Part shown: one piece after another, positions 1 to 59,925 of the stretch | Layout: every line of letters begins with the position of its first letter | How positions within the stretch are numbered: the stretch's first letter is position 1 | Source of the DNA: Actinomycetota bacterium | Lineage (GTDB): Bacteria > Actinomycetota > Aquicultoria > Subteraquimicrobiales > Subteraquimicrobiaceae | Length of the DNA: 59,925 bases | Reading direction: 5' to 3' | Assembly: GCA_030018275.1 (NCBI GenBank) | Contig: JASEGB010000005.1 | Span: 35,956 to 95,880 of the forward strand | Position numbers and translations under genes: made by a program | The notes under the pieces: model-generated | The model's database searches: none | What the model saw: only the letters and a program-made list of their open reading frames with translations | What the model was told of the DNA's origin: nothing

Positions 1-1223
1 GCTACGCCTACAAGAACACCGGAAGTGCAACTAGTCCCACCTGGACAGCTAACTCCACCTGGAATGCTCCAGATGTGGGCACCTACGCAGTACCAGCCTT
101 CGCCGACTTGGATAACGATGGTGATTATGACCTACTAATTGGCGAAACAAGTGGCATAAGCTACGCCTACAAGAACACCGGAAGTGCAACTAGTCCCACC
201 TGGACAGCTAACTCCGCCTGGAACGCACCGGATGTCGGAAGTGACGCAGCACCTGCCCTCGCTGATTTGGACAATGATGGTGACCGTGATTTATTAATCG
301 GCGAGTATGCTGGCATAAGCTATGCTTATAAAGATACCGGAGCGTATCAGTCGCATCCCACATTAACTATAAGCAATGCTCATAAGGATACTGAAACTTC
401 CACTGACCTTGGTGAGAGTAATAAGCATGCGGAGTGTGTGGATTGTCACAATCCTCACAGCGCGACATCTTCTAATGAAATTCAGGGAGTTGGTGGAGTA
501 CAGAAGGATGGAGCAACTCCCATTAATCCAGCTAGCTATCAATATGAAATCTGCTTTAAATGCCATTCTAACTATAATGGTGGACTTACAGGACATACAA
601 ACAAAGCAGATGAGTTCAATGGGGGGACGAAGAATGCCTGGCATCCGGTAGCAAATACTGGGAAGAATTTGGGCATAAGAGACGGAGCCTTTGTACAAGG
701 TACACCCTGGAACCCCACTGCGGGGGATGATGCTGATTACAGCGCCAGCAGTGGGAAAATATCCTGCAGTGGTAGTAGAAATACTTCGGGGGGGTTTGAA
801 ACTTATGGATGCCACGGAAACGATAGTTATTCCCTAAGTTCTTATGCCCAGGGACCTCACGGTTCGGGTCTCAATCATATCCTCATTGCAAATGCCGACA
901 CCTCCTCAGGCAGTGCATCCTCGTCAGATGTGTGTTTCTTCTGCCATAATTGGGACACCTATTACAACGACGGTTATGGAAAGAGCACTACAGCTACCAA
1001 CACTAGATTTGAACACGCCTATCATATCCAACGAGGATTCAACTGCACAGAGTATTGTCATCAGAATGTGATGCATGGTACCGATTACTATCACTTTCAG
1101 AGAAGTGGATATATCCATTACTCTGATGGTGGAAATCTTACCACAGATGCGGCTGGTGGTTGCTCAGCCAGCGGAGGGTGTCACAGCGGCACAGATTATC
1201 CAAGGTATTATTCCAATTACTAA
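1..1223 (+). CDS. VCBS/FG-GAP-repeat multiheme cytochrome c (5' end outside window)
   Basis: The frame is open from base 3, so the N-terminus lies upstream of the window. The visible N-terminal part has beta-propeller-type repeats with the Ca-binding-like signature DLDNDGDYDLLIGE (two full copies, a third partial). After about residue 125 come c-type haem sites: CVDCH, CFKCH, CFFCH, then looser CTEYCH (Cx3CH) and late Cys-His pairs GGCH and YGCH. This matches exported multihaem cytochromes used in extracellular or periplasmic electron transfer; the haems would be attached outside the membrane. Bases 1 to about 75 and 160 to 235 are nearly identical, a 159-bp (53-residue) tandem duplication. 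The frame stops at 1221-1223, but cytochrome-like sequence continues (next entry). Cytochrome assignment is firm; substrate and partner are unknown. Confidence 0.85.
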   Translation, partial: YAYKNTGSATSPTWTANSTWNAPDVGTYAVPAFADLDNDGDYDLLIGETSGISYAYKNTGSATSPTWTANSAWNAPDVGSDAAPALADLDNDGDRDLLIGEYAGISYAYKDTGAYQSHPTLTISNAHKDTETSTDLGESNKHAECVDCHNPHSATSSNEIQGVGGVQKDGATPINPASYQYEICFKCHSNYNGGLTGHTNKADEFNGGTKNAWHPVANTGKNLGIRDGAFVQGTPWNPTAGDDADYSASSGKISCSGSRNTSGGFETYGCHGNDSYSLSSYAQGPHGSGLNHILIANADTSSGSASSSDVCFFCHNWDTYYNDGYGKSTTATNTRFEHAYHIQRGFNCTEYCHQNVMHGTDYYHFQRSGYIHYSDGGNLTTDAAGGCSASGGCHSGTDYPRYYSNY

Positions 1224-1340
1224 TGAGGCCATCTATGAAAAGCTGATCATGTGAGTAAATTTTTGCCAGATAGCCCTTCCTGTCATGCGCCTCTTGTGGA
1301 CAATTTTTCAGTCACCTATCCGTACTTTTATGGCACATGA
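1224..1340 (+). pseudogene. Broken 3' end of the multihaem cytochrome
   Basis: After TAA at 1221-1223 come TGA at 1224 and 1236, then the same frame is open again to TGA at 1338-1340 and reads ADHVSKFLPDSPSCHAPLVD, with another Cys-His pair in cytochrome-like style. Between about 1213 and 1248 the +1-type frame reads ITNEAIYEKLI without a stop. Two compensating single-base indels, near 1215-1223 and near the A-run at 1238-1241, would join everything into one C-terminus. This is either real decay or two sequencing errors. The rest of the gap to 1516 shows no gene. Confidence 0.5.
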
Positions 1341-1516
1341 TTTATTTGGAAAGGGGCTCTGTTAATAAATTGAACGTAATCGCTGGAGATCTTTAAGTTT
1401 AGGGACGTTTCTTGATGATTGGAAAAATCAACTTTACTAGCTCATCTAAAGCTTTTTTGCGCCCTGACGATAAATAGAGTGTGCACGTTTTGACTTAAGA
1501 AGGGGCGCAATTATCG

Positions 1517-2296
1517 ATGAGAGCCGCCAAAGCACATTCCAAAAAATCTGAAGTAGATTTGGATGAGCTATTTTCGGAGTTTAAAGCCACAGGGAATCCT
1601 GAGATCATGGAAGAAATCATTCGGAGATATCTAAATTTGGTCCCCTTCATCGCCCGCAAGTTTGCTACCGAAAGCGAGTCTCTCGAGGATCTGATTCAGG
1701 TAGGATACATAGGTTTGATAAATGCGGTAAATGATTTCGATCCCAAGCGTGGGGTCAAATTCTCCACCTATGCCACCCATAAAATTTCCGGTGAAATAAG
1801 ACATTATCTCAGGGATAAATCGTCACTCATGCGCGAGCCCCGCTGGGCTCAAAGCTTAAACTGGCAAATAAATCAAGCTATTGAAGTCCTTTCCCAACGT
1901 CTCCACCGCCTTCCCACGGTAAGTGAGATTGCCGGGGAAGTGGGCATAACCGAGGAAAAACTCTTGGCAGCCCTTAAAACCAGGCATTTTCGCCAGCCAA
2001 TGGAACTTCCACCTATCTTTGACTCCAAGGATAGTGAATTTCTCATAGATCAGATAAGATCCCGTCTCCATATCGATCGGGATTTCCCCATCGAGGATAA
2101 AATAGTCCTCTTCGATGCCCTAATGCAATTGAGTGAACTCAAGCGAAAGATCATCTACTACTTCTTCTTCGAGGACTTAACCCAAAGTCAGATCGCCAAA
2201 AGGATTGGAATTTCCCAACGCCACGTCTCACGCCTGCTTCAAAGTTCCCTCTCGAAGCTCAAGTCGGTGGTCGAAAGTCGAAATCACATCGGCTGA
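1517..2296 (+). CDS. RNA polymerase sigma factor, SigB/SigF/SigG type (group 3 sigma-70)
   Basis: This is a 259-residue alternative sigma factor. Region 2 is clear around residues 30-105 (ARKFATESESLEDLIQVGYI, then DFDPKRGVKFSTYATHKISG). Region 3 follows near 125-160 (LPTVSEIAGEVGITEEKL), and region 4 ends the protein (LSELKRKIIYYFFFEDLTQS, then QIAKRIGISQRHVSRLLQSS). It would direct RNA polymerase to a stress- or development-type promoter set. The ATG at 1517 follows GAAGGGGCG about 10 nt upstream. No anti-sigma or anti-anti-sigma gene is adjacent, which is unusual because SigB/F genes normally sit in rsb-type operons. Family sure, regulon unknown. Confidence 0.9.
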   Translation: MRAAKAHSKKSEVDLDELFSEFKATGNPEIMEEIIRRYLNLVPFIARKFATESESLEDLIQVGYIGLINAVNDFDPKRGVKFSTYATHKISGEIRHYLRDKSSLMREPRWAQSLNWQINQAIEVLSQRLHRLPTVSEIAGEVGITEEKLLAALKTRHFRQPMELPPIFDSKDSEFLIDQIRSRLHIDRDFPIEDKIVLFDALMQLSELKRKIIYYFFFEDLTQSQIAKRIGISQRHVSRLLQSSLSKLKSVVESRNHIG

Positions 2297-2327
2297 TTTG
2301 CTATAAATCTGCGATGGTGATTGTACC

Positions 2328-2344
2328 TCGGGGTTTATCCCCGA
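2328..2344. repeat. Palindromic hairpin element (TCGGGG..CCCCGA)
   Basis: A perfect 6-bp stem, TCGGGG / CCCCGA, with loop TTTAT, 30 nt after the sigma-factor stop. It lacks a following U-tract, so it is a poor intrinsic terminator. It shares its core with the CCCCGA palindromes at 12059, 12440, 22589, 26879 and 31938. Confidence 0.5.
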
Positions 2345-2364
2345 CCAATTTTGCGGTGGGATGA

Positions 2365-2523
2365 ACCCGCGCGCTACGCTTATCTGAGGGAACATATGAA
2401 AGGAGAAGGGAAGGTCTTTTTATTGTTATTGCTTTTACAAAAAGGCGCGGTGAGGCTATGGTTATCACAGCTCGAGATATGACAGATAAGGAGCGAAGAT
2501 ACTATCAGAAGAGAGGAAAATAA
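2365..2523 (+). pseudogene. BrnT-like toxin remnant (C-terminal part only)
   Basis: An open stretch without a credible start. It reads FIVIAFTKRRGEAMVITARD, then MTDKERRYYQKRGK and TAA. This is the C-terminal pattern of BrnT ribonuclease toxins (beta strand, then I-S/T-A-R near the end), which are about 90 residues long; the N-terminal half is missing. It lies 5 nt upstream of a BrnA-like antitoxin frame, the usual toxin-antitoxin order. I infer a dead toxin-antitoxin module. Confidence 0.55.
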
Positions 2524-2528
2524 GTACT

Positions 2529-2772
2529 ATGGAAAAAATACCTAAATTAAAAACAATTGAAGAAATAAGAGAATTTTGGGAGAAGCATGATTTTACTGAG
2601 TTTGTTCACGATACAGTGGAAGCTCAGGTAAAGTTCATTCGACCCCAGAAAACCCAAGTCACTTTTCGTTTGGATTCCCAGGATGTAAAAAATTAAGGAA
2701 ATTGCTCAAGAAAAGGGGCTGAGTTACACTACTTTGGTTAGGAGGTTGGCAAGGACTCGAAGAGAAAATTGA
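2529..2772 (+). pseudogene. BrnA-like antitoxin, frameshifted in an A-run
   Basis: ATG 2529 opens MEKIPKLKTIEEIREFWEKH and continues to TFRLDSQDVKN before TAA at 2691-2693. The N-terminal EFWEKHDFTEF segment and the following FRL strand are typical of BrnA/CopG-type antitoxins. Adding one A to the six-A run at 2685-2690 lets the frame continue as KIKEIAQEKGLSYTTLVRRL to TGA 2770-2772, restoring the ribbon-helix-helix end. So a one-base deletion has cut it, unless the base is a sequencing error. Its 3' end overlaps the convergent gene at 2724. Confidence 0.55.
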
Positions 2773-3887
2773 GCAAGCTTTTGATTCTTTGAGGCTAAAC
2801 CGATGCCCAGGTTCATGAGAGGGGGTTTGCTTATCCACTTCACAAAGATGGTGCCCATACGGAAGTAAAAACCGTATCTGCGGCGAATCAGATCTTTGTA
2901 TTTGAATAGGATTGTTGGGTCACCTGAGCTCAGAGCCTCATCGATTACCTCTGCGGCTAGCTTTCCGCTTTCGAGGGCATATGTCACTCCCTCACCAGTG
3001 AAAGGATTCACTAGACTTGCTGCATCTCCTACTAGCAAGACTCCATTGGTAGCGACTTCGGAGGCTTCCCATCCCAAGCGGAGAACATCACCTTTGGGCG
3101 AATCCAGGGGTATTGCCTTGGTCAATTTCTTTCGTGCGTGAGCACTATTGTGTATGAAGTTGGAGAGAACGTAAGAGAGATTTAATTGGTGTTTCTTTAC
3201 ATCGTCGATAAGAGCACCGACGCCAACATTGGCTATCCCGTTGCCCGCAGGGAATATCCAACCGAAGGCGGGCAGGATGCAATCCTCGCCATAGATTTCC
3301 ATGAAATCATCATCTTCTATGCCTTGATAATATGCCCTTATGGCTACACCGATGCTTCGGGGTTTTCTTTTCAGAAGTCTTAAGCTTCTCCCCACCCTTG
3401 AATGTGCACCGTCGGCGGCGATGACGAACGAGGAATAAATCTTTAAGTGCCGTCCATTGCGTTTTGCTCTAACTCCTATGACTTTACCATTTTCAAGTAA
3501 CGGTTCGATGACCAGGCAATTATCCCAAAATTCGGCTCCGGCGCGGATGGCATGCCTGCGTAAGATATCATCCAATTCTATTCTGGGAATGATGAAGCCA
3601 TAGTGAGGGTATTTTTTCACATGAGGCCAATTTGCTTCCATGCAACCACCTTTGGTGGCAAATATCCTTACACCTCTAGTTCTTTTGAATTTCCCCTCGA
3701 TTTCGGGGAGCAATCCCATATCTTTTAGAATCTCCACCGCCCGGGGGGAGATACCATCACCACAAGCCTTATCCCGAGGGAATTGGCATTTATCCACGAG
3801 TAAAACCTTGTGACGGAGTTTGGAGAGGTAATATGCAGCTGAGGAACCACCAGGTCCTGCGCCTACGATGGCAACCTCAAAATCCAT
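2724..3887 (-). CDS. Geranylgeranyl-reductase-family FAD oxidoreductase
   Basis: This flavoprotein of the GGR/Fix-type family (about 387 residues) reduces isoprenoid double bonds or related lipid substrates. N-terminal FAD-binding motif VAIVGAGPGGSSAAYYL; the family hallmark FPRDKACGDGIS near residues 37-48; FAD-binding GVLLVGDAASLVNPFTGEG near 275-295. I place the start at the ATG at 3887 rather than 3905, because AGGGGA lies 6-8 nt upstream of the inner ATG and sits within the longer alternative. It is the only gene on the minus strand and converges on the BrnA remnant, overlapping its last 49 nt. With the prenyl synthase genes downstream on the opposite strand it could saturate quinone or membrane-lipid side chains (inference). 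Confidence 0.85.
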   Translation of the reverse strand: MDFEVAIVGAGPGGSSAAYYLSKLRHKVLLVDKCQFPRDKACGDGISPRAVEILKDMGLLPEIEGKFKRTRGVRIFATKGGCMEANWPHVKKYPHYGFIIPRIELDDILRRHAIRAGAEFWDNCLVIEPLLENGKVIGVRAKRNGRHLKIYSSFVIAADGAHSRVGRSLRLLKRKPRSIGVAIRAYYQGIEDDDFMEIYGEDCILPAFGWIFPAGNGIANVGVGALIDDVKKHQLNLSYVLSNFIHNSAHARKKLTKAIPLDSPKGDVLRLGWEASEVATNGVLLVGDAASLVNPFTGEGVTYALESGKLAAEVIDEALSSGDPTILFKYKDLIRRRYGFYFRMGTIFVKWISKPPLMNLGIGLASKNQKLAQFSLRVLANLLTKVV

Positions 3888-4011
3888 GAATTCATCCCCT
3901 CTCACGGGAAAGCGAGTGATTTAAATGATTGTAGCTTATCATATTCTCAGGCGTGTTAAAACTGTCAGTAGCTAAAGGATGTTTGAGTTTTATATCGAAT
4001 TAAAGGGTGAA

Positions 4012-4815
4012 ATGATAAGAATTTTGGCTGATTTAGAGAGGGACATAAGGGTGGTAAAAAAGGAATTTGAGAGGGAGGTCAGTCTGCCCGACAGTTTAGT
4101 TAGGACTTCCGCGGGTCATAACGCTTTCAAAGGACAGGGCAGATCCAACCGGCGATTCATTTTAACTCCCCTATTACTGATCTCCGCAAAATTCGGGCGG
4201 TATAATTTTCGAAAGCTTAAACCCGTTGCTGTTGCTCTGGAGCTATTGGATTTAGCCGTCAGAAAGCACTATGCGGGTACCAATATAGACCAGCGACGAG
4301 CTCAACCCGAAACCCTAAACCCGAAACCCGAAGATAATTTGGCTCTAATATGCGGCGATTACTACTATGCTAAAGCCTTGACTTTGGTCTCCGCACTGGG
4401 TGATAGCCGAGTCATAAGAATTTTAGCTGAGGCTATCGCCAACATCGCTGAGGGGGAAGTCCTCCCTGGCTGGCCCATTGGACAGGGTGAGGGCCTGAGG
4501 AGAGTAAGGGATTGGGAGAGATTTTATGAGAAGCTCAGGAAAAAGGCTTCCCTTCAGGTTGCCTCTTGTCATTTGGGGGCATTGCTCGCCGAATGTAGTG
4601 AAGAAATGATAGTGGCTTTTACCTATTTCGGTCAAAATGCTGGTTTAGTTTGCGAGTTGGTTAAGGAGATGTACCGGTTTCCCGAGCAGGAGAGTTTGAA
4701 GCTCATGGAGGAGGCAAGATCCTTCTGTGAACGAGCCCGGGAATTCTTAAGGGTTCTCCCCGATAATCCATATCGTGACTTTCTCCATCATGTGATCGAT
4801 ACATTCCTTGTTTGA
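4012..4815 (+). CDS. Polyprenyl-synthetase-like protein lacking both Asp-rich motifs
   Basis: The all-helical fold pattern of trans-prenyl diphosphate synthases can be followed: GGKR-like N-terminal region, PVAVALELLDLAV where the family has VHDDIID, GDYYYAKALTLVSALGD matching the usual GDFL.A.A segment, and YFGQNAGLVCELVKEM where FDDLLD is expected. Both DDxxD motifs are absent, so it is unlikely to catalyse chain elongation. It may be a regulatory or partner subunit for the intact synthase at 7047 (inference). I prefer ATG 4012, preceded by AAGGGTGA, over ATG 3979. Four 7-nt words (AACCCGA/AACCCTA, 4304-4331) are embedded in frame and encode QPETLNPKPE, an insertion relative to the family. 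Confidence 0.65.
   Translation: MIRILADLERDIRVVKKEFEREVSLPDSLVRTSAGHNAFKGQGRSNRRFILTPLLLISAKFGRYNFRKLKPVAVALELLDLAVRKHYAGTNIDQRRAQPETLNPKPEDNLALICGDYYYAKALTLVSALGDSRVIRILAEAIANIAEGEVLPGWPIGQGEGLRRVRDWERFYEKLRKKASLQVASCHLGALLAECSEEMIVAFTYFGQNAGLVCELVKEMYRFPEQESLKLMEEARSFCERAREFLRVLPDNPYRDFLHHVIDTFLV
4304..4331 (+). repeat. Heptad array, AACCCGA family, inside a CDS
   Basis: Four consecutive 7-nt words, AACCCGA (three times) and AACCCTA (once), lie within the prenyl-synthase-like gene. 28 nt is not a multiple of 3, yet the gene stays open on both sides, so flanking sequence must have adjusted. Confidence 0.8.
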
Positions 4816-4887
4816 AATGCTATTTTAAAGTAGACTATTTATTGAAAATGGGCATTTTGGGGCGCTTGATTGCCCGGGGATGGAAAG

Positions 4888-5190
4888 TTGCAGTGTCTTG
4901 TGTGTGGCGTGGATAATCCAAAGAATAGGCGGTATTGTTTTGTCTGTGGTAACCAGCTTTCGCCGGAAGTAACCATACTACATGAGGATACAGAAGCATC
5001 TCAAAAATCCGAAATGGTAAAAGGGCACGGTGAATCTGGGGAGAAGCTACCTCCCGAAGTAGAGGAAAGATCCACTACTCAAGTGGTGCGGCCCAGGGGA
5101 TATATGCTTCGGTGGTTTTTCTTTTATTTCCTTTTGGGTCTTTTGGTTGTTCTCTTTCTCATTCTTCTCTGGTTGCTCTTTCAATTTTAA
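4888..5190 (+). CDS. Zinc-ribbon protein with C-terminal membrane anchor
   Basis: A short protein, about 100 residues. The N-terminus holds a zinc ribbon of two CxxC knuckles (CLVC and CFVC, 15 residues apart). A charged linker follows, then one strongly hydrophobic helix at the C-terminus (FFFYFLLGLLVVLFLILLWL). The ribbon would therefore face the cytoplasm on a tail-anchored protein. Start codon is uncertain: TTG 4888 follows GGGGATGG; TTG 4870 is an in-frame alternative. Function unknown. It sits between the prenyl-synthase-like gene and the radical SAM gene in the same direction. Confidence 0.65.
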   Translation: MQCLVCGVDNPKNRRYCFVCGNQLSPEVTILHEDTEASQKSEMVKGHGESGEKLPPEVEERSTTQVVRPRGYMLRWFFFYFLLGLLVVLFLILLWLLFQF

Positions 5191-5296
5191 TTATATCTGT
5201 CTCGACTCCATTTATTCTCTCTTTTAAAGGTAAATTATTTGTATTAAAATCTGAAACTAGTGATTGTTTTCACTTGATTTTGAAGGGATAAAATCC

Positions 5297-7045
5297 ATGG
5301 CAAAACCGGATTTAATTTTACTTCACGCACCAAGCGTCTATGATTTTCGGAAAATATCCATAATGTATGGACCAGTAAGCGATGTAGTGCCCTCAAGTCC
5401 GATTTTTGAAATGTATCCCATTGGCTTCGCCACCATTGCTGAATATTTGGAGAGACATGGTTTATCGGTTCGAATAATAAACATAGGGGTCAGGATGATG
5501 AAGAGCCCCCGTTTTGATGTCCAGAAATTGATAAAATCTCTCAGTGCTCACGCTTTCGGAATAGATCTTCACTGGCTCCCTCATGCTCACGGAAGTTTGG
5601 AGATAGCAAAGATTGTTAAGAAGCACCATCCGTATATTCCCGTAATTTTCGGAGGTTTTTCCGCCACCTATTTTCACGACGAACTCATCCGCTATCCCGA
5701 AGTTGATTTTGTTGTTAAGGGCGATTCCACGGAAGAACCCTTACGCCTGCTCATAGAATGTATTAAGAATGGGGGAAACCCTGAGGCCATTCCCAATCTA
5801 ACATGGAAGGATGGGGGAGAGATAAAGTCGAATCCCATCACTTATGTTCCAAACGATATCAATCATATAAGCCTAGGCTATAGTCATGTGATGCGGTTGG
5901 TGGTAAGGTACCAAGATTTAATAGGTCATGTACCTTTTGAAAATTGGCTGAAGTACCCCATAACTGCTGCGCTTACTTGTAGAGGTTGCACCAAAAATTG
6001 CGTAACATGTGGAGGCTCGGCGACCACTTTCAGAAAAATTTTCAAGCGAAATCGGACAGCTTTTAGAGATCCAAAACTCCTGGCTCGAGATATTGAAACT
6101 ATTCAAAGGCACCTGAAAGGACCCATTTTTGTTGTGGGAGATATACGGCAGGCGGGCGACGATTATGCCCACAAGTTTCTATCGGAGCTGAAAAAGCACA
6201 GGATAATAAATCAAGTTGCCTTTGAATTTTTTACCCCACCTCCAAAGGATTTCTTGGCAAGCCTAAAAGAGGCCTTGCCCCACTACAGCATCGAGATTTC
6301 CATGGAGTCCCACGATGGAGAGGTGCGAAGAACCATTGGAAAAATCTACTCCAATGAGGCTGTGGAGGCAAGTATTAAATATGCTTTAAATAATGGCTGT
6401 GAAAGATTCGATCTTTATTTTATGACTGGCTTACCAAAGCAAACCGCTCAATCCGTTTTGGACACAGTCGAATACTGCGATCAGCTTTATCGGAAACTCG
6501 ATGGAGATAAGAGGTTACTTCCATTCATATCCCCCATGGCTCCCTTCCTTGACCCAGGAAGTAAAGCCTTTGAAAATCCAGATTCCTACGGATACAGTCT
6601 CTCCTGTAAAACGCTAGAGGAGCACAGACAAGCTCTAACCCAGCCAAGCTGGAAATATATTCTCAATTATGAAACCAAGTGGATGACCCGGAATGAGCAG
6701 GTTGAAAGCACCTATCAAGCCGCTTTAGGGTTAAATAGATTAAAAGCGAAATATGGAGCCGTGGATTTTAAAACCGCGCAGGAGACCGAGGTCAGGATTT
6801 TAAGAGCACAAGAGGTTATGAGGAAAATAGATGATATTGTGTCCATTGAAAATGAAGTGGTCAGAGAGAGAAGGTTACGAGAATTAAAGGGAGAATTAGA
6901 TAAAGTTAGTGTTTCGACCGTGTGTGAGAAGAGGGAATTGGAGTGGCCTACCCAGGTATTCAACTTCCGCGTACTAAATATAATTCGAACCCTCTTGGCG
7001 CCGAAGTTTGCGAGAGCCAATTCTTCCCATGCGAAGAATAAATAA
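5297..7045 (+). CDS. B12-binding/radical SAM protein
   Basis: 582 residues. The N-terminal third resembles a cobalamin-binding domain (motifs FGIDLHWLPHAHG and PVIFGGFSATYFHDE in Rossmann-like order). It is followed by a radical SAM core whose cluster motif is CTKNCVTC (CxxxCxxC), with one more Cys three residues before it. Later segments KEALPHYSIEISMESHDGEV and RFDLYFMTGLPKQT fit the SAM barrel. It resembles the Ta0216-type B12/radical SAM family I recall, but substrate is unknown. Such enzymes often methylate or rearrange lipid or tetrapyrrole substrates. ATG 5297 is chosen for AAGGGAT 9 nt upstream; upstream in-frame GTG 5264 lacks a site. It ends 2 nt before the next start, so the two are probably co-transcribed. 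Confidence 0.8.
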   Translation: MAKPDLILLHAPSVYDFRKISIMYGPVSDVVPSSPIFEMYPIGFATIAEYLERHGLSVRIINIGVRMMKSPRFDVQKLIKSLSAHAFGIDLHWLPHAHGSLEIAKIVKKHHPYIPVIFGGFSATYFHDELIRYPEVDFVVKGDSTEEPLRLLIECIKNGGNPEAIPNLTWKDGGEIKSNPITYVPNDINHISLGYSHVMRLVVRYQDLIGHVPFENWLKYPITAALTCRGCTKNCVTCGGSATTFRKIFKRNRTAFRDPKLLARDIETIQRHLKGPIFVVGDIRQAGDDYAHKFLSELKKHRIINQVAFEFFTPPPKDFLASLKEALPHYSIEISMESHDGEVRRTIGKIYSNEAVEASIKYALNNGCERFDLYFMTGLPKQTAQSVLDTVEYCDQLYRKLDGDKRLLPFISPMAPFLDPGSKAFENPDSYGYSLSCKTLEEHRQALTQPSWKYILNYETKWMTRNEQVESTYQAALGLNRLKAKYGAVDFKTAQETEVRILRAQEVMRKIDDIVSIENEVVRERRLRELKGELDKVSVSTVCEKRELEWPTQVFNFRVLNIIRTLLAPKFARANSSHAKNK

Positions 7046-7046
7046 A

Positions 7047-8036
7047 ATGGAGGCGAGTGAAGTCAAGAGCCATAAAATTAATATATCCCCAAAAATTAAA
7101 AACGACCTTAAAAGGGTGGAGGAGAAACTGATCCAAATAGTTTCCTCTGGAGATGGGCGGTTAGCTCAATCTTCGCTCGTTATCCTGGAGGCTGGGGGAA
7201 AGAGGCTTCGACCGGCCTTGGTACTCATTTCGGGTGCGATGAAACACTACGACCTCAAAAAACTCATGCCAGCAGCCATTGCTGTGGAACTCATTCACAT
7301 GGCTTCCCTCGTCCACGATGACATTGTGGATGGTGCTGAGATGAGGAGAGGCGTGCCCACCATAAATTTTACCTGGGGATCTCATATTGCCACGGCTACG
7401 GGGGATTTTTTGTTCGCCACCGCCTTTGTTCTCCTCTCAAAACTTGATAATTCGCGGGCGATGGATATCATGTCTCAAACCGTCTTGGATCTGAGCTTGG
7501 GGGAGCTACATCAGATGGAGACGGCCCACAGTCTCGCCCAAACCATCGATGATTATTTGACAGTGGTAAGGAATAAGACCGCTACCCTCTTTTCAGCCTC
7601 TTGCCAGCTTGGAGGATCGATCTCGGGAGCGAGGGAGGAGGATATCGAGGCTTTAAAAATCTATGGGGAGAACCTCGGAATGGCTTTTCAGATCTTTGAT
7701 GATTTGCTCGATTTATCGGCTGAGAAGGGGTCCTTGGGAAAGCCCATTGGGGCTGACTTACGAGGTGGGACGATCACCATGCCCATCCTCTTTGCTTTGG
7801 AGGAGACGGAACTCAACTCACATTTGTGCCGGGTCATTAGTGGCGGGAATTCAACGGAGGGTGAAATAGAGAAGGCCATCCAAATTATCCATGGCACAAG
7901 GGCTTTGCTTCGCACCAGGGAAGAAGCCAACAAGTACGTCGAGAAAGCCATAGATGCTCTCTCTTCAATATCCAGCGAAGAGACACGAAGGAATCTATTA
8001 TCCATCGGATACTTTGTGGTTGATAGATACCAGTGA
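7047..8036 (+). CDS. Polyprenyl diphosphate synthase (IspB/HepT type)
   Basis: A complete trans-prenyl chain elongation enzyme: GGKRLRPAL near residue 45, first Asp-rich motif LVHDDIVDGAEMRRG near 83-97, KTATLF near 176, and second motif FQIFDDLLDLS near 214. It condenses isopentenyl diphosphate onto allylic diphosphates, most likely for a menaquinone side chain. In the FARM region the residues before DDIVD are small (MASL), consistent with a long-chain product, but length cannot be read safely. The start is uncertain: ATG 7047 just past the upstream stop, or ATG 7029, or TTG 7008 overlapping the radical SAM gene. Its TGA stop (8034-8036) overlaps the first word of a GATACAA heptad array. Confidence 0.9.
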   Translation: MEASEVKSHKINISPKIKNDLKRVEEKLIQIVSSGDGRLAQSSLVILEAGGKRLRPALVLISGAMKHYDLKKLMPAAIAVELIHMASLVHDDIVDGAEMRRGVPTINFTWGSHIATATGDFLFATAFVLLSKLDNSRAMDIMSQTVLDLSLGELHQMETAHSLAQTIDDYLTVVRNKTATLFSASCQLGGSISGAREEDIEALKIYGENLGMAFQIFDDLLDLSAEKGSLGKPIGADLRGGTITMPILFALEETELNSHLCRVISGGNSTEGEIEKAIQIIHGTRALLRTREEANKYVEKAIDALSSISSEETRRNLLSIGYFVVDRYQ

Positions 8037-8062
8037 TACAGGATACAAGATACAAGATAAAA
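8035..8062 (+). repeat. Heptad array, GATACAA family
   Basis: Four 7-nt words (GATACAG, GATACAA twice, GATAAAA) begin inside the stop codon of the prenyl synthase gene. A second array of the same word family is at 51706-51740. Confidence 0.85.
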
Positions 8063-8063
8063 G

Positions 8064-8105
8064 TGTATTATTAACAAGATGGGTTAACATCATGGTCGGG
8101 GTGAA
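8064..8105 (+). repeat. Repeat family B, copy 1
   Basis: A 42-bp unit starting TGTATTATTAACAAGATGGG and ending GGTCGGGGTGAA. Copy 2 at 33371 differs at only a few positions; copies 3 and 4 are at 36695 and 59871. It contains the inverted pair TTAAC / GTTAA. It lies 130 nt upstream of the amidohydrolase. Confidence 0.8.
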
Positions 8106-8178
8106 GTGCCTCGAATGTATAAAGTGCAAACCAAACTCGTTAATAGCCCAATTTAAGGGCTTATAGCTTAAACTTTTT

Positions 8179-8187
8179 TGATACAAT
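8179..8187 (+). promoter_or_regulatory. Possible extended -10 promoter element
   Basis: TGATACAAT, a TGn-extended -10 box, lies about 48 nt upstream of the amidohydrolase start. A GTGAACT heptad array begins 9 nt after it, so the array would be at or near the 5' end of the transcript. The same pairing (extended -10, then GTGAAC words) is seen at 32018 and, without TG, at 39079. No convincing -35 box. Confidence 0.4.
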
Positions 8188-8195
8188 AAAATAAA

Positions 8196-8219
8196 CTGTG
8201 AACGGTGAACTGTGAACTA
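8196..8219 (+). repeat. Heptad array, GTGAACT family
   Basis: Words CTGTGAA/CGGTGAA repeat with period 7 (GTGAACG, GTGAACT, GTGAACT) in the 5' leader of the amidohydrolase gene. Confidence 0.75.
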
Positions 8220-8235
8220 ATTAAGGGTGAATGAG

Positions 8236-9648
8236 ATGTTATTGGCAGCAAAGTGGGTTTTACCCATCACCAGCGATCCTATCGAAAATGGAGCCATTTT
8301 GATATCTAAGGACAAAATAAAGGCCGTCGGTCGTAAAAGGGATTTGATAAAGACTCATCCAAAGGAGACGGTTATCGATTTCGGTAAAGCCATACTTTTA
8401 CCTGGCTTTGTCGATACCCATACGCACTTGGAGTACAGCGTCTTTCGGGGCATGTGTGACGATTTACCCTTTGCTCTTTGGAAGATACAGGTCACCAAGA
8501 AGAGCAAAAAACTTTCGGATTCGGATTGGATATCATCGGCCCAGTTGGGAACTTTGGAGGCCATTCAATCCGGGATCACTTGCATCGCAGATATATCATC
8601 CACGGGGGCAAGCCTTTCCACCGCGTTACTGGCTGGGCTTCGAGGTGCCATCTTCTGCGAGGTTTCCGGGATGGATCATTCCAAGATCGATGAGGTAGTA
8701 TCCTGTGCCCGACGAAATGTCCATTCATGGCTAGAGCAATCCCAAAACAGTCATCTTAAGATAGGTGTTTCTCCCTTGGGGGTCTATACCGTTGCTCCTC
8801 CACTTTTCAAGGCGGTAAGTGATTGGGCGAGGAAAGAAGATATCCCCCTTTGCCTGCACCTTGCAGGATCTCCCGATGAATATTCCTTTATAATGTATGG
8901 TTCAAGTTTGCTGGCTACGACGTATAGGGATTTGATGGGATGGAGCGATCTTTTATGGCAACCCATGGGGGTAAGTCCCGTTAAATATGTAGAACAGTGG
9001 GATGTCTTTGAGGGAGAGGTCATCGCCGTCCACTGCATTCAAGTGGGTGAGAGGGATATCGATATTTTGAGGAAGTACGATGTGGCCATCGCTCATTGTC
9101 CAAAGTGTAGTGCAAAGCTGGGGATGGGAATCGCTCCCTTAAGGGATTTCATACGTTGTGGTTTGAGAGTGGGCATAGGCACGGATAGCCCTGCCAGCAA
9201 TAATACCATGGATATATTCGATGAAATGAGAACGGGTTTGCTCTTGCAAAGAGGGGCATCCGAATCCGTGGAGGGCTTTTCAGCGGAACAATTCGTTAGG
9301 ATGGCCACCCTGGGTGGAGCCGAGGTTCTGAAGATGGAGGGAGAAATCGGTTCCCTGGAGGAGGGCAAGCAAGCGGATATAATAGCTGTGGATATCTCCC
9401 ACAGCCACCAAATTCCGGTAAATGATCCATATTCAGCCCTGGTGTACACCACAAATCAGGAGAATGTAATTTTTACCATGGTCGGCGGCAAAGTTTTATA
9501 CGAGAAGAATGGATATTCCATACTAGACCAAGAGGAGATTTTGGCGTGTACCGAGCCGATACGAAAGAAACTCAAGGGACGCTCCTTAGAATCCAGGGGG
9601 TATGGCAAGCATGCAGGAAGTGGGCACGGTAGTAGAGGTAAAAGATGA
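8236..9648 (+). CDS. Amidohydrolase of the TrzN/AtzA/MtaD-like family (nucleoside deaminase-like)
   Basis: A metal-dependent deaminase or hydrolase of about 470 residues. Metal ligands appear in the right order: HTHLEYS (residues about 62), CLHLAGS, VHCIQ, and GTDSPASNN near the C-terminal part, followed by MATLGGAEVL and the EEGKQADI loop that closes amidohydrolase barrels. Relatives deaminate adenosine-type nucleosides (5'-methylthioadenosine, S-adenosylhomocysteine, aminodeoxyfutalosine). Next to prenyl-quinone-type genes, a role in the futalosine menaquinone route is possible, but no mqn genes are visible here, so this stays inference. ATG 8236 is preferred over GTG 8227 because AAGGGTG sits 6-7 nt ahead of it. 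Its 3' end overlaps the next gene by 47 nt. Confidence 0.8.
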   Translation: MLLAAKWVLPITSDPIENGAILISKDKIKAVGRKRDLIKTHPKETVIDFGKAILLPGFVDTHTHLEYSVFRGMCDDLPFALWKIQVTKKSKKLSDSDWISSAQLGTLEAIQSGITCIADISSTGASLSTALLAGLRGAIFCEVSGMDHSKIDEVVSCARRNVHSWLEQSQNSHLKIGVSPLGVYTVAPPLFKAVSDWARKEDIPLCLHLAGSPDEYSFIMYGSSLLATTYRDLMGWSDLLWQPMGVSPVKYVEQWDVFEGEVIAVHCIQVGERDIDILRKYDVAIAHCPKCSAKLGMGIAPLRDFIRCGLRVGIGTDSPASNNTMDIFDEMRTGLLLQRGASESVEGFSAEQFVRMATLGGAEVLKMEGEIGSLEEGKQADIIAVDISHSHQIPVNDPYSALVYTTNQENVIFTMVGGKVLYEKNGYSILDQEEILACTEPIRKKLKGRSLESRGYGKHAGSGHGSRGKR

Positions 9649-10039
9649 TCTGGCCATCGTCGAGGTTGAGCGCTCGCCAGCATGTGAAAGATGTGGTGTT
9701 TGTTACCAGATGTTGGGCACAAACAAAATGCTTGCCGAAGCGAGGAACGATGCCCAAGCGAAGGTAGGAGAAAAAGTAAATCTGGAAATCGAATCCAAAA
9801 TCTTCCTCACCGTGGCTTTGGTTCTTTATATCATCCCCGTGGTCTTTCTCATAATAGGATACTTTATCGGGAGTACCTTGGTCACCTTTCTTCAAAAGCC
9901 CACCTATTCGCAAGAGGTTGGTATACTTTCTGGCTTCATCTTTTTGGGCTTTTCCTATTTGATCATTCGGATGATTGATAGACGAGCGGCATTGAGCAAG
10001 CAAATCCAACCAGTGGTTACAGGGATAGTTAGGAGTTAA
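9602..10039 (+). CDS. RseC/SoxR-reducing-system family membrane protein
   Basis: A 145-residue protein with an N-terminal beta-rich domain (MQEVGTVVEVKDDLAIVEVE) carrying CERCGVC, which probably binds an Fe-S cluster or zinc. Two membrane helices follow, near residues 62-85 and 98-118. This is the layout of RseC proteins, often found in Rnf or SoxR-reducing systems, which tie redox state to regulation. No Rnf genes are adjacent. The start is inside the end of the amidohydrolase gene (ATG 9602 after AGGGGG; ATG 9611 is an alternative), suggesting translational coupling. Confidence 0.75.
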   Translation: MASMQEVGTVVEVKDDLAIVEVERSPACERCGVCYQMLGTNKMLAEARNDAQAKVGEKVNLEIESKIFLTVALVLYIIPVVFLIIGYFIGSTLVTFLQKPTYSQEVGILSGFIFLGFSYLIIRMIDRRAALSKQIQPVVTGIVRS

Positions 10040-10055
10040 AGGGTTAATTTATTTT

Positions 10056-10090
10056 CGGTGAATGGGAACGGTGGACTGTGAACTGTGAAC
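10056..10090 (+). repeat. Heptad array, GTGAAC family
   Basis: Five words with period 7 (CGGTGAA, TGGGAAC, GGTGGAC, TGTGAAC twice) lie between rseC and the small membrane ORF. Confidence 0.7.
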
Positions 10091-10111
10091 AACAATTGGA
10101 GGCAGCGGTCA

Positions 10112-10228
10112 ATGCTATTAAATAAGAGACAAGCCTCTTTTGTGATAAAGTTGATTGCGCTCATCGTTGCCTTAGCCTTTATATTCTCCGTCATCGCCTG
10201 GATGCTGCCCTATCTTCAAAATCCTTGA
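10112..10228 (+). CDS. Small single-pass membrane protein (38 aa)
   Basis: Encodes a 38-residue peptide starting MLLNKRQASFVIKLIALIVA: a short basic N-terminus, one membrane helix, and a WMLPYLQNP tail. A strong ribosome-binding site GGAGG (10098-10102) with 9-nt spacing supports translation. It follows a GTGAAC heptad array. A weak hairpin CCCTCTAAAGGG with TTTT follows the stop. No family recognised; the positive N-terminus suggests an Nin-Cout single-pass peptide. Confidence 0.6.
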   Translation: MLLNKRQASFVIKLIALIVALAFIFSVIAWMLPYLQNP

Positions 10229-10408
10229 GCCCTCTAAAGGGTTTTAAACTGCCGCCGATTTTTAAATTAGTGAAATAGCACTGTTCTTCCCACCGCGTAG
10301 GTGATAAGTGGGTAATTGGTTATTGTTACTCGAGGATTAATATATCAATCATTTAGGTGCTATAATTTTCTTAAGGCGAAGTGCTTGAGTTCTGGGAAGG
10401 TGATAAAG

Positions 10409-11251
10409 ATGCGTGCGATTTGGAAGGGTGCCATAAGTTTTGGGCTCGTGACCATCCCGGTGAAGTTGTATAAGGCGACAGCGAGAAAAAGTCTGAAATT
10501 TAATTATCTCCACAGACAATGCAAGACCCCACTAGAGTACATTCGAAAATGTCCCAGATGCGGAGTGGATGTACCCTGGGAGGATACCGTGCGAGGTTAC
10601 GAGTATGAGAGGGGCAAATATGTTGTTTTGTACGATGAAGATTTTGCGGCCATTCCCTTGGAACTCACCAAAACCGTGGAAATTATGGACTTTGTACATT
10701 TAGAAGAAATAGACCCCATCTATTTCGACAAATCCTATTATCTCATTCCGGAGGAGACGAGTTTAAGGGCGTATAATCTCCTTCGGGAAGCCATGGAGAG
10801 AAAGAGGATGGTTGCCATGGCCAGGGTGGTTGTTCAGGATAAACAACATCTGGCGACGGTTAGGGCTAAGAACAAGGTGTTGGTCCTTGAAACCATGTTT
10901 TATCCCGATGAGATAAGATCGGAAGGCGTCTTTACTGAGTTCCGAAAAGAAGTCAGGTCCCATGAGAAGGAGCTTCAAATGGCGGAAAGTCTGATCACAA
11001 ACTTAGCTGCGGAGTTCGATCCCAATAAATATACCGATGAGTACAGGAAAGCACTTCTCGATATAGTGAAGCAAAAGATTGAAGGAAAAGAGGTGGCAAT
11101 TCCCGTCGTCCCCGAGGAGGAAAAAGTAATAAGTTTGATGGAAGCCCTCAAGGAGAGTATCGAGAGAACCCGCCTGCAGCGCAAGGCAACAAGTGGGCAG
11201 GCCAAGGGGAAGAGGAAAAAAGCAGGTGGCCTCAATACCGAAAGCGCTTAA
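10409..11251 (+). CDS. ku: Ku-type DNA end-binding protein for non-homologous end joining
   Basis: A homodimeric bacterial Ku of about 280 residues. The N-terminus MRAIWKGAISFGLVTIPVKL is the conserved bacterial Ku start, so ATG 10409 (with GGGAAGGTG upstream) is chosen over the upstream in-frame GTG. Central segments LEYIRKCPRC, YVVLYDEDFAAIPLE and FDKSYYLIPEE form the DNA-encircling ring. The C-terminus is short and Lys/Arg-rich (KGKRKKAGG), the tail that in other Ku proteins binds DNA and LigD. It threads onto double-strand ends and recruits a LigD-type ligase, here only 1.5 kb downstream on the same strand. Confidence 0.95.
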   Translation: MRAIWKGAISFGLVTIPVKLYKATARKSLKFNYLHRQCKTPLEYIRKCPRCGVDVPWEDTVRGYEYERGKYVVLYDEDFAAIPLELTKTVEIMDFVHLEEIDPIYFDKSYYLIPEETSLRAYNLLREAMERKRMVAMARVVVQDKQHLATVRAKNKVLVLETMFYPDEIRSEGVFTEFRKEVRSHEKELQMAESLITNLAAEFDPNKYTDEYRKALLDIVKQKIEGKEVAIPVVPEEEKVISLMEALKESIERTRLQRKATSGQAKGKRKKAGGLNTESA

Positions 11252-11407
11252 ACTCTCCATTATTGAAGTGGCGGGTAGGTCATATTTTCAATTCGAAATG
11301 CTCAAAGGGGCGCTCTTGAGTTTCGGTTTGCTTTGGGCTTATTTTTGCAATGCGAAATTGGCATAGCTATTTACAGGGTTACGAGTATTAATTTGGAGCT
11401 ATGAACT

Positions 11408-12094
11408 ATGTTTACCAATCGTCGTGAGGCTGGAAGAGAACTTTCACAGCGCCTAATCCATTATAAACAGCAGAATGTCGTGGTCGTGGCAATTCCCCGT
11501 GGGGGAGTGGTTGTGGCCAGTGAAGTAGCTAAGGGCCTAAATGCACCCCTCGATTTGGTGATCCCCAGGAAAATAGGCGCCCCTGGAAATCCTGAATTAG
11601 CCATAGGAGCCGTAGCGGGTAAGGGGAAGGTAATGCTCAACGAGGGGTTAAAGGAGGCTTTGCGTGTTCCGGACGAATATGTTGGGGAGGAAGTAGAGAG
11701 GCAAATAGAGGAGATAAATAGGCGCAGGAAGAAGTATTTAGGGGACAAGCCCGCAAAAAGTCTGCAGGACAAAGTGGTCATATTGGTAGACGATGGTTTG
11801 GCCACCGGCTACACAGCTTTAGCTGCCATAAGCGCCATTCGGGAAGAAAAGCCCAGGAAAATAGTACTGGCCATTCCAGTGGCCCCGCGAGATACCTTCG
11901 AGCGGTTAAAAGGGGAGGTTGACGAGATAATCTGTCTCGACCTTCCAGAGTTTTTTTATGCAGTTGGACAGTTCTATCTGGATTTCTCCCAGACGACGGA
12001 TGAAGAGGTAATCGAAATTCTTAAAGAGAATGCCGAGCGGTTAATGACGAACCTGCCTGCCCCGACAAGCCGGGGCGTTAAAGGACGAAAATAA
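11408..12094 (+). CDS. Phosphoribosyltransferase-fold protein
   Basis: 228 residues. The type I PRTase signature VVILVDDGLATGYTALAA is near residue 125; an N-terminal AIPRGGVVVASEVAKGLNA segment and a helical insert are typical of a widespread family of stand-alone PRTase-like proteins often beside archaemetzincin or stress genes. Substrate not known. Its last codons (LPAPTSRGVKGRK) read through a GCCCCG..CGGGGC palindrome, so the C-tail looks acquired. Start at ATG 11408 after TTGGAGC. Its stop is 1 nt from the next start, so the two genes are probably one operon with ku upstream. Confidence 0.75.
   Translation: MFTNRREAGRELSQRLIHYKQQNVVVVAIPRGGVVVASEVAKGLNAPLDLVIPRKIGAPGNPELAIGAVAGKGKVMLNEGLKEALRVPDEYVGEEVERQIEEINRRRKKYLGDKPAKSLQDKVVILVDDGLATGYTALAAISAIREEKPRKIVLAIPVAPRDTFERLKGEVDEIICLDLPEFFYAVGQFYLDFSQTTDEEVIEILKENAERLMTNLPAPTSRGVKGRK
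12059..12076. repeat. Palindromic element inside the PRTase gene
   Basis: GCCCCG and CGGGGC flank a 6-nt loop (ACAAGC). It is translated as part of the C-terminal tail of the PRTase. Confidence 0.6.
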
Positions 12095-12095
12095 T

Positions 12096-12695
12096 ATGCG
12101 CCTGAAGTACCTCTATCTTTTTCCCATTGGAGATGTCGATTCCTCCGTCCTTGCTGTTCTACAGGATGTTTTGGAGGAAAAATTTGGTTTTCCCTGTAAG
12201 ATTGGCCCTGCTCTACCCGATCCTCGTTACGCCTACAATCCAGAGAGGGGTCAATACAAATCCACGATGATTTTAGGAAAGGTGAGGCAAGCTCTACCTC
12301 AGGATGCTTTAAAGGGACTTGGGGTCACGTCGGTGGACTTATACGTTCCCATGCTTAATTTCATCTTTGGCGAGGCTGAGGTTCGTGGAAGATGCGCCGT
12401 AATTTCCTTATGCCGACTGAAACCCAAGTTTTATGGCGTCTCCCGACCCCGACTCGTCGGGAGCGGGCAAGCCCACCTACCGAATGGGCAGGCAGGAGAG
12501 GATATCCTTAAAACCAGGGCGATTAAGGAAGCCGTTCATGAACTTGGACACACCTTTGGCTTGTCCCATTGTTCAGATCCGAAGTGTGTAATGTGTTTCT
12601 CGAATAGTTTGATGGATACTGATTTTAAGGAAGAAAATTTTTGCTCTTCCTGTCAAAACGCTATAACTTTGTCAATTCAGAATTTACTTCGATAG
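12096..12695 (+). CDS. amzA: Archaemetzincin-type zinc metalloprotease
   Basis: Metzincin active site HELGHTFGLSHC (HExxHxxGxxHC) is near residue 149, followed by the archaemetzincin Cys pattern CVMCFSNS and FCSSCQ, which gives a second zinc site. The family is about 180-190 residues and mostly archaeal with scattered bacterial members; substrates are not established. Just before the active-site helix the protein has an extra loop of about 20 residues (from RPRLVGSG to NGQAGED) encoded by a compound palindrome at 12440-12489. It inserts without breaking the frame. It sits between the PRTase and the DNA ligase. Confidence 0.9.
   Translation: MRLKYLYLFPIGDVDSSVLAVLQDVLEEKFGFPCKIGPALPDPRYAYNPERGQYKSTMILGKVRQALPQDALKGLGVTSVDLYVPMLNFIFGEAEVRGRCAVISLCRLKPKFYGVSRPRLVGSGQAHLPNGQAGEDILKTRAIKEAVHELGHTFGLSHCSDPKCVMCFSNSLMDTDFKEENFCSSCQNAITLSIQNLLR
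12440..12489. repeat. Compound palindromic insertion inside amzA
   Basis: Two adjacent hairpins: CTCCCGAC / GTCGGGAG (12440-12463) and GCCCA / TGGGC (12471-12489). The translated product is an extra loop just upstream of the HExxH helix. Compare the CCCCGAC palindromes elsewhere in the window. Confidence 0.65.
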
Positions 12696-12723
12696 CAATT
12701 TTCCAGACATCCAAACCTTGAAA

Positions 12724-13731
12724 ATGAACTCGTGGATGAAGCGTTCCATAAAACCCATGCTCGCCCAATTGGCTCGTCCCTTTGATTCCTCCAATCATAT
12801 TTTTGAACTCAAATGGGATGGTGTAAGATGTATCGCTTTTTTAACCGCCCCCAGAGATGGTGTAACCGGAGGCACCGGGCTTCAAAATCGGAAACTTAGG
12901 GATATCACCCGCTCTTATCCTGAGCTCAATGATTTACATTTAGCTTTGAGGGGCGGGGAAGCAATCCTCGATGGGGAAATAGTCTTCTTAAGAGATGGTA
13001 AGCCCGATTTCCAGAAGCTTTTGGAAAGGGAGCAGCTGCAGGATGATGCACGAATCGATATACTGTCAAAACTCACACCCGTGACCTATATCGCCTTTGA
13101 TATTTTGTATTTCGATGGCTCTCCCCTGTTTAAGCTTCCCTTGATTGAAAGGAGGAAGATTCTTTCCGAAGCTGTAAGCGAGAGTGAAAAGCTCATCCTC
13201 TCCAGATTCATTTGGGAGAGGGGCATCGATTTTTTCGAGCAAGCCTCAGTTCAAGGGTTTGAGGGAATAGTGGCTAAGGAGTCGAATAGCCCTTATATCG
13301 AGGGTAAAAGGACTAATCTTTGGCTGAAGATAAAGAGGATTTTGACGCAGGATTGTGTGATCTGTGGTTATACCCTGGGGCGGGGGCGTAGGGAGGAAGT
13401 TTTTGGTTCCCTGATATTGGGAGTATATCATGGTGGAGAACTCATTCACGTAGGTCAAGTTGGCACGGGATTAACCGAGGAAAAATTGAAGGGACTGTTG
13501 TCACAACTTGAAGCATTGAGGACCGGTGAACACCCCTTTTCTTACAAGCTGGAGATCGACCGACCCACTCAATTCATCAGACCATCCTTGGTTTGCGAGG
13601 TGGAGTTCAGGGGCTGGACAAAGGATGGAAAACTCCGCAACCCCAGTTTCAAAAGGCTTCGTCCCGACAAACCCGCTGAGGAATGTCGAAAGTCGGGCGG
13701 ATCTGAGGGAGAACAAGTTCATAAAATTTGA
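12724..13731 (+). CDS. ligD: ATP-dependent DNA ligase (LigD ligase-domain type)
   Basis: Stand-alone ligase module of about 335 residues. Adenylation motif I is ELKWDGVR (Lys nucleophile near residue 31), motif III is IAFDILYFDG, motif IV is FEGIVAKE, motif V NLWLKIK. The C-terminal OB-fold carries the EVEFRGWTKDGKLRNPSFK segment typical of LigD ligases. It would seal ends held by Ku. The polymerase and phosphoesterase domains of full LigD are not fused and not in this window. An extra APRDGVTGGTG loop follows strand 2. The C-terminal tail after RLRPDKP spans an inverted pair CCCGAC / GTCGGG. The start is unclear (ATG 12724, ATG 12736 or TTG 12718; none has a strong site). Confidence 0.9.
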   Translation: MNSWMKRSIKPMLAQLARPFDSSNHIFELKWDGVRCIAFLTAPRDGVTGGTGLQNRKLRDITRSYPELNDLHLALRGGEAILDGEIVFLRDGKPDFQKLLEREQLQDDARIDILSKLTPVTYIAFDILYFDGSPLFKLPLIERRKILSEAVSESEKLILSRFIWERGIDFFEQASVQGFEGIVAKESNSPYIEGKRTNLWLKIKRILTQDCVICGYTLGRGRREEVFGSLILGVYHGGELIHVGQVGTGLTEEKLKGLLSQLEALRTGEHPFSYKLEIDRPTQFIRPSLVCEVEFRGWTKDGKLRNPSFKRLRPDKPAEECRKSGGSEGEQVHKI

Positions 13732-13974
13732 TATTTTTTGAAGGAATTTTTGTTTGATCGTGGAAATTACAGCTAATTGTATTATGAGGAATATTAAATT
13801 GTTTGGATTAGAAATCATTAATTTAAAAAAGTTAGCGGACATTAATAGGATTAGCTGGGAAATTGGCAAAAGCATAAAGTGTTTAAAAATTCTTCGGAGC
13901 TTGAAAGTGGGATTATGGAAACTTTGGGATGTTCAGGAAGCACTAAGTGATTCGTTTGGTTGGAGGATTGGCAA

Positions 13975-14670
13975 GTGGTTGAAAAGAGAATGAGTTTCAT
14001 TGAACATCTTGAAGAGCTCCGAAGACGTCTCATTATTTGTATCTTTGCGGTTTTTATAGCGGCCTGTGCCTGTTATGCATTTTGGAGACCAATTCTATGG
14101 CTCATCACCAGACCACTGGGGGGGCACAAGTTATATTACGCAACTGTAATGGAGCCCTTTATTGGTAGGTTTCGTATTGCTGCTTTTGCCGGAGTTTTTG
14201 TTGCGTTTCCGATTATACTCTATGAGTTCCTAGCCTTCGTGGCTCCAGCATTGAGAAGGAAAGAGAAGAGATTCATATATCCGATTTTATGTTTGCTCAT
14301 TTTCTTCTTTATCTGTGGTGTGGTCTTTGGTTATATGTATCTGTTGCCGGTGAGTGTGGATTGGCTGATAGCCCAAGGGGAGGGATTGTTAAAACCGATT
14401 CTCACATTTGATAGGTATATCGCTTTCGCGGCTTTATTCCTATTGGCTTGTGGAGTTGGTTTTGAGACCCCCGTAGTCATATTATTTTTGGTAAAATTGG
14501 GTGTTGTGAGTCCACAAGCGCTTAGAAGGCAATGGAGGGTGGCATATATCATCATCCTAATTGTAGCGGCTATAATTACTCCCGATTGGAGTCCCATAAC
14601 TATGGCTGTTATGGCCATACCAATGATAGCATTATACGAAATAAGTATCCTTTTAGCACGCCTTTTCTAG
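13975..14670 (+). CDS. tatC: Sec-independent protein translocase TatC
   Basis: About 231 residues with the TatC signature near the N-terminus (MSFIEHLEELRRRLI), a conserved Pro-rich first periplasmic loop (MEPFIGRFRIAAFAGVFVAF) and six membrane helices to LLARLF. It is the receptor for twin-arginine signal peptides. GTG 13975 is preferred because GGAGG lies 8 nt upstream; ATG 13990 is the alternative. No tatA/tatB is visible nearby. It directly precedes the hydrogenase operon, whose small subunit has a twin-arginine signal, so the placement is functional. The 243-nt gap upstream (13732-13974) shows no gene I can support. Confidence 0.9.
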   Translation: MVEKRMSFIEHLEELRRRLIICIFAVFIAACACYAFWRPILWLITRPLGGHKLYYATVMEPFIGRFRIAAFAGVFVAFPIILYEFLAFVAPALRRKEKRFIYPILCLLIFFFICGVVFGYMYLLPVSVDWLIAQGEGLLKPILTFDRYIAFAALFLLACGVGFETPVVILFLVKLGVVSPQALRRQWRVAYIIILIVAAIITPDWSPITMAVMAIPMIALYEISILLARLF

Positions 14671-14733
14671 AAATCTAGCAATTGGAGCAGTAATGTTCAC
14701 TGAGGGGGTGATAAATTTAAGAGGATTTTAGAA

Positions 14734-14766
14734 GTGGAGCCTTTGAAAAAGGATCCACTTTTCCTT
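14734..14766 (+). terminator. Intrinsic terminator after tatC
   Basis: GTGGA..TCCAC outer stem, extended inward by CCTTT / AAAGG, then TTTTCCTTTTT. It separates tatC from the hydrogenase operon. Confidence 0.7.
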
Positions 14767-14806
14767 TTTGGCCAATTTTAACCTGTAGGTAGAGGGAGGT
14801 GTGTGG

Positions 14807-14896
14807 ATGAAGATCACCCGTCTCGAATTCTTTAAAGTTTGTGCTCGCACGTTCACTGCCCTTGGCGCTGCCATTTTGGCATCCTTCAAAGCTTAG
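14807..14896 (+). CDS. 29-residue twin-arginine-like mini-ORF ahead of the hydrogenase
   Basis: ATG 14807 follows a very strong site GAGGGAGGTG. The peptide begins MKITRLEFFKVCARTF and continues into a hydrophobic stretch (TALGAAILASF) ending KA. It looks like the front of a Tat signal peptide of a formate-dehydrogenase or hydrogenase subunit (S/T-R-R-x-F-x-K pattern), but Arg2 is Leu, and nothing follows. The next gene's ribosome-binding site AGGAGGTG begins at its stop codon. It may be a translated leader for the hydrogenase operon or the stub of a lost subunit. No known family. Confidence 0.5.
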   Translation: MKITRLEFFKVCARTFTALGAAILASFKA

Positions 14897-14910
14897 GAGG
14901 TGTTTAATCG

Positions 14911-15999
14911 GTGGAAAGCATTTTTAAGGGCTTAAGCCGTAGAGATTTTCTGAAATATTGTGCCAGCATCGCCGCAATGTTAGGACTCTCGGAAATTTAT
15001 GTCCCTCAGATTGCTGCAGCTCTTGAGGAAGCGGCGAAGGGTAAGCCACCTGTGATATGGATGCAGGGGCAAAGTTGCGCTGGTTGCACCGTCTCTTTCA
15101 TCAATTCTCGGGAACCTACCCCTGCTGAATTGGTCTTGGATATTTTATCCGTTAGGTTTCACCCCAATATAATGGCGGCAGCTGGGGATGTCGCTCTTAA
15201 TGCCATTGAGACCACCATGGAGGAAGCGAAGGGCAAATACGTCTACATCTTTGAGGGCGCTTTGCCCACGGCGGAGGAGGGTCGCTTCTGCGAAATCGGT
15301 GAAACTTCAGCGGTAGATTGGGTGAAAAAAGTTGCCAAAGATGCTCATGCGGTCATCGCCATAGGTGCCTGTGCTTCATTTGGTGGGATCCCCGCAGCCA
15401 ATCGGGAAACTACGGGTGCCTCAAGCGTGCAGGATATTCTGGGCACCCCGGTCGTTAAGATTCCAGGTTGTCCCGCTCATCCGGATTGGGTGATTGGAAC
15501 CGTGGTCAAACTGCTGCTCTTTGGAAAGGATGCTGTGTTAGATGGTCTTGATAAATATGGTCGTCCCAAGGAGTTTTATGGCACCCTGATCCATGATAAT
15601 TGTCCCAGGCGACACTGGTTCGAAGCTGGAAAATTCGTCGAAGACTTCAATGATCCCGAGCAAGCAAATTACTGCCTACTACTAAAGGGGTGTAAAGGTC
15701 CCTTCACCTATGCTGATTGTCCCAAGAGGAAGTGGAATTCCGGAACCAATTTCTGTATCGATGCCAATGCTCCTTGCCAGGGATGTACTCAGCCCGAGTT
15801 CTATGCCAAGTTTTCACCTCTTTACGAGAAATTACCGGAAATCGGCATCCCTGGAATCGCTGGCTATGAGGTCAGTGCAGATACCATCGCCAAAGTGCTC
15901 GGTATTGTAACCGCCGCTGGCATTGGTCTCCACTTGGTTGGTCAAATAGCCACTGGACGCCTTGGCAAAGGTGGTCCACCAGAAAGGGGTGAGAAGTAA
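14911..15999 (+). CDS. [NiFe(Se)] hydrogenase small subunit, Tat-exported
   Basis: 362 residues. Residues 8-15 carry the twin-arginine motif SRRDFLKY, followed by a hydrophobic signal. Fe-S ligands follow: QSCAGCTVSF (proximal), GACASFGG, GCPAHPDW, then HDNCPRR and a C-terminal cluster region FCIDANAPCQGC. At the position where ordinary [NiFe] enzymes have Pro (NWP..) this protein has Cys282, predicting a medial [4Fe-4S] rather than [3Fe-4S] cluster, the arrangement known for [NiFeSe] enzymes. The C-terminus has a hydrophobic helix (LGIVTAAGIGLHLVGQIA) that can anchor it in the membrane. GTG 14911 follows AGGAGGTG. It overlaps the large subunit start by one base. Confidence 0.92.
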   Translation: MESIFKGLSRRDFLKYCASIAAMLGLSEIYVPQIAAALEEAAKGKPPVIWMQGQSCAGCTVSFINSREPTPAELVLDILSVRFHPNIMAAAGDVALNAIETTMEEAKGKYVYIFEGALPTAEEGRFCEIGETSAVDWVKKVAKDAHAVIAIGACASFGGIPAANRETTGASSVQDILGTPVVKIPGCPAHPDWVIGTVVKLLLFGKDAVLDGLDKYGRPKEFYGTLIHDNCPRRHWFEAGKFVEDFNDPEQANYCLLLKGCKGPFTYADCPKRKWNSGTNFCIDANAPCQGCTQPEFYAKFSPLYEKLPEIGIPGIAGYEVSADTIAKVLGIVTAAGIGLHLVGQIATGRLGKGGPPERGEK

Positions 16000-17561
16000 T
16001 GGCACAAAAGATAACAATTGACCCCATAACCAGGATTGAGGGACATTTAAAGATCGAAGTTGAAGTCGAGGATGGTAAGGTAAAAGAAGCTTACAGCACG
16101 GGGGCTATGGCTCGTGGTTTTGAGCAACTCCTAGTGGGTAAAGATCCTCGAGATGCCCAGATCGTCACCCAGAGGATTTGTGGTGTCTGCCCGGCCTCCC
16201 ATGGTCTCGCTGCTGCGCAAAACCTCGATGATGCTTTTGATGCGAAGGTACCCGATAACGCCAGGATCATCCGCAATTTGATCGTTGGTTCGAACTACGT
16301 TATGTCCCACATTCTTCACTTCTATCACCTTGCAGCCCTGGACTACTTGGATGTCATGGCTATAGCCAAGTATATGGGTAAAGACCCCGAGCTGTTGGCG
16401 GTGAAGGAGAAGGTAGTTGGACTGGTCGAAGTAGAGGATACATACCCACTCAAGCCCAGGTATGAACCCGATGAATTCAGCATTGATGACCCCGAGATCG
16501 TGACCACGGCTGTGGCACATTACCTCGAAGCTTTGGAGAAGAGGAAGAAAGCTCACGAAATGTTGACGATCTTCGGTGGAAAGATGCCCTGCTATTGCAG
16601 TCTGGTTCCGGGAGGGGTGACCATCCATCCCACGCCGGACATGATCGCCGCTTTCAAATATCACCTCATGGATTTGATCGATTTCGTGAACAATGTCTAT
16701 TTGGCGGATGTCCTTGCCTTGGGAACCGGTCCTCTTCTGCCCATCCATCAACTGAAGGTGGGAGCTGGTGTCGGCAACTTCTTATCCTTCGGCATGTTCG
16801 ATCTTGGTGTATCGGGCGACTATAAGAACCGTTTCCTCAAGTCTGGTGTGATCATGGAGGGAAAGATAACCGAGGTTAAGGAATTCGATCCCACCAAGAT
16901 CAAAGAGGCGGTCAAATACTCTTGGTACACGGAGGACTGCGGAGGATTGCATCCAACGGAGGGTAAGACGGTGTATGATCTGGATAAGGAGGGTGCATAT
17001 TCCTTTGCAAAGGCTCCGAGATACGATGGTAAACCGGTGGAGGTGAATACCCTCGCCAGGATGCTCATAACGCAGGATAAGGGATTCATGGACTTGGTGA
17101 ACAAAATCGGAGCTCATCCCTCAGCGTTGGCTCGCCACGCCGCTCGAGCCTGGGAGTGCAAGATGGTAGCCGAAGCCATGCTCGATTGGCTGGATGAGCT
17201 GGTGGACAATCTCAAAGCGGGAAATACCGATGTCTGCGACGATAAGCCCGTTCCCGAGAAGGGTGAGGGAATAGGTATGGTGGAAGCTCCTCGAGGCTGT
17301 CTTCTCCATTGTGTTCAGATAGAGGGTAAGAAGATCAAACGTTACCAGGTCATCGCGGCTACGAATTGGAATGTCTGTCCGAGGGATGAGGAGGGTCAAA
17401 GAGGTCCCATCGAAGAGGCTCTCATTGGAACGCCGGTCCCCGATCCAAATAATCCCATCAACGTCGTGCGGGTGGTTAGATCTTTCGATCCGTGAATTGC
17501 CTGTGCGGTTCACGTGATTGAACCAAGGACTAACCGAGTTCTCAAGTTCCAAATCGGCTAG
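15999..17561 (+). CDS. [NiFeSe] hydrogenase large subunit with in-frame UGA (selenocysteine 499)
   Basis: H2-activating subunit. N-terminal Ni ligands RICGVCPASHG are residues 59-69. The C-terminal motif is reached at 17487: Asp-Pro is followed by TGA (17493-17495), then IACAVHVIEPR without a break and TAG at 17559-17561. That is the L2 motif DP-C-xx-C-xx-H with the first Cys codon replaced by UGA, so I read it as selenocysteine 499. Cys502 and His505 follow; the 15 residues after His505 are the peptide normally removed by a maturation protease (gene at 18160). A SECIS-like hairpin lies at 17507. An annotation stopping at the UGA would lose two Ni ligands. The alternative, a Cys-to-stop mutation, is less likely given intact flanks and operon. 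Confidence 0.88.
17493..17495 (+). other. UGA codon predicted to encode selenocysteine
   Basis: It occupies the position of the first Cys in the DPCxxCxxH nickel-binding motif of the hydrogenase large subunit. Translation products on both sides are conserved in frame. Confidence 0.82.
17507..17524 (+). promoter_or_regulatory. SECIS-like stem-loop
   Basis: GGTTCA and TGAACC form a perfect 6-bp stem around loop CGTGAT. The loop starts 18 nt after the UGA, within the 16-37 nt window known for bacterial SECIS elements, and has G at its second position. SelB binding is inferred. Confidence 0.6.
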
Positions 17562-17572
17562 GAGGTGCGAAA

Positions 17573-18163
17573 ATGGCTAGAATGGTAGAAGAACACCCCC
17601 TGCCGGCTCGAATAATGCATTGGATACACCTGCTATGCATGGGTGGATTGGCGATCTCCGGCTGGTATATCCATCGTCCCTTCTTTGAGGGGGGTATGGG
17701 TATAATGAGGTGGGTCCACTTCATCTGCATGTATGTGGTTCTCATCAACCTGGTGGCTCGGATTTACTGGGCATTTTTGGGTGCAGCTCGCGATTGGCAT
17801 GAATTTGCCTTACGTCCAAGGGACATCAGGAATACCGGCAAAATCGTCGTCTATTATCTATTCATTAAGAGGGAACACCCGGAGGTGGGGAAGTATAATC
17901 CCCCCCAGAAGCTGATCTACGGCTGGCTTTGGCCCCTTCTATTGATCTTTCAGGCGATCAGCGGTTTTGCCCTTTACGGTCCCACGGCTGACTACTTTGC
18001 CTGGTTCACGGTGTGGGTTGGTGGTTTGGCACACGTGAGGCTGATCCATTACATGACCATGTGGGCATTCATCATCACCGTGGCTCTGCATGTCTACTTA
18101 AGTTTGGCAGAGGATTTCAAGTCGTTCCTGTATATGTTCTTTGGGGTTAGACCGGAAGAGTGA
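17573..18163 (+). CDS. Hydrogenase cytochrome b subunit (HyaC/CybH type)
   Basis: A 196-residue membrane dihaem cytochrome b with four helices. His ligand candidates are in PARIMHWIHLLCM (helix 1), WVHFICMYVV (helix 2), and VRLIHYMTMWAFIITVALHV (helix 4). It passes electrons from the hydrogenase dimer to quinone. It starts 11 nt after the end of the Sec-extended large subunit, behind GGCTAGGAGGTG, so the true large-subunit end at 17561 fits the operon spacing better than the UGA at 17495. Its TGA overlaps the GTG of the protease gene. Confidence 0.9.
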   Translation: MARMVEEHPLPARIMHWIHLLCMGGLAISGWYIHRPFFEGGMGIMRWVHFICMYVVLINLVARIYWAFLGAARDWHEFALRPRDIRNTGKIVVYYLFIKREHPEVGKYNPPQKLIYGWLWPLLLIFQAISGFALYGPTADYFAWFTVWVGGLAHVRLIHYMTMWAFIITVALHVYLSLAEDFKSFLYMFFGVRPEE

Positions 18164-18639
18164 GAGTGGGTAGCGCCGATTCAAAATTTCATGAACAGAT
18201 ATTTGTCGTGGGAGTGGGAAATATCCTCCTCAAGGACGAGGGGATAGGTGTCCATGTCATTCGAGAGATGGAGAAGCTGGATTTGCCCAAGAATGTGAGG
18301 GTTATTGATGGAGGCACTGCCGGCTTTGATCTTGGCTATCTCATCGAAGGCGCCGACAGACTCATAGTCATCGACGCCATCGACGCCGGGCGTGAGCCCG
18401 GCGCGATCTTTAAATTCCGTCCCGAGGATATCAAGGCGAAGCCCAAGAGATACTTTACCTCCGCTCACGAGGTTGGATTGCTTGAAGCTCTGGAGATGGC
18501 AAAGCGCATGGGTAAATGTCCCCAAACGGTTATCTTTGGCATTCAGCCCAAAGAAATCGATTGGGGAATGGAGCTCTCACCGGAACTTAAGGCAAAAATC
18601 ACCGAGATCATCGAGTTGATACTGAAAGAAATCTCATAA
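18160..18639 (+). CDS. Hydrogenase maturation endopeptidase (HycI/HyaD family)
   Basis: This protease of about 159 residues clips the C-terminal peptide of the large subunit after Ni insertion. Motifs: VVGVGNILLKDEGIGVHVI (Ni-binding Glu/Asp) near residue 16, DGGTAGFDLGYLI near 47, LIVIDAIDAG near 66, and TSAHEVGLLEAL near 100. GTG 18160 overlaps the cytochrome stop (GTGA), so translation is coupled. A GCCGGGC..GCCCGGC inverted pair at 18384-18403 lies within conserved codons and does not look inserted. Confidence 0.9.
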   Translation: MRVGSADSKFHEQIFVVGVGNILLKDEGIGVHVIREMEKLDLPKNVRVIDGGTAGFDLGYLIEGADRLIVIDAIDAGREPGAIFKFRPEDIKAKPKRYFTSAHEVGLLEALEMAKRMGKCPQTVIFGIQPKEIDWGMELSPELKAKITEIIELILKEIS

Positions 18640-18640
18640 A

Positions 18641-18675
18641 AAATCCAAAATTTAAAAATCAAAACGCAAAATGAG
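18641..18675 (+). repeat. Heptad array, AAATCCA/AAAATCA family
   Basis: Five A-rich 7-nt words in phase (AAATCCA, AAATTTA, AAAATCA, AAACGCA, AAATGAG) directly after the protease stop codon. Confidence 0.6.
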
Positions 18676-18685
18676 AGGTACGTTG

Positions 18686-18714
18686 GCAAATGCAGCCCTT
18701 GGGGCTGCATTTGC
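18686..18714 (+). terminator. Strong hairpin after the hydrogenase operon
   Basis: A perfect 13-bp stem, GCAAATGCAGCCC / GGGCTGCATTTGC, with loop TTG. A T-rich stretch (GTATCTTATTGCTTTT) follows but not an uninterrupted U-run. It probably ends or stabilises the hydrogenase transcript. Confidence 0.6.
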
Positions 18715-18767
18715 GTATCTTATTGCTTTTAGTTAATATCTAAACAAACTCTGTGTTCGGTGAAGTC

Positions 18768-19109
18768 ATGCATGAACTGGGAATAACCGAGAATATCCTA
18801 TCTATTGCCTTGGAGCAAGCCCAACAGCGGGATGCAAAAAAGATATTAAAGATAAGACTCAAGATTGGCGAGATGACCGCCGTTGTTGATGAATGCATAC
18901 GATTCTACTTTGAGATATTGAGCAAGGATACCATGGCCGAGGGTGCCGAAATTGAAGTAGAAAATGTGCCAATTAAGGTCAAGTGTCCAAGGTGTGGGAA
19001 AATTCGGGAGGCTAATGACTATAATTTCATTTGTCCCCAGTGTGAGGTATTGAGCACCGAAATCGTTTCGGGAAGAGAGCTTTACGTGTCCAGCATCGAG
19101 ATAGAATAA
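18768..19109 (+). CDS. hypA: Hydrogenase nickel-insertion protein HypA
   Basis: 113 residues. It starts with the Ni-binding MHEL, which fixes the start at ATG 18768 rather than the upstream GTG 18753. Zinc ribbon CPRC near residue 70 and CPQC near 87. HypA works with HypB to deliver Ni to the large subunit. It lies beyond the hairpin at 18686, so it may have its own promoter. Confidence 0.93.
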   Translation: MHELGITENILSIALEQAQQRDAKKILKIRLKIGEMTAVVDECIRFYFEILSKDTMAEGAEIEVENVPIKVKCPRCGKIREANDYNFICPQCEVLSTEIVSGRELYVSSIEIE

Positions 19110-19112
19110 ATT

Positions 19113-19166
19113 GTGTGCCCTAGACATAAATGAGTGATCTCGAATTATTAAGCGTGAATTATGTCA
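19113..19166 (+). repeat. Repeat family A, copy 1 (upstream of hypB)
   Basis: Starts GTGTGCCCTAGACATAAATG and ends GAATTATTAAG, then GTGAATTATGTCA. The ends form an imperfect inverted pair (GACATAAAT / AATTATGTC). TATAAT at 19169-19174 follows directly. Other copies: 24951, 52855, and a reverse fragment at 48183. Confidence 0.75.
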
Positions 19167-19249
19167 ACTATAATAAATCGGTTGGCTGGTTGGCTCGTTT
19201 GCTAGGAAAAGATCAAACAAACTAGTGAACCAGTTGATGGGTGGTAAAG

Positions 19250-19939
19250 ATGGAGATAAAAGTGCTTCGGAATATCCTCGAAGCCAATGAAGCAATTGCC
19301 AGGGAGAATGCCCGATTATTCAAGGATAAAGGGGTCTTTGTAATCAATATTATGTCATCACCTGGAGCTGGGAAAACCAGTTTTATTTTGCGTACCCTTG
19401 AGAGGTTAAAGGATGATTTTAAAGTGGCGGTCATTGAAGGAGACATCGCCTCGAAGGTGGACGCGGAAAAAATTCAGGAACAGGGAGCACCCGCCGTCCA
19501 GATAAATACCGGTGGTGCCTGCCATCTCGATGCCAATATGATCAAGAATGCCCTAAATCTTTTAAATTTGGATGACATCGATCTATTGATCATCGAAAAT
19601 GTGGGCAATCTCGTCTGTCCAGCGGAATTCAATCTGGGAGAAGATCTGAAACTGATGATTTTAAGCACCCCTGAAGGTGATGATAAACCCCTCAAATATC
19701 CTCAGATGTTTACCCTATGCTCCGTTCTCGTCCTCAATAAAATAGATCTACTTAACCAAACCAATTTTAACCTTCGAAAAGTGAGGGAATCCGCGGCGAA
19801 ATTAAATGCAAATCTTCAAATTTTTGAAGTCTCCTGCACCACGGGACGGGGAATAGACAATTGGGTTACCTGGTTAAAAAATAAGCTCCTGCTCGGACGT
19901 CTACAGACCCATAGGGGATCCGTGGGAGGGAGAGAATAA
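19250..19939 (+). CDS. hypB: Hydrogenase maturation GTPase HypB
   Basis: About 229 residues. P-loop SSPGAGKTSF near 35, EGDIASKVDAEKI, NTGGACHLDANMI and ENVGNLVCPAEF, and GTP-specificity LNKIDLL near 165. It has no His-rich Ni-storage N-terminus. It drives GTP-dependent Ni insertion with HypA. ATG 19250 follows GGGTGG; GTG 19241 is a weaker alternative. hypC, hypD, hypE and hypF are not in the window. Confidence 0.93.
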   Translation: MEIKVLRNILEANEAIARENARLFKDKGVFVINIMSSPGAGKTSFILRTLERLKDDFKVAVIEGDIASKVDAEKIQEQGAPAVQINTGGACHLDANMIKNALNLLNLDDIDLLIIENVGNLVCPAEFNLGEDLKLMILSTPEGDDKPLKYPQMFTLCSVLVLNKIDLLNQTNFNLRKVRESAAKLNANLQIFEVSCTTGRGIDNWVTWLKNKLLLGRLQTHRGSVGGRE

Positions 19940-19941
19940 GG

Positions 19942-19969
19942 CGGAACACGGAACCCGGAACTCGAAACT
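19942..19969 (+). repeat. Heptad array, CGGAACC family
   Basis: Four words in phase (CGGAACA, CGGAACC, CGGAACT, CGAAACT), between hypB and topA. Confidence 0.85.
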
Positions 19970-19988
19970 CAGATAGAAGGGATTTTAA

Positions 19989-22676
19989 ATGTCAAGGTTG
20001 ATCGTTTGCGAAAAGAATATAGCTGCGAGAAGGATTGCCCATATCCTTTCCGAGGGGAGGGCAAAGCTTGAGATGATTCACAATGTGCCCGTATATGTTT
20101 TTTCCTACGGATCCGAAGGACATGATAGGGAAGAGCAGGTGAAATGCATCGGGCTGAAGGGACATATTTTGAAGGTCGATTTCCCCGCACAGTATAACAA
20201 CTGGCAAGAGATAGACCCCATAAAGCTCATCGACGCTCCCATAGTCAAGGTGCCCACCCAAAAATCCATCCTTAAAGCCTTACAAAAGGTGGCAAAAGAT
20301 GCAGATGTTGCCGTGATTAGCACGGATTTTGACCGCGAAGGGGAGCTGATAGGCATAGATGCGGTGAATAAGATCAGGGAGGTCAACCCAAATATAAAAG
20401 TGAAGAGGGCAAGATTCTCAAGCTTGACCGAATCCGAAATCAAAAGGGCTTTTTCCAATCTCGAGGATGTATACATGAGCCTTGCTCAGGCGGGAGAAGC
20501 AAGGCAGGATATTGATCTCATTTGGGGAGCCACACTAACTCGTTTCTTATCCCTCGCCTCATCGCGTTTGGGTAGGCAGTTTCTTTCCGTGGGACGGGTG
20601 CAGAGCCCAACTCTGTCTCTGGTCGCGGATAGGGAAAAAAAGAGGCAAGAGCACAAACCGAAACCATACTGGCTGGTAAAAGCCCTCTTCGAGTCCCGCG
20701 GATCTGAGCAATTTATCGCTCTTCATAAGATCGAAAGATTTTGGGACAAGCTAGAAGCGGAGACGGTACTTTCCAGATTGGGGAAGATGGGCAAAGTCGT
20801 CGATATTTCCACGGTCAGAAAGGTGCTTAAACCACCAACACCTTTTAATACCACTGCGTTTCTTAGTGCCGCTGCTTCCATTGGCGTATCTCCTTCAAGG
20901 GCCATGCGCATCGCCGAAAATCTGTACATGGAGGGACTCATCAGTTACCCACGGGTGGACAACACCGTCTATCCCCCCTCTTTAAATTTCGATGAAATCT
21001 TAAAAATTCTGGGGGGGAGTCCTGAATTGGGTAATCTTGCAAATCTCATCCTCAGGCAGGAGAAGATCATTCCCACCAGAGGAAAAACGGAGGCCACTGA
21101 CCATCCACCCATTCATCCCACGGGTTTGGCCAAAAAGGAAGATTTAAAGGCTCAAGAGTGGAAGGTCTACGAGCTCGTATGCCGTAGATTCTTTGGAACC
21201 CTCGCTCCAGAGGCCTCGCTTCAGAGCGTAAGAATCGATATCGAATCCGGTGGGGAGCACCTCAATGTTCGAGGTACCGCGGTGGTGAATGAGGGATGGC
21301 TAGAATTTTACCCCTACGGTCGCAAAAAGGGTGAAGAATTACCCACTCTTAAGAAAGGTGATGAGTTAAAACTCGTCAAACCCATATTGGAGGAGAAGGA
21401 GACGCAACCTCCACCCCGATATACCCAGGGGCAGTTGATTCAAAAAATGGAGGCTCTTGGACTCGGCACTAAATGTTTGACTGGCGATACTTCTATAAAG
21501 ATTGTCCGAGATCAAGGAATAGAAAATGTTAAACTTGAGACTCTTTTCTCCAGCTGTAAATATCTTGGAGAAATCCAGTATGAAGATGAAAGAATAGAAG
21601 TTGCAGAAAATAATGGTGGGTATAAATGTTTTTCCTTCAATGGCAATGAGATTATTGAAAGTGAGTTTTATGGTGTTAGTAGAAGGCGTCTTAGAGAAGA
21701 TGAAAAGGTTTACGAAATCTTTTTCGAGGACGGAAGTAGTCTTAAAGCTACGGATAGGCATCTTATTTGCGCATACGATGGCAGGGAGTTGACCTACGTA
21801 CCTTGCTGTGCACTAGCAAGTGGAAGTTTAGTTATTTCCGACACCCCCTTCATTAGGACGCGTCTCTATGGGCGCGACTGTGACGCCAAATTATCCACGC
21901 CCTTAATTGAAAAGGAAATCATGAAATCCCTTGAAAATCGGATGTTAGAGGGGAAAATTATCGGGTGGAATGTGGTAACGAAGAAGGTAAAATTCATTCG
22001 CAAAGTAACTTATAACGGTTATATTTATGATATTTTAAATGTCAATAATTTTTCAAATTTTGTTCTCTCAAATAATGTTGTGGTCCATAACTCGACGAGG
22101 CATGAGATCATCAAAAATCTTTACGACAGGAGTTATATCCATGGCGATCCCATCGTCCCCACGGAGATGGGATTGGCCGTCGCCGAAGCTTTAAGGAGGC
22201 ACGCCGACACGATTTCCACACCCCAGATGACAGCTGAGCTGGAAAAGGATATGGATGCCATAGCCGAAGGGAAGGTTGCCAGGGAAAGCGTGGTCGATCG
22301 CTCAAGGAATATTCTCGCTAGGACAATGCTGGATTTGGGCAGGAAAAAAGAGGCGCTTGCAGGGGAGATAAGGGAGGGTATTCGAGAGGATAAAATCATT
22401 GGAAAATGCCCTCGTTGTGGGATGGATTTAAAGATAATTCGGGCTAAAAAATCGAAGAAAAGATTCATAGGATGCACGGGATATCCTGAATGCAATATGG
22501 CATATCCCCTTCCCCAATATGGCGAGATCATCACCTTAGACGATGTTTGTGAGGTATGCCATTCACCGAAGATTAAGGTAATTGGGAGACCCCCAACTAG
22601 TCGGGGTGGAAAATCCCCAAAACCTTGGATTTTGTGTATCGACCCCAATTGTCCCACCAAGAAGGGAAGTGATTAA
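19989..22676 (+). CDS. topA: Archaeal-type DNA topoisomerase I with an intein
   Basis: Type IA topoisomerase, 895 residues including an intein of 206. TOPRIM Asp/Glu motif STDFDREGELIG is near residue 118; active-site Tyr is in EGLISYPRVDN near 320; HPTGLAKKEDL and YTQGQLIQKMEALGLGT precede the intein, and STRHEIIKNLYDRSYI follows it. The sequence pattern (IGLKGHILKVDFP; GTK-STRHEI) is that of archaeal topoisomerase I rather than the usual actinobacterial enzyme, although it holds the actinobacterial topA-tmk-holB position. C-terminal zinc ribbons: CPRCGMDL..CTGYPEC and CEVC..CIDPNC. Between them the loop GRPPTSRGGKSP is coded by a palindrome at 22589-22607. ATG 19989 follows AGAAGGGA. Confidence 0.92.
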   Translation: MSRLIVCEKNIAARRIAHILSEGRAKLEMIHNVPVYVFSYGSEGHDREEQVKCIGLKGHILKVDFPAQYNNWQEIDPIKLIDAPIVKVPTQKSILKALQKVAKDADVAVISTDFDREGELIGIDAVNKIREVNPNIKVKRARFSSLTESEIKRAFSNLEDVYMSLAQAGEARQDIDLIWGATLTRFLSLASSRLGRQFLSVGRVQSPTLSLVADREKKRQEHKPKPYWLVKALFESRGSEQFIALHKIERFWDKLEAETVLSRLGKMGKVVDISTVRKVLKPPTPFNTTAFLSAAASIGVSPSRAMRIAENLYMEGLISYPRVDNTVYPPSLNFDEILKILGGSPELGNLANLILRQEKIIPTRGKTEATDHPPIHPTGLAKKEDLKAQEWKVYELVCRRFFGTLAPEASLQSVRIDIESGGEHLNVRGTAVVNEGWLEFYPYGRKKGEELPTLKKGDELKLVKPILEEKETQPPPRYTQGQLIQKMEALGLGTKCLTGDTSIKIVRDQGIENVKLETLFSSCKYLGEIQYEDERIEVAENNGGYKCFSFNGNEIIESEFYGVSRRRLREDEKVYEIFFEDGSSLKATDRHLICAYDGRELTYVPCCALASGSLVISDTPFIRTRLYGRDCDAKLSTPLIEKEIMKSLENRMLEGKIIGWNVVTKKVKFIRKVTYNGYIYDILNVNNFSNFVLSNNVVVHNSTRHEIIKNLYDRSYIHGDPIVPTEMGLAVAEALRRHADTISTPQMTAELEKDMDAIAEGKVARESVVDRSRNILARTMLDLGRKKEALAGEIREGIREDKIIGKCPRCGMDLKIIRAKKSKKRFIGCTGYPECNMAYPLPQYGEIITLDDVCEVCHSPKIKVIGRPPTSRGGKSPKPWILCIDPNCPTKKGSD
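21474..22091 (+). other. Mini-intein in topA (206 residues, Cys496 to Asn701)
   Basis: Splicing block A CLTGDTSIKIV starts at Cys496 right after extein GLGTK. Block B is LKATDRHLICAYDG (TxxH). Block F is KFIRKVTYNGYIYDILN-like, and block G is VLSNNVVVHN followed by Ser, the expected His-Asn-Ser junction. About 206 residues is at the mini-intein scale, with no recognisable LAGLIDADG or HNH endonuclease motif. It sits in the most conserved part of the topoisomerase gate, the usual intein habit. It should excise itself to give an active enzyme. Confidence 0.9.
22589..22607. repeat. Palindromic element inside topA
   Basis: ACCCC / GGGGT arms around an ACTAGT core. It codes part of the linker GRPPTSRGG between the last zinc ribbons. 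Confidence 0.5.
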
Positions 22677-22682
22677 GGAAAG

Positions 22683-23654
22683 ATGAGGAAAATAAGCATT
22701 ATAGGTAGTGGACATGTGGGAGCTACATGTGCTTTTGACATTGCTCAGAGGGAGCTGGCGGATGTGGTATTGCTGGATATTCTGGAGGGAATACCTCAGG
22801 GCAAGGCTCTAGACATGATGGAGGCTTTTCCACTTAAGGGCTTCAATGGCAAGGTTGTGGGCACCAACAATTATGCAGATATCCGTGATTCCACACTTGT
22901 GATAGTGGCCGCCGGTTTTGCTAGGCAACCCGGGATGTCTCGCCTCGATTTACTGGAAAAGAATGCACAGATTGTAAAATCCGTTACCGGGAATATCGTA
23001 AAATTTGCTCCAGAATCGATGATCCTCATTGTCACCAATCCCCTGGACATCATGACCTACTTGGCTTTCATGGAAAGCGGCTTTGAAAGAAATAGAGTAT
23101 TCGGCATGTCCGGTCTTCTAGATGCCGCGAGATTTAGTCATTTTATCGCCCTTGAATTGGGAATCTCCGTAGAGGATGTTTCCGCCATGGTCCTTGGAGC
23201 CCATGGAGATTCCATGGTTCCTCTATCCCGTTTTTCCACGGTCTCGGGGATTCCCATCACCGAGCTCTTATCCTCAAAGGTTATAAAAGGAATAATAGAG
23301 CGGACTCGAAAGGGAGGCGCGGAAATAGTTTCCTACCTCAAGACGGGAAGTGCCTTTTATGCTCCAGCTACAGCCGTTGTGGAGATGGTCGAATCCATCC
23401 TCAAGGATAGAAAGCGTATTCTTCCCGTATGCTCATATCTCGATGGCGAATATGATTTAAAGGATGTCTGCGTGAGCGTTCCCGTAAAACTGGGAGAAAA
23501 TGGAATAGAGGGAATAATCGAATTGAAGCTAACTTCCGCGGAGAAGAAGGCATTACACGCCTCTGCTGCTACCGTTAAAGAAGGTATTAAAAACTTAAGA
23601 TTAATCATTCATCATGAACCGAAGCAAAATTCGGCAGAAACCATCTCATCTTGA
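22683..23654 (+). CDS. mdh: Malate dehydrogenase (LDH-like type)
   Basis: 323 residues. NAD-binding IIGSGHVGATCAF at the start, then the substrate loop GFARQPGMSRLDLLEKNA, where Arg in RQPGMSR marks malate rather than lactate specificity. Catalytic region IVTNPLDIMTYLA and VLGAHGDSMVPL (His). It interconverts malate and oxaloacetate with NAD. ATG 22683 follows AAGGAAAG, 7 nt after the topA stop. Its 3' end overlaps the next gene by 41 nt. Confidence 0.92.
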   Translation: MRKISIIGSGHVGATCAFDIAQRELADVVLLDILEGIPQGKALDMMEAFPLKGFNGKVVGTNNYADIRDSTLVIVAAGFARQPGMSRLDLLEKNAQIVKSVTGNIVKFAPESMILIVTNPLDIMTYLAFMESGFERNRVFGMSGLLDAARFSHFIALELGISVEDVSAMVLGAHGDSMVPLSRFSTVSGIPITELLSSKVIKGIIERTRKGGAEIVSYLKTGSAFYAPATAVVEMVESILKDRKRILPVCSYLDGEYDLKDVCVSVPVKLGENGIEGIIELKLTSAEKKALHASAATVKEGIKNLRLIIHHEPKQNSAETISS

Positions 23655-24924
23655 ATTATTGAAAAATGGGAATTTCCTCGCTCTCTGGCTCGGTCAAGCA
23701 ATTTCAAACCTAGGGGATTGGATAATCATCATCGCCCTAATCGAGCTCGTTTACAAGATTTCGGGCTCTGGCCTGGCTGTAGGGACCCTCATGATATTCA
23801 AAATTTTGCCCGCACTTTTCTTCGGTTCCGTCATCGGTGTATTAGCGGATCGCTTCAACAGGAAAAGGACCATGATCTCCTGTGATATCATCCGCGGCTT
23901 GCTGATAGTTTTGCTCCCCTTCGTGAGGAATTTATTCCAAATTTATTTGATAACCTTCGTGTTGGAGACCTTTTCCCTGCTTTTTATACCAGCGAAGGAT
24001 GCCAGCATTCCCAATATTGTTGACGAGGAACAGATTCTCACTGCCAATTCCCTGTTTTATACCACCAACCATTTCACGATGATACTTGGAGTAACCTTTG
24101 GTTCAACGATAATTCTTCTCGTGGAAAAGGTTTGGGGACACATTCCCTTCTTCCAGCGTCTTACCGGACCTAACGCTGCCTTTTACGTCGATGCTTTTAC
24201 CTTCTTCATTTCGGCTGCCGCCATCACCATGATATATTTACCACCTTCAGAACATGTGGCAAGGAGGATCAAATATCACCAGATAAAGGAGGACATAGTC
24301 GATGGTTTGAGATTCATGAAGAATAACCCCTTAATTCGCTCAATGATGATGAGCATCGGAATCGCCATATTGGGCATGGGAAGCATTTATTCTTTAGGAA
24401 TTATCTACTGTTACCAGGTATTAAAGATTGGAAGAGGTGGTTTTGGCTACCTTCTTTCGGCGCTTGGTGTTGGTTTGACCCTTGGATCCATCTTCACTGC
24501 TTTCCTAGGAAAGCACTTTTCCAAGCGAGGATCATTTGTCGCCTCCATTTTGACTTTGGGTCTCGCCTTGATCTCCTTTGCCAGTATCTCCTATTACGAA
24601 TCGGCCATTATAATCAGCTTCATCGCTGGCATTGCCCTAGCTTTGCTCACAGTTTCAACCTATACCCTATTGCATGAAAATGTTGAGGATACGATAATGG
24701 GAAGGGTCTTCACGGCTCTCGAGTCCTGCTTAAGGATATCACTCCTTGTTTCCATAGCCTTAACCGGAGCTGTAGCCGATGTTGTGGGACAAAGGGTACT
24801 AAAATTGGGAGCTCACACTATTTACCTCAATGGAGCCAGGGTTACACTTTTAATGAGCGGCATGGTGGTGATCATAGCCGGTCTTTTGGCCCATCGCTCC
24901 CTTCGAATCCCAGATTCTGAATGA
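23614..24924 (+). CDS. MFS transporter (MFS_3/multidrug-like)
   Basis: 436 residues with about 12 membrane helices. N-terminal FLALWLGQAISNLGDWIIII and the loop motif GVLADRFNRKRTMISCD are those of MFS proteins of the enterobactin-exporter or macrolide-efflux type. Substrate unknown. The start at ATG 23614 lies 41 nt within mdh in another frame; an internal TTG near 23653 is an alternative. It is inserted between topA-mdh and tmk. Confidence 0.85.
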   Translation: MNRSKIRQKPSHLELLKNGNFLALWLGQAISNLGDWIIIIALIELVYKISGSGLAVGTLMIFKILPALFFGSVIGVLADRFNRKRTMISCDIIRGLLIVLLPFVRNLFQIYLITFVLETFSLLFIPAKDASIPNIVDEEQILTANSLFYTTNHFTMILGVTFGSTIILLVEKVWGHIPFFQRLTGPNAAFYVDAFTFFISAAAITMIYLPPSEHVARRIKYHQIKEDIVDGLRFMKNNPLIRSMMMSIGIAILGMGSIYSLGIIYCYQVLKIGRGGFGYLLSALGVGLTLGSIFTAFLGKHFSKRGSFVASILTLGLALISFASISYYESAIIISFIAGIALALLTVSTYTLLHENVEDTIMGRVFTALESCLRISLLVSIALTGAVADVVGQRVLKLGAHTIYLNGARVTLLMSGMVVIIAGLLAHRSLRIPDSE

Positions 24925-24937
24925 GATCGAGAGAATG

Positions 24938-24946
24938 TGATATAAT
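24938..24946 (+). promoter_or_regulatory. Extended -10 promoter candidate upstream of tmk
   Basis: TGATATAAT, directly in front of repeat A copy 2. Start of transcription would fall at the first bases of the repeat, putting the repeat in the tmk leader. Confidence 0.4.
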
Positions 24947-24950
24947 ACTA

Positions 24951-25029
24951 TGCCCTAGATATAAATGGAGTGATCCTAAGAGCCATCCTTCCAGGATACT
25001 CTTATCGAATTATTAAGCGTGAATTATGT
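24951..25029 (+). repeat. Repeat family A, copy 2, with a 29-bp palindromic insertion
   Basis: Same ends as copy 1 (TGCCCTAGATATAAATGGAG and GAATTATTAAGCGTGAATTA), but with 29 extra bp at 24976-25004 bounded by TAAGAG (24977-24982) and CTCTTA (24999-25004). It lies 38 nt before tmk. Confidence 0.75.
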
Positions 25030-25067
25030 AGGCTACATAATATTTTACTTGAGCTTTGGGGTACAAA

Positions 25068-25697
25068 ATGGTGGGAGTGTTTATTACCCTCGAAGGCGTG
25101 GAAGGTTCCGGGAAAAGCACTCAGATGAAACTCCTCGCAGATTATTTGCGGGGAAGAGGTTACCGGGTTCTAATCACGCGTGAGCCGGGGGGTACTCAGA
25201 TCGGAGATAAAATACGGGATATTTTATTGAACCCCGAGTTTAAGGAGATGGACTATAGAACCGAGGTTCTGCTTTATGCCGCAGGTCGCGCCCAGCATGT
25301 GTCTCAAGTCATCAAGCCCGCTCTAAAACTTAAGAAAATTGTGATCTGCGATCGCTATATCGATTCTTCGCTCGTCTATCAAGGCTTTGGGCGGGGACTC
25401 ACCTTGGAAGATATCCTCAACATCAACAAGTGGGCCACTCAAGATCTCGAACCGGATTTAACCATTCTCCTGTACATTCCGGTGGAAGAGGGTCTAAGGA
25501 GGGCTACGGAGGTTTATGCCGATCGCATTGAACGAGAGGGTATCGAGTTCCATCGGAAGGTTCATGAAGGTTATCGGGAATTGGCCAGAAAATTCCCCAA
25601 AAGATACTATGTTGTGGAAGCCTTGGGGGACCCGAAAGAGATACATCGGGAGATCGTTAAGCGGGTTGAAACCCTTTTGAGAACCAAGAGAAGGTGA
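25068..25697 (+). CDS. tmk: Thymidylate kinase
   Basis: 209 residues. P-loop LEGVEGSGKSTQ, then TREPGGTQIGDKIRD and the DRY-like CDRYIDSSLVYQGFG. It phosphorylates dTMP to dTDP. ATG 25068 is chosen over TTG 25056; TTGGGGTAC lies ahead. It is followed, as in other Actinobacteria, by holB. Confidence 0.93.
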   Translation: MVGVFITLEGVEGSGKSTQMKLLADYLRGRGYRVLITREPGGTQIGDKIRDILLNPEFKEMDYRTEVLLYAAGRAQHVSQVIKPALKLKKIVICDRYIDSSLVYQGFGRGLTLEDILNINKWATQDLEPDLTILLYIPVEEGLRRATEVYADRIEREGIEFHRKVHEGYRELARKFPKRYYVVEALGDPKEIHREIVKRVETLLRTKRR

Positions 25698-25700
25698 AAC

Positions 25701-25787
25701 TTTCGACGAGCGACCTTAAATCGGTCAGCGACTTTCGACTAGCGACTATCGGTCAAAATTTTTAAAATCGCTAATCGCTCATCGAAT
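25701..25787 (+). repeat. Heptad arrays, CGACTTT and ATCGCTA families
   Basis: Eight words in exact phase from 25701 to 25756 (TTTCGAC, GAGCGAC, CTTAAAT, CGGTCAG, CGACTTT, CGACTAG, CGACTAT, CGGTCAA), then ATCGCTA, ATCGCTC and ATCGAAT at 25767-25787. No gene in the gap 25698-25957. Confidence 0.8.
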
Positions 25788-25938
25788 TTAAAATTGCTTA
25801 TCAACCATTGTACGTGGGTCATAATTTTAGAATTTACCATTATGCGTGATTATCTAAAGAGGGGTGGACTCCTTAGCCTACCCCCTTCAGAAGAATATTC
25901 GGGATTTGTGAGCTATGTACCAAGCATCATATAGCGAG

Positions 25939-25947
25939 TGATATAAT
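25939..25947 (+). promoter_or_regulatory. Extended -10 candidate just ahead of holB
   Basis: TGATATAAT ends 10 nt before the holB ATG, so if used, the transcript would be leaderless or nearly so. It could also be a fortuitous A/T run. Confidence 0.3.
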
Positions 25948-25957
25948 AGGATAGGAA

Positions 25958-27076
25958 ATGATTTGGAGTAAAATCGTTGGTCAGCCCGAGGTTATTACCT
26001 GGCTTCAAAAAGCCATCGAAAGCGGAAGGTTAAGTCACGCTTATTTATTTTGGGGACCAACAGGAGTGGGCAAGCGAACTATAGCCAAGGTTTTTGCTTC
26101 GGCTTTAAATTGTAGGGATGGTGGCTGTGGCAGCTGTCTATCCTGCATCAAGATAGACCATGAGACTCACCCCGATATTTTCTTTATTGAACCGGAGGGG
26201 AATTTCCTAAATATCGATCAAATCCGTGAACTCCAGCGTGAGGTCAGTCTCAAACCTTTTGAAGGAAAAATAAGGGTTTGCATTCTAGACGAGGTTGATA
26301 GGATGACCTCACCCGCTGCTAATGCACTCCTTAAGACCCTTGAGGAACCACCTCCGGATTTGATCTTCATACTCATCACAGCCAACTTGGAAGGGATTCT
26401 CCCAACAATAGTATCTCGATGCCAACTGATCCGTTTTAAATTAGTCCCTTCCTCGAAGATGGTGGATATATTGGTGACCAAGTATGGAATGGATAGGAAT
26501 CAAGCCAGGTTAATAACCTTGGTTAGTGGAGGAATACTTGGAAATGCCTTAAGTCTCGCTGCATCTTCATGGAGATTGAGAAGGCGAGAGATTGTCTTGG
26601 ATATTGTCGAAAGGATTTGGGATGCAGGTGCAGTGGAGCTCTCTGAAGCAGCTGGACGGCTCATCTCGGAGGTTAAAAGGCCTTTGAGAGATCTCAAAGA
26701 GATACAGAAAAAAGAACTTGAAACTATCGAGGATTTGGCCTTTGACAAGGCACATGCGATGCGCATGAGAAAGAGGCTTGATCAGCGTCATAAACGGGAG
26801 ACAAGTCACCAGGAACGTCGGGGTTTTGAGGAAATATTGAACATCTTGGCCTCATGGTATCGAGACTTGCTGATACTTACCCCGATATATCGGGGTGAAA
26901 ATTTACTGGTCAATATGGATCGTATCGAGAGTCTTAAACGACTCTCTAGGAATATTTCTCTCTCACAGGCTCAAAAGGCCATTGAGATTATTGAAGGAAC
27001 TAAACAGTTAATGAGATTCAATGTTAATATGCATTTAGCATTTGAAGTGTTGCTATTCAAATTGCAGGAGGTTTAA
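25958..27076 (+). CDS. holB: DNA polymerase III delta' subunit
   Basis: AAA+ clamp-loader subunit of about 372 residues. P-loop WGPTGVGKRTIAK near 32, zinc-binding CGSCLSC near 57, Walker B region VCILDEVDRM near 107, and sensor SRCQLIRFK with the IVSRC arginine finger near 150. The later segment LTPIYRGENLL is coded by an 18-bp perfect palindrome (26879-26896). It loads the sliding clamp with DnaX and HolA. Confidence 0.93.
   Translation: MIWSKIVGQPEVITWLQKAIESGRLSHAYLFWGPTGVGKRTIAKVFASALNCRDGGCGSCLSCIKIDHETHPDIFFIEPEGNFLNIDQIRELQREVSLKPFEGKIRVCILDEVDRMTSPAANALLKTLEEPPPDLIFILITANLEGILPTIVSRCQLIRFKLVPSSKMVDILVTKYGMDRNQARLITLVSGGILGNALSLAASSWRLRRREIVLDIVERIWDAGAVELSEAAGRLISEVKRPLRDLKEIQKKELETIEDLAFDKAHAMRMRKRLDQRHKRETSHQERRGFEEILNILASWYRDLLILTPIYRGENLLVNMDRIESLKRLSRNISLSQAQKAIEIIEGTKQLMRFNVNMHLAFEVLLFKLQEV
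26879..26896. repeat. 18-bp perfect palindrome inside holB
   Basis: ACCCCGATATATCGGGGT, fully self-complementary. Core CCCCGA as in the other palindromic elements; read in frame as TPIYRG. Confidence 0.7.
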
Positions 27077-27081
27077 AGTGT

Positions 27082-27753
27082 ATGCCCAGGGTCGTTGGAG
27101 TTGTATTCAGAGAAGCCGGGAAGGTCTACTATTTCAATCCCCGTAGATTGGATTTGAAGGTGGGCGATAACGTAATAGTCAAAACCTCCCGAGGGTTGGA
27201 ATTTGGAGAGGTAGTTATGCTACCCCAAGATATCCCCGAGGATGAGCTCACCGCTCCCTTGAAGAAGGTGATAAGGAAGGCAACGCAGGAAGATAGGACT
27301 CAGGTGGAAAAGAATCGAGCCAAGGAGAAGGAAGCCTTTGAGACCTGCGAGGAAAAGATAAAGGAGCATGGGCTTCCAATGAAGCTCGTTGACGTGGAAT
27401 ACGTATTCGATAAAAGCAGGATAGTTTTCTATTTCACGGCTGAGGAAAGGGTTGACTTTAGAGCGCTGGTCAAAGACCTTGCATCCATTTTCCGCACCCG
27501 AATCGAGCTCAGGCAGATCGGGGTCCGGGACGAAGCGAAGATGATTGGGGGAATCGGTCCCTGTGGACGGCGGTTGTGTTGCACCTTATTCTTGAGCGAT
27601 TTCGAGCCCGTCTCCATCCGCATGGCTAAAGAGCAGGATTTACCGCTTAATCCCCTCAAGATATCGGGTATTTGTGGTAGGCTCATGTGTTGTTTAAAAT
27701 ATGAATATGAGTGGTATAAGGAATTCAAGAGCAAAGCCCCCGCAGGGGAATGA
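27082..27753 (+). CDS. PSP1 C-terminal-domain protein (N-terminal part of a split gene)
   Basis: 223 residues. The PSP1 core is clear: FGEVVMLPQDIPEDE, FYFTAEERVDFRALVKDL, and the Cys-rich GPCGRRLCCTLFLSDFEPVS..GICGRLMCCLKYE, a likely zinc site. The homologue in Bacillus (YaaT) lies by holB in the same way. The frame ends at TGA 27751 after KSKAPAGE, where homologues continue into a small beta domain; that domain is the next frame (27750). SD AGGAGG precedes ATG 27082. Confidence 0.9.
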   Translation: MPRVVGVVFREAGKVYYFNPRRLDLKVGDNVIVKTSRGLEFGEVVMLPQDIPEDELTAPLKKVIRKATQEDRTQVEKNRAKEKEAFETCEEKIKEHGLPMKLVDVEYVFDKSRIVFYFTAEERVDFRALVKDLASIFRTRIELRQIGVRDEAKMIGGIGPCGRRLCCTLFLSDFEPVSIRMAKEQDLPLNPLKISGICGRLMCCLKYEYEWYKEFKSKAPAGE

Positions 27754-27881
27754 AGATTGAAACACCTTACGGAGTGGGTACTATCGTGGATTATAATGTC
27801 CCCAAGGAGATGGTAATAGTTGAGGTGGGAGAGGGCTTAAGACTTGAAATTCCAGTGGCTGAAGTCAAAGAAGCCGATTAA
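27750..27881 (+). CDS. Detached C-terminal domain of PSP1 protein (43 aa)
   Basis: ATG 27750 overlaps the TGA of the previous gene (ATGA). The peptide MKIETPYGVGTIVDYNVPKE and the rest matches the terminal beta domain of PSP1 proteins (ETPYG-G-V-NV..). The break follows CCCC-GCA-GGGG (27737-27748). Either the pair is translated by coupled reinitiation or -1/+1 slippage, or the gene carries a single-base deletion. Confidence 0.65.
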   Translation: MKIETPYGVGTIVDYNVPKEMVIVEVGEGLRLEIPVAEVKEAD

Positions 27882-27882
27882 T

Positions 27883-27910
27883 GTCGCAGGTTTCAGGCTA
27901 CATGTCGCAT
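27883..27910 (+). repeat. Heptad array, GTCGCAG family
   Basis: Words GTCGCAG, GTTTCAG, GCTACAT and GTCGCAT in phase, immediately after the PSP1 fragment. Confidence 0.65.
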
Positions 27911-27945
27911 GGTGAAAGTATCTGAAAATCCATATTTTTAATCCT

Positions 27946-27973
27946 GTGACTTGCGACTTGAATCTTGCAACCG
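27946..27973 (+). repeat. Heptad array, GCGACTT family, abutting tRNA-Thr
   Basis: Words GTGACTT, GCGACTT, GAATCTT and GCAACCG in phase, ending 4 nt before the tRNA. Confidence 0.7.
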
Positions 27974-27977
27974 AAAG

Positions 27978-28053
27978 GCCGGATTAGCTCAGTTGGTAGA
28001 GCGACGCACTCGTAATGCGTAGGTCGCCGGTTCGAATCCGGCATCCGGCTCCA
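27978..28053 (+). tRNA. tRNA-Thr (anticodon CGT)
   Basis: Full cloverleaf: acceptor GCCGGAT / ATCCGGC, D-stem GCTC / GAGC, anticodon stem ACGCA / TGCGT with loop CTCGTAA (anticodon CGT), T-stem GCCGG / CCGGC with TTCGAAT. Discriminator T and genomically encoded CCA (28051-28053). It reads ACG codons. Confidence 0.95.
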
Positions 28054-28183
28054 TAATCTTTTTACTCCCAGATTTTCTTTACGACCTCTCTGATCTTAGA
28101 GAGAGATCTTTACAAATCATAAACCCGCTGACAAATGAAGTACTTTATTTTTCTGTGGGCACAAGGAAGGGTTAAGAAGTGAA

Positions 28184-28960
28184 ATGAAATTAGGGGTAAT
28201 GAATCATCCTGCTAGAGACCCAATCCAGGAAATAAGATGGATCGGTGAAAATGATTTTGATTTTGTGGATTTGACCCTGGAGCCCACCAGAGCCTATGCA
28301 CTGGACATCGATGTGGAGGGAATCCAAAAAGTCCTTGAAGAGCATAAAGTGGATATAGTGGGCCATACTTCCCCATTTTTGGCTATTGCTTCACCTTTCC
28401 CTAATCTAAGACAAGCTTCTTATGAAGAATTGATGAGATGTTTGGAGGTCTTTGCAAGGCTTGGGGCTCGAAAGATGAGTGTCCATCTCGATCATAAATT
28501 GGTCTGCTTTTTACCTGAGAATCAATTAATTGAGAATAACATCGAAGTTCTATCTAAGTTAGCCCAAAGGGCTCAGGATTATGGGATAAAAATCCTCGTG
28601 GAGCACTTCGGAGGCGCTTTCTCCAAAGGCACTGGAATTTCGAAAGTTTTGGATGCAATACCGCAGATAGGATTCAATCTCGATGTTGGACATGCAAACC
28701 TATTCACTGGAAGGAATCAAACTGAGGAGTTCTTAAGGCTTTTCTCCGATCGATTGAAGCACGTTCATATCTCCGACAATAAGGGCGGGGAGGACGATTT
28801 ACATTTACCCATCGGGGCGGGAAACATAAATTGGAAGGAAATAATTCGCTTGCTTAAAGGATACCAATATAACGATACTATAACCTTGGAGATTTTTTCC
28901 CATGATCGCGATTATTTGCTGATGAGTCGAGATAAGGTAAGGCAGTTGTGGACGTCATAA
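28184..28960 (+). CDS. Sugar phosphate isomerase/epimerase family (xylose-isomerase-like TIM barrel)
   Basis: 258 residues. TIM-barrel AP-endonuclease-2 fold: FDFVDLTLEP, VGHTSPFLAI, MSVHLDH, ILVEHFGG (metal Glu), FNLDVGHANL (Asp/His) and HVHISDNKGGEDDLHLPIGAG, typical divalent-metal ligands, then TLEIFS. Substrate unknown. ATG 28184 follows AGAAGTGA. Not part of an obvious pathway here. Confidence 0.8.
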   Translation: MKLGVMNHPARDPIQEIRWIGENDFDFVDLTLEPTRAYALDIDVEGIQKVLEEHKVDIVGHTSPFLAIASPFPNLRQASYEELMRCLEVFARLGARKMSVHLDHKLVCFLPENQLIENNIEVLSKLAQRAQDYGIKILVEHFGGAFSKGTGISKVLDAIPQIGFNLDVGHANLFTGRNQTEEFLRLFSDRLKHVHISDNKGGEDDLHLPIGAGNINWKEIIRLLKGYQYNDTITLEIFSHDRDYLLMSRDKVRQLWTS

Positions 28961-29109
28961 TTCTTTCATTTTTTCAAAGTCGCACCTACACCATAATTCT
29001 GAAGAGGGGGAATTTGACTTGCAGTTGTTCCTTCTTTGATGAGCATGGGACCTGCAGCCATTTGATGGCTCTCAAGAAGATTCTGGGTGTAAAGTCGCTG
29101 GAAATCTGA
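28948..29109 (+). CDS. SWIM zinc-finger mini-protein (53 aa)
   Basis: GTG 28948 with AAGGTAAGG upstream, overlapping the previous gene by 13 nt. The peptide has the full SWIM pattern: TYTIILKRGNLTCSCSFFDE followed by GTCSHLMALKKILGV (CxC..CxH). SWIM fingers normally sit inside larger DNA- or protein-binding proteins; this is only the finger. It may be a free-standing adaptor or the remnant of a bigger gene. Confidence 0.55.
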   Translation: MDVIILSFFQSRTYTIILKRGNLTCSCSFFDEHGTCSHLMALKKILGVKSLEI

Positions 29110-29130
29110 AGATTTAGTGGAGAGAGGAAA

Positions 29131-30195
29131 GTGGAAGAACTCCTTTATTGGGAGAGAAATTTGGCCACGATAAGATGGATAGCCATTTTAGCCTGTGCCT
29201 TCCTTTCCCCATTGTATCCGGAAGCTAAGATAAATTTATTCCCCATCCTTGCCTTGGGATTCTTTGCCATTCTTCATAGCATTGGGGTTTTCCTGTATGT
29301 CCAAGGTCAAGAGAAGATCAGCCTTTCTTCGAGCTATTTTATCTCCCTCGTGGATGCTCTGCTTATTTTACTCTTTGTGCATTACACGGGGGGAATTCAT
29401 AGTCCTTTTCATCTTTTGATCGTTCTTTCTTTGATTTCCATCGCTTTGCGCTATGATTTACCTCAAATTGTGATGGCCACCTTCTCTGAAAGTTTTGGGT
29501 ATGTTTTCATCATTCTCATAAAACGTCAGCTATTTCCGTTAAGTGCCTTCGCCTATCGGGTTTCATCGGCGCTCGTTCTCTTCTTTGTAACCGCTATGTA
29601 TGTGGGCGTTCAAAGTAGGCGGGAGAGGCGGACTTACCTAAGGCGGACAAGAGAGATGGAGAAGCTCGAGAGCAAGGTGGAGGAGTTAATTTGTATTGAT
29701 GATTTAACCGGGCTATATAATTTAAGTTATTTTCAAGAGCGTCTGAATGAGGAGATTAAACGAACCGAACGTTATGGAACTAAATTATCATTGTTGGTGT
29801 TTGACATCGATCATTTTAGAAACTATAACGACCTACACGGTTCTACCAATGGCGACAAGATTCTTCAGTTGCTGGGGCGGCTGTTAAAAAATAACACAAG
29901 AGATATAGATATACCCGTTAGATACGGTGGCGAAGAGCCAGCACTTCTCCTCCCTGAGACTGGCAAAGAGGGAGCTTTTAGTGTTGCCGAAAGGATCAGG
30001 AGGTTGGTTGAAGAGGGGGAATTCCCGCATCAAGAGACTCAACCCCATGGCACCCTCACCGTAAGCTGTGGAGTAGCTACATATCCCACGGATGCCGTAA
30101 CGCGGAAGGAATTCATTGACGCTGCCAATGTAGCTCTTTATAAAGCCAAGCGCGAGGGCAGAAACAGAGTTTGTCTTTATAGTGGAGAAATTTGA
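29131..30195 (+). CDS. Membrane diguanylate-cyclase-like protein (GGEEP active site)
   Basis: 354 residues. About five N-terminal membrane helices (residues 12-165), a coiled linker (REMEKLESKVEELI) and a GGDEF domain beginning CIDDLTGLYNLSYFQERLNE. The active-site loop reads RYGGEEPALLLPET: GGEEF is usual, and here Phe is Pro, so cyclase activity is doubtful; a c-di-GMP or GTP sensing role is possible. GTG 29131 follows GAGAGAGG. Confidence 0.8.
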   Translation: MEELLYWERNLATIRWIAILACAFLSPLYPEAKINLFPILALGFFAILHSIGVFLYVQGQEKISLSSSYFISLVDALLILLFVHYTGGIHSPFHLLIVLSLISIALRYDLPQIVMATFSESFGYVFIILIKRQLFPLSAFAYRVSSALVLFFVTAMYVGVQSRRERRTYLRRTREMEKLESKVEELICIDDLTGLYNLSYFQERLNEEIKRTERYGTKLSLLVFDIDHFRNYNDLHGSTNGDKILQLLGRLLKNNTRDIDIPVRYGGEEPALLLPETGKEGAFSVAERIRRLVEEGEFPHQETQPHGTLTVSCGVATYPTDAVTRKEFIDAANVALYKAKREGRNRVCLYSGEI

Positions 30196-30344
30196 TAATC
30201 TTAATCTCAAGTGGAGATTCACACATATATTATTAGTCCAATTTACATTTCCTTTGCGGGAATTATTTGACGAAAGAATAATCTCAATGTCGGGTTCGCT
30301 TTAAATTTTGACTTGCTAAACCGCAAGCTTTAATCTATATACCG

Positions 30345-30388
30345 AGTCGGGAGTTTGCTGCCAACTCCTAACTTCTCGCTCCCGACTA
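30345..30388 (+). repeat. Inverted repeat plus heptad-like array upstream of galT
   Basis: AGTCGGGAG (30345-30353) is complementary to CTCCCGACT (30379-30387). The interval can also be read as 7-nt words (GTTTGCT, GCCAACT, CCTAACT, TCTCGCT). It combines the two repeat types of the window. Confidence 0.55.
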
Positions 30389-30405
30389 AAAGAGGGTGTA
30401 TCGAG

Positions 30406-31491
30406 GTGCCAGAATTGAGGCAGGATATAGTCACAGGGAGGTGGGTGGTGATCGCCACCGAGAGAGCTTTACGACCCGAAAGTTTCACTCGGGTGAAAAC
30501 GGAGGAAGTAGAAACCACGGCTGCCTGCCCCTTTTGTTACGGCAATGAGGCCCTTACGCCCCCCGAGATCATGGCCTATCGACCGAAAAACACCCTTCCG
30601 GATACCCCTGGATGGACAATAAGGGTCGTTCCCAATAAGTACCCCGCCTTTGTTCCTGAATACCCAGGTAGACATGGTAAGCCACTTGTGAGTGAAGGGA
30701 TGTACCCATCGATGGTTGCCATAGGTGCACACGAAGTCATCATAAGTAGTCCGGATCATTATAAAAGTCTGGCATTGCTTTCGAAATCTCAGGTGATGAA
30801 GATCATTTCATCCTATAGAGATCGGTATTTAGCCCTAAAGGAGGATTCCCGAATAAGATATATCTTGATCATCGTGAATCATGGGAGGGAAGCCGGGGCT
30901 TCGATAGAGCATCCCCACTCTCAAGTTTTCGCCGTACCACTTTTACCAGCAACCATAAAGGAGGAGCTCGTGGGAGCATACAGCTTTTTTGAGCGTGAAA
31001 AAAGCTGCATTTTTTGTCACATGATAGAACACGAGTTGCAGGAGGGCAAAAGTGTTATCTTGGAGAGCAAAAATTATATCGTCTTTGCCCCCTATGCCTC
31101 CCGAGTTCCCTTTGAGCTGTGGATAATGCCGAAAGAACACAAACCCTCCTTCGAGACCATAAGGTTTAGTGAAATTGAGGATTTAGCCTCCATTTTAAGG
31201 ACCATTTTAGGCAAACTTTACAAAGGATTATCCGATCCACCATATAATTATTTTATCCACACCTGTCCGCCCCTCGGCAATGGCAGGCCCGCAACCCCTG
31301 GGCCAGAGCATAGAGAGATGGGAATTCCCCCAATTGGACCAGAGGATATGATTCCTCGGGTATATCATTGGCATATCGAAATCCTCCCAAAGTTATCTAC
31401 AGCCGCTGGATTTGAAATGGGCACGGGAATCATGATTAACATCGCCACTCCTGAAAATGTGGCTGAGTACTTGAGGGAAATGAGTGTTTAG
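30406..31491 (+). CDS. galT: Galactose-1-phosphate uridylyltransferase
   Basis: HIT-superfamily nucleotidyl transferase, about 361 residues. N-terminal RQDIVTGRWVVIA; zinc Cys pair CPFC near 39 and CIFC near 203; active-site IEHPHSQVFA near 168 (nucleophilic His); second His region YHWHIEILPKL near the C-terminus. It moves UMP between glucose-1-P and galactose-1-P. GTG 30406 with GAGGGTG upstream is preferred; the 17 codons before it in frame are in the inverted repeat. A loop of about 30 residues (GRPATPGPEH..GPEDMIPR) just before YHWHIEI is not expected in the family. Confidence 0.9.
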   Translation: MPELRQDIVTGRWVVIATERALRPESFTRVKTEEVETTAACPFCYGNEALTPPEIMAYRPKNTLPDTPGWTIRVVPNKYPAFVPEYPGRHGKPLVSEGMYPSMVAIGAHEVIISSPDHYKSLALLSKSQVMKIISSYRDRYLALKEDSRIRYILIIVNHGREAGASIEHPHSQVFAVPLLPATIKEELVGAYSFFEREKSCIFCHMIEHELQEGKSVILESKNYIVFAPYASRVPFELWIMPKEHKPSFETIRFSEIEDLASILRTILGKLYKGLSDPPYNYFIHTCPPLGNGRPATPGPEHREMGIPPIGPEDMIPRVYHWHIEILPKLSTAAGFEMGTGIMINIATPENVAEYLREMSV

Positions 31492-31504
31492 GGAAGTTTC
31501 TTCA

Positions 31505-31852
31505 ATGTTGGTTACCTTGGACAAAAAGATTGAAGAATTCATCGAGAGATATATCGACTCTTTTACCGAGTGGGATTTGCTAGTTTTCTTCGAGAAGCAT
31601 CCCGAAGTGAAGGATATACCAGGAAATATAGCTGCTCATATAGGGAGAAGGGAGTGGGAGGTTGAGAAAAATCTAAACGATTTGGCGGATAAGGGCATCC
31701 TCACCGTAGAACGCGATGTCCCTCCCCTATATGCTTATAATCCCAGCTTAGAGGCGAGAAATCTCATTAAAAGATTTGTTAAAGCCCTCAATGTGCGGGG
31801 AGAAAGATTGGCAATTCTAGCGATGCTCCTCAACAAGGGGATAAAAGAGTGA
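31505..31852 (+). CDS. Winged-helix-like protein of unknown function
   Basis: About 115 residues. FIERYIDSFTEWDLLVFFEK, then AAHIGRREWEVEKNLNDLAD with KGILTVERDVPPLYAYNPSL, reads like a winged helix-turn-helix with wing. It is a likely DNA-binding regulator; targets unknown. ATG 31505 is preferred (AGGGAAG ahead) over GTG 31484, which overlaps galT. Confidence 0.65.
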   Translation: MLVTLDKKIEEFIERYIDSFTEWDLLVFFEKHPEVKDIPGNIAAHIGRREWEVEKNLNDLADKGILTVERDVPPLYAYNPSLEARNLIKRFVKALNVRGERLAILAMLLNKGIKE

Positions 31853-31870
31853 TGAACTTGATGAGTTGGA

Positions 31871-31897
31871 TGCAATGTTCACGCACATTGGTAACAG
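31871..31897 (+). repeat. Repeat family C, copy 1
   Basis: TGCAATGTTCACG, then CACATTGGTAACAG; contains the inverted pair CAATG / CATTG. Copy 2 at 38986. The gap 31853-32145 holds this repeat, a palindrome, a promoter candidate and a heptad array, and no gene. Confidence 0.7.
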
Positions 31898-31937
31898 CTT
31901 ATATTTGTTTGGGGCATCCTTCCGAGTGCTAGCTGCT

Positions 31938-31955
31938 GCCCCGACGAGTCGGGGC
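31938..31955. repeat. Palindromic element GCCCCGAC-GA-GTCGGGGC
   Basis: Perfect 8-bp stem with a 2-nt centre. The cleanest copy of the palindrome family and intergenic, so a likely reference form. Confidence 0.75.
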
Positions 31956-32017
31956 TTAACGGTTCTCTTAAGATGCACTCTCCAGGATACCCCGTCCTAA
32001 AAATGTGAACTTAATCT

Positions 32018-32026
32018 TGATATAAT
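32018..32026 (+). promoter_or_regulatory. Extended -10 promoter candidate upstream of the HtrA gene
   Basis: TGATATAAT, followed 4 nt later by a perfect GTGAACT array. No clear -35. Confidence 0.4.
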
Positions 32027-32030
32027 TACT

Positions 32031-32058
32031 GTGAACTGTGAACTGTGAACTGTGAACC
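32031..32058 (+). repeat. Heptad array, GTGAACT family (most regular copy)
   Basis: Three exact GTGAACT words and one GTGAACC, with no interruptions. Confidence 0.95.
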
Positions 32059-32145
32059 ATGTAAGTGTAACCAATGTCTGTGACCAATACAGCTTAAACT
32101 TAATATACTGGTTAGACGAATTTATTTTTCGGGAGGGTTTTTGGA

Positions 32146-33348
32146 ATGCTTGGATTGATGCAGAATGAAGTTCCTCCACAACCAACCCAGAGGACATCCA
32201 AAGTTTTACTGATTGGTCTGGCCTTTTTAATGGTTGCTTTGATAAGTGCCATCATTGGGGGAATCATAGCCTCCTTTGTGGTTCCCTATGTGTTTGGAGT
32301 GGATCCCCTCAAACTCCTTAGTGGAAAATATCTAGAGCCATCTTCGCTCAGCCTGAGGTACGAACCCCCATTACAGAAGATCAAGATATTCAGCACCTCC
32401 GACCCCGTGGTTGCCGTGGCTCAAAAGGTTCAGCCCTCCGTGGTTAACATCAGAACCAAGATGATCATGTCCGACCTTTTCCACGAGGATATGGTGGCAA
32501 AGGGCATTGGCTCAGGGGTTATCTTCAGAAAGGATGGATATATTTTGACCAACTATCATGTAATCGAAGATGCCAAGGAGATTTGGGTAACCATAGGTAC
32601 CGAGGAAGATATCAAGGGCACCGTTTTGGGGGTGGACCCAGAAACCGATTTGGCAGTGGTCAAAGTGGATAAGAAAAACCTACCCGCCGCTGAGCTTGGT
32701 TCCGTCAAGGATGTAAAGGTCGGGGAGTTGGCGGTGGCCATCGGAAGTCCCTTTGGTTTCGAACACACCGTAACTGCGGGGGTCATCAGCGCTTTAAATA
32801 GGACGATATCCACAGCCGATCCCCATAAGGAGGTGGTAAAGACCTTCACCAACCTCATACAGACCGATGCGGCCATAAATCCCGGCAATAGTGGAGGAGC
32901 TCTGTGTAATTCCAAGGGACAGGTCATAGGGATTAATACACTGATATATTCCACCACGGGGGGCTATCAGGGCATAGGTTTTGCCACCCCCATAGATACG
33001 GCCATCGATGTAGCAAATCAGCTCATCAAGAAGGGAAAGGTGAGCCACCCCTATATCGGTATCTTAGGTCAAACGGTGGATAAAGAATACGCCAAGAAGC
33101 ATGGATTAAAGGTAGATCATGGAGCAATCATCGTAGAGGTAGTTGAGGATAGTCCCGCTGGAGAGGTGGGACTTGAGCGAGGCGATATCATCATCGTCTT
33201 CGATGGCAAACCCATTAAGAATATGGATGAGCTCATTGAAGCCATAAGGAGCAAAGAGGTTGGAGACAAGGTAAAGGTGACTTACCTTCGTGATGATAAG
33301 AAGACAACTGTGCAGTTGACATTGGCGGAGAAACCTCGAAGATTTTAG
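32146..33348 (+). CDS. htrA: HtrA/DegP-type membrane serine protease with PDZ domain
   Basis: 400 residues. Short cytoplasmic N-terminus, one membrane helix (residues 19-50), then a trypsin-like domain with His in ILTNYHVIED, Asp in ETDLAVVKV and Ser in NPGNSGGAL, and a PDZ domain (AIIVEVVEDSPAGEVGLERG; RSKEVGDKVKVTYLRD). It degrades or refolds damaged extracytoplasmic proteins. ATG 32146 follows GGGAGGG. Confidence 0.93.
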   Translation: MLGLMQNEVPPQPTQRTSKVLLIGLAFLMVALISAIIGGIIASFVVPYVFGVDPLKLLSGKYLEPSSLSLRYEPPLQKIKIFSTSDPVVAVAQKVQPSVVNIRTKMIMSDLFHEDMVAKGIGSGVIFRKDGYILTNYHVIEDAKEIWVTIGTEEDIKGTVLGVDPETDLAVVKVDKKNLPAAELGSVKDVKVGELAVAIGSPFGFEHTVTAGVISALNRTISTADPHKEVVKTFTNLIQTDAAINPGNSGGALCNSKGQVIGINTLIYSTTGGYQGIGFATPIDTAIDVANQLIKKGKVSHPYIGILGQTVDKEYAKKHGLKVDHGAIIVEVVEDSPAGEVGLERGDIIIVFDGKPIKNMDELIEAIRSKEVGDKVKVTYLRDDKKTTVQLTLAEKPRRF

Positions 33349-33370
33349 GTATGTAAGCCGAAACTTAAGA

Positions 33371-33412
33371 TGTATTATTAACAAGATGGGTTAATACTAT
33401 GGTCGGGGTGAA
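33371..33412 (+). repeat. Repeat family B, copy 2
   Basis: 42 bp, almost identical to 8064-8105, including the GGTCGGGGTGAA end. It lies 18 nt before the HD-GYP gene. Confidence 0.85.
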
Positions 33413-33430
33413 ACTTAAGGATTCGATGGA

Positions 33431-34957
33431 GTGAGTTCAGTGGAAGATGCCAATTTAAAGCTCAATGCCATATATCAGGTGAATGAGGCACTTCGAGAGC
33501 TGCCTGAATTGGGCGATTTTTCAAAGGCGCTCGTGGCAGAGACGGTGAATGCTCTCGGGGCATCCATTTGCACCTTTACCCTCTGGGATGAGAAGGGAAA
33601 CTTAACCAGGGTAGCGGAAATTGGTCCCGGAACCGATGATGACCATTTCATGAATCTGGAGAAGCGCATCACCTTGGAGGCGATTGAAAAAATGTCTCCA
33701 ATCCGAAGGACTGATGACTTCCTCGTGGGGGAAGAGCTTTTCTGTATATCCGCTCCCCTCCGCCTTAAGGATAAAGCCATGGGAGCACTTCTCGTTTGCT
33801 CTCTTCATCCTTTAAGCCAAGATGATGAGCGATTCCTTTCAGCCCTCGCTGGTCAGGCGGCCTTGTCCATTGAAACAAACAAACTTAGGGAAAGAATCGG
33901 GCTGGAAACAACGGAGTTCTTTAGTATCGTTGAGATTGGAAAGGCGATCAATTCCGTTCTCGATCTTAATGAGCTTTTGAATCTGATTTGCCGCATTGCC
34001 ATACAACTGGTGAGGGGAGAGACATCCTCCGTGATGCTTCTGGATAATCTGGCTGGAGAGCTTACAATCGAAGCCGCTTGCGGTTTGGACGAGGACATCA
34101 TCAGGAGGGCGAAGGTGAAATTGGGTGAACAAATCGCCGGTTGGGTGGCGGAGAAAGGAATTCCATTGCTGCTTACCGATGTAACCAAGGACACCCGCTT
34201 TAAAAACTTGACTCGAAAGAAAAGGAAAATAAAATCCGCTCTCTGCGTACCCCTAAAGAAGAAGGAGGAAATCATAGGAGTATTAAGCGTGGATATCATC
34301 GAATCCGATTATAGATTTTCCGAGGAAGATTTGGAACTGCTGAGCATTTTGGCAGAACAGGCGGCAGTTGCCATTGAAAACGCTCGATCCTACGCCAAGG
34401 TTCAGGATTTATATTTAAATACCATCCGTGCCCTTACCCTGACCGTTGAAGCTCGGGAGAGCTATACCAAAGGTCATTCCCAGCGGGTCTCAGATTATGC
34501 CGTTGCCATCGCCCGAAAGTTGGGTCTCGCGAGAGACTTTATCGAAGTGCTACAATACGCGGGACTTTTGCATGATGTGGGCAAGATAACAATAGATGAA
34601 GGGGTACTGCTCAAACCCGGTGCTCTGACAGCCAAGGAGCGCGAAATAATCGAGACCCATCCACATGAGAGCGTGAGAATTCTTGAATCCATAATTTTCC
34701 TTAATCAGGTTATCCCCATCATCCGCCATCATCATGAGAGATACGATGGTCGAGGTTACGTGGATAAGCTGGGAGGAGAAAATATCCCCATCGGATCCCG
34801 CATATTGGCTGTGGCGGATGCCTTTGAGGCGATGACTTCGGAGCGTTCTTACAGACCCGCTTTGACTGTGGAGCAAGCCGTTGCTGAGCTTAAGAAGTGT
34901 TCAGGAACGCAATTCGATCCCAAAATAGTCGAAGTTTTCCTATCCATAATCGAATAG
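33431..34957 (+). CDS. GAF-GAF-HD-GYP c-di-GMP phosphodiesterase-like protein
   Basis: 508 residues. Two GAF-type domains (about 10-160 and 170-320, e.g. AGWVAEKGIPLLLTDVTKDT, then CVPLKKKEEIIGVLSVD) precede an HD-GYP domain: HSQRVSDYAVAIARKLG, LLHDVGKITIDE, ETHPHESV, HHHERYDGRGY and RILAVADAFEAMTS. The HD metal residues are intact. Cytosolic sensor coupled to c-di-GMP hydrolysis. GTG 33431 or GTG 33440. Confidence 0.88.
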   Translation: MSSVEDANLKLNAIYQVNEALRELPELGDFSKALVAETVNALGASICTFTLWDEKGNLTRVAEIGPGTDDDHFMNLEKRITLEAIEKMSPIRRTDDFLVGEELFCISAPLRLKDKAMGALLVCSLHPLSQDDERFLSALAGQAALSIETNKLRERIGLETTEFFSIVEIGKAINSVLDLNELLNLICRIAIQLVRGETSSVMLLDNLAGELTIEAACGLDEDIIRRAKVKLGEQIAGWVAEKGIPLLLTDVTKDTRFKNLTRKKRKIKSALCVPLKKKEEIIGVLSVDIIESDYRFSEEDLELLSILAEQAAVAIENARSYAKVQDLYLNTIRALTLTVEARESYTKGHSQRVSDYAVAIARKLGLARDFIEVLQYAGLLHDVGKITIDEGVLLKPGALTAKEREIIETHPHESVRILESIIFLNQVIPIIRHHHERYDGRGYVDKLGGENIPIGSRILAVADAFEAMTSERSYRPALTVEQAVAELKKCSGTQFDPKIVEVFLSIIE

Positions 34958-35024
34958 AAGTCCTTTGTGTGGAAATAAGTTTCCTCTTTCTCCCTCGACA
35001 TTATATGTATCCGGGTGAAGAAGA

Positions 35025-36692
35025 ATGATCAAGGAAAGGCTAAAGGATTTAATTTCTTTAAGCATAGAGAGGGCTAAAGCAGCTGGAGAACTCAAAATAG
35101 GTGAGGTTCCGGAGATTGTCCTCGAGCGACCGAAGGAGAAGATATTCGGTGATTGGGCCACAAATGTGGCCATGGTTCTGGCCAGCGAGGCGAAGCTCTC
35201 AAGCCTCGATATCGCTCGAACCATTCTCAAATACCTCGACGATAAGCAACATTTTCTCACAAAGGTCGAGGTCGCTGGAGGAGGATTCATCAATTTTTTC
35301 CTGAGTAATCGATGGCTATACGAGGTTCTCAAGGAAGTCGATGCTCTGGGAGAGGGATATGGACACTCCAATTTGGGTCAGGGACAGAAGGTGCAGATAG
35401 AATTCGTGAGCGCCAATCCGGTTGGTCCCATGCACGTGGGACACGGTCGTTGGGCTGCGGTGGGGGATACCTTAGCCAACATCATGGTCGCTTTGGGCTA
35501 TGAAGTCACTCGTGAATTCTATATAAATGATTACGGGACTCAAATGAATGTCTTCGGAAAATCCGTGGCTGTTAGATATTATCAGCTCCTGGGAAGGGAT
35601 ATATCCTTCCCCGAGGATGGTTATCGGGGAGAATACATAAGGGATATCGCTCGAGAGATCATAGAAGAGGAGAGCGACAAATATCTTAATCTTTCGGAGG
35701 AAGAAAGAGAAGAGCTTTTCAGAGAGCGTGCTTACGTTCAGGTTTTAGAGCATATGAAGAAGGTCCTACATGATATGGGCGTGGACTTTGACGTATGGTT
35801 TTCCGAAAGCGATCTCCATCGATCTGGAGCGGTGAACATGACGGTTAGGGAGCTAAGGAAACGGGGCCATGTTTATGAGAGGGATGGAGCCCTGTGGCTT
35901 AGGACAACTACCTTTGGAGACGATAAGGATAGGGTATTGATACGAGAAAGCGGCGAGCCCACCTATTTCGCCGCCGATATAGCCTATCACAGGAACAAGT
36001 TTGAACGAGGTTTTGAAAAGGTCATAAACCTTTGGGGAGCGGATCATCATGGATATGTGCCCCGTATGAAGGCGGCGATAAAGGCCTTGGGATACCCCGA
36101 GGATGTTCTGGAGGTAATCATCGGTCAATTGGTCAATCTCTATAAAAGCGGCGAACCGGTGCGGATGTCCAAACGCACTGGGGAGATGGTGACCCTGGAG
36201 GAATTGCTCCAAGAAGTGGGAAGAGATGCTGCTCGCTACTTTTTCCTTACCAGAAGCACCGACAGTCCCTTGGATTTCGATATCGAGCTTGCTAAGAGGC
36301 AATCCACTGAGAATCCCGTATATTATGTGCAGTATGCCCATGCTCGTATCTGCAGCATAATGGATTTCGCCCGTGAGAAAGGAATAACCCCTTTACCCGC
36401 CAGTGAAGTTGACTTGGAACTTTTGGTTCATGAATCGGAATTGGACTTGATGCGTAAATTGGCGGAGTTTGGGGAAGTTGTGGAGAGAGCAGCGTTGCAA
36501 TGTACGCCTCATATCTTAACCAGATATGCTGAGGATCTGGCCTCCCTTTTTCATGTCTTCTACACTCAATGTCGAGTGATAAGCGGGGATAGGGACTTGA
36601 CCCAGGCAAGATTGACTTTAACTCGATGTACCCGGATAGTATTGCGAAACGTTCTAACCCTCCTGGGAGTCAGCGCGCCACGGAAAATGTAA
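35025..36692 (+). CDS. argS: Arginyl-tRNA synthetase
   Basis: Class I synthetase of 555 residues. FGDWATNVAMVLA near the N-terminus (ArgRS add-1), HIGH as VGPMHVGHGRWA near 131, NLWGADHHGYV near 331, and KMSKS-like MSKRTGEMVTLEEL near 381. Anticodon-binding C-terminal DALR domain ending in LLGVSAPRKM. ATG 35025 follows GGGTGAAGAAG. It opens the actinobacterial argS-lysA-thr block. Confidence 0.95.
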   Translation: MIKERLKDLISLSIERAKAAGELKIGEVPEIVLERPKEKIFGDWATNVAMVLASEAKLSSLDIARTILKYLDDKQHFLTKVEVAGGGFINFFLSNRWLYEVLKEVDALGEGYGHSNLGQGQKVQIEFVSANPVGPMHVGHGRWAAVGDTLANIMVALGYEVTREFYINDYGTQMNVFGKSVAVRYYQLLGRDISFPEDGYRGEYIRDIAREIIEEESDKYLNLSEEEREELFRERAYVQVLEHMKKVLHDMGVDFDVWFSESDLHRSGAVNMTVRELRKRGHVYERDGALWLRTTTFGDDKDRVLIRESGEPTYFAADIAYHRNKFERGFEKVINLWGADHHGYVPRMKAAIKALGYPEDVLEVIIGQLVNLYKSGEPVRMSKRTGEMVTLEELLQEVGRDAARYFFLTRSTDSPLDFDIELAKRQSTENPVYYVQYAHARICSIMDFAREKGITPLPASEVDLELLVHESELDLMRKLAEFGEVVERAALQCTPHILTRYAEDLASLFHVFYTQCRVISGDRDLTQARLTLTRCTRIVLRNVLTLLGVSAPRKM

Positions 36693-36694
36693 CC

Positions 36695-36736
36695 TGTATT
36701 ATTAACAAGATGGGTTAACACTAGTCCAGATGTAAC
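36695..36736 (+). repeat. Repeat family B, copy 3
   Basis: Starts TGTATTATTAACAAGATGGG two nt after the argS stop; the 3' half diverges (TAGTCCAGATGTAA). 12 nt before nfo. Confidence 0.8.
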
Positions 36737-36748
36737 CATCGATGGGAA

Positions 36749-37594
36749 ATGAGATTTGGGGCACATGTTTCCATCGCGGGCAAAATTTATCTCGCTGTTG
36801 ACAGGGCAGCTAAAAGGGGCTGTCAAGCCATGCAGATTTTCTCCGGCAACCCCAGGAGTTGGCAAAGTCCGAAGATTCCAGAAGCGGATTTGGAGGAATT
36901 CAAAATTCGACGGGAGAAGGCCGAGATAGAACCCCTAATACTTCACCTCCCATATCTGGTTAACCTGGGTTCCCCCATTGAATCCGTTTATATCAAATCC
37001 ATTGACCTAATGAGCGAGGCCACCCGCAGGGCGAGGCAACTCCAAGCGGCATATTTGATATTCCACGTTGGAAGTCACCGCGGTGCGGGCAAAGAAAATG
37101 GTCTTCTTGGAGTTAGCCGAGCTTTAGCTCACATACTGGAAAGAGACGATTTTAAAGGGCAAATTCTTCTTGAGAATACCGCGGGTCAAAAATATGCCCT
37201 CGGTTCAACATTTGAGGAGCTCAGGTTCATTTTAAGTGAGCTCAGTTGGAGTAATCGGATTGGAGTTTGCTTCGATACCTGCCATGGATTTGCCGCCGGG
37301 TACGATGTTTCCACCGAAGTTGGATTGGAAAGGACCCTTTCATCCTTCGATGAGATGGTGGGGTTGGAAAGATTGAAAGTCCTTCACGCCAATGATTGCA
37401 GGGCTCCTCTGGCATCTCGCATCGACCGACACGAGCACATTGGCTGGGGCTTTATTGGCTTGGAGGGATTCAAAGGAATTGTAAATCGCCCCGAGCTTAA
37501 GGGTTTGCCCTGTATCTTGGAGACACCAAGGATGACTTACGAGGACGATGTGAGGAATTTGTCTATCTTAAAGAGCCTGGTCAACCACAGGTAA
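36749..37594 (+). CDS. nfo: Endonuclease IV (AP endonuclease)
   Basis: 281 residues. FGAHVSIAGKIYLAV, then MQIFSGNPRSWQSP, FHVGSHRGAG, ILLENTAGQ, CFDTCHGFAAGYD, LHANDCRAPLASRIDRHEHI and LETPRMT: all three Zn sites are intact. It cuts abasic sites in base excision repair. ATG 36749; only GATGGGAAA ahead. Confidence 0.95.
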   Translation: MRFGAHVSIAGKIYLAVDRAAKRGCQAMQIFSGNPRSWQSPKIPEADLEEFKIRREKAEIEPLILHLPYLVNLGSPIESVYIKSIDLMSEATRRARQLQAAYLIFHVGSHRGAGKENGLLGVSRALAHILERDDFKGQILLENTAGQKYALGSTFEELRFILSELSWSNRIGVCFDTCHGFAAGYDVSTEVGLERTLSSFDEMVGLERLKVLHANDCRAPLASRIDRHEHIGWGFIGLEGFKGIVNRPELKGLPCILETPRMTYEDDVRNLSILKSLVNHR

Positions 37595-37676
37595 CAAGAA
37601 TTGATGTTCTTTACTATTTTAATTTCCTATGTTAAACTGGGAAAATCCAAAATTAAGATGATGCGGGTGAGATTTA

Positions 37677-38978
37677 GTGGTTCTTCCGATAACGGCCAAG
37701 ATCAATGAGAGAAATCATCTGGAGATCGGTGGTTGCGATACCGTAGAGCTCGCTCAGCGGTTTGGCACCCCTTTATTCGTTATGGACGAGGAGACCATTA
37801 GACGGAAGTGCCGCGAGTACCTCGGAGCCTTCACGAAGCGCTCAGAGAATGTTGAAATCATTTACGCTGGCAAAGCCCTCCTTTCTCTAGCCATGTGCCA
37901 GATAATCAAGGAAGAGGGACTTTCCCTCGATGTTTCCTCCGGAGGCGAGCTATACATCGCCATAAAGGCGAAATTTCCCCCAAAAAAGATATACATTCAT
38001 GGAAACAACAAGACACCAGAGGAGCTAAATCTCGCTCTCGACCATGATGTGGGTTGCATCATTGTTGATAGTGAAAGTGAATTGGAATTACTGGATGAAA
38101 TGGCTGTAAAGAAGGGAAAGAAGCCTCGCATCTTTCTTCGAATCACACCGGGTATTACGGTCACTACCCATAGCTATATCCAAACGGGTCAGGTGGATTC
38201 GAAATTCGGCTTTGGTCTGGTGAATGGCACTGCCCTCAATGCGGTGAAGAAGGCACTGGTCATGAAGAGTGTAAATCTAACGGGACTTCACACTCATATA
38301 GGTTCTCAAATCTTCGCCCTCCACTCCTATGCCAAAGCGATCGAACTCATCATGGAATTCGTGAAGCAGGTGTTGGACGAGACTGGATTCGAGGTTAGGG
38401 AGCTCAATGCCGGAGGCGGTTTGGGCATCAAATATGAAGCCACGGATGAACCTTCCACCATCGATGAGTATGCGGAGGTCATAGTGGGAGGTATTCGTGA
38501 GGAGGCAAAGAGGTTGGGTCTACCCATTCCCAAAATCATGATCGAGCCAGGACGTTCCATCGTGGGAAATGCCGGTGTGACATTGTATACCATCGGAACA
38601 ATAAAGATGATACCAGGGGTAAGAACCTATATCTCTGTGGATGGTGGGATGTCCGATAACCTTCGCCCCATGCTTTACGATGCCGTCTACGAGGCAATAA
38701 TCGCCAATAAAGCCAGTTCTAAGCCCTCGGTCAAAGTTACCATCGCTGGAAAACACTGCGAATCCGGGGATATCCTCATTAAGGATGCTATACTCCCTGA
38801 AGTGGAGGTAGGAGATATTTTGTGCACTCCGGCTACTGGCGCTTATGGTTATGTGATGGCCAACAACTACAATAAACAACCACGTCCTCCAGTGGTTTTG
38901 GTTAAGGACGGAAGGGCTAGGACGATAATCCGCCGAGAAACTTACGAGGATCTACTGAGGTTGGAAGAACTACTGTGA
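37677..38978 (+). CDS. lysA: Diaminopimelate decarboxylase
   Basis: 433 residues, PLP-dependent fold III. PLP Lys in EIIYAGKALLSLA near 64, GLHTHIGSQIF near 202, GGGLGIKYE near 245, EPGRSIVGNAG near 291, and CESGDILIKD near 361. Last step of lysine synthesis. GTG 37677 after GGGTGAGA. Next to hom/thrC as in Mycobacterium. Confidence 0.95.
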   Translation: MVLPITAKINERNHLEIGGCDTVELAQRFGTPLFVMDEETIRRKCREYLGAFTKRSENVEIIYAGKALLSLAMCQIIKEEGLSLDVSSGGELYIAIKAKFPPKKIYIHGNNKTPEELNLALDHDVGCIIVDSESELELLDEMAVKKGKKPRIFLRITPGITVTTHSYIQTGQVDSKFGFGLVNGTALNAVKKALVMKSVNLTGLHTHIGSQIFALHSYAKAIELIMEFVKQVLDETGFEVRELNAGGGLGIKYEATDEPSTIDEYAEVIVGGIREEAKRLGLPIPKIMIEPGRSIVGNAGVTLYTIGTIKMIPGVRTYISVDGGMSDNLRPMLYDAVYEAIIANKASSKPSVKVTIAGKHCESGDILIKDAILPEVEVGDILCTPATGAYGYVMANNYNKQPRPPVVLVKDGRARTIIRRETYEDLLRLEELL

Positions 38979-38985
38979 AATTAAC

Positions 38986-39013
38986 TGCAATGTTCACGAT
39001 ACATTGGTAACAC
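38986..39013 (+). repeat. Repeat family C, copy 2
   Basis: TGCAATGTTCACGATACATT, then GGTAACAC; continues into CCCTGGACATAA, resembling the start of family A. A small hairpin ACTCC..GGAGT and CTTTTT follow near 39026-39056. Confidence 0.65.
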
Positions 39014-39078
39014 TTTAACCCTGGACATAACTCCGCTGCTGGAGTATTAATAAAGCTTTTTGCCAAACTAGTTTAAAA

Positions 39079-39084
39079 TATAAT
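39079..39084 (+). promoter_or_regulatory. -10 candidate upstream of hom
   Basis: TATAAT, with the GTGAAC-type array beginning 5 nt later. Same layout as at 32018. Confidence 0.35.
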
Positions 39085-39088
39085 TACT

Positions 39089-39116
39089 GTGAATCCTGAA
39101 CGGTGAACTGAACTAA
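39089..39116 (+). repeat. Heptad array, GTGAAC family, upstream of hom
   Basis: Words GTGAATC, CTGAACG, GTGAACT and GAACTAA in phase, in the presumed 5' leader of hom. Confidence 0.75.
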
Positions 39117-39136
39117 CTAGTAAGAAGGGATGAGAG

Positions 39137-40432
39137 ATGAAGAAAGAGATAAACATCGGTCTCCTCGGATTGGGAACTGTAGGCTCTGGTGTTTTTAAGG
39201 TTTTAACCACCCATAGAGAGAACTTTCGAAGCAAGGTCGGAGCGGAGTTGAAGATCAAAGCCATTTTAGAAAAGGATGTCTTAAAAGTGGAGGCTCTTGG
39301 GGCTATGAACCTGCTTGTCAAAGACGTCTCCTTGATTTTGAATGATCCCCAAATCGACATCGTGGTGGAGGTAATAGGAGGAATTGAACCCGCTAAAAGC
39401 TTCATTCTTCAAGCTATCCACAAAGGAAAACAAGTGGTAACCGCGAACAAGGAGCTTCTCGCCAATTATGGAGAGGAAATACTGGAAGCCGCTGATGGAT
39501 GTGGCGTCGATGTTTATTTTGAAGCCAGTGTGGGTGGAGGAATTCCCATCATCCGACCCTTAAAAGAGTGCCTGGCGGGAAACAAGATATTGAAGGTGAT
39601 GGGGGTGGTCAATGGCACTACCAATTTCATTCTGACTAAGATGGCGGAAGAAGGTCTTCCATTTGAGCAAGCATTGAAAGAGGCACAGCGAAGGGGATAT
39701 GCGGAAAGAGATCCATCAGCGGATGTAGAAGGGCACGACGCTGCGGCGAAAATAGCCATTTTGGCTTCTATTGCTTTTAACAGTCGTGTGGTGGCTTCTG
39801 AAGTGTTTACCGAGGGAATCTCAAAGGTTTCTTTAAGCGATATCGCCTATGCACAGGAAATCGGCTATACCATAAAGTTAATCGCTCTAGCTAAGGAGGA
39901 AAATGGAGAGTTAGACGTGAGGGTCCATCCCACCATGATTCCTTTAAGTCACCCTCTTGCCGCTGTCAAAGGAGTATATAATGCTATTTTTGTAGAGGGT
40001 GATGCCGTAGGTGAGGTGATGTTCTTTGGACAAGGAGCGGGTTCTATGCCCGCAGCCTCCGCTGTGGTGGGGGATATAATCGATGCAGCTCGAAATCTTC
40101 AATATGGACGAGGCGGCATAATTGGATGTACCTGCTTTGAAAGCAAGAAAATTCGATCCATAGATGACATTGAGACCAGTTATTATCTGTTGATGAATGT
40201 TGTCGATAAACCCGGCGTGTTGGCCAAGATCGCCAAGGCTTTTGGAGATAATGATGTCAGTTTGGCAAGCGTCATTCAGAAAGGACCGAGGGGACCAAAT
40301 GCAGAGCTCATGTTCATCACCCATCGAGTTCGAGAGAAAAACCTTCGAGCATCCCTAAGCGAAATAACCGAACTAGAGGTAGTAAATGAAATTTGCAACG
40401 TAATCAGAGTGGAGGGTCCTCGAGGTGGTTAG
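39137..40432 (+). CDS. hom: Homoserine dehydrogenase
   Basis: 431 residues. NAD-binding [16 protein letters not shown], catalytic [13 protein letters not shown] and [17 protein letters not shown], plus a C-terminal ACT domain ([20 protein letters not shown]) for feedback control. Makes homoserine for threonine and methionine. ATG 39137 after AGAAGGGATGA. Overlaps thrC by 8 nt. Confidence 0.95.
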
Positions 40433-41474
40433 TTGGAGAGGAGTTATCGAAGAATATCGTGATTTTCTCCCCGTTACCGAGAAAACCCCCGTTTGCACTC
40501 TGCTGGAAGGAAACACCCCCCTCATTTACGCACAAGAACTAAGCGAGAATTTGGGTTTACGAATCTTCCTGAAGTACGAAGGTCTAAACCCCACAGGCTC
40601 CTTTAAAGATAGGGGAATGACCATGGCCATAAGCAAGGCACTGGAGGAGAAGGCCGTTGCGGTTATGTGTGCGTCAACGGGTAACACCTCGGCTTCAGCC
40701 GCGGCTTATGCAGCCAAAGGGGGACTTAAGTGCATTGTGGTCATACCCGAAGGGAAAATAGCTTTGGGAAAGCTAGCCCAGGCATTGGTACATGGTGCCA
40801 AGGTGGTAGCCATAGGAGGAAATTTTGATAGTGCCCTCAAAATTGTTCGAGAAATAACCGGTAAACATCCCATAACTTTGGTCAATTCTTTAAATCCCTA
40901 TCGTCTTGAGGGGCAGAAAACCGGCGCTTTTGAAATCTGCGATGTCCTAGGCGAAGCCCCAGATTATCTTGCCATTCCCGTGGGAAATGCGGGAAACATC
41001 ACCGCCTATTGGATGGGTTTCCGGGATTATTTTAAAGCTGGAAGGATCAAGAGGCTTCCCAAGATGATCGGTTTTCAGGCTGAAGGGGCAGCTCCGATTG
41101 TTAGGGGTTATCCCATAGAAAAACCGGAGACGATCGCCACAGCGATCAGAATTGGAAATCCAGCCAGGTGGAAAGAGGCCGTGGAAGCCGCATCCTCTTC
41201 CGGCGGGTGGATAGAGATGGTTAGCGACGATGAGATACTTTCTGCCTACCAAATACTCGCCTCCGAACAGGGTATATTTGTGGAGCCCGCCTCGGCGGCA
41301 TCGCTGGCTGGGGTGAGAAAGTTCACCAAGCTTGGAAGGATCGAGTCGGGGGCAACTGTAGTTTGCATTCTGACGGGACATGGTCTTAAGGATCCAGATG
41401 TTGCCGTAAAGGTGGGTGGGGAAATAGTCGAGGCTGAAGCGACAACCGAGGCGGTCAAAAAAATCATCCTCTAA
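40425..41474 (+). CDS. thrC: Threonine synthase
   Basis: 349 residues, PLP fold II. PLP Lys in [14 protein letters not shown] near 57; [33 protein letters not shown]-terminal [11 protein letters not shown]. Converts O-phosphohomoserine to threonine. GTG 40425 overlaps the end of hom. Confidence 0.95.
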
Positions 41475-41570
41475 ATAAGCGAGAGGGATGAGGGAGAAAT
41501 CTGGCTAGAGGATAACTCCTATAGCAGCTATCCATGTTGAGAAAGGAGATTGTGGGGAAAGGGATTGGGT

Positions 41571-42761
41571 ATGAAATATGTGGTGCTCGTGCCCGATGGG
41601 GCGGGCGATTATCCCCTAAAGGAACTGAATGGTAAGACACCCTTACAGGCTGCCAAAACTCCAAATATGGATTTTTTAGCCAGAAATGGGGTAACTGGGA
41701 TCGTGAGGACGATACCCCATGGTATGGATCCCGGAAGTGACGTGGCTAATCTCTCTCTCCTCGGTTACGATCCCGTTAAATATTATACGGGTAGAGGTCC
41801 TCTGGAAGCCGCCAGTCGCGGCATTCCTCTACGAGAGGATGAAATGGCTTTCAGATGCAATTTGGTCACCGCCGATGCTGTTTTGGAGGATTACAGCGCT
41901 GGTCACATCTCGACTGAAGAGGCCAAAATTTTAATCGAATCAATTGATAATGAACTCGCCGGCGTAGGTATCCATTTTTACTCGGGTGTGAGTTACCGCC
42001 ATTTAGTGGTAATTAAAGGTGATTTTTCGTCCGCGAGGTGTGTGCCTCCTCATGACATCGTGGGTCAATCAATTGAGGAAAATATGCCTCATGGTCCCGG
42101 GGCAGATATTTTAAGGGAGCTGATGATGGCATCCCGCGAGATTCTGGAGGATCACCCAATCAATGAGAAGCGAAAAAGATTGGGAAAAAATCCGGCCAAT
42201 ATGATATGGTTGTGGGGACAGGGGAAAGCCCCCTCGATGCCAACCTTTGTCCATAAGTTTGGCATCCGGGGTTGTGTCATCTCCGCAGTTGATTTAATCA
42301 AAGGAATTGCCAACTACGCTGGTCTTAAGGCCATTGAAGTTCCAGGAGCAACTGGTTATTTTGATACGGATTATCTGGCGAAAGCGGAATATGCTCTCGA
42401 GGCTTTAAAAGAAGACGATTTTGTATTCGTCCACGTCGAGGCACCCGATGAAGCTGGTCATGCCCGGAACATCGAAATCAAAATAAAGACCATCGAGGAT
42501 TTCGACGCCAAGCTTGTGGGGACGATATTGAAGGACTTAAAGAATTATGGGGACCATAAGATTTTGTTGGCAACGGATCACCTCACACCCATAGCGGTCG
42601 GGACACACGTTGCCGACCCTGTCCCCTTTGCCATTTATTCAGCGACTGATCAAAGGGATGAAATGGACCAATTTTACGAGTTTCCAGTGCGGAAGAGTTC
42701 GCTCTATATAAACGAGGGCCATCGTTTGATGAACCTATTCATAGGAGGTGGTGTTATTTGA
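41571..42761 (+). CDS. Phosphoglycerate-mutase-like protein, candidate homoserine kinase of the thr operon
   Basis: About 396 residues, alkaline-phosphatase superfamily, archaeal-type cofactor-independent phosphoglycerate mutase (ApgM) pattern: VPDGAGDYPLKELNGKTPLQ, nucleophile loop PGSDVANLSLLGYDP, GRGPLEAA, FDTDYLAKA, HVEAPDEAGHARN and LLATDHLTP. A sub-family found beside hom and thrC has long been proposed as homoserine kinase, which fits: no thrB of the GHMP type is present and this gene takes its place. ATG 41571 with AAAGGG upstream. Role as kinase is inference from context; mutase activity cannot be excluded. Confidence 0.8.
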   Translation: MKYVVLVPDGAGDYPLKELNGKTPLQAAKTPNMDFLARNGVTGIVRTIPHGMDPGSDVANLSLLGYDPVKYYTGRGPLEAASRGIPLREDEMAFRCNLVTADAVLEDYSAGHISTEEAKILIESIDNELAGVGIHFYSGVSYRHLVVIKGDFSSARCVPPHDIVGQSIEENMPHGPGADILRELMMASREILEDHPINEKRKRLGKNPANMIWLWGQGKAPSMPTFVHKFGIRGCVISAVDLIKGIANYAGLKAIEVPGATGYFDTDYLAKAEYALEALKEDDFVFVHVEAPDEAGHARNIEIKIKTIEDFDAKLVGTILKDLKNYGDHKILLATDHLTPIAVGTHVADPVPFAIYSATDQRDEMDQFYEFPVRKSSLYINEGHRLMNLFIGGGVI

Positions 42762-43783
42762 AAATAGCTCAGATTGCTCCCGTTTGGGAACGTGTTCCCC
42801 CCATCAAGTATGGAGGAACAGAACTCATCGTTTATTTGCTTACCGAGGAACTCGTACGTAGAGGATACGATGTCACGCTATTCGCCACGGGGGATTCCAT
42901 CACCTCTGCCAGGCTTGAGTCGGTTTATCCTAAGGCACCTTCTAGAGAGTTACTCGGACATCCCGTTCCCGATCTCCTCCATGTGACCGTGGCGTATAAA
43001 AGAGCATCTGAATTTGATATAATCCACAATCACGCTGGCTATTCTGGTGTTGCTTTGGCTAATTTCGTCAGTCCTCCCGTACTCACCACCCTCCATGGGA
43101 TATTCACGGAGATTAATATCCCCTTTTATCGAACCTTTAAGGATGCGGTATATTACAATTCCATCAGTGAGGCTCAGAGAAAAGTTTTGCCCGAACTGAA
43201 CTACATCGGAACGGTCTATAATGCCATCGATGTTCCCTCATTTCCCTTTAGCGAGAGGAAGAAGGATTATTATATCTATATAAGTAGGATGTCGCCACTC
43301 AAAGCTCCGCATTTAGCCGTGGAAGTGGCTCGAAAGGCGGGTATAAAGCTGATAATGGCGGGCAAAATTGATCCCGGAAAGGATATGGTTTACTTCGAGG
43401 AAAAGGTGAAACCCTACATTGACGGAGATCAAATTAAATTCCTGGGGGAGATAACAGAGGATGAAAAGAAGGAACTCTTGAAGTACGCTAAGGGATTTGT
43501 ATTTTCCTTGCAGTGGCCTGAACCCTTTGGTTTGGTGATGGCGGAAGCAATGGCTTGCGGCACACCGGTGATCGCCTTCCCCTTTGGATCGGTACCGGAA
43601 GTTGTGATGGACAAGGAAACCGGATTTATCGTAAACACGCTGGATGAGATGGGGGAAGCCGTGGCCAAGGTGGATCAAATCGACCCCTTAAAATGCCGGC
43701 GGTATGTGGAGGAGAGATTTTCCGTCTCCCGGATGGTTGATGATTATGAATCAATTTATCGCAAGATGCTGAGCAAAAAATGA
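42758..43783 (+). CDS. GT4-family glycosyltransferase
   Basis: 341 residues. Retaining GT-B enzyme: N-terminal PPIKYGGTELIVYLLTEELV, acceptor region IIHNHAGYSGV, linker YISRMSPLKAPHLAVE, and the GT4 EX7E region LQWPEPFGLVMAEAMACGTP. TTG 42758 follows AGGAGGTGG and overlaps the preceding stop (TTGA), so it is coupled to the candidate homoserine kinase gene. Sugar unknown. Confidence 0.85.
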   Translation: MKIAQIAPVWERVPPIKYGGTELIVYLLTEELVRRGYDVTLFATGDSITSARLESVYPKAPSRELLGHPVPDLLHVTVAYKRASEFDIIHNHAGYSGVALANFVSPPVLTTLHGIFTEINIPFYRTFKDAVYYNSISEAQRKVLPELNYIGTVYNAIDVPSFPFSERKKDYYIYISRMSPLKAPHLAVEVARKAGIKLIMAGKIDPGKDMVYFEEKVKPYIDGDQIKFLGEITEDEKKELLKYAKGFVFSLQWPEPFGLVMAEAMACGTPVIAFPFGSVPEVVMDKETGFIVNTLDEMGEAVAKVDQIDPLKCRRYVEERFSVSRMVDDYESIYRKMLSKK

Positions 43784-43811
43784 TGGACGAAGGGCGAAGG
43801 ATTGACTGAGG
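43784..43811 (+). repeat. Heptad array, AGGGCGA family
   Basis: Words TGGACGA, AGGGCGA, AGGATTG and ACTGAGG, starting 1 nt after the glycosyltransferase stop. Same words as in the dCMP deaminase array at 55549. Confidence 0.65.
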
Positions 43812-43960
43812 AAAAAAATTGGGTAAAATAATAAGCGAGTTTATTCTCTCCTTTTCGACCACCGATGGAAGGTCAATTAATTCCATAGCTCCGAATCGAT
43901 CCAAATGTTTAAGGATTCAAGTACCCGCACCTTTAATTTTCGATTTCCTGGGGGTCGTAG

Positions 43961-44752
43961 ATGGCTAAAAAATCAAATCGGAATCTGGTTATCCTTGCGC
44001 ATATCTCCGATCTTCACGCCGGATCACAGTATTTCATCTCAAATCTCATGAATCGAACGATGGAAGAGCTCAACCAGTTAAGCCCGTCAGCGGTCATTGC
44101 CACAGGTGATTTAACGGATGAGGGACTTCGGCAGGAATACAAGACAATAAGAGCCTTTTTGGATCTACTTAAGTGCAATAATCTGGTCACCGTTCCCGGT
44201 AATCATGATTCAAGGAATGTGGGATATCTGCATTTTGAGGAGCTTTTTGGATCTCGAAATAGCGTGTTGCAGGTCGATGGAGTGACCATCGTTGGTGTCG
44301 ATTCCAGCGAGCCGGATCTGGATAGTGGTCGCGTTGGTCGTGAGAAATATCGGTGGATAATAGATACATTCGAAAATTCAGGAGAGTTTAAGGTCTTCGC
44401 ATTACATCACCATCTACTGCCAGTGCCTGGAACTGGGAGGGAAAGGAATATAATCTACGATGCCGGCGATCTGCTGGAGGTACTCCTTCGCGCAAATGTG
44501 GATTTGGTTCTCTGTGGACACAAGCACGTCCCCCACGTTTGGCGCCTCGAAAATTTGGTAGTGGTAAATGCCGGAACGGCTTGTTCTTTGAGATTAAGAG
44601 GTCACAATAAACCCTGTTATAACGTGGTAGAAATTGGTCCCGAGAATGTACGTATATATCGGAAGTACCCCTTTGGAGGCCAGGAGCTCACCGTGGAATT
44701 TTCCATCATGGAAAAGATGTATTGCAAATGGAAAAGGGTGAATTCTGAATAA
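43961..44752 (+). CDS. Calcineurin-like metallophosphoesterase
   Basis: 263 residues. Five-motif set: HISDLHAG, TGDLTDEG, VPGNHDSRN, LHHHLLPVP and CGHKHVPH. Binuclear metal centre complete. Likely a cyclic-nucleotide or phosphodiester hydrolase; substrate unknown. ATG 43961. It ends 19 nt before the cDPG synthetase gene and could belong to that operon. Confidence 0.85.
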   Translation: MAKKSNRNLVILAHISDLHAGSQYFISNLMNRTMEELNQLSPSAVIATGDLTDEGLRQEYKTIRAFLDLLKCNNLVTVPGNHDSRNVGYLHFEELFGSRNSVLQVDGVTIVGVDSSEPDLDSGRVGREKYRWIIDTFENSGEFKVFALHHHLLPVPGTGRERNIIYDAGDLLEVLLRANVDLVLCGHKHVPHVWRLENLVVVNAGTACSLRLRGHNKPCYNVVEIGPENVRIYRKYPFGGQELTVEFSIMEKMYCKWKRVNSE

Positions 44753-44771
44753 GCGTTCGAGGTGAATCGCG

Positions 44772-46136
44772 ATAAGCAGAGTCATTGCTCTCATTGACGG
44801 AGAGCATTACTTGCCCGTTATCCAGGCAGGTTTAGAAAGTATAAGGAATCAAGGTCACGAGCTTCTAGCTGCGGTGTTCGTTGGGGGAACGGAAAAGGTA
44901 ATCAACGGAAGTGATTTGGGTTTCCTGAAGCTCCCAATCATTTTGAACTCCGATCCCTCTCTGGGCATAAAACAGGCTTTAGAGGAGTATAAGCCCGATT
45001 TGATAATCGATCTAAGCGACGAACCTGTGGTGGGCTACAAAGAACGCTTTAAGTTTGCAAGCATCGCATTGATCGCTGGCGTCTCCTATGTTGGATCGGA
45101 TTTTCGGTTCGACCCACCGAGATTTTATGATGTAGCGCAAAAGCCATCCATTTCGGTGATTGGTACAGGCAAGCGAGTGGGAAAGACCGCTATTTCGGCT
45201 CATTTTGCTCGGGTGCTTTCGAAGGCGGGGTTCTCCCCCTGTGTGGTTGCCATGGGAAGGGGAGGGCCCCAGGAGCCAGAGGTCGTCCACGGAGAAAACA
45301 TCGAGATGACACCGGAATTTTTGCTCGAAGTTAGTCAGAAGGGGAAACACGCCGCCTCGGATCATTACGAAGATGCGCTAATGAGCAGGATTTTGACGGT
45401 TGGATGTCGAAGATGCGGAGGTGGAATGGCCGGGGCTCCCTTCATCTCCAACGTTTTGGCAGGAGCCGAGTTAGCCAATGAGCTTGAATCCGATATAATA
45501 ATATTTGAAGGTAGTGGAGCAGCCCTTCCCCCCATAAAGACCGATTCTTGCCTAGTTACCATAGGTGCTCATCAGCCAATCGACTATATATCGGGTTATT
45601 TCGGGACTTTCAGGCTCTACTTATCCGACTTAGCTGTCCTTACGATGTGCGAAGAGCCAATGGCCAGCGAGGAGAAAATAAATCTTGTAGACCAGGCTGT
45701 GAGATGCGAAAACCCCGATCTTAAGGTGGTTCACACTCGATTCAGACCCCATCCTTTGAAATCCATCGAGGGCAAGGGAGTTTTTCTGACAACCACGGCT
45801 ACATCGAGCATGAATGAGAGTCTTAAGAATTATCTGGAGAGGGAGTTCCACTGCCGTGTAGTGGGCATAAGCAATAACCTCTCCAACAGAGAGTTGCTTC
45901 GGAAAGATATGCTCAAACATAAGGGGAAGTTCACCACCTTACTTACTGAACTCAAAGCTGCCTCCGTGGATGTGGTCACCAGTATGGGATTGAGTTTTGG
46001 TGCAGAGGTCATTTACGCTGACAATGTGCCCATTACCGTGGGGGGAGATGGAGACCTAAATGATCTATCATTAGAGTTAGCACATAAGGCTGTTGATAAT
46101 TTCAAAAGGAGGCGAGGAAGAATTAGCCATGGTTAA
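44772..46136 (+). CDS. cpgS: Cyclic 2,3-diphosphoglycerate synthetase, probable AUA start
   Basis: About 454 residues. N-terminal SRVIALIDGEHYLPVIQAGL and AAVFVGGTEK; P-loop SVIGTGKRVGKTAISAH near 131; MGRGGPQEPEV; then IIIFEGSGAALPPI and a C-terminal GVITNA-like SMGLSFGAEVI. This is the pattern of the archaeal synthetase that closes 2,3-diphosphoglycerate into cDPG with ATP. Conserved residues extend upstream of the first standard start (TTG 44811) to ATA 44772, which has GAGGTGA 6 nt ahead; the frame is closed by TGA 44763-44765. Hence I call an AUA start. It overlaps the 2-phosphoglycerate kinase gene by 8 nt. Confidence 0.82.
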   Translation: MSRVIALIDGEHYLPVIQAGLESIRNQGHELLAAVFVGGTEKVINGSDLGFLKLPIILNSDPSLGIKQALEEYKPDLIIDLSDEPVVGYKERFKFASIALIAGVSYVGSDFRFDPPRFYDVAQKPSISVIGTGKRVGKTAISAHFARVLSKAGFSPCVVAMGRGGPQEPEVVHGENIEMTPEFLLEVSQKGKHAASDHYEDALMSRILTVGCRRCGGGMAGAPFISNVLAGAELANELESDIIIFEGSGAALPPIKTDSCLVTIGAHQPIDYISGYFGTFRLYLSDLAVLTMCEEPMASEEKINLVDQAVRCENPDLKVVHTRFRPHPLKSIEGKGVFLTTTATSSMNESLKNYLEREFHCRVVGISNNLSNRELLRKDMLKHKGKFTTLLTELKAASVDVVTSMGLSFGAEVIYADNVPITVGGDGDLNDLSLELAHKAVDNFKRRRGRISHG

Positions 46137-47070
46137 AGGGTTTGAGTTCTATAATAAGCGCATAGTCATAAGTGATGACAAGCATGGGCTTCCCTATTCA
46201 AAGGGGCTCATGGCTTCCTCCATTATGGCTACTGGAGTTCCTCCCCGCAAAGCTTACTTTGTGGCGAAACTCATTGAGGACCATCTCAGGGAAAATCGAT
46301 GTTTTTCCGTTAGTATAGATGAGCTCCGTTCCATCACCGCACATCTCTTAAGGGAGCGTATAGGTGAGGAATACGCGGGGAAATACCTCAAGTGGCAGTC
46401 TTTGGGCAAGCTCGATAAGCCACTCATCATTCTCATAGGAGGAACCACGGGTGTGGGGAAATCGACCATCGCCACGGAAATAGCTCACAGGTTGGGGATT
46501 ACCCGCATCGTCTCCACCGATGCCATCCGAGAGGTCATGCGGGTGGTATTATCCAAGGAGCTTATGCCCGCTCTGTATGAATCCTCCTTCAGCGCTTGGC
46601 AATCTCTCCGAGTGCCCCTTCCAAGTGCTTCTGATCCCGTGATCATCGGCTTTCGCGAGCAAACGGTAGCTGTAACCGTGGGAGTAAAAGCCATAATTGA
46701 GAGAGCCATAAGAGAGGGATTGAACATGGTAATTGAGGGCATTCACATTGCACCCGGCTTTCTGGATGCCGAATACTTCAAAAATGCCTTCGTCGTCCAT
46801 ATTATCATCGCCGTGGAGGATGAGGACCTCCACAGGAGCCACTTTTACATCCGGGAGATAGAGACCGAGGGCTTCCGTCCCTTTGAAAGATATAGGGCAA
46901 ATTTCGGAAATATCCGCAAGATTGGAGAGTACATTGAAGAACTAGCCAAACAGCATAACACCCCCATCATCTCAAGTCGTAATTTGGATAGCACGGTCTC
47001 GGAGGTACTGGAAGTGATCATCAATAAAGTTATAGTTCCCGAAAGATTTAAGGAGAAAGTGGCGGAGTGA
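46129..47070 (+). CDS. 2-phosphoglycerate kinase
   Basis: 313 residues. N-terminal ATP-cone-like region ([20 protein letters not shown]) and kinase P-loop [18 protein letters not shown] near 104, then [10 protein letters not shown] and [10 protein letters not shown]. Together with cDPG synthetase this is the two-step route 2-phosphoglycerate to 2,3-DPG to cDPG described in hyperthermophilic methanogens, where cDPG is a thermoprotectant. ATG 46129 with AGGAGG/GAGGAAGA ahead. Overlaps the following gene (GTGA). Confidence 0.85.
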
Positions 47071-47726
47071 AGATATTCATCGATACCGCGAACATTGAAC
47101 ATATCCGCGAGGTCAATTCTTGGGGGATTTTAAGTGGTGTGACCACCAACCCTTCCTTATGTGCCCGGGAGGGGAAAGAGTTTCGTTCCTCGATCAAGGA
47201 GATTTGTGAGATTGTGGACGGTCCGGTGAGTGCTGAAGCGGTGAGCATGGAAAGGGAGGGAATAGTGAAAGAAGCAAGGGAATTGGCGAGAATAGCGGAG
47301 AATGTGGTCGTTAAAATCCCCATGATGACGGAGGGACTCGCGGCCACCAGGGTGTTGGCAAATGAAGGTGTAAAGGTCAACATGACCTTGATCTTCTCGG
47401 TTAATCAAGCTTTGCTCGCCGCTCAGGTTGGCGCGACATATATAAGCCCCTTCATTGGACGTCTAGACGATATCGGTCAGGATGGAATGGGAGTGCTCTC
47501 CGACATCGTCTTAGTTTATGACAATTATGGCATAGAAACCCAAGTGATCGCCGCGAGCATCAGACATCCCATGCACGTCGTCCGAGCCGCTCAAATCGGG
47601 GTGGATATCGCTACCGTTCCTTATGAAGTGCTTAAAGCGATGATTAAACATCCTCTGACGGATAAGGGCATCGCGAAATTTCTTGAGGATTGGGAGAAAC
47701 TAAAAAAATCCGTTCACCGTTATTAG
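47067..47726 (+). CDS. Transaldolase / fructose-6-phosphate aldolase family (TalC/FSA)
   Basis: 219 residues, the short transaldolase subfamily. [28 protein letters not shown], Schiff-base Lys in [49 protein letters not shown] 47067 overlaps the kinase stop. The final residues (SVHRY) and the stop TAG are read from a TTCACCG heptad array. Its linkage to cDPG genes is unexplained; both draw on triose/hexose phosphates. Confidence 0.88.
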
Positions 47727-47740
47727 TTCACCGTTCACTG
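47713..47740 (+). repeat. Heptad array, TTCACCG family, overlapping the end of the transaldolase gene
   Basis: Words TTCACCG, TTATTAG, TTCACCG and TTCACTG in phase. This is the reverse complement of the GTGAAC family. It supplies the last codons and the stop of the gene. Confidence 0.8.
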
Positions 47741-47757
47741 AAATTTAAAGTGATGTC

Positions 47758-48011
47758 ATGAAAAGACTAGCCCCCTTTCAAACCTCCTGATATAAAGGAG
47801 GAAAAACAAAGAAAGGAGGCAGTCATGTTATATGTTGGTTTAGACCAACACAAGAAACACTCATATTTTACCGCCCGACATTTGATGGCGGGCAAACCGG
47901 AGGACCTAATGTGCCTTTAAAGCACGCATAGATGTATGGTTTAAAAACTAAAGGTTTCACCAATCAAACTCCTTTAAGGGGGTTTGGACTTGACAAAGTT
48001 AGTCTTTTCAT
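47758..48011. mobile_element. IS110-derived MITE-like remnant with 12-bp terminal inverted repeats
   Basis: ATGAAAAGACTA at 47758-47769 is the exact inverse of TAGTCTTTTCAT at 48000-48011. Inside are a transposase start (47825) and shorter inverted matches (CCCCCTTTCAAACCTCC versus GGGGGTTTGG). The element is 254 bp, so a large internal deletion is likely. True IS110 members usually lack such ends, so classification is tentative. The 543-nt gap 47727-48269 also holds a repeat-A fragment and a heptad array. Confidence 0.6.
47825..47920 (+). pseudogene. IS110-family transposase N-terminal fragment (31 aa)
   Basis: MLYVGLDQHKKHSYFTA matches the start of IS110 DEDD transposases (YVGLDVHKK); Asp-Val is Asp-Gln here. 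Full proteins are over 300 residues. AAAGGAGG lies ahead of the ATG at 9-nt spacing, so the initiation region is intact. Confidence 0.65.
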
Positions 48012-48182
48012 AGATGGAAAATTAAAAATACATCTAAATATTCAACTAATAACATCCGATGTAACTACTAACCATCTCCATTTGACTATAGACCATCGCT
48101 TGATAACGAGTTATGGGATTTTTACATTTTGCATTCACCTTGGATAAATAGCACGGAATGTAAAAGGAAATCTCTTTGAGCA

Positions 48183-48200
48183 GATTATGTCTAGGACACA
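48183..48200 (-). repeat. Repeat family A fragment (reverse orientation)
   Basis: On the minus strand it reads TGTGTCCTAGACATAATC, matching the GTGTGCCCTAGACATAAAT start of family A. Confidence 0.5.
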
Positions 48201-48213
48201 ATGAGTTGAATTT

Positions 48214-48245
48214 AACCATCAACGAATAACCATCAACGAATAACC
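48214..48245 (+). repeat. Heptad array, AACCATC / AACGAAT alternating
   Basis: Two alternating 7-nt words give a 14-nt period, twice, plus AACC; 25 nt upstream of rho. Confidence 0.85.
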
Positions 48246-48269
48246 GGTTTTTGGGGGAAGGTGTATAAA

Positions 48270-49544
48270 ATGGAAAAGACGACATTGGACAGGGCAACTC
48301 TTGAGGAGAAGAAATTAAGCGAACTTCAGCCAATCGCTTCTGAGCTGGGTATCGCGGGTTCCAAAAGGATGAAGAAACAAGAACTGATCATGGCCATCCT
48401 AAAGACCCAGACGGAGGAGGAAGGTCTCCTATTTAGGAAGGGAATCCTCGATATCCTTCCCGAGGGATATGGCTTCTTGAGGACTCAAGGATATCTTCCT
48501 GGCGAGAGCGATATCTACGTTTCTCTCTCCCAAATCCGGAGATTCAATCTACGCCGAGGAGATGAGGTTGCCGGGCAGGTTAGGCCACCCAAGGATAACG
48601 AGAAATACTACGCTCTGCTTAAAATCGAGGTGGTGAATGGAGAGGATCCGGAAATAGCCCGGACGAGAACATACTTTGAGGCGCTTACCCCCATTTATCC
48701 CAATGAGAGATTCAAATTGGAAACTGTGCCCAAAGAGATAACTCCTCGAATCATGGATTTGATTGCTCCCATAGGAAAGGGACAGAGGGGGCTCATCGTA
48801 TCTCCACCAAAGGCTGGAAAAACTACCATCCTCAAGCAGGTCGCCAATAGCATCACTACCAACAATCCAGAGGTTCACCTGATCGTGCTTCTGGTGGATG
48901 AGCGTCCGGAAGAGGTAACGGATATGGAGCGTTCGGTGAAGGGGGAGGTAGTGAGCTCAACCTTTGATCAACCATCGGAGAATCATATTCAGGTTTCTGA
49001 ACTCGTTTTGGAGAGAGCAAAACGCTTGGTGGAACACCGCAAGGATGTGGTCATCCTCCTGGATAGCATCACTCGAATGGCGAGGGCTTATAATCTGACG
49101 GTCCCACCGAGTGGGAGAATTCTATCCGGTGGTGTAGATTCAACCGCCCTTTATCCACCGAAAAGATTCTTTGGATCGGCTCGAAATATCGAGGAGGGAG
49201 GGAGTCTGACCATAATAGCCACGACTCTTGTGGAGACGGGAAGTAGGATGGATGAAGTGATCTATGAAGAATTTAAGGGAACTGGAAATATGGAGATACA
49301 TTTGGATAGAAAACTTGCCGATAAACGTATTTTCCCCGCGGTGGACATCGAGAAATCGGGGACCAGGAAGGAAGAGCTCCTTTTGCCCTCCGATGAAGCT
49401 CAATTGATCTGGAAACTTCGCAGAGTTTTGCATGCTCTGGATCCTTCTGCAGCCATTGAGCTCCTCATCGACAAAATCAAGGAGACGAGGTCGAATAAAG
49501 ACTTCCTCATGCAAATTCAGAAAGCTCCCATCCAGGAGTATTAA
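48270..49544 (+). CDS. rho: Transcription termination factor Rho
   Basis: 424 residues. Rho_N ([18 protein letters not shown]), RNA-binding cold-shock-like domain ([20 protein letters not shown]), P-loop [12 protein letters not shown] near 182, [33 protein letters not shown], and Q/R loops. No long Asp/Arg-rich insert of the kind found in high-GC Actinobacteria. ATG 48270 after GGGGGAAGG; GTG 48261 alternative. rpmE, which usually follows rho, is absent here. Confidence 0.95.
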
Positions 49545-49551
49545 CCTCCAC

Positions 49552-49582
49552 CATCAATGACAAATTCACCCATGACCCATGA
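49552..49582 (+). repeat. Heptad array, CCCATGA family
   Basis: CCCATGA twice in tandem (49569-49582), preceded by looser words (CATCAAT, GACAAAT), between rho and the DUF1385 gene. Confidence 0.55.
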
Positions 49583-49639
49583 CTTTTTATATTTATATCT
49601 TCCTGTCAAATGTCGAATAAATATTGGGGAGAATGCTTA

Positions 49640-50533
49640 ATGGAAAAGCTCCAAATAGGGGGACAGGCAGTCCTCGAAGGCGTCATGATGAGGGGCAGAA
49701 ATCACTGGGTTGTGGCCATCCGGAAATCGAATAAAGAGATCGTGGTGGAGGAAAGGAAGATAAATTCGCTTTCAAAACGTTTCCCCTTTCTTAATTATTT
49801 CATCCTTAGAGGAGTGCTTGTTTTAATCGAGACCATCATTCTGGCCATACAGGCCTTAAGTCTCTCCGCCCAGGAAGTGGAGGAGGAGGTAGAGATCACC
49901 ACTAAGGAGATGGTCTTTACCATATCGCTCGCCATGGTATTGGGTGTAGTTCTTTTTGTTGTCCTTCCCGCTTGGATGGCCAAACTCCTTGAAGGATTTG
50001 TGAGTGGTCCGCTGACCCTTAGCATTATAGAAGGTCTGATTAGGATAATCATCTTCATTGGATATTTATTCGCCATCTCAAGGATGAAGGATATCTCCCG
50101 CGTTTTTGAATACCATGGAGCTGAACATAAGGTCATTCGAGCGTATGAGTCAGGAGACGAACTTTCTCCCGAGGCTACTTCAAAATATAGTACCTTACAT
50201 GTAAGTTGTGGAACTAGCTTTTTGCTGGTTGTTATGGTTTTAGTCATCTTCGTCTTCGCTCTCTTGGGAAGTCCGCCCCTTTTAATCAGGATTTTGGCGC
50301 GTTTACCCCTTATACCCTTGGTCGCTGGCGTTTCTTATGAGATAATTAAAGTGGCTCGTAAATACCAGGATTCGAATTTTGTGAGGTTTTTGATGATACC
50401 CGGGCTTTTATTGCAAAAAATGACCACGAGGGAACCCTCGATAGATCAATTGGAGGTAGCCATCCATTCTTTGAAAACACTTTTATCTTTGGAAATGTCC
50501 GAGGGCACCGAAGAGGTGGAAGTACTCCCCTAA
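49640..50533 (+). CDS. DUF1385 membrane protein (YqhQ-like)
   Basis: 297 residues. The family start IGGQAVLEGVMMRGRNHWVV fixes ATG 49640, which follows GGGGAGA. About four membrane helices; the conserved EYHGAEHKVIRAYESG and LHVSCGTSFLL (His/Cys cluster) are present. Function not established; it is commonly linked to rho/rpmE/prfA. Confidence 0.85.
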   Translation: MEKLQIGGQAVLEGVMMRGRNHWVVAIRKSNKEIVVEERKINSLSKRFPFLNYFILRGVLVLIETIILAIQALSLSAQEVEEEVEITTKEMVFTISLAMVLGVVLFVVLPAWMAKLLEGFVSGPLTLSIIEGLIRIIIFIGYLFAISRMKDISRVFEYHGAEHKVIRAYESGDELSPEATSKYSTLHVSCGTSFLLVVMVLVIFVFALLGSPPLLIRILARLPLIPLVAGVSYEIIKVARKYQDSNFVRFLMIPGLLLQKMTTREPSIDQLEVAIHSLKTLLSLEMSEGTEEVEVLP

Positions 50534-50541
50534 AAAGTTGA

Positions 50542-50611
50542 GAAGCTCGGAAGCTCCGAAGCTCCGGAAAAGCTTTCAGAGCCTCTGAGCCCCAGAGCTT
50601 CTGAGCTATTT
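50542..50611 (+). repeat. 8-nt word array with self-complementary halves
   Basis: GAAGCTCG/GAAGCTCC (three words), then CAGAGCCT, CTGAGCCC, CAGAGCTT and CTGAGCTA with period 8. AGAAGCTC (50541-50548) pairs with GAGCTTCT near 50596. It could form a long hairpin in the prfA leader. Confidence 0.65.
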
Positions 50612-50626
50612 AGATGGGTGATTGGA

Positions 50627-51694
50627 ATGTTGGATAAACTTAATGAAATCGAAGAAAGATACGAGGAGCTAACCAAAAAGCTCAGTGATCCGGAGGTTCT
50701 CTCCGATCCAGGGGAATATCGGGAGTACGCAAAAGCTCATGCTGAACTCTCTCCCCTTGTCAGTAAGATAAAGGAATATAAGAAAGTTCTCGTGAGCATT
50801 GATGAAGCCAAAGAGATGCTTCAAGAAAAGCAAGACCCTGAGATGGAACAATTCCTCCACAGCGAGTTGCACTCCCTCGATCATAAAAAGGGCAAGTTAG
50901 AGGAAGAGCTCAAGGAGATGATGATTGCAAGAGACCCCAATGATGAGAAGGATGTGATCGTGGAGATTAGAGCGGGAGCCGGTGGAGAGGAGGCGAGCCT
51001 GTTTGCAGCTGACCTATATAGGATGTACCTCCGATATGCAGATGGCAAGAGCTGGGCCACACAGGTTTTGAGTGGTAGTCCATCGGATATGGGTGGTTTC
51101 AAAGAGATAATTTTTGAGGTTAAGGGCAAAGGTGCATATGGCAAGCTTAAATACGAATCTGGAGTACATCGAGTTCAAAGAATACCCGTCACCGAGTCTG
51201 GAGGGCGCATTCATACCTCGACGGCAACGGTGGCTGTGCTTTCCGAACCCGAAGAGGTGGAAGTGGAGATCAATCCCAACGATCTACGGGTCGATGTTTT
51301 CCGCTCCAGCGGTCCGGGAGGTCAGTCGGTAAATACGACCGATTCAGCGGTGCGGATCACTCACCTTCCCACGGGTATGGTGGTTTCCTGTCAAGAGGAG
51401 CGCTCACAGCTTCAAAATAGGGAACGGGCTATGCGTATCCTGAGAGCCCGTCTGTACGATAAATTTCGAGAGGAGCAGCAGGCTGAAATCGCTGAGGCAA
51501 GAAGAGTTCAGATAGGTACTGGGGATAGAAGCGAGCGGATAAGGACGTATAATTTTCCTCAAGGTAGGGTGACCGATCACCGTATCGGTCTTACGATTTA
51601 TGATCTCGACTCCATATTGGAGGGAGATCTGGATCGATTCATTCAAGCCCTGGCCGCTGCCGATAGGACAGAGAGATTGAAGCAAGTAATATAA
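50627..51694 (+). CDS. prfA: Peptide chain release factor 1
   Basis: 355 residues. Catalytic GGQ in [18 protein letters not shown] near 223; anticodon-like PxT region ([18 protein letters not shown] motif) which marks RF1 (UAG/UAA). RF1 does not read UGA, so the hydrogenase UGA would be contested by RF2 only. ATG 50627 after GATGGGTGATT. Confidence 0.95.
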
Positions 51695-51703
51695 GAGGGA
51701 TAC

Positions 51704-52693
51704 ATGATACAAGATCCACGATACAAGACACAAGATAAAAAATACTTTAACGCGCATCCTGAATCCTGCATCCTGGGTCCAAATTGTGAATCCTGCATCC
51801 TGAATCCTGCATCGTCTTTAATGATTAGGGATGCCTTAAAATTGGTCGATTCACATTTGAAGAAACACGGTGTGGAGGGCGCGCATTTAGAGGCGGAGCT
51901 CCTACTTCGGCACATTTTGAACCTGTCTCGGGCTGATCTCTATCTGTACCCTGATCGATTCCTCACCTATCGGGAAAAAGCATTTCTTCGTAAAGCAATT
52001 CAACATAGAGTCCAGGGGATGCCCATTCAATACATCATCGGTTGGCAGGCTTTTCGCCATTTGAACTTGAGGATTAAACCCGGTGTTTTCATCCCAAGAC
52101 CTGAAACGGAGCTGTTGGTCGAGCAGGTGATCGATGTAGCAAAATCAATGGTAAAACCACTTACCATTGTAGATGTGGGTACTGGAAGTGGAGCCATTGC
52201 CTTGAGCATCGCTCGTGAAGTACCTCAAACCCGTGTTTATGCTCTGGATATTTCCGAGCGAGCACTCAAATTGGCGGAGGAAAATGCGCGCTTGCACAAC
52301 TTGGAAGACAAAATAATCTTTGTGAGAAGCGAGTTGTTTGAAAATTTGGATCCAAATTTATTGGAGGAAGTGGACATAATAGTCTCCAACCCCCCTTATA
52401 TCCGTGAGAAGGAGATAAAGGAACTTCCCAGGGAGATTCGCGATTTCGAACCCCGACCCGCTTTAAGTGGAGGGATCGATGGTCTTAAGGTTCATAAACG
52501 AATCATCGCCGATTCCCCGAGATATCTCCGGGGAGGGGGATTTTTGATTCTTGAGGTGGGATTCGACCAGGCTCAAAAGGTTTCAGAAATTCTTCATGGT
52601 TCCGGAAATTTCGAAGACATTCGGGTTTTAAGGGATTACTCGGGGATGGATAGAATCGTTTCCGCGGTAAAACAAATAGCCAGGCACCCGTAA
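51704..52693 (+). CDS. prmC: Release-factor glutamine methyltransferase PrmC, with repeat-encoded N-terminus
   Basis: SAM methyltransferase that methylates the GGQ glutamine of RF1/RF2. DVGTGSGAIALSIA (motif I) and IVSNPPYIRE (NPPY) are present. Family homology starts at MIRDALKLVDSHLKK (ATG 51821), giving 290 residues. That ATG has no ribosome-binding site, whereas ATG 51704 follows AAGAGGGA and the 39 codons in between are open. They are entirely made of GATACAA and ATCCTGC word arrays. So either PrmC carries a repeat-encoded extension, or it starts at 51821. Confidence 0.9.
   Translation: MIQDPRYKTQDKKYFNAHPESCILGPNCESCILNPASSLMIRDALKLVDSHLKKHGVEGAHLEAELLLRHILNLSRADLYLYPDRFLTYREKAFLRKAIQHRVQGMPIQYIIGWQAFRHLNLRIKPGVFIPRPETELLVEQVIDVAKSMVKPLTIVDVGTGSGAIALSIAREVPQTRVYALDISERALKLAEENARLHNLEDKIIFVRSELFENLDPNLLEEVDIIVSNPPYIREKEIKELPREIRDFEPRPALSGGIDGLKVHKRIIADSPRYLRGGGFLILEVGFDQAQKVSEILHGSGNFEDIRVLRDYSGMDRIVSAVKQIARHP
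51706..51740 (+). repeat. Heptad array, GATACAA family
   Basis: Five words in phase: GATACAA twice, with GATCCAC, GACACAA and GATAAAA. Same family as 8035. Confidence 0.85.
51756..51813 (+). repeat. Heptad array, ATCCTGC family
   Basis: ATCCTGA, ATCCTGC, ATCCTGG, a 13-nt irregular interval, then ATCCTGC, ATCCTGA and ATCCTGC. It directly follows the GATACAA array, two unrelated word families back to back. Confidence 0.85.
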
Positions 52694-52728
52694 AGGGGCA
52701 TAATTAATGTGACCTTTAACAGTTAGTA

Positions 52729-52760
52729 ATACCTTATCCATTGTGATAAGGTATTTTCTT
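52729..52760 (+). terminator. Intrinsic terminator after prmC
   Basis: ATACCTTATC / GATAAGGTAT, 10 perfect base pairs, 6-nt loop CATTGT, then TTTCTT. Ends the rho-prmC transcript. Confidence 0.85.
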
Positions 52761-52854
52761 ATTGGACTTAGCTCAGCAAATTTTTTTAGATAAATCAAAG
52801 TTGTATAAATACTATGTTGTTACCATTTTTCATCTTTAATTTTTCATTAAAAGA

Positions 52855-52908
52855 TGTGCCCTAGATATAAATAGAGTGATCTCGAATTATTAAGTGTGAA
52901 TTATGTCA
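52855..52908 (+). repeat. Repeat family A, copy 3 (upstream of tsaC)
   Basis: TGTGCCCTAGATATAAATAG, GAGTGATCTCGAATTATTAA and TGTGAATTATGTCA are all preserved. TATATT follows at about 52912. Lacks the 29-bp insertion of copy 2. Confidence 0.8.
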
Positions 52909-52991
52909 TGCTATATTAAAAGATATGAAGTCTAAATTGTGTGAGCTCTACAAACTCAATTTTTGTCGAAGTACAGTTATTGGGGATTGGG

Positions 52992-53660
52992 ATGAAGACC
53001 GAGCTAATAAGAGTGGATGCTCATAGCCCCGATAAATCAATCATTGGGAGAGCAGCTGAGCTGATAAGGGAGGGAAAACTCGTTGCCTTCCCCACGGAGA
53101 CGGTATACGGTCTGGGGGCAAATGCTCTGGATTCCAATGCTGTGGGGAGGATTTTTGAGGTCAAGGGAAGATCCTTCAGCAAGCCTCTCGCCATATGTAT
53201 ATCCAACTTCAAGCAATTGAATTTGATTGTAAGAGAGGTGACGCCGATTGCTAAAAAACTGATGGAAAAATTTTGGCCTGGACCTTTAACTTTGATCCTC
53301 CTCAAAGCCGGTATCATCCCATCCTCGGTGACCTGTGGTGCGGAGACCTTGGGTATCAGATTTCCCGATAATAGGATCGCTCTGGAGGTCATCGAATGTG
53401 CCAATACCCCTATTGCTCTTACCAGTGCCAATTTATCAGGTCACCCAAGTCCAAGGACCGCTCAAGAGGTACTGGCTGATTTGGGAGGGAGGATTGATTT
53501 AATATTGGATGGAGGACCCACTAGAATTGGCGTGGCATCAACGGTTTTAGATTTAACCATTATGCCTCCTCGAATTTTACGCAAGGGAGCCATCGACATT
53601 CAGGGGATAAACGAGGTTTTAAAAGAAGCTGGATTCGAAAGGCAGGAAAATTCCCATTAG
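52992..53660 (+). CDS. tsaC: Threonylcarbamoyl-AMP synthase (TsaC/YrdC domain only)
   Basis: 222 residues. FPTETVYGLGANAL, KGRSFSKPLAICI (KR..K signature), WPGPLTLIL and LTSANLSGHPSPRT. Makes threonylcarbamoyl-AMP for tRNA t6A37. It lacks the long Sua5 C-terminal domain. ATG 52992 follows GGGGATTGGG and lies 85 nt after repeat A. Confidence 0.92.
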   Translation: MKTELIRVDAHSPDKSIIGRAAELIREGKLVAFPTETVYGLGANALDSNAVGRIFEVKGRSFSKPLAICISNFKQLNLIVREVTPIAKKLMEKFWPGPLTLILLKAGIIPSSVTCGAETLGIRFPDNRIALEVIECANTPIALTSANLSGHPSPRTAQEVLADLGGRIDLILDGGPTRIGVASTVLDLTIMPPRILRKGAIDIQGINEVLKEAGFERQENSH

Positions 53661-53689
53661 AGGTTGAATATTTGAGTTGGGGTTCAGTC

Positions 53690-53821
53690 ATGAGTGTAAA
53701 GATTTTATTCGTATGCAGTGGAAATACATGCCGAAGCAATATGGCCGAGGCTTTATTTAAACGATTGCTTTGGGAGAGGTTGGGAGAAGAATCCTTTGAC
53801 CGCTGTAAAGAGGTGAGATAG
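53690..53821 (+). pseudogene. Truncated low-molecular-weight protein tyrosine phosphatase
   Basis: 43 codons. The N-terminal P-loop is intact (KILFVCSGNTCRSNMAEALF, C-x5-R), then the frame runs SFDRCKEVR and TAG. Family proteins are about 150 residues with a DPY/D-P motif later, which is absent. Its stop overlaps the rpiB start, and GAGGTGA within its last codons is the rpiB ribosome-binding site. This suggests an internally deleted gene kept for translational coupling. Confidence 0.75.
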
Positions 53822-54276
53822 TGAAAATAGTTATTGGTGGAGACCACGCTGGGTATGCGCTCAAGGAGAAGTTGAAGAAATTCTTGGGTGAAAAGGGCAT
53901 ACAGGTTACCGATATTGGAACGAATGGCTTGGAATCAGTGGATTACCCGGATTATGCGGAGAAGGCTGCAAGCTTGGTCGCCAGTGGAGAATACACTTAT
54001 GGAATTTTGGTTTGTGGCACTGGGAATGGAATGGCCATGGCGGCGAATAAAATTCCGGGAATTCGAGCTGCCGTTTGTAATGATTTATATTCTGCAAGGT
54101 GCAGCAGGGAGCACAATGACGCCAATATCCTTGCACTTGGGGCTTGGATCATAGGCTGCGAGCTCGCAAAGGATATAATAAACATCTGGCTAAACACGCA
54201 GTTTTTAGGAGATCGCCATGCCCATCGTATCAAAAAGATCACCAATATCGAGAAGAGGATGAAAATTAGAGATTAG
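53821..54276 (+). CDS. rpiB: Ribose-5-phosphate isomerase B
   Basis: 151 residues. [16 protein letters not shown] at the start, [20 protein letters not shown], and active-site [19 protein letters not shown]. Cys in VCGTG is the catalytic base. GTG 53821. Usual length. Confidence 0.95.
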
Positions 54277-54287
54277 GGGGAAAGTGG

Positions 54288-55538
54288 ATGAGTGTCATAC
54301 GAAGAATCGACCCCGAAGTTGCCAAGGCATTGGCGGATGAGCTCGATCGCCAGAGAAATACCATCCAGCTTATCGCCTCCGAGAATTACGCAAGCCTTGC
54401 GGTTCTTGCTACTCAGGGTTCTGTTATGACCAATAAATATGCTGAAGGATATCCAAAGAGGAGGTATTATGGAGGCTGCCAATATGTCGATGTTGCTGAG
54501 GACTTAGCTCGGGAGCGTGCAAAATTACTTTTCAATGCGGAGCACGTCAACGTTCAACCACATTCGGGGTCACAAGCCAATATGGTTATCTACTTCACCG
54601 CCCTTGAAGTGGGAGATACCGTATTGGGATTGGAACTTACCCATGGTGGACATCTGACCATGGGGAGTCCGGTGAGCTTCTCCGGTAAACTCTATAATTT
54701 TATTCTTTATGGAGTGAATCGGGAAACGGAGATGTTCGACTACGATGAGATCCGCTCTCTGGCCAAAAAACATCGACCAAAAATGATCGTCACCGGAGCC
54801 AGCGCTTACCCTCGAATTATCGATTTCGCCGCTTTTAGGGAGATAGCCGATGAAGTGGGAGCTTTCCTCATGGCCGACATAGCTCACATCGCTGGACTCG
54901 TCGCCGCTGGTGTACACCCGAGTCCTCTTCCCCATGCTGAATTTGTGGGAATGACTACCCATAAGACCCTTCGAGGTCCACGCGGGGGAATGGTTCTGTG
55001 CAAGAGGGAATGGGCAGAAGCCATAGATAAGGCGGTTTTTCCAGAGACCCAAGGTGGACCCTTGATGCACGTGATTGCAGCAAAAGCGGTGGCATTTAAA
55101 GAGGCCTTAACGATTGAGTTCAAGGAGTATCAAAGGCAGGTCGTCAAAAATTGTAAGGTACTTGCGGAGACTCTTCAGGAGAAGGGTTTTAGATTGGTCT
55201 CCGGTGGGACCGATAATCACCTTTGTTTGGTCGACCTCACGAATAGGGAAATCACTGGTCGGGATGCCGAACTGGCTCTTGATGCCGTGGGCATAACGGT
55301 GAACAAAAATACAATCCCCTTTGAAACCAGGGGTCCCTTTATTACCAGTGGGATCAGAATAGGAACCCCAGCCATGACCACTCGAGGCGTAAAGGAAGAG
55401 GGAATGAGAAGAATAGGTACTTTGATTGCCAAGGTTTTGGACAATATTGGCAAGGAGAGTGTGTGTAAGCAGGTTCGAGCCGAAGTAAGAGAGCTCTGTC
55501 AGAACTTTCCGCTCTATCCAGAATTGGAGGAGAATTAA
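54288..55538 (+). CDS. glyA: Serine hydroxymethyltransferase
   Basis: 416 residues. [53 protein letters not shown], and PLP Lys in [18 protein letters not shown]. Interconverts serine and glycine with tetrahydrofolate. ATG 54288 after AGGGGGAAAG. Its stop overlaps the next start (ATGA-type). Confidence 0.96.
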
Positions 55539-56080
55539 TGACCATCGAAGGACGAGGGACGAAGGGCGAAGGTCGAAAGTCAATGGTCGAGTATCCAAAG
55601 TTGACTACGCTGAAGGCGCAAGGGAGACCTTCGTGGGATGAGTATTTCCTGAAGATAACCGAGCTCGTTTCCCATCGCTCTACGTGCTTAAGGAGACAAA
55701 CGGGTGCCCTTCTTGTAAAGGATAAAAGGATATTGGCCACAGGATACAATGGAGCCCCCACGGGACTTAAGCATTGCGCCGAGGTCGGATGTCTTAGGGA
55801 AAGACAGGGTATCTCATCTGGTGAAAGACATGAATTATGCCGCGGGTTGCATGCGGAACAAAATGTCATCATACAGGCGGCTCTTCACGGAATAGAGATC
55901 AAGGGATCAACCCTTTATTGTACCCATCAACCCTGTGTTCTCTGTGCTAAAATGGTCATCAATGCCGGTATAAAGAGAATTTTATTCAAGGGTGGATATC
56001 CCGACCCTTTGGCTGAAAGTATTTTACGCGAGGCAAAAGTGGAATTGATTCATTTTGAAGGTTCTTACTGTGAACTGTGA
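55538..56080 (+). CDS. Deoxycytidylate deaminase with repeat-encoded N-terminus
   Basis: 180 residues. Core begins [18 protein letters not shown]; zinc motif [13 protein letters not shown] (HAE) and [17 protein letters not shown] (PCxxC). Deaminates dCMP to dUMP. ATG 55538 has a strong site, GGAGGAG, and overlaps the glyA stop, so it is surely used. The first 15 codons ([14 protein letters not shown]) come from AGGACGA-type words. The last residues (YCEL) and the TGA come from a GTGAACT array. Thus both ends of this protein are repeat-derived. Confidence 0.92.
55549..55583 (+). repeat. Heptad array, AGGACGA family, inside the dCMP deaminase start
   Basis: AGGACGA, GGGACGA, AGGGCGA, AGGTCGA and AAGTCAA in phase, read in frame after the ATG. 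Confidence 0.85.
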
Positions 56081-56116
56081 ACGGTAAACCATGACCGACT
56101 TATAAACTATCGACTA
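56070..56116 (+). repeat. Heptad array, GTGAACT / CCGACTT families
   Basis: GTGAACT, GTGAACG, GTAAACC, ATGACCG, then ACTTATA/AACTATC-type words up to the next gene. It contains the deaminase stop codon. Confidence 0.75.
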
Positions 56117-56134
56117 GATTTGGAAGTGCTGCCC

Positions 56135-57166
56135 GTGCGGGATTACCTACTCGCCTTTGCGGCGGCTATGGTAGTAGCCTATTTTATAACACCCCTCGTT
56201 GAGATCTTTGCCGTCAAAGCAGGGGTTGTTGATGTACCATCTGAAAGAAAGGTACATCCCGAACCAACTCCTATGCTGGGCGGTATCGCCATCTATCTCG
56301 CTTTTCTGCTCACACTCATCTGGTTTGTGGTCATCGAACAAGAGCTGGCGGGAATCCTTTTGGGTGGCACTTTGATGTTGATCCTGGGAATAATCGACGA
56401 TATCTGGGATCTATCTCCTAAGGTAAAATTCTTAGGCCAGCTCCTTGCAGCCTCAATCCTTCTTTTCTACGGAATACAAATTGAATTCGTGGGTAATCCC
56501 CTTGGAGGATTGATCTATCTGGGGGGATGGTCCATACCTCTCACTCTGTTCTGGGTTGTAGGTCTCACGAATACTGTGAATTTCATCGATGGCCTGGATG
56601 GTTTAGCCGCTGGTGTATGCGGAATAGCTCTGCTTACCCTCTCTTTCTCCGCTCATCAAACTGGTCATATAGATATAGCATTTATCTGCCTCATTTTGGC
56701 TGGAAGCGCCCTTGGTTTTTTGAAGCACAATTTCAATCCAGCCAGAATCTTCATGGGGGACTCAGGGAGCATGTTTTTGGGATTCATGCTTGGGGCCATC
56801 ACAGTGCAGGGTGTGATGAAAAGCATCGCAGCCATAGCTCTTTTGGTCCCCCTTGTGGTTATGGGTGTCCCAATTTTTGACGCTGCCTTTGCCATCTTCA
56901 GGAGGTATAAAAATAAGCAACCGCTAACGCAGGCGGATGATGGTCATATCCACCATCGATTACTCCGCCGGGGATTTAGCCACAGACAAACCGTAGTCAT
57001 CCTTTACCTCTGGTGTTTTATGCTCAGTGCCGCGGCTCTCGCTCTGAGGTTTGCTTCTTCCCAGGTCAAGATAGTTGTCTTTGTGTGTTTGGCTATCTTA
57101 AGCTTCTTTTTTGAGCGCTACATAGGCATATTTGATGAATTTAGAGGAAAAATAGGGAGGAAATGA
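56135..57166 (+). CDS. wecA: Undecaprenyl-phosphate GlcNAc-1-phosphate transferase (WecA/TagO family)
   Basis: About 343 residues with 10-11 membrane helices. Motifs: DVPSERKVHPEPTPMLGGIA, DDIWDLSPKVKFLGQLLAA (DDxxD), NTVNFIDGLDGLAAGV, FNPARIFMGDSGSMFLG, and HIHHRLLRRGFSH. Starts the lipid-linked glycan chain for teichoic-acid-like or arabinogalactan-like polymers. GTG 56135 (with GGAAGTG ahead) matches the family N-terminus; TTG 56120 and GTG 56126 are alternatives. It is normally followed by the ATP synthase operon, which is missing here. Confidence 0.9.
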   Translation: MRDYLLAFAAAMVVAYFITPLVEIFAVKAGVVDVPSERKVHPEPTPMLGGIAIYLAFLLTLIWFVVIEQELAGILLGGTLMLILGIIDDIWDLSPKVKFLGQLLAASILLFYGIQIEFVGNPLGGLIYLGGWSIPLTLFWVVGLTNTVNFIDGLDGLAAGVCGIALLTLSFSAHQTGHIDIAFICLILAGSALGFLKHNFNPARIFMGDSGSMFLGFMLGAITVQGVMKSIAAIALLVPLVVMGVPIFDAAFAIFRRYKNKQPLTQADDGHIHHRLLRRGFSHRQTVVILYLWCFMLSAAALALRFASSQVKIVVFVCLAILSFFFERYIGIFDEFRGKIGRK

Positions 57167-57233
57167 CACCGACGTAGAAATGCATATAGTAATTTACAAG
57201 GTAAATCGTTGAACTCAAGGAGGAGGTAAAGTA

Positions 57234-58556
57234 ATGGAAAGCTTCATCATCAGAGGTAGCAATAGACTGGTTGGTAACGTAACCATAAGTGGGGCTAAAA
57301 ATTCTGCCCTCAAACTCATGGCCGCCTCTCTACTGAGTGAGGATGTGAGCGTACTTCGGAATGTCCCCAAGATAAAGGATGTTTATACCATGGCCCAAGT
57401 TCTTGAGGTATTAGGAGTTGGAGTGGATTTAAGCCAGGGGGATCAGGTTATCATCAGACCGGGTTCGCACCTTGAGTGTGAAGCTCCATATGAACTAGTG
57501 AGTCAGATGCGAGCTTCAATCATCGTTTTAGGACCCCTCCTTGCTCGGCTTGGTAGAGCTAGAGTAGCTATGCCCGGGGGTTGCAACATCGGTTCCAGAA
57601 AGATCGATCTTCACATTAGGGGATTGGAAACCCTGGGTGCCCAGATAGAGATGGGGCACGGCTATTTAGAAGCACGGTCCAGTGAGCTCAGAGGAAGGCT
57701 AATTCCACTCGATTTTCCAAGCGTGGGTGCGACTGAAAATCTGCTCATGGCTGCTACTCTGGCTAGGGGAGTAACCATAATTGAAAATGCTGCTCGGGAG
57801 CCTGAGATAGTGGATCTGGCCAATTTTCTAAATCAGATGGGGGCAAGGATTAGAGGAGCTGGAACTTCGACCATCGAGGTGCAGGGAGTGAAGGAGCTTC
57901 ATGGGTCTGATTACACGGTGATTCCGGATAGAATAGAGGCGGGGACATTTCTTGTTGCCGCGGCGATAACCCAGGGAGATCTTCTGGTCAGAAATGCACG
58001 AGTGGAGCATTTAAATCTCGTTATAAGCAAACTTAAGGAATTGGGAGTTCAGGTGGAAGAGCTTCCCCAGGGGATTAGAGTCTCCTCCCAGGATAGACCC
58101 CAACCTGTGGATATAGCCACCCTCCCATATCCCGGCTTTCCCACTGATATGCAGCCCCAAATGATGGCTCTCCTATCCCTGGCTCAGGGTACGAGCATCA
58201 TCACCGAGAACGTCTTTGAAAGCAGGTTCACCATCGTGGATGAATTAAACCGGATGGGTAGCAACATTCGCATAAGGGATCACCATGTGATCATCCGAGG
58301 TGTGCAAAGGTTAACCGGGGCACCGGTCAAGATTCCTGACTTGAGGGGGGGAGCCGCTTTAGTTCTTGCGGGACTCGCCGCCGAAGGGGTAACTGAGGTC
58401 AGAGATGTTCACCATATAGATAGGGGATATGAAAACTTCGAGCATAAGTTGAGAGCTTTGGGAGCGGATATCAATCGGGTGACCAAATATGCTATGTACG
58501 ATGGATACGTAAGGTCGGAGACTCAGGATTCAGGATACATGATTCAGGAATGTTAG
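57234..58556 (+). CDS. murA: UDP-N-acetylglucosamine 1-carboxyvinyltransferase
   Basis: 440 residues. Duplicate EPT fold: [19 protein letters not shown], active-site Cys loop [16 protein letters not shown] near 117, [14 protein letters not shown], and [10 protein letters not shown]. First committed step of peptidoglycan; Cys makes it fosfomycin-sensitive in principle. ATG 57234 after AAGGAGGAGG. The final residues ([12 protein letters not shown]) are read from a CAGGATT-type heptad array. Confidence 0.95.
58521..58548 (+). repeat. Heptad array, ATTCAGG family, in the murA 3' end
   Basis: ACTCAGG, ATTCAGG, ATACATG and ATTCAGG in phase, translated as the MurA C-terminus. Confidence 0.8.
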
Positions 58557-58567
58557 GAGCTTAATCC

Positions 58568-58595
58568 TTACAGCTTACAGCTTGAAACAGGACAG
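58568..58595 (+). repeat. Heptad array, TTACAGC family
   Basis: TTACAGC twice, then TTGAAAC and AGGACAG, with another TTACAGC near 58603. Between murA and fabZ. Confidence 0.7.
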
Positions 58596-58626
58596 GATCG
58601 GCTTACAGCCAGGGAGGTTATTATTT

Positions 58627-59049
58627 ATGTTGGATATAGAAGCTATCAAGAGCATCATTCCCCATCGGTATCCTTTCCTCCTTGTGGATAGGATTCTCGA
58701 GCTGGAACAGGGTAAACGTGCTGTGGGGATAAAGAGTGTTTCCGCCGATGAACCCTTTTTTATGGGACATTTCCCGGAGTATCCGGTGATGCCCGGTGTG
58801 CTCATCGTGGAAGCACTGGCTCAAGTGGGGGCGGTGGCTCTCTTGAGTTTGGAAGAGAACAAGGGGAAATTGGCGCTCTTTGCCGGAATAGATAATTTTA
58901 GATTCAAAAGGCAGGTACGTCCAGGCGATCAACTCCGATTGGAGGTACAGATCGTAAAGGCCAGGGGTGCCATCGGTAAGGGGCAAGCGACAGCTTATTT
59001 AGATGCCGAAGTTGTTGCTCAAGGCGAGCTCCTTTTCGCCGTTAAATAA
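58627..59049 (+). CDS. fabZ: 3-hydroxyacyl-[ACP] dehydratase FabZ
   Basis: 140 residues, hot-dog fold. [13 protein letters not shown] (catalytic His), [20 protein letters not shown] (catalytic Glu). Type II fatty-acid synthesis. ATG 58627 follows GGGAGG; the upstream in-frame TTG 58582 starts in the heptad array and is unlikely. Confidence 0.94.
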
Positions 59050-59087
59050 ATTGTACATTCACACTTTTTCTATGGAAGGAGATAAAG

Positions 59088-59678
59088 ATGCGGGAAATCT
59101 TTAAAACCTCAATCACAAGATGCTTGATAGTACTTTTATCCATCGCGCTTTTTTGGATGGCTCTGACGGGATGTCTACCCCGCAAGGAGAAAAAGGAAGT
59201 GGAGGAGAAAAAGAAGGAAGTAAAGGTCACCGAAGAGGAAGAGAAGGAAAGAGAAGAAAAACCTAAGACAATGATGATCACGCTTTATTTTGGAGATGAA
59301 CAGGCAGAGTACCTTTTGCCTGAGAAAAGAGGAATACCCAAGACCGAAGCCATTGCCCGATCCGCCATCGAGGAGTTGATAAAAGGACCGAAGGAAAGTG
59401 GACATTTCCCAACGATTCCGGAGGGAACGAGACTTTTGGGCATCAGAATCGAGGATGGAATTGCCCATGTCGATTTCTCCGAGGAGCTTGTGGAAAGACA
59501 TCCAGGTGGTAGCGCCGGTGAAACCATGACCATTTACTCGATAGTGAGTACCCTTGTAGAGTTTCCAACCATTCAAAGGGTCAAATTTCTCGTGGAAGGC
59601 AGGGAGATAAAGACCCTCGCGGGTCACATGGATCTCACAGAACCCATCGCCCCCGATCCAGATTTAATCCGCCGTTAA
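59088..59678 (+). CDS. GerMN-domain lipoprotein
   Basis: 196 residues. Signal peptide with lipobox ALTGC (Cys near 28), a highly charged Lys/Glu linker (KEKKEVEEKKKEV), then a GerMN domain (ITLYFGDEQAEYLLPEKRGI; LIKGPKESGHFPTIPEGTRL; HVDFSEEL). Found in envelope and spore-associated lipoproteins, often paired with amidases or two-component systems. ATG 59088 with AAGGAGAT. Function unproven. Confidence 0.85.
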   Translation: MREIFKTSITRCLIVLLSIALFWMALTGCLPRKEKKEVEEKKKEVKVTEEEEKEREEKPKTMMITLYFGDEQAEYLLPEKRGIPKTEAIARSAIEELIKGPKESGHFPTIPEGTRLLGIRIEDGIAHVDFSEELVERHPGGSAGETMTIYSIVSTLVEFPTIQRVKFLVEGREIKTLAGHMDLTEPIAPDPDLIRR

Positions 59679-59870
59679 CCCCTTCTTTGAGCTCGAAAAT
59701 TGTGAGGTTCACCACTTTGAATGTCCACGAAGATTAAATTTTAATGAAATCTTAATAAACAATTAACATATCTAGCAGGGATTAAAGGGAATTTTGGAGA
59801 ACTGGGTATAATAAACAAAAGGGTAAATCATATAAAAGATAAACATGCTGATCTTTATCGATAGGTCAGT

Positions 59871-59910
59871 TGTATTATTAACGAGTTAGGTTAACACTTT
59901 GCCCTTTGAC
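59871..59910 (+). repeat. Repeat family B, copy 4
   Basis: TGTATTATTAACGAGTTAGG then TTAACAC; diverges at 3 positions in the core. The rest of 59679-59925 holds no gene; TATAAT at 59807-59812 is a weak promoter candidate for a gene beyond the window. Confidence 0.7.
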
Positions 59911-59925
59911 AAACGCAGGACATGT

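Follow-up and report, generated by a model that had tools for sequence, protein, structure and literature searches.

By all the sequence evidence, the hydrogenase large-subunit gene in the window (the whole stretch of 59,925 nucleotides analysed here) is a genuine [NiFeSe] hydrogenase gene, in which an in-frame UGA almost certainly codes for selenocysteine (Sec). This reading, proposed in the earlier note, is supported by the presence of Sec machinery in the host genome, the conservation of the UGA in relatives, and an intact operon. The host belongs to the genus Candidatus Subteraquimicrobium (Actinomycetota, Aquicultoria), and its genome is 1.49 Mb in length and 99% complete.

The UGA Codon and the Read-Through Frame

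The relevant features of the window are as follows.

13960–14670, + strand: tatC, Tat translocase subunit (Pfam TatC, 203.5 bits; same neighbour in G001)
14911–15999, + strand: hydrogenase small subunit, with a Tat signal (SRRDFLK) and a putative C-terminal membrane helix (TIGR00391, 319 bits)
15999–17561, + strand: hydrogenase large subunit of 520 aa, Sec499 included, ending at TAG (NF033181, Pfam NiFeSe_Hases, PDB 5jsu_B)
16179–16190, + strand: N-terminal Ni-ligand motif C61-G-V-C64 (C61 and C64 are invariant columns in alignment A1)
17493–17495, + strand: UGA codon, almost certainly selenocysteine 499 (in-frame TGA, shared by eight other genomes of the class; 5jsh_B alignment)
17502–17513, + strand: rest of the C-terminal motif, Cys502 to His505 (C502 and H505 invariant in the alignment)
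17507–17524, + strand: SECIS-like hairpin, 6-bp stem, loop CGUGAU (sequence, fold, excess synonymous conservation, bSECIS constraints)
17514–17558, + strand: C-terminal peptide V506–G520, the part that the protease is expected to remove (follows His505)
17573–18163, + strand: Ni/Fe-hydrogenase b-type cytochrome, with a real TGA stop at its end (TIGR02125, 129.4 bits, cutoff 121.5)
18160–18639, + strand: hydrogenase maturation protease, HycI/HupD family (TIGR00072, 156.1 bits, cutoff 47.5)
18753–19109, + strand: hypA, nickel chaperone (TIGR00100, 107.6 bits, cutoff 88.1)
19241–19939, + strand: hypB, nickel GTPase (TIGR00073, 272.1 bits, cutoff 121.2)

The positions given in the earlier note are all correct. 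A direct reading of the sequence finds a single in-frame TGA in the large-subunit frame, at codon 499, and confirms that it falls on the first Cys of the DPCxxCxxH motif and that the frame then stays open for 21 codons to the TAG at 17559–17561 (tail sequence IACAVHVIEPRTNRVLKFQIG). The codon occupies the terminal Ni-ligand position of DP(U/C)xxCxxH, the local peptide being RSFDPUIACAVH, and in the alignment with the NiFeSe structure 5jsh_B it pairs with the modified active-site residue, X. The best PDB match of the large subunit is the [NiFeSe] large subunit 5jsu_B, and Pfam NiFeSe_Hases matches it with 487.9 bits. The His at the position of His505 is the chain end in many mature PDB chains. 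The earlier note expected automated annotation to truncate the gene; this is not certain, because NCBIfam already has a NiFeSe_hydrog model, NF033181, which matches residues 2–517 of the read-through protein with 756.6 bits against a cutoff of 600.

The Operon

The cytochrome b gene begins with the ATG at 17573, which is, as previously noted, 11 nt 3' of the large-subunit TAG, with AGGAGGTG at 17560–17567. The small subunit has a TAT_signal match of 26.4 bits and a C-terminal membrane helix that is a by-eye, putative reading; among PDB structures, the subunit is best matched by 2wpn_A, the [NiFeSe] small subunit of D. vulgaris. The order of tatC, both subunits, cytochrome b, and protease is identical in G001, a separate assembly from the same genus, so that the operon is both intact and conserved in the genus; hypD lies elsewhere in the genome, away from the operon. 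Two further observations concern this region. Directly 5' of the small subunit, a 29-codon ORF (14807–14896; MKITRLEFFKVCARTFTALGAAILASFKA) resembles a second Tat-like leader, and the DNA topoisomerase I gene at 19989–22676 contains an in-frame intein (Pfam Intein_splicing, residues 508–701).

The small subunit has Cys282 (context NFC282IDANAPC) at the Pro/Cys position of the medial cluster. The earlier note located this residue correctly and took it as a sign of a [NiFeSe] enzyme, but it is not diagnostic, because many Cys-type relatives also have Cys there and one UGA-type enzyme, that of G062, has Pro instead. Cys282 was, therefore, rejected as evidence for selenium.

The Selenocysteine Machinery

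The search for selA, selB, selD, and tRNA-Sec found all four in the host genome: selA (644 bits), selB (426 bits), and a tRNA-Sec with a UCA anticodon (80 bits) are adjacent on contig C10, and selD (378 bits) is on C9 and has its own in-frame Sec UGA at SGUAAKIG. In addition, three molybdopterin oxidoreductases of the formate-dehydrogenase type (MopB/FdhA) have a UGA at the AR(I/L)UH site:

L165, on C10 of the host (G000): UGA-bearing formate-dehydrogenase-type gene
L167, on C4 of the host: UGA-bearing formate-dehydrogenase-type gene
L168, on C1 of the host: UGA-bearing formate-dehydrogenase-type gene

The hydrogenase, selD, and these three genes together make it likely that the organism encodes at least five selenoproteins. 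In two of the three formate-dehydrogenase-type genes, GGUCU lies at the loop of the predicted hairpin or beside it, like the E. coli type. Across the relatives, all UGA-bearing genomes with a completeness above 80% have selB above the cutoff; G035, which is 77% complete, has a hydrogenase gene of a second UGA clade (see below) without a selB match.

A selC*/selB* Pair in Actinomycetota

A second tRNA of the host (L054, C9: 2695–2783) is shaped like a tRNA-Sec and has a GCA anticodon and U73, which fits the description of the selC* tRNA-Cys (PMC7609411). That publication gives the range of selC* as only Firmicutes, Thermodesulfobacteria, Nitrospirae, and Proteobacteria. Downstream of the tRNA, at about 2949–4390 of C9, is a second selB, which is decayed in the host genome; in G037, G009, G020, G034, and G001 (there as far as the contig end), its frame is open. 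The selC*-like tRNA and the open second selB in relatives, therefore, extend the selC*/selB* pair to Actinomycetota.

UGA and Cysteine Codons among Relatives

The survey of relatives covered 99 genomes, apparently fragmented assemblies mostly from metagenomes. A comparison of homologues for UGA or Cys, as suggested in the earlier note, found both: within the clade of the window enzyme, UGA is present at the homologous codon in the host and in eight further genomes of the same class (G000–G003, G005, G012, G018, G024, and G033), whereas other relatives have a Cys codon, TGC or TGT (G037, G052, G066, G020, G031, G032, G013, G049, G076, and others). The close relatives thus have UGA, and the operon is intact, rather than the close relatives having Cys and the operon being in decay. 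In seven of the eight further genomes, the frame continues in the alignment, the exception being G033. In 396 genomes of the phylum, no additional UGA member of the window clade was found outside the class. The G033 gene (L146, on C230) keeps RSFDP-UGA and is followed by a sequence unrelated to the usual tail, as in a broken gene or a misassembly. Two other UGA codons were ruled out as Sec codons: that of G038 (C93) is an ordinary stop following CAVH, and that of G009 (L039) sits beyond a Cys motif.

A second clade of UGA hydrogenases, about 40% identical to the window enzyme, was observed in the Actinomycetota genomes G007, G013, G018, G022, G031, G032, G035, G062, and G075. Its UGA is at the same site, and most of its members have the identical 18-nt hairpin. 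Three genomes (G013, G031, and G032) have both Cys-type and UGA-type hydrogenases. In a further set of group 1 hydrogenases (Desulfobacteraceae, Thermoflexus, and BMS3Bbin08), the UGA is in the N-terminal CxxC, which reads CGVUT or UGVUT, and the Cys of the C-terminal motif is kept; L106, L112, and L130 have one such UGA, and L116, L119, L133, and L136 have two.

The Hairpin Downstream of the UGA

The positions of the hairpin were verified: the stem GGTTCA/TGAACC is at 17507–17512 and 17519–17524, the loop CGTGAT is at 17513–17518, and the gap from UGA to loop is 17 nt. The hairpin satisfies the bSECIS constraints quoted in PMC13188914 (a loop of 3–9 nt, a stem of 4–16 bp, a G in the first two loop positions, and a spacing of 16–37 nt) and may be bound by SelB. 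However, its energy in the single sequence is unremarkable, since about 21% of synonymous recodings of the same peptide fold equally well. A similar stem turns up at about 13% of random positions in the window (in a scan that was one base off and saw 5 bp for the hydrogenase hairpin), and no Rfam family matches the hairpin.

Since the energy of the single hairpin gave no clear signal, codon conservation between genes was used instead. In pairs of UGA-bearing genes with at most 70% protein identity, synonymous-codon identity is 75% in the seven codons of the hairpin versus 37% gene-wide and 33% just 5' of the hairpin; the corresponding values in the hairpin window are 48% for Cys–Cys pairs and 26% for UGA–Cys pairs, all these percentages being descriptive, as the gene pairs are not independent. 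The hairpin codons give the top values among the 239 seven-codon windows of the gene. The significance of the hairpin thus comes from its conservation across UGA-bearing relatives and not from its energy in a single sequence. The identical GGTTCACGTGATTGAACC is found in the second UGA clade, whose proteins are only about 40% identical to the window enzyme. Most of the UGA genes share the identical stem, and the others pair in different registers: in G005, G012, and G024, the hairpin bases differ and a 7-bp stem is kept, while G018 has a different possible hairpin further 3', with the loop GGUCU, which the energy does not favour.

Alternative Readings of the UGA

One alternative is that the UGA is a true stop, in a pseudogene or a gene for a truncated protein. 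Elsewhere in the window, TGA serves as an ordinary stop (17 of about 50 ORFs, with the large-subunit gene left out of the count), the neighbouring genes normally end in it, and the UGA of G033 has no homologous tail. However, truncation would lose the invariant C502 and H505 along with the ligand at position 499, seven further genomes conserve the tail at the level of both protein and codons, and the operon shows no damage, so that a true stop is highly improbable. A Cys codon turned into UGA by faulty sequencing or assembly would agree with the TGC or TGT of the relatives, but the same UGA at the homologous codon in separate genomes, with protein identities of 62–98% and including UBA2594, makes such an error extremely unlikely.

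A further possibility is that an amino acid other than Sec is inserted at the UGA, for example Cys by a tRNA-Cys resembling tRNA-Sec. The genome does have a second tRNA of tRNA-Sec shape that shows Cys identity features (C9: 2695–2783), and Desulfobacterales are known to have a selC* tRNA-Cys that reads opal codons (PMC7609411). The anticodon of this second tRNA is, however, GCA and not UCA, its selB* partner is decayed in the host genome, and a regular tRNA-Sec (UCA) is present with selA and selD; there is, consequently, very little chance that the codon is read as Cys or any other such amino acid. The preferred reading remains the insertion of selenocysteine.

A Proposed Mechanism for Insertion and Maturation

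What is established about group 1 hydrogenases and about bacterial Sec insertion provides a mechanism that is very likely to apply as a whole to this [NiFeSe] large subunit. SelB, with Sec-tRNA(UCA), would recognise the hairpin at 17507–17524 and insert selenocysteine at the UGA at 17493; Sec499 would then be the terminal Ni ligand in the place of Cys. Once the Ni had been inserted, the protease encoded at 18160 would cut off the last 15 residues, after His505. The complex would be exported by the Tat system via the signal on the small subunit and then anchored in the membrane, with electrons passing from H2 to cytochrome b and on to quinone. The enzyme is probably of the membrane-anchored, Tat-exported H2:quinone type with a cytochrome b; Sec insertion, Ni ligation, cleavage, the direction of catalysis, and the quinone acceptor are all inferred from such known systems.

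Phylogeny

An unrooted tree of 62 hydrogenase proteins included seven members of the class. Four changes are required to account for the UGA state on it, and at least three of these fall on well-supported branches. The seven UGA members of the class may form one clade, an arrangement for which the AU test gives p = 0.40. A grouping of these members with the UGA-bearing enzymes of Desulfobacteraceae is, in contrast, rejected (p = 0.004), and this rejection of a union with classical HysA implies that, as read from the unrooted tree, Sec in hydrogenases is a character gained or lost several times. A more tentative idea, held at somewhat less than even chances, is that Sec entered the active site separately in the Aquicultoria lineage, and not via classical HysA, and that the identical hairpin of the second clade, at about 40% identity, was imposed by a single SelB.

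Significance

According to a 2026 review, [NiFeSe] hydrogenases are exclusive to sulfate reducers and methanogens (PMC13188914). Against this restriction, the present results suggest that such enzymes recur across one class of Actinomycetota, here in a deep-branching actinobacterium of the deep subsurface, which combines the UGA hydrogenase with formate dehydrogenases of the selenium type. dsrA was not found in the host genome, in a search that was without a positive control since no control genome passed the cutoff either. The literature search on the hydrogenases of Hakubella, Subteraquimicrobium, and Aquicultor found nothing useful, and, as subscription papers were largely outside it, an earlier report is possible. 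The chemistry is known, the lineage is one not reported in the literature examined, and the branch is separate from the sulfate-reducer enzymes. The relatives also provide natural pairs of Sec and Cys hydrogenases at about 55–65% identity, along with the three genomes that have both types. Such close pairs make the benefit of selenium to a hydrogenase, a long-standing question, testable. [NiFeSe] enzymes are wanted for hydrogen production on account of their activity and their recovery from oxygen.

Comparison with Known Hydrogenases

HydDB places [NiFeSe] variants in groups 1a, 3a, and 3c (PMC5037454). The closest solved structure for both subunits is HysAB, the periplasmic [NiFeSe] hydrogenase of Desulfovibrio and Desulfomicrobium (PDB 5jsu, 2wpn, and 1cc1), which has Sec at the same Ni-ligand position and, like the window enzyme, the medial-cluster Cys in the small subunit. 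The window enzyme is nevertheless not a classical HysA: it scores below the curated cutoffs of NF045518 and NF045520 (520 versus 780 and 336.6 versus 470), is on a branch separate from the HysA clade (taken as the UGA-bearing Desulfobacteraceae enzymes), and, unlike HysAB, is co-encoded with a cytochrome b. The broader family NF033181 (NiFeSe_hydrog) matches the large subunit over its full length and above the cutoff, and no difference from it was identified. Cys-type group 1 hydrogenases of Acididesulfobacillus, Desulfosporosinus, and other Actinomycetota are in the same large clade as the window enzyme, at 54–61% identity, but have TGC or TGT at the Sec position and do not share the hairpin codons. 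Conversely, the second UGA clade of Actinomycetota (G007, G022, G062, G075, and others) has its Sec codon in the same place as the window gene, and yet it is a separate clade at only about 40% protein identity.
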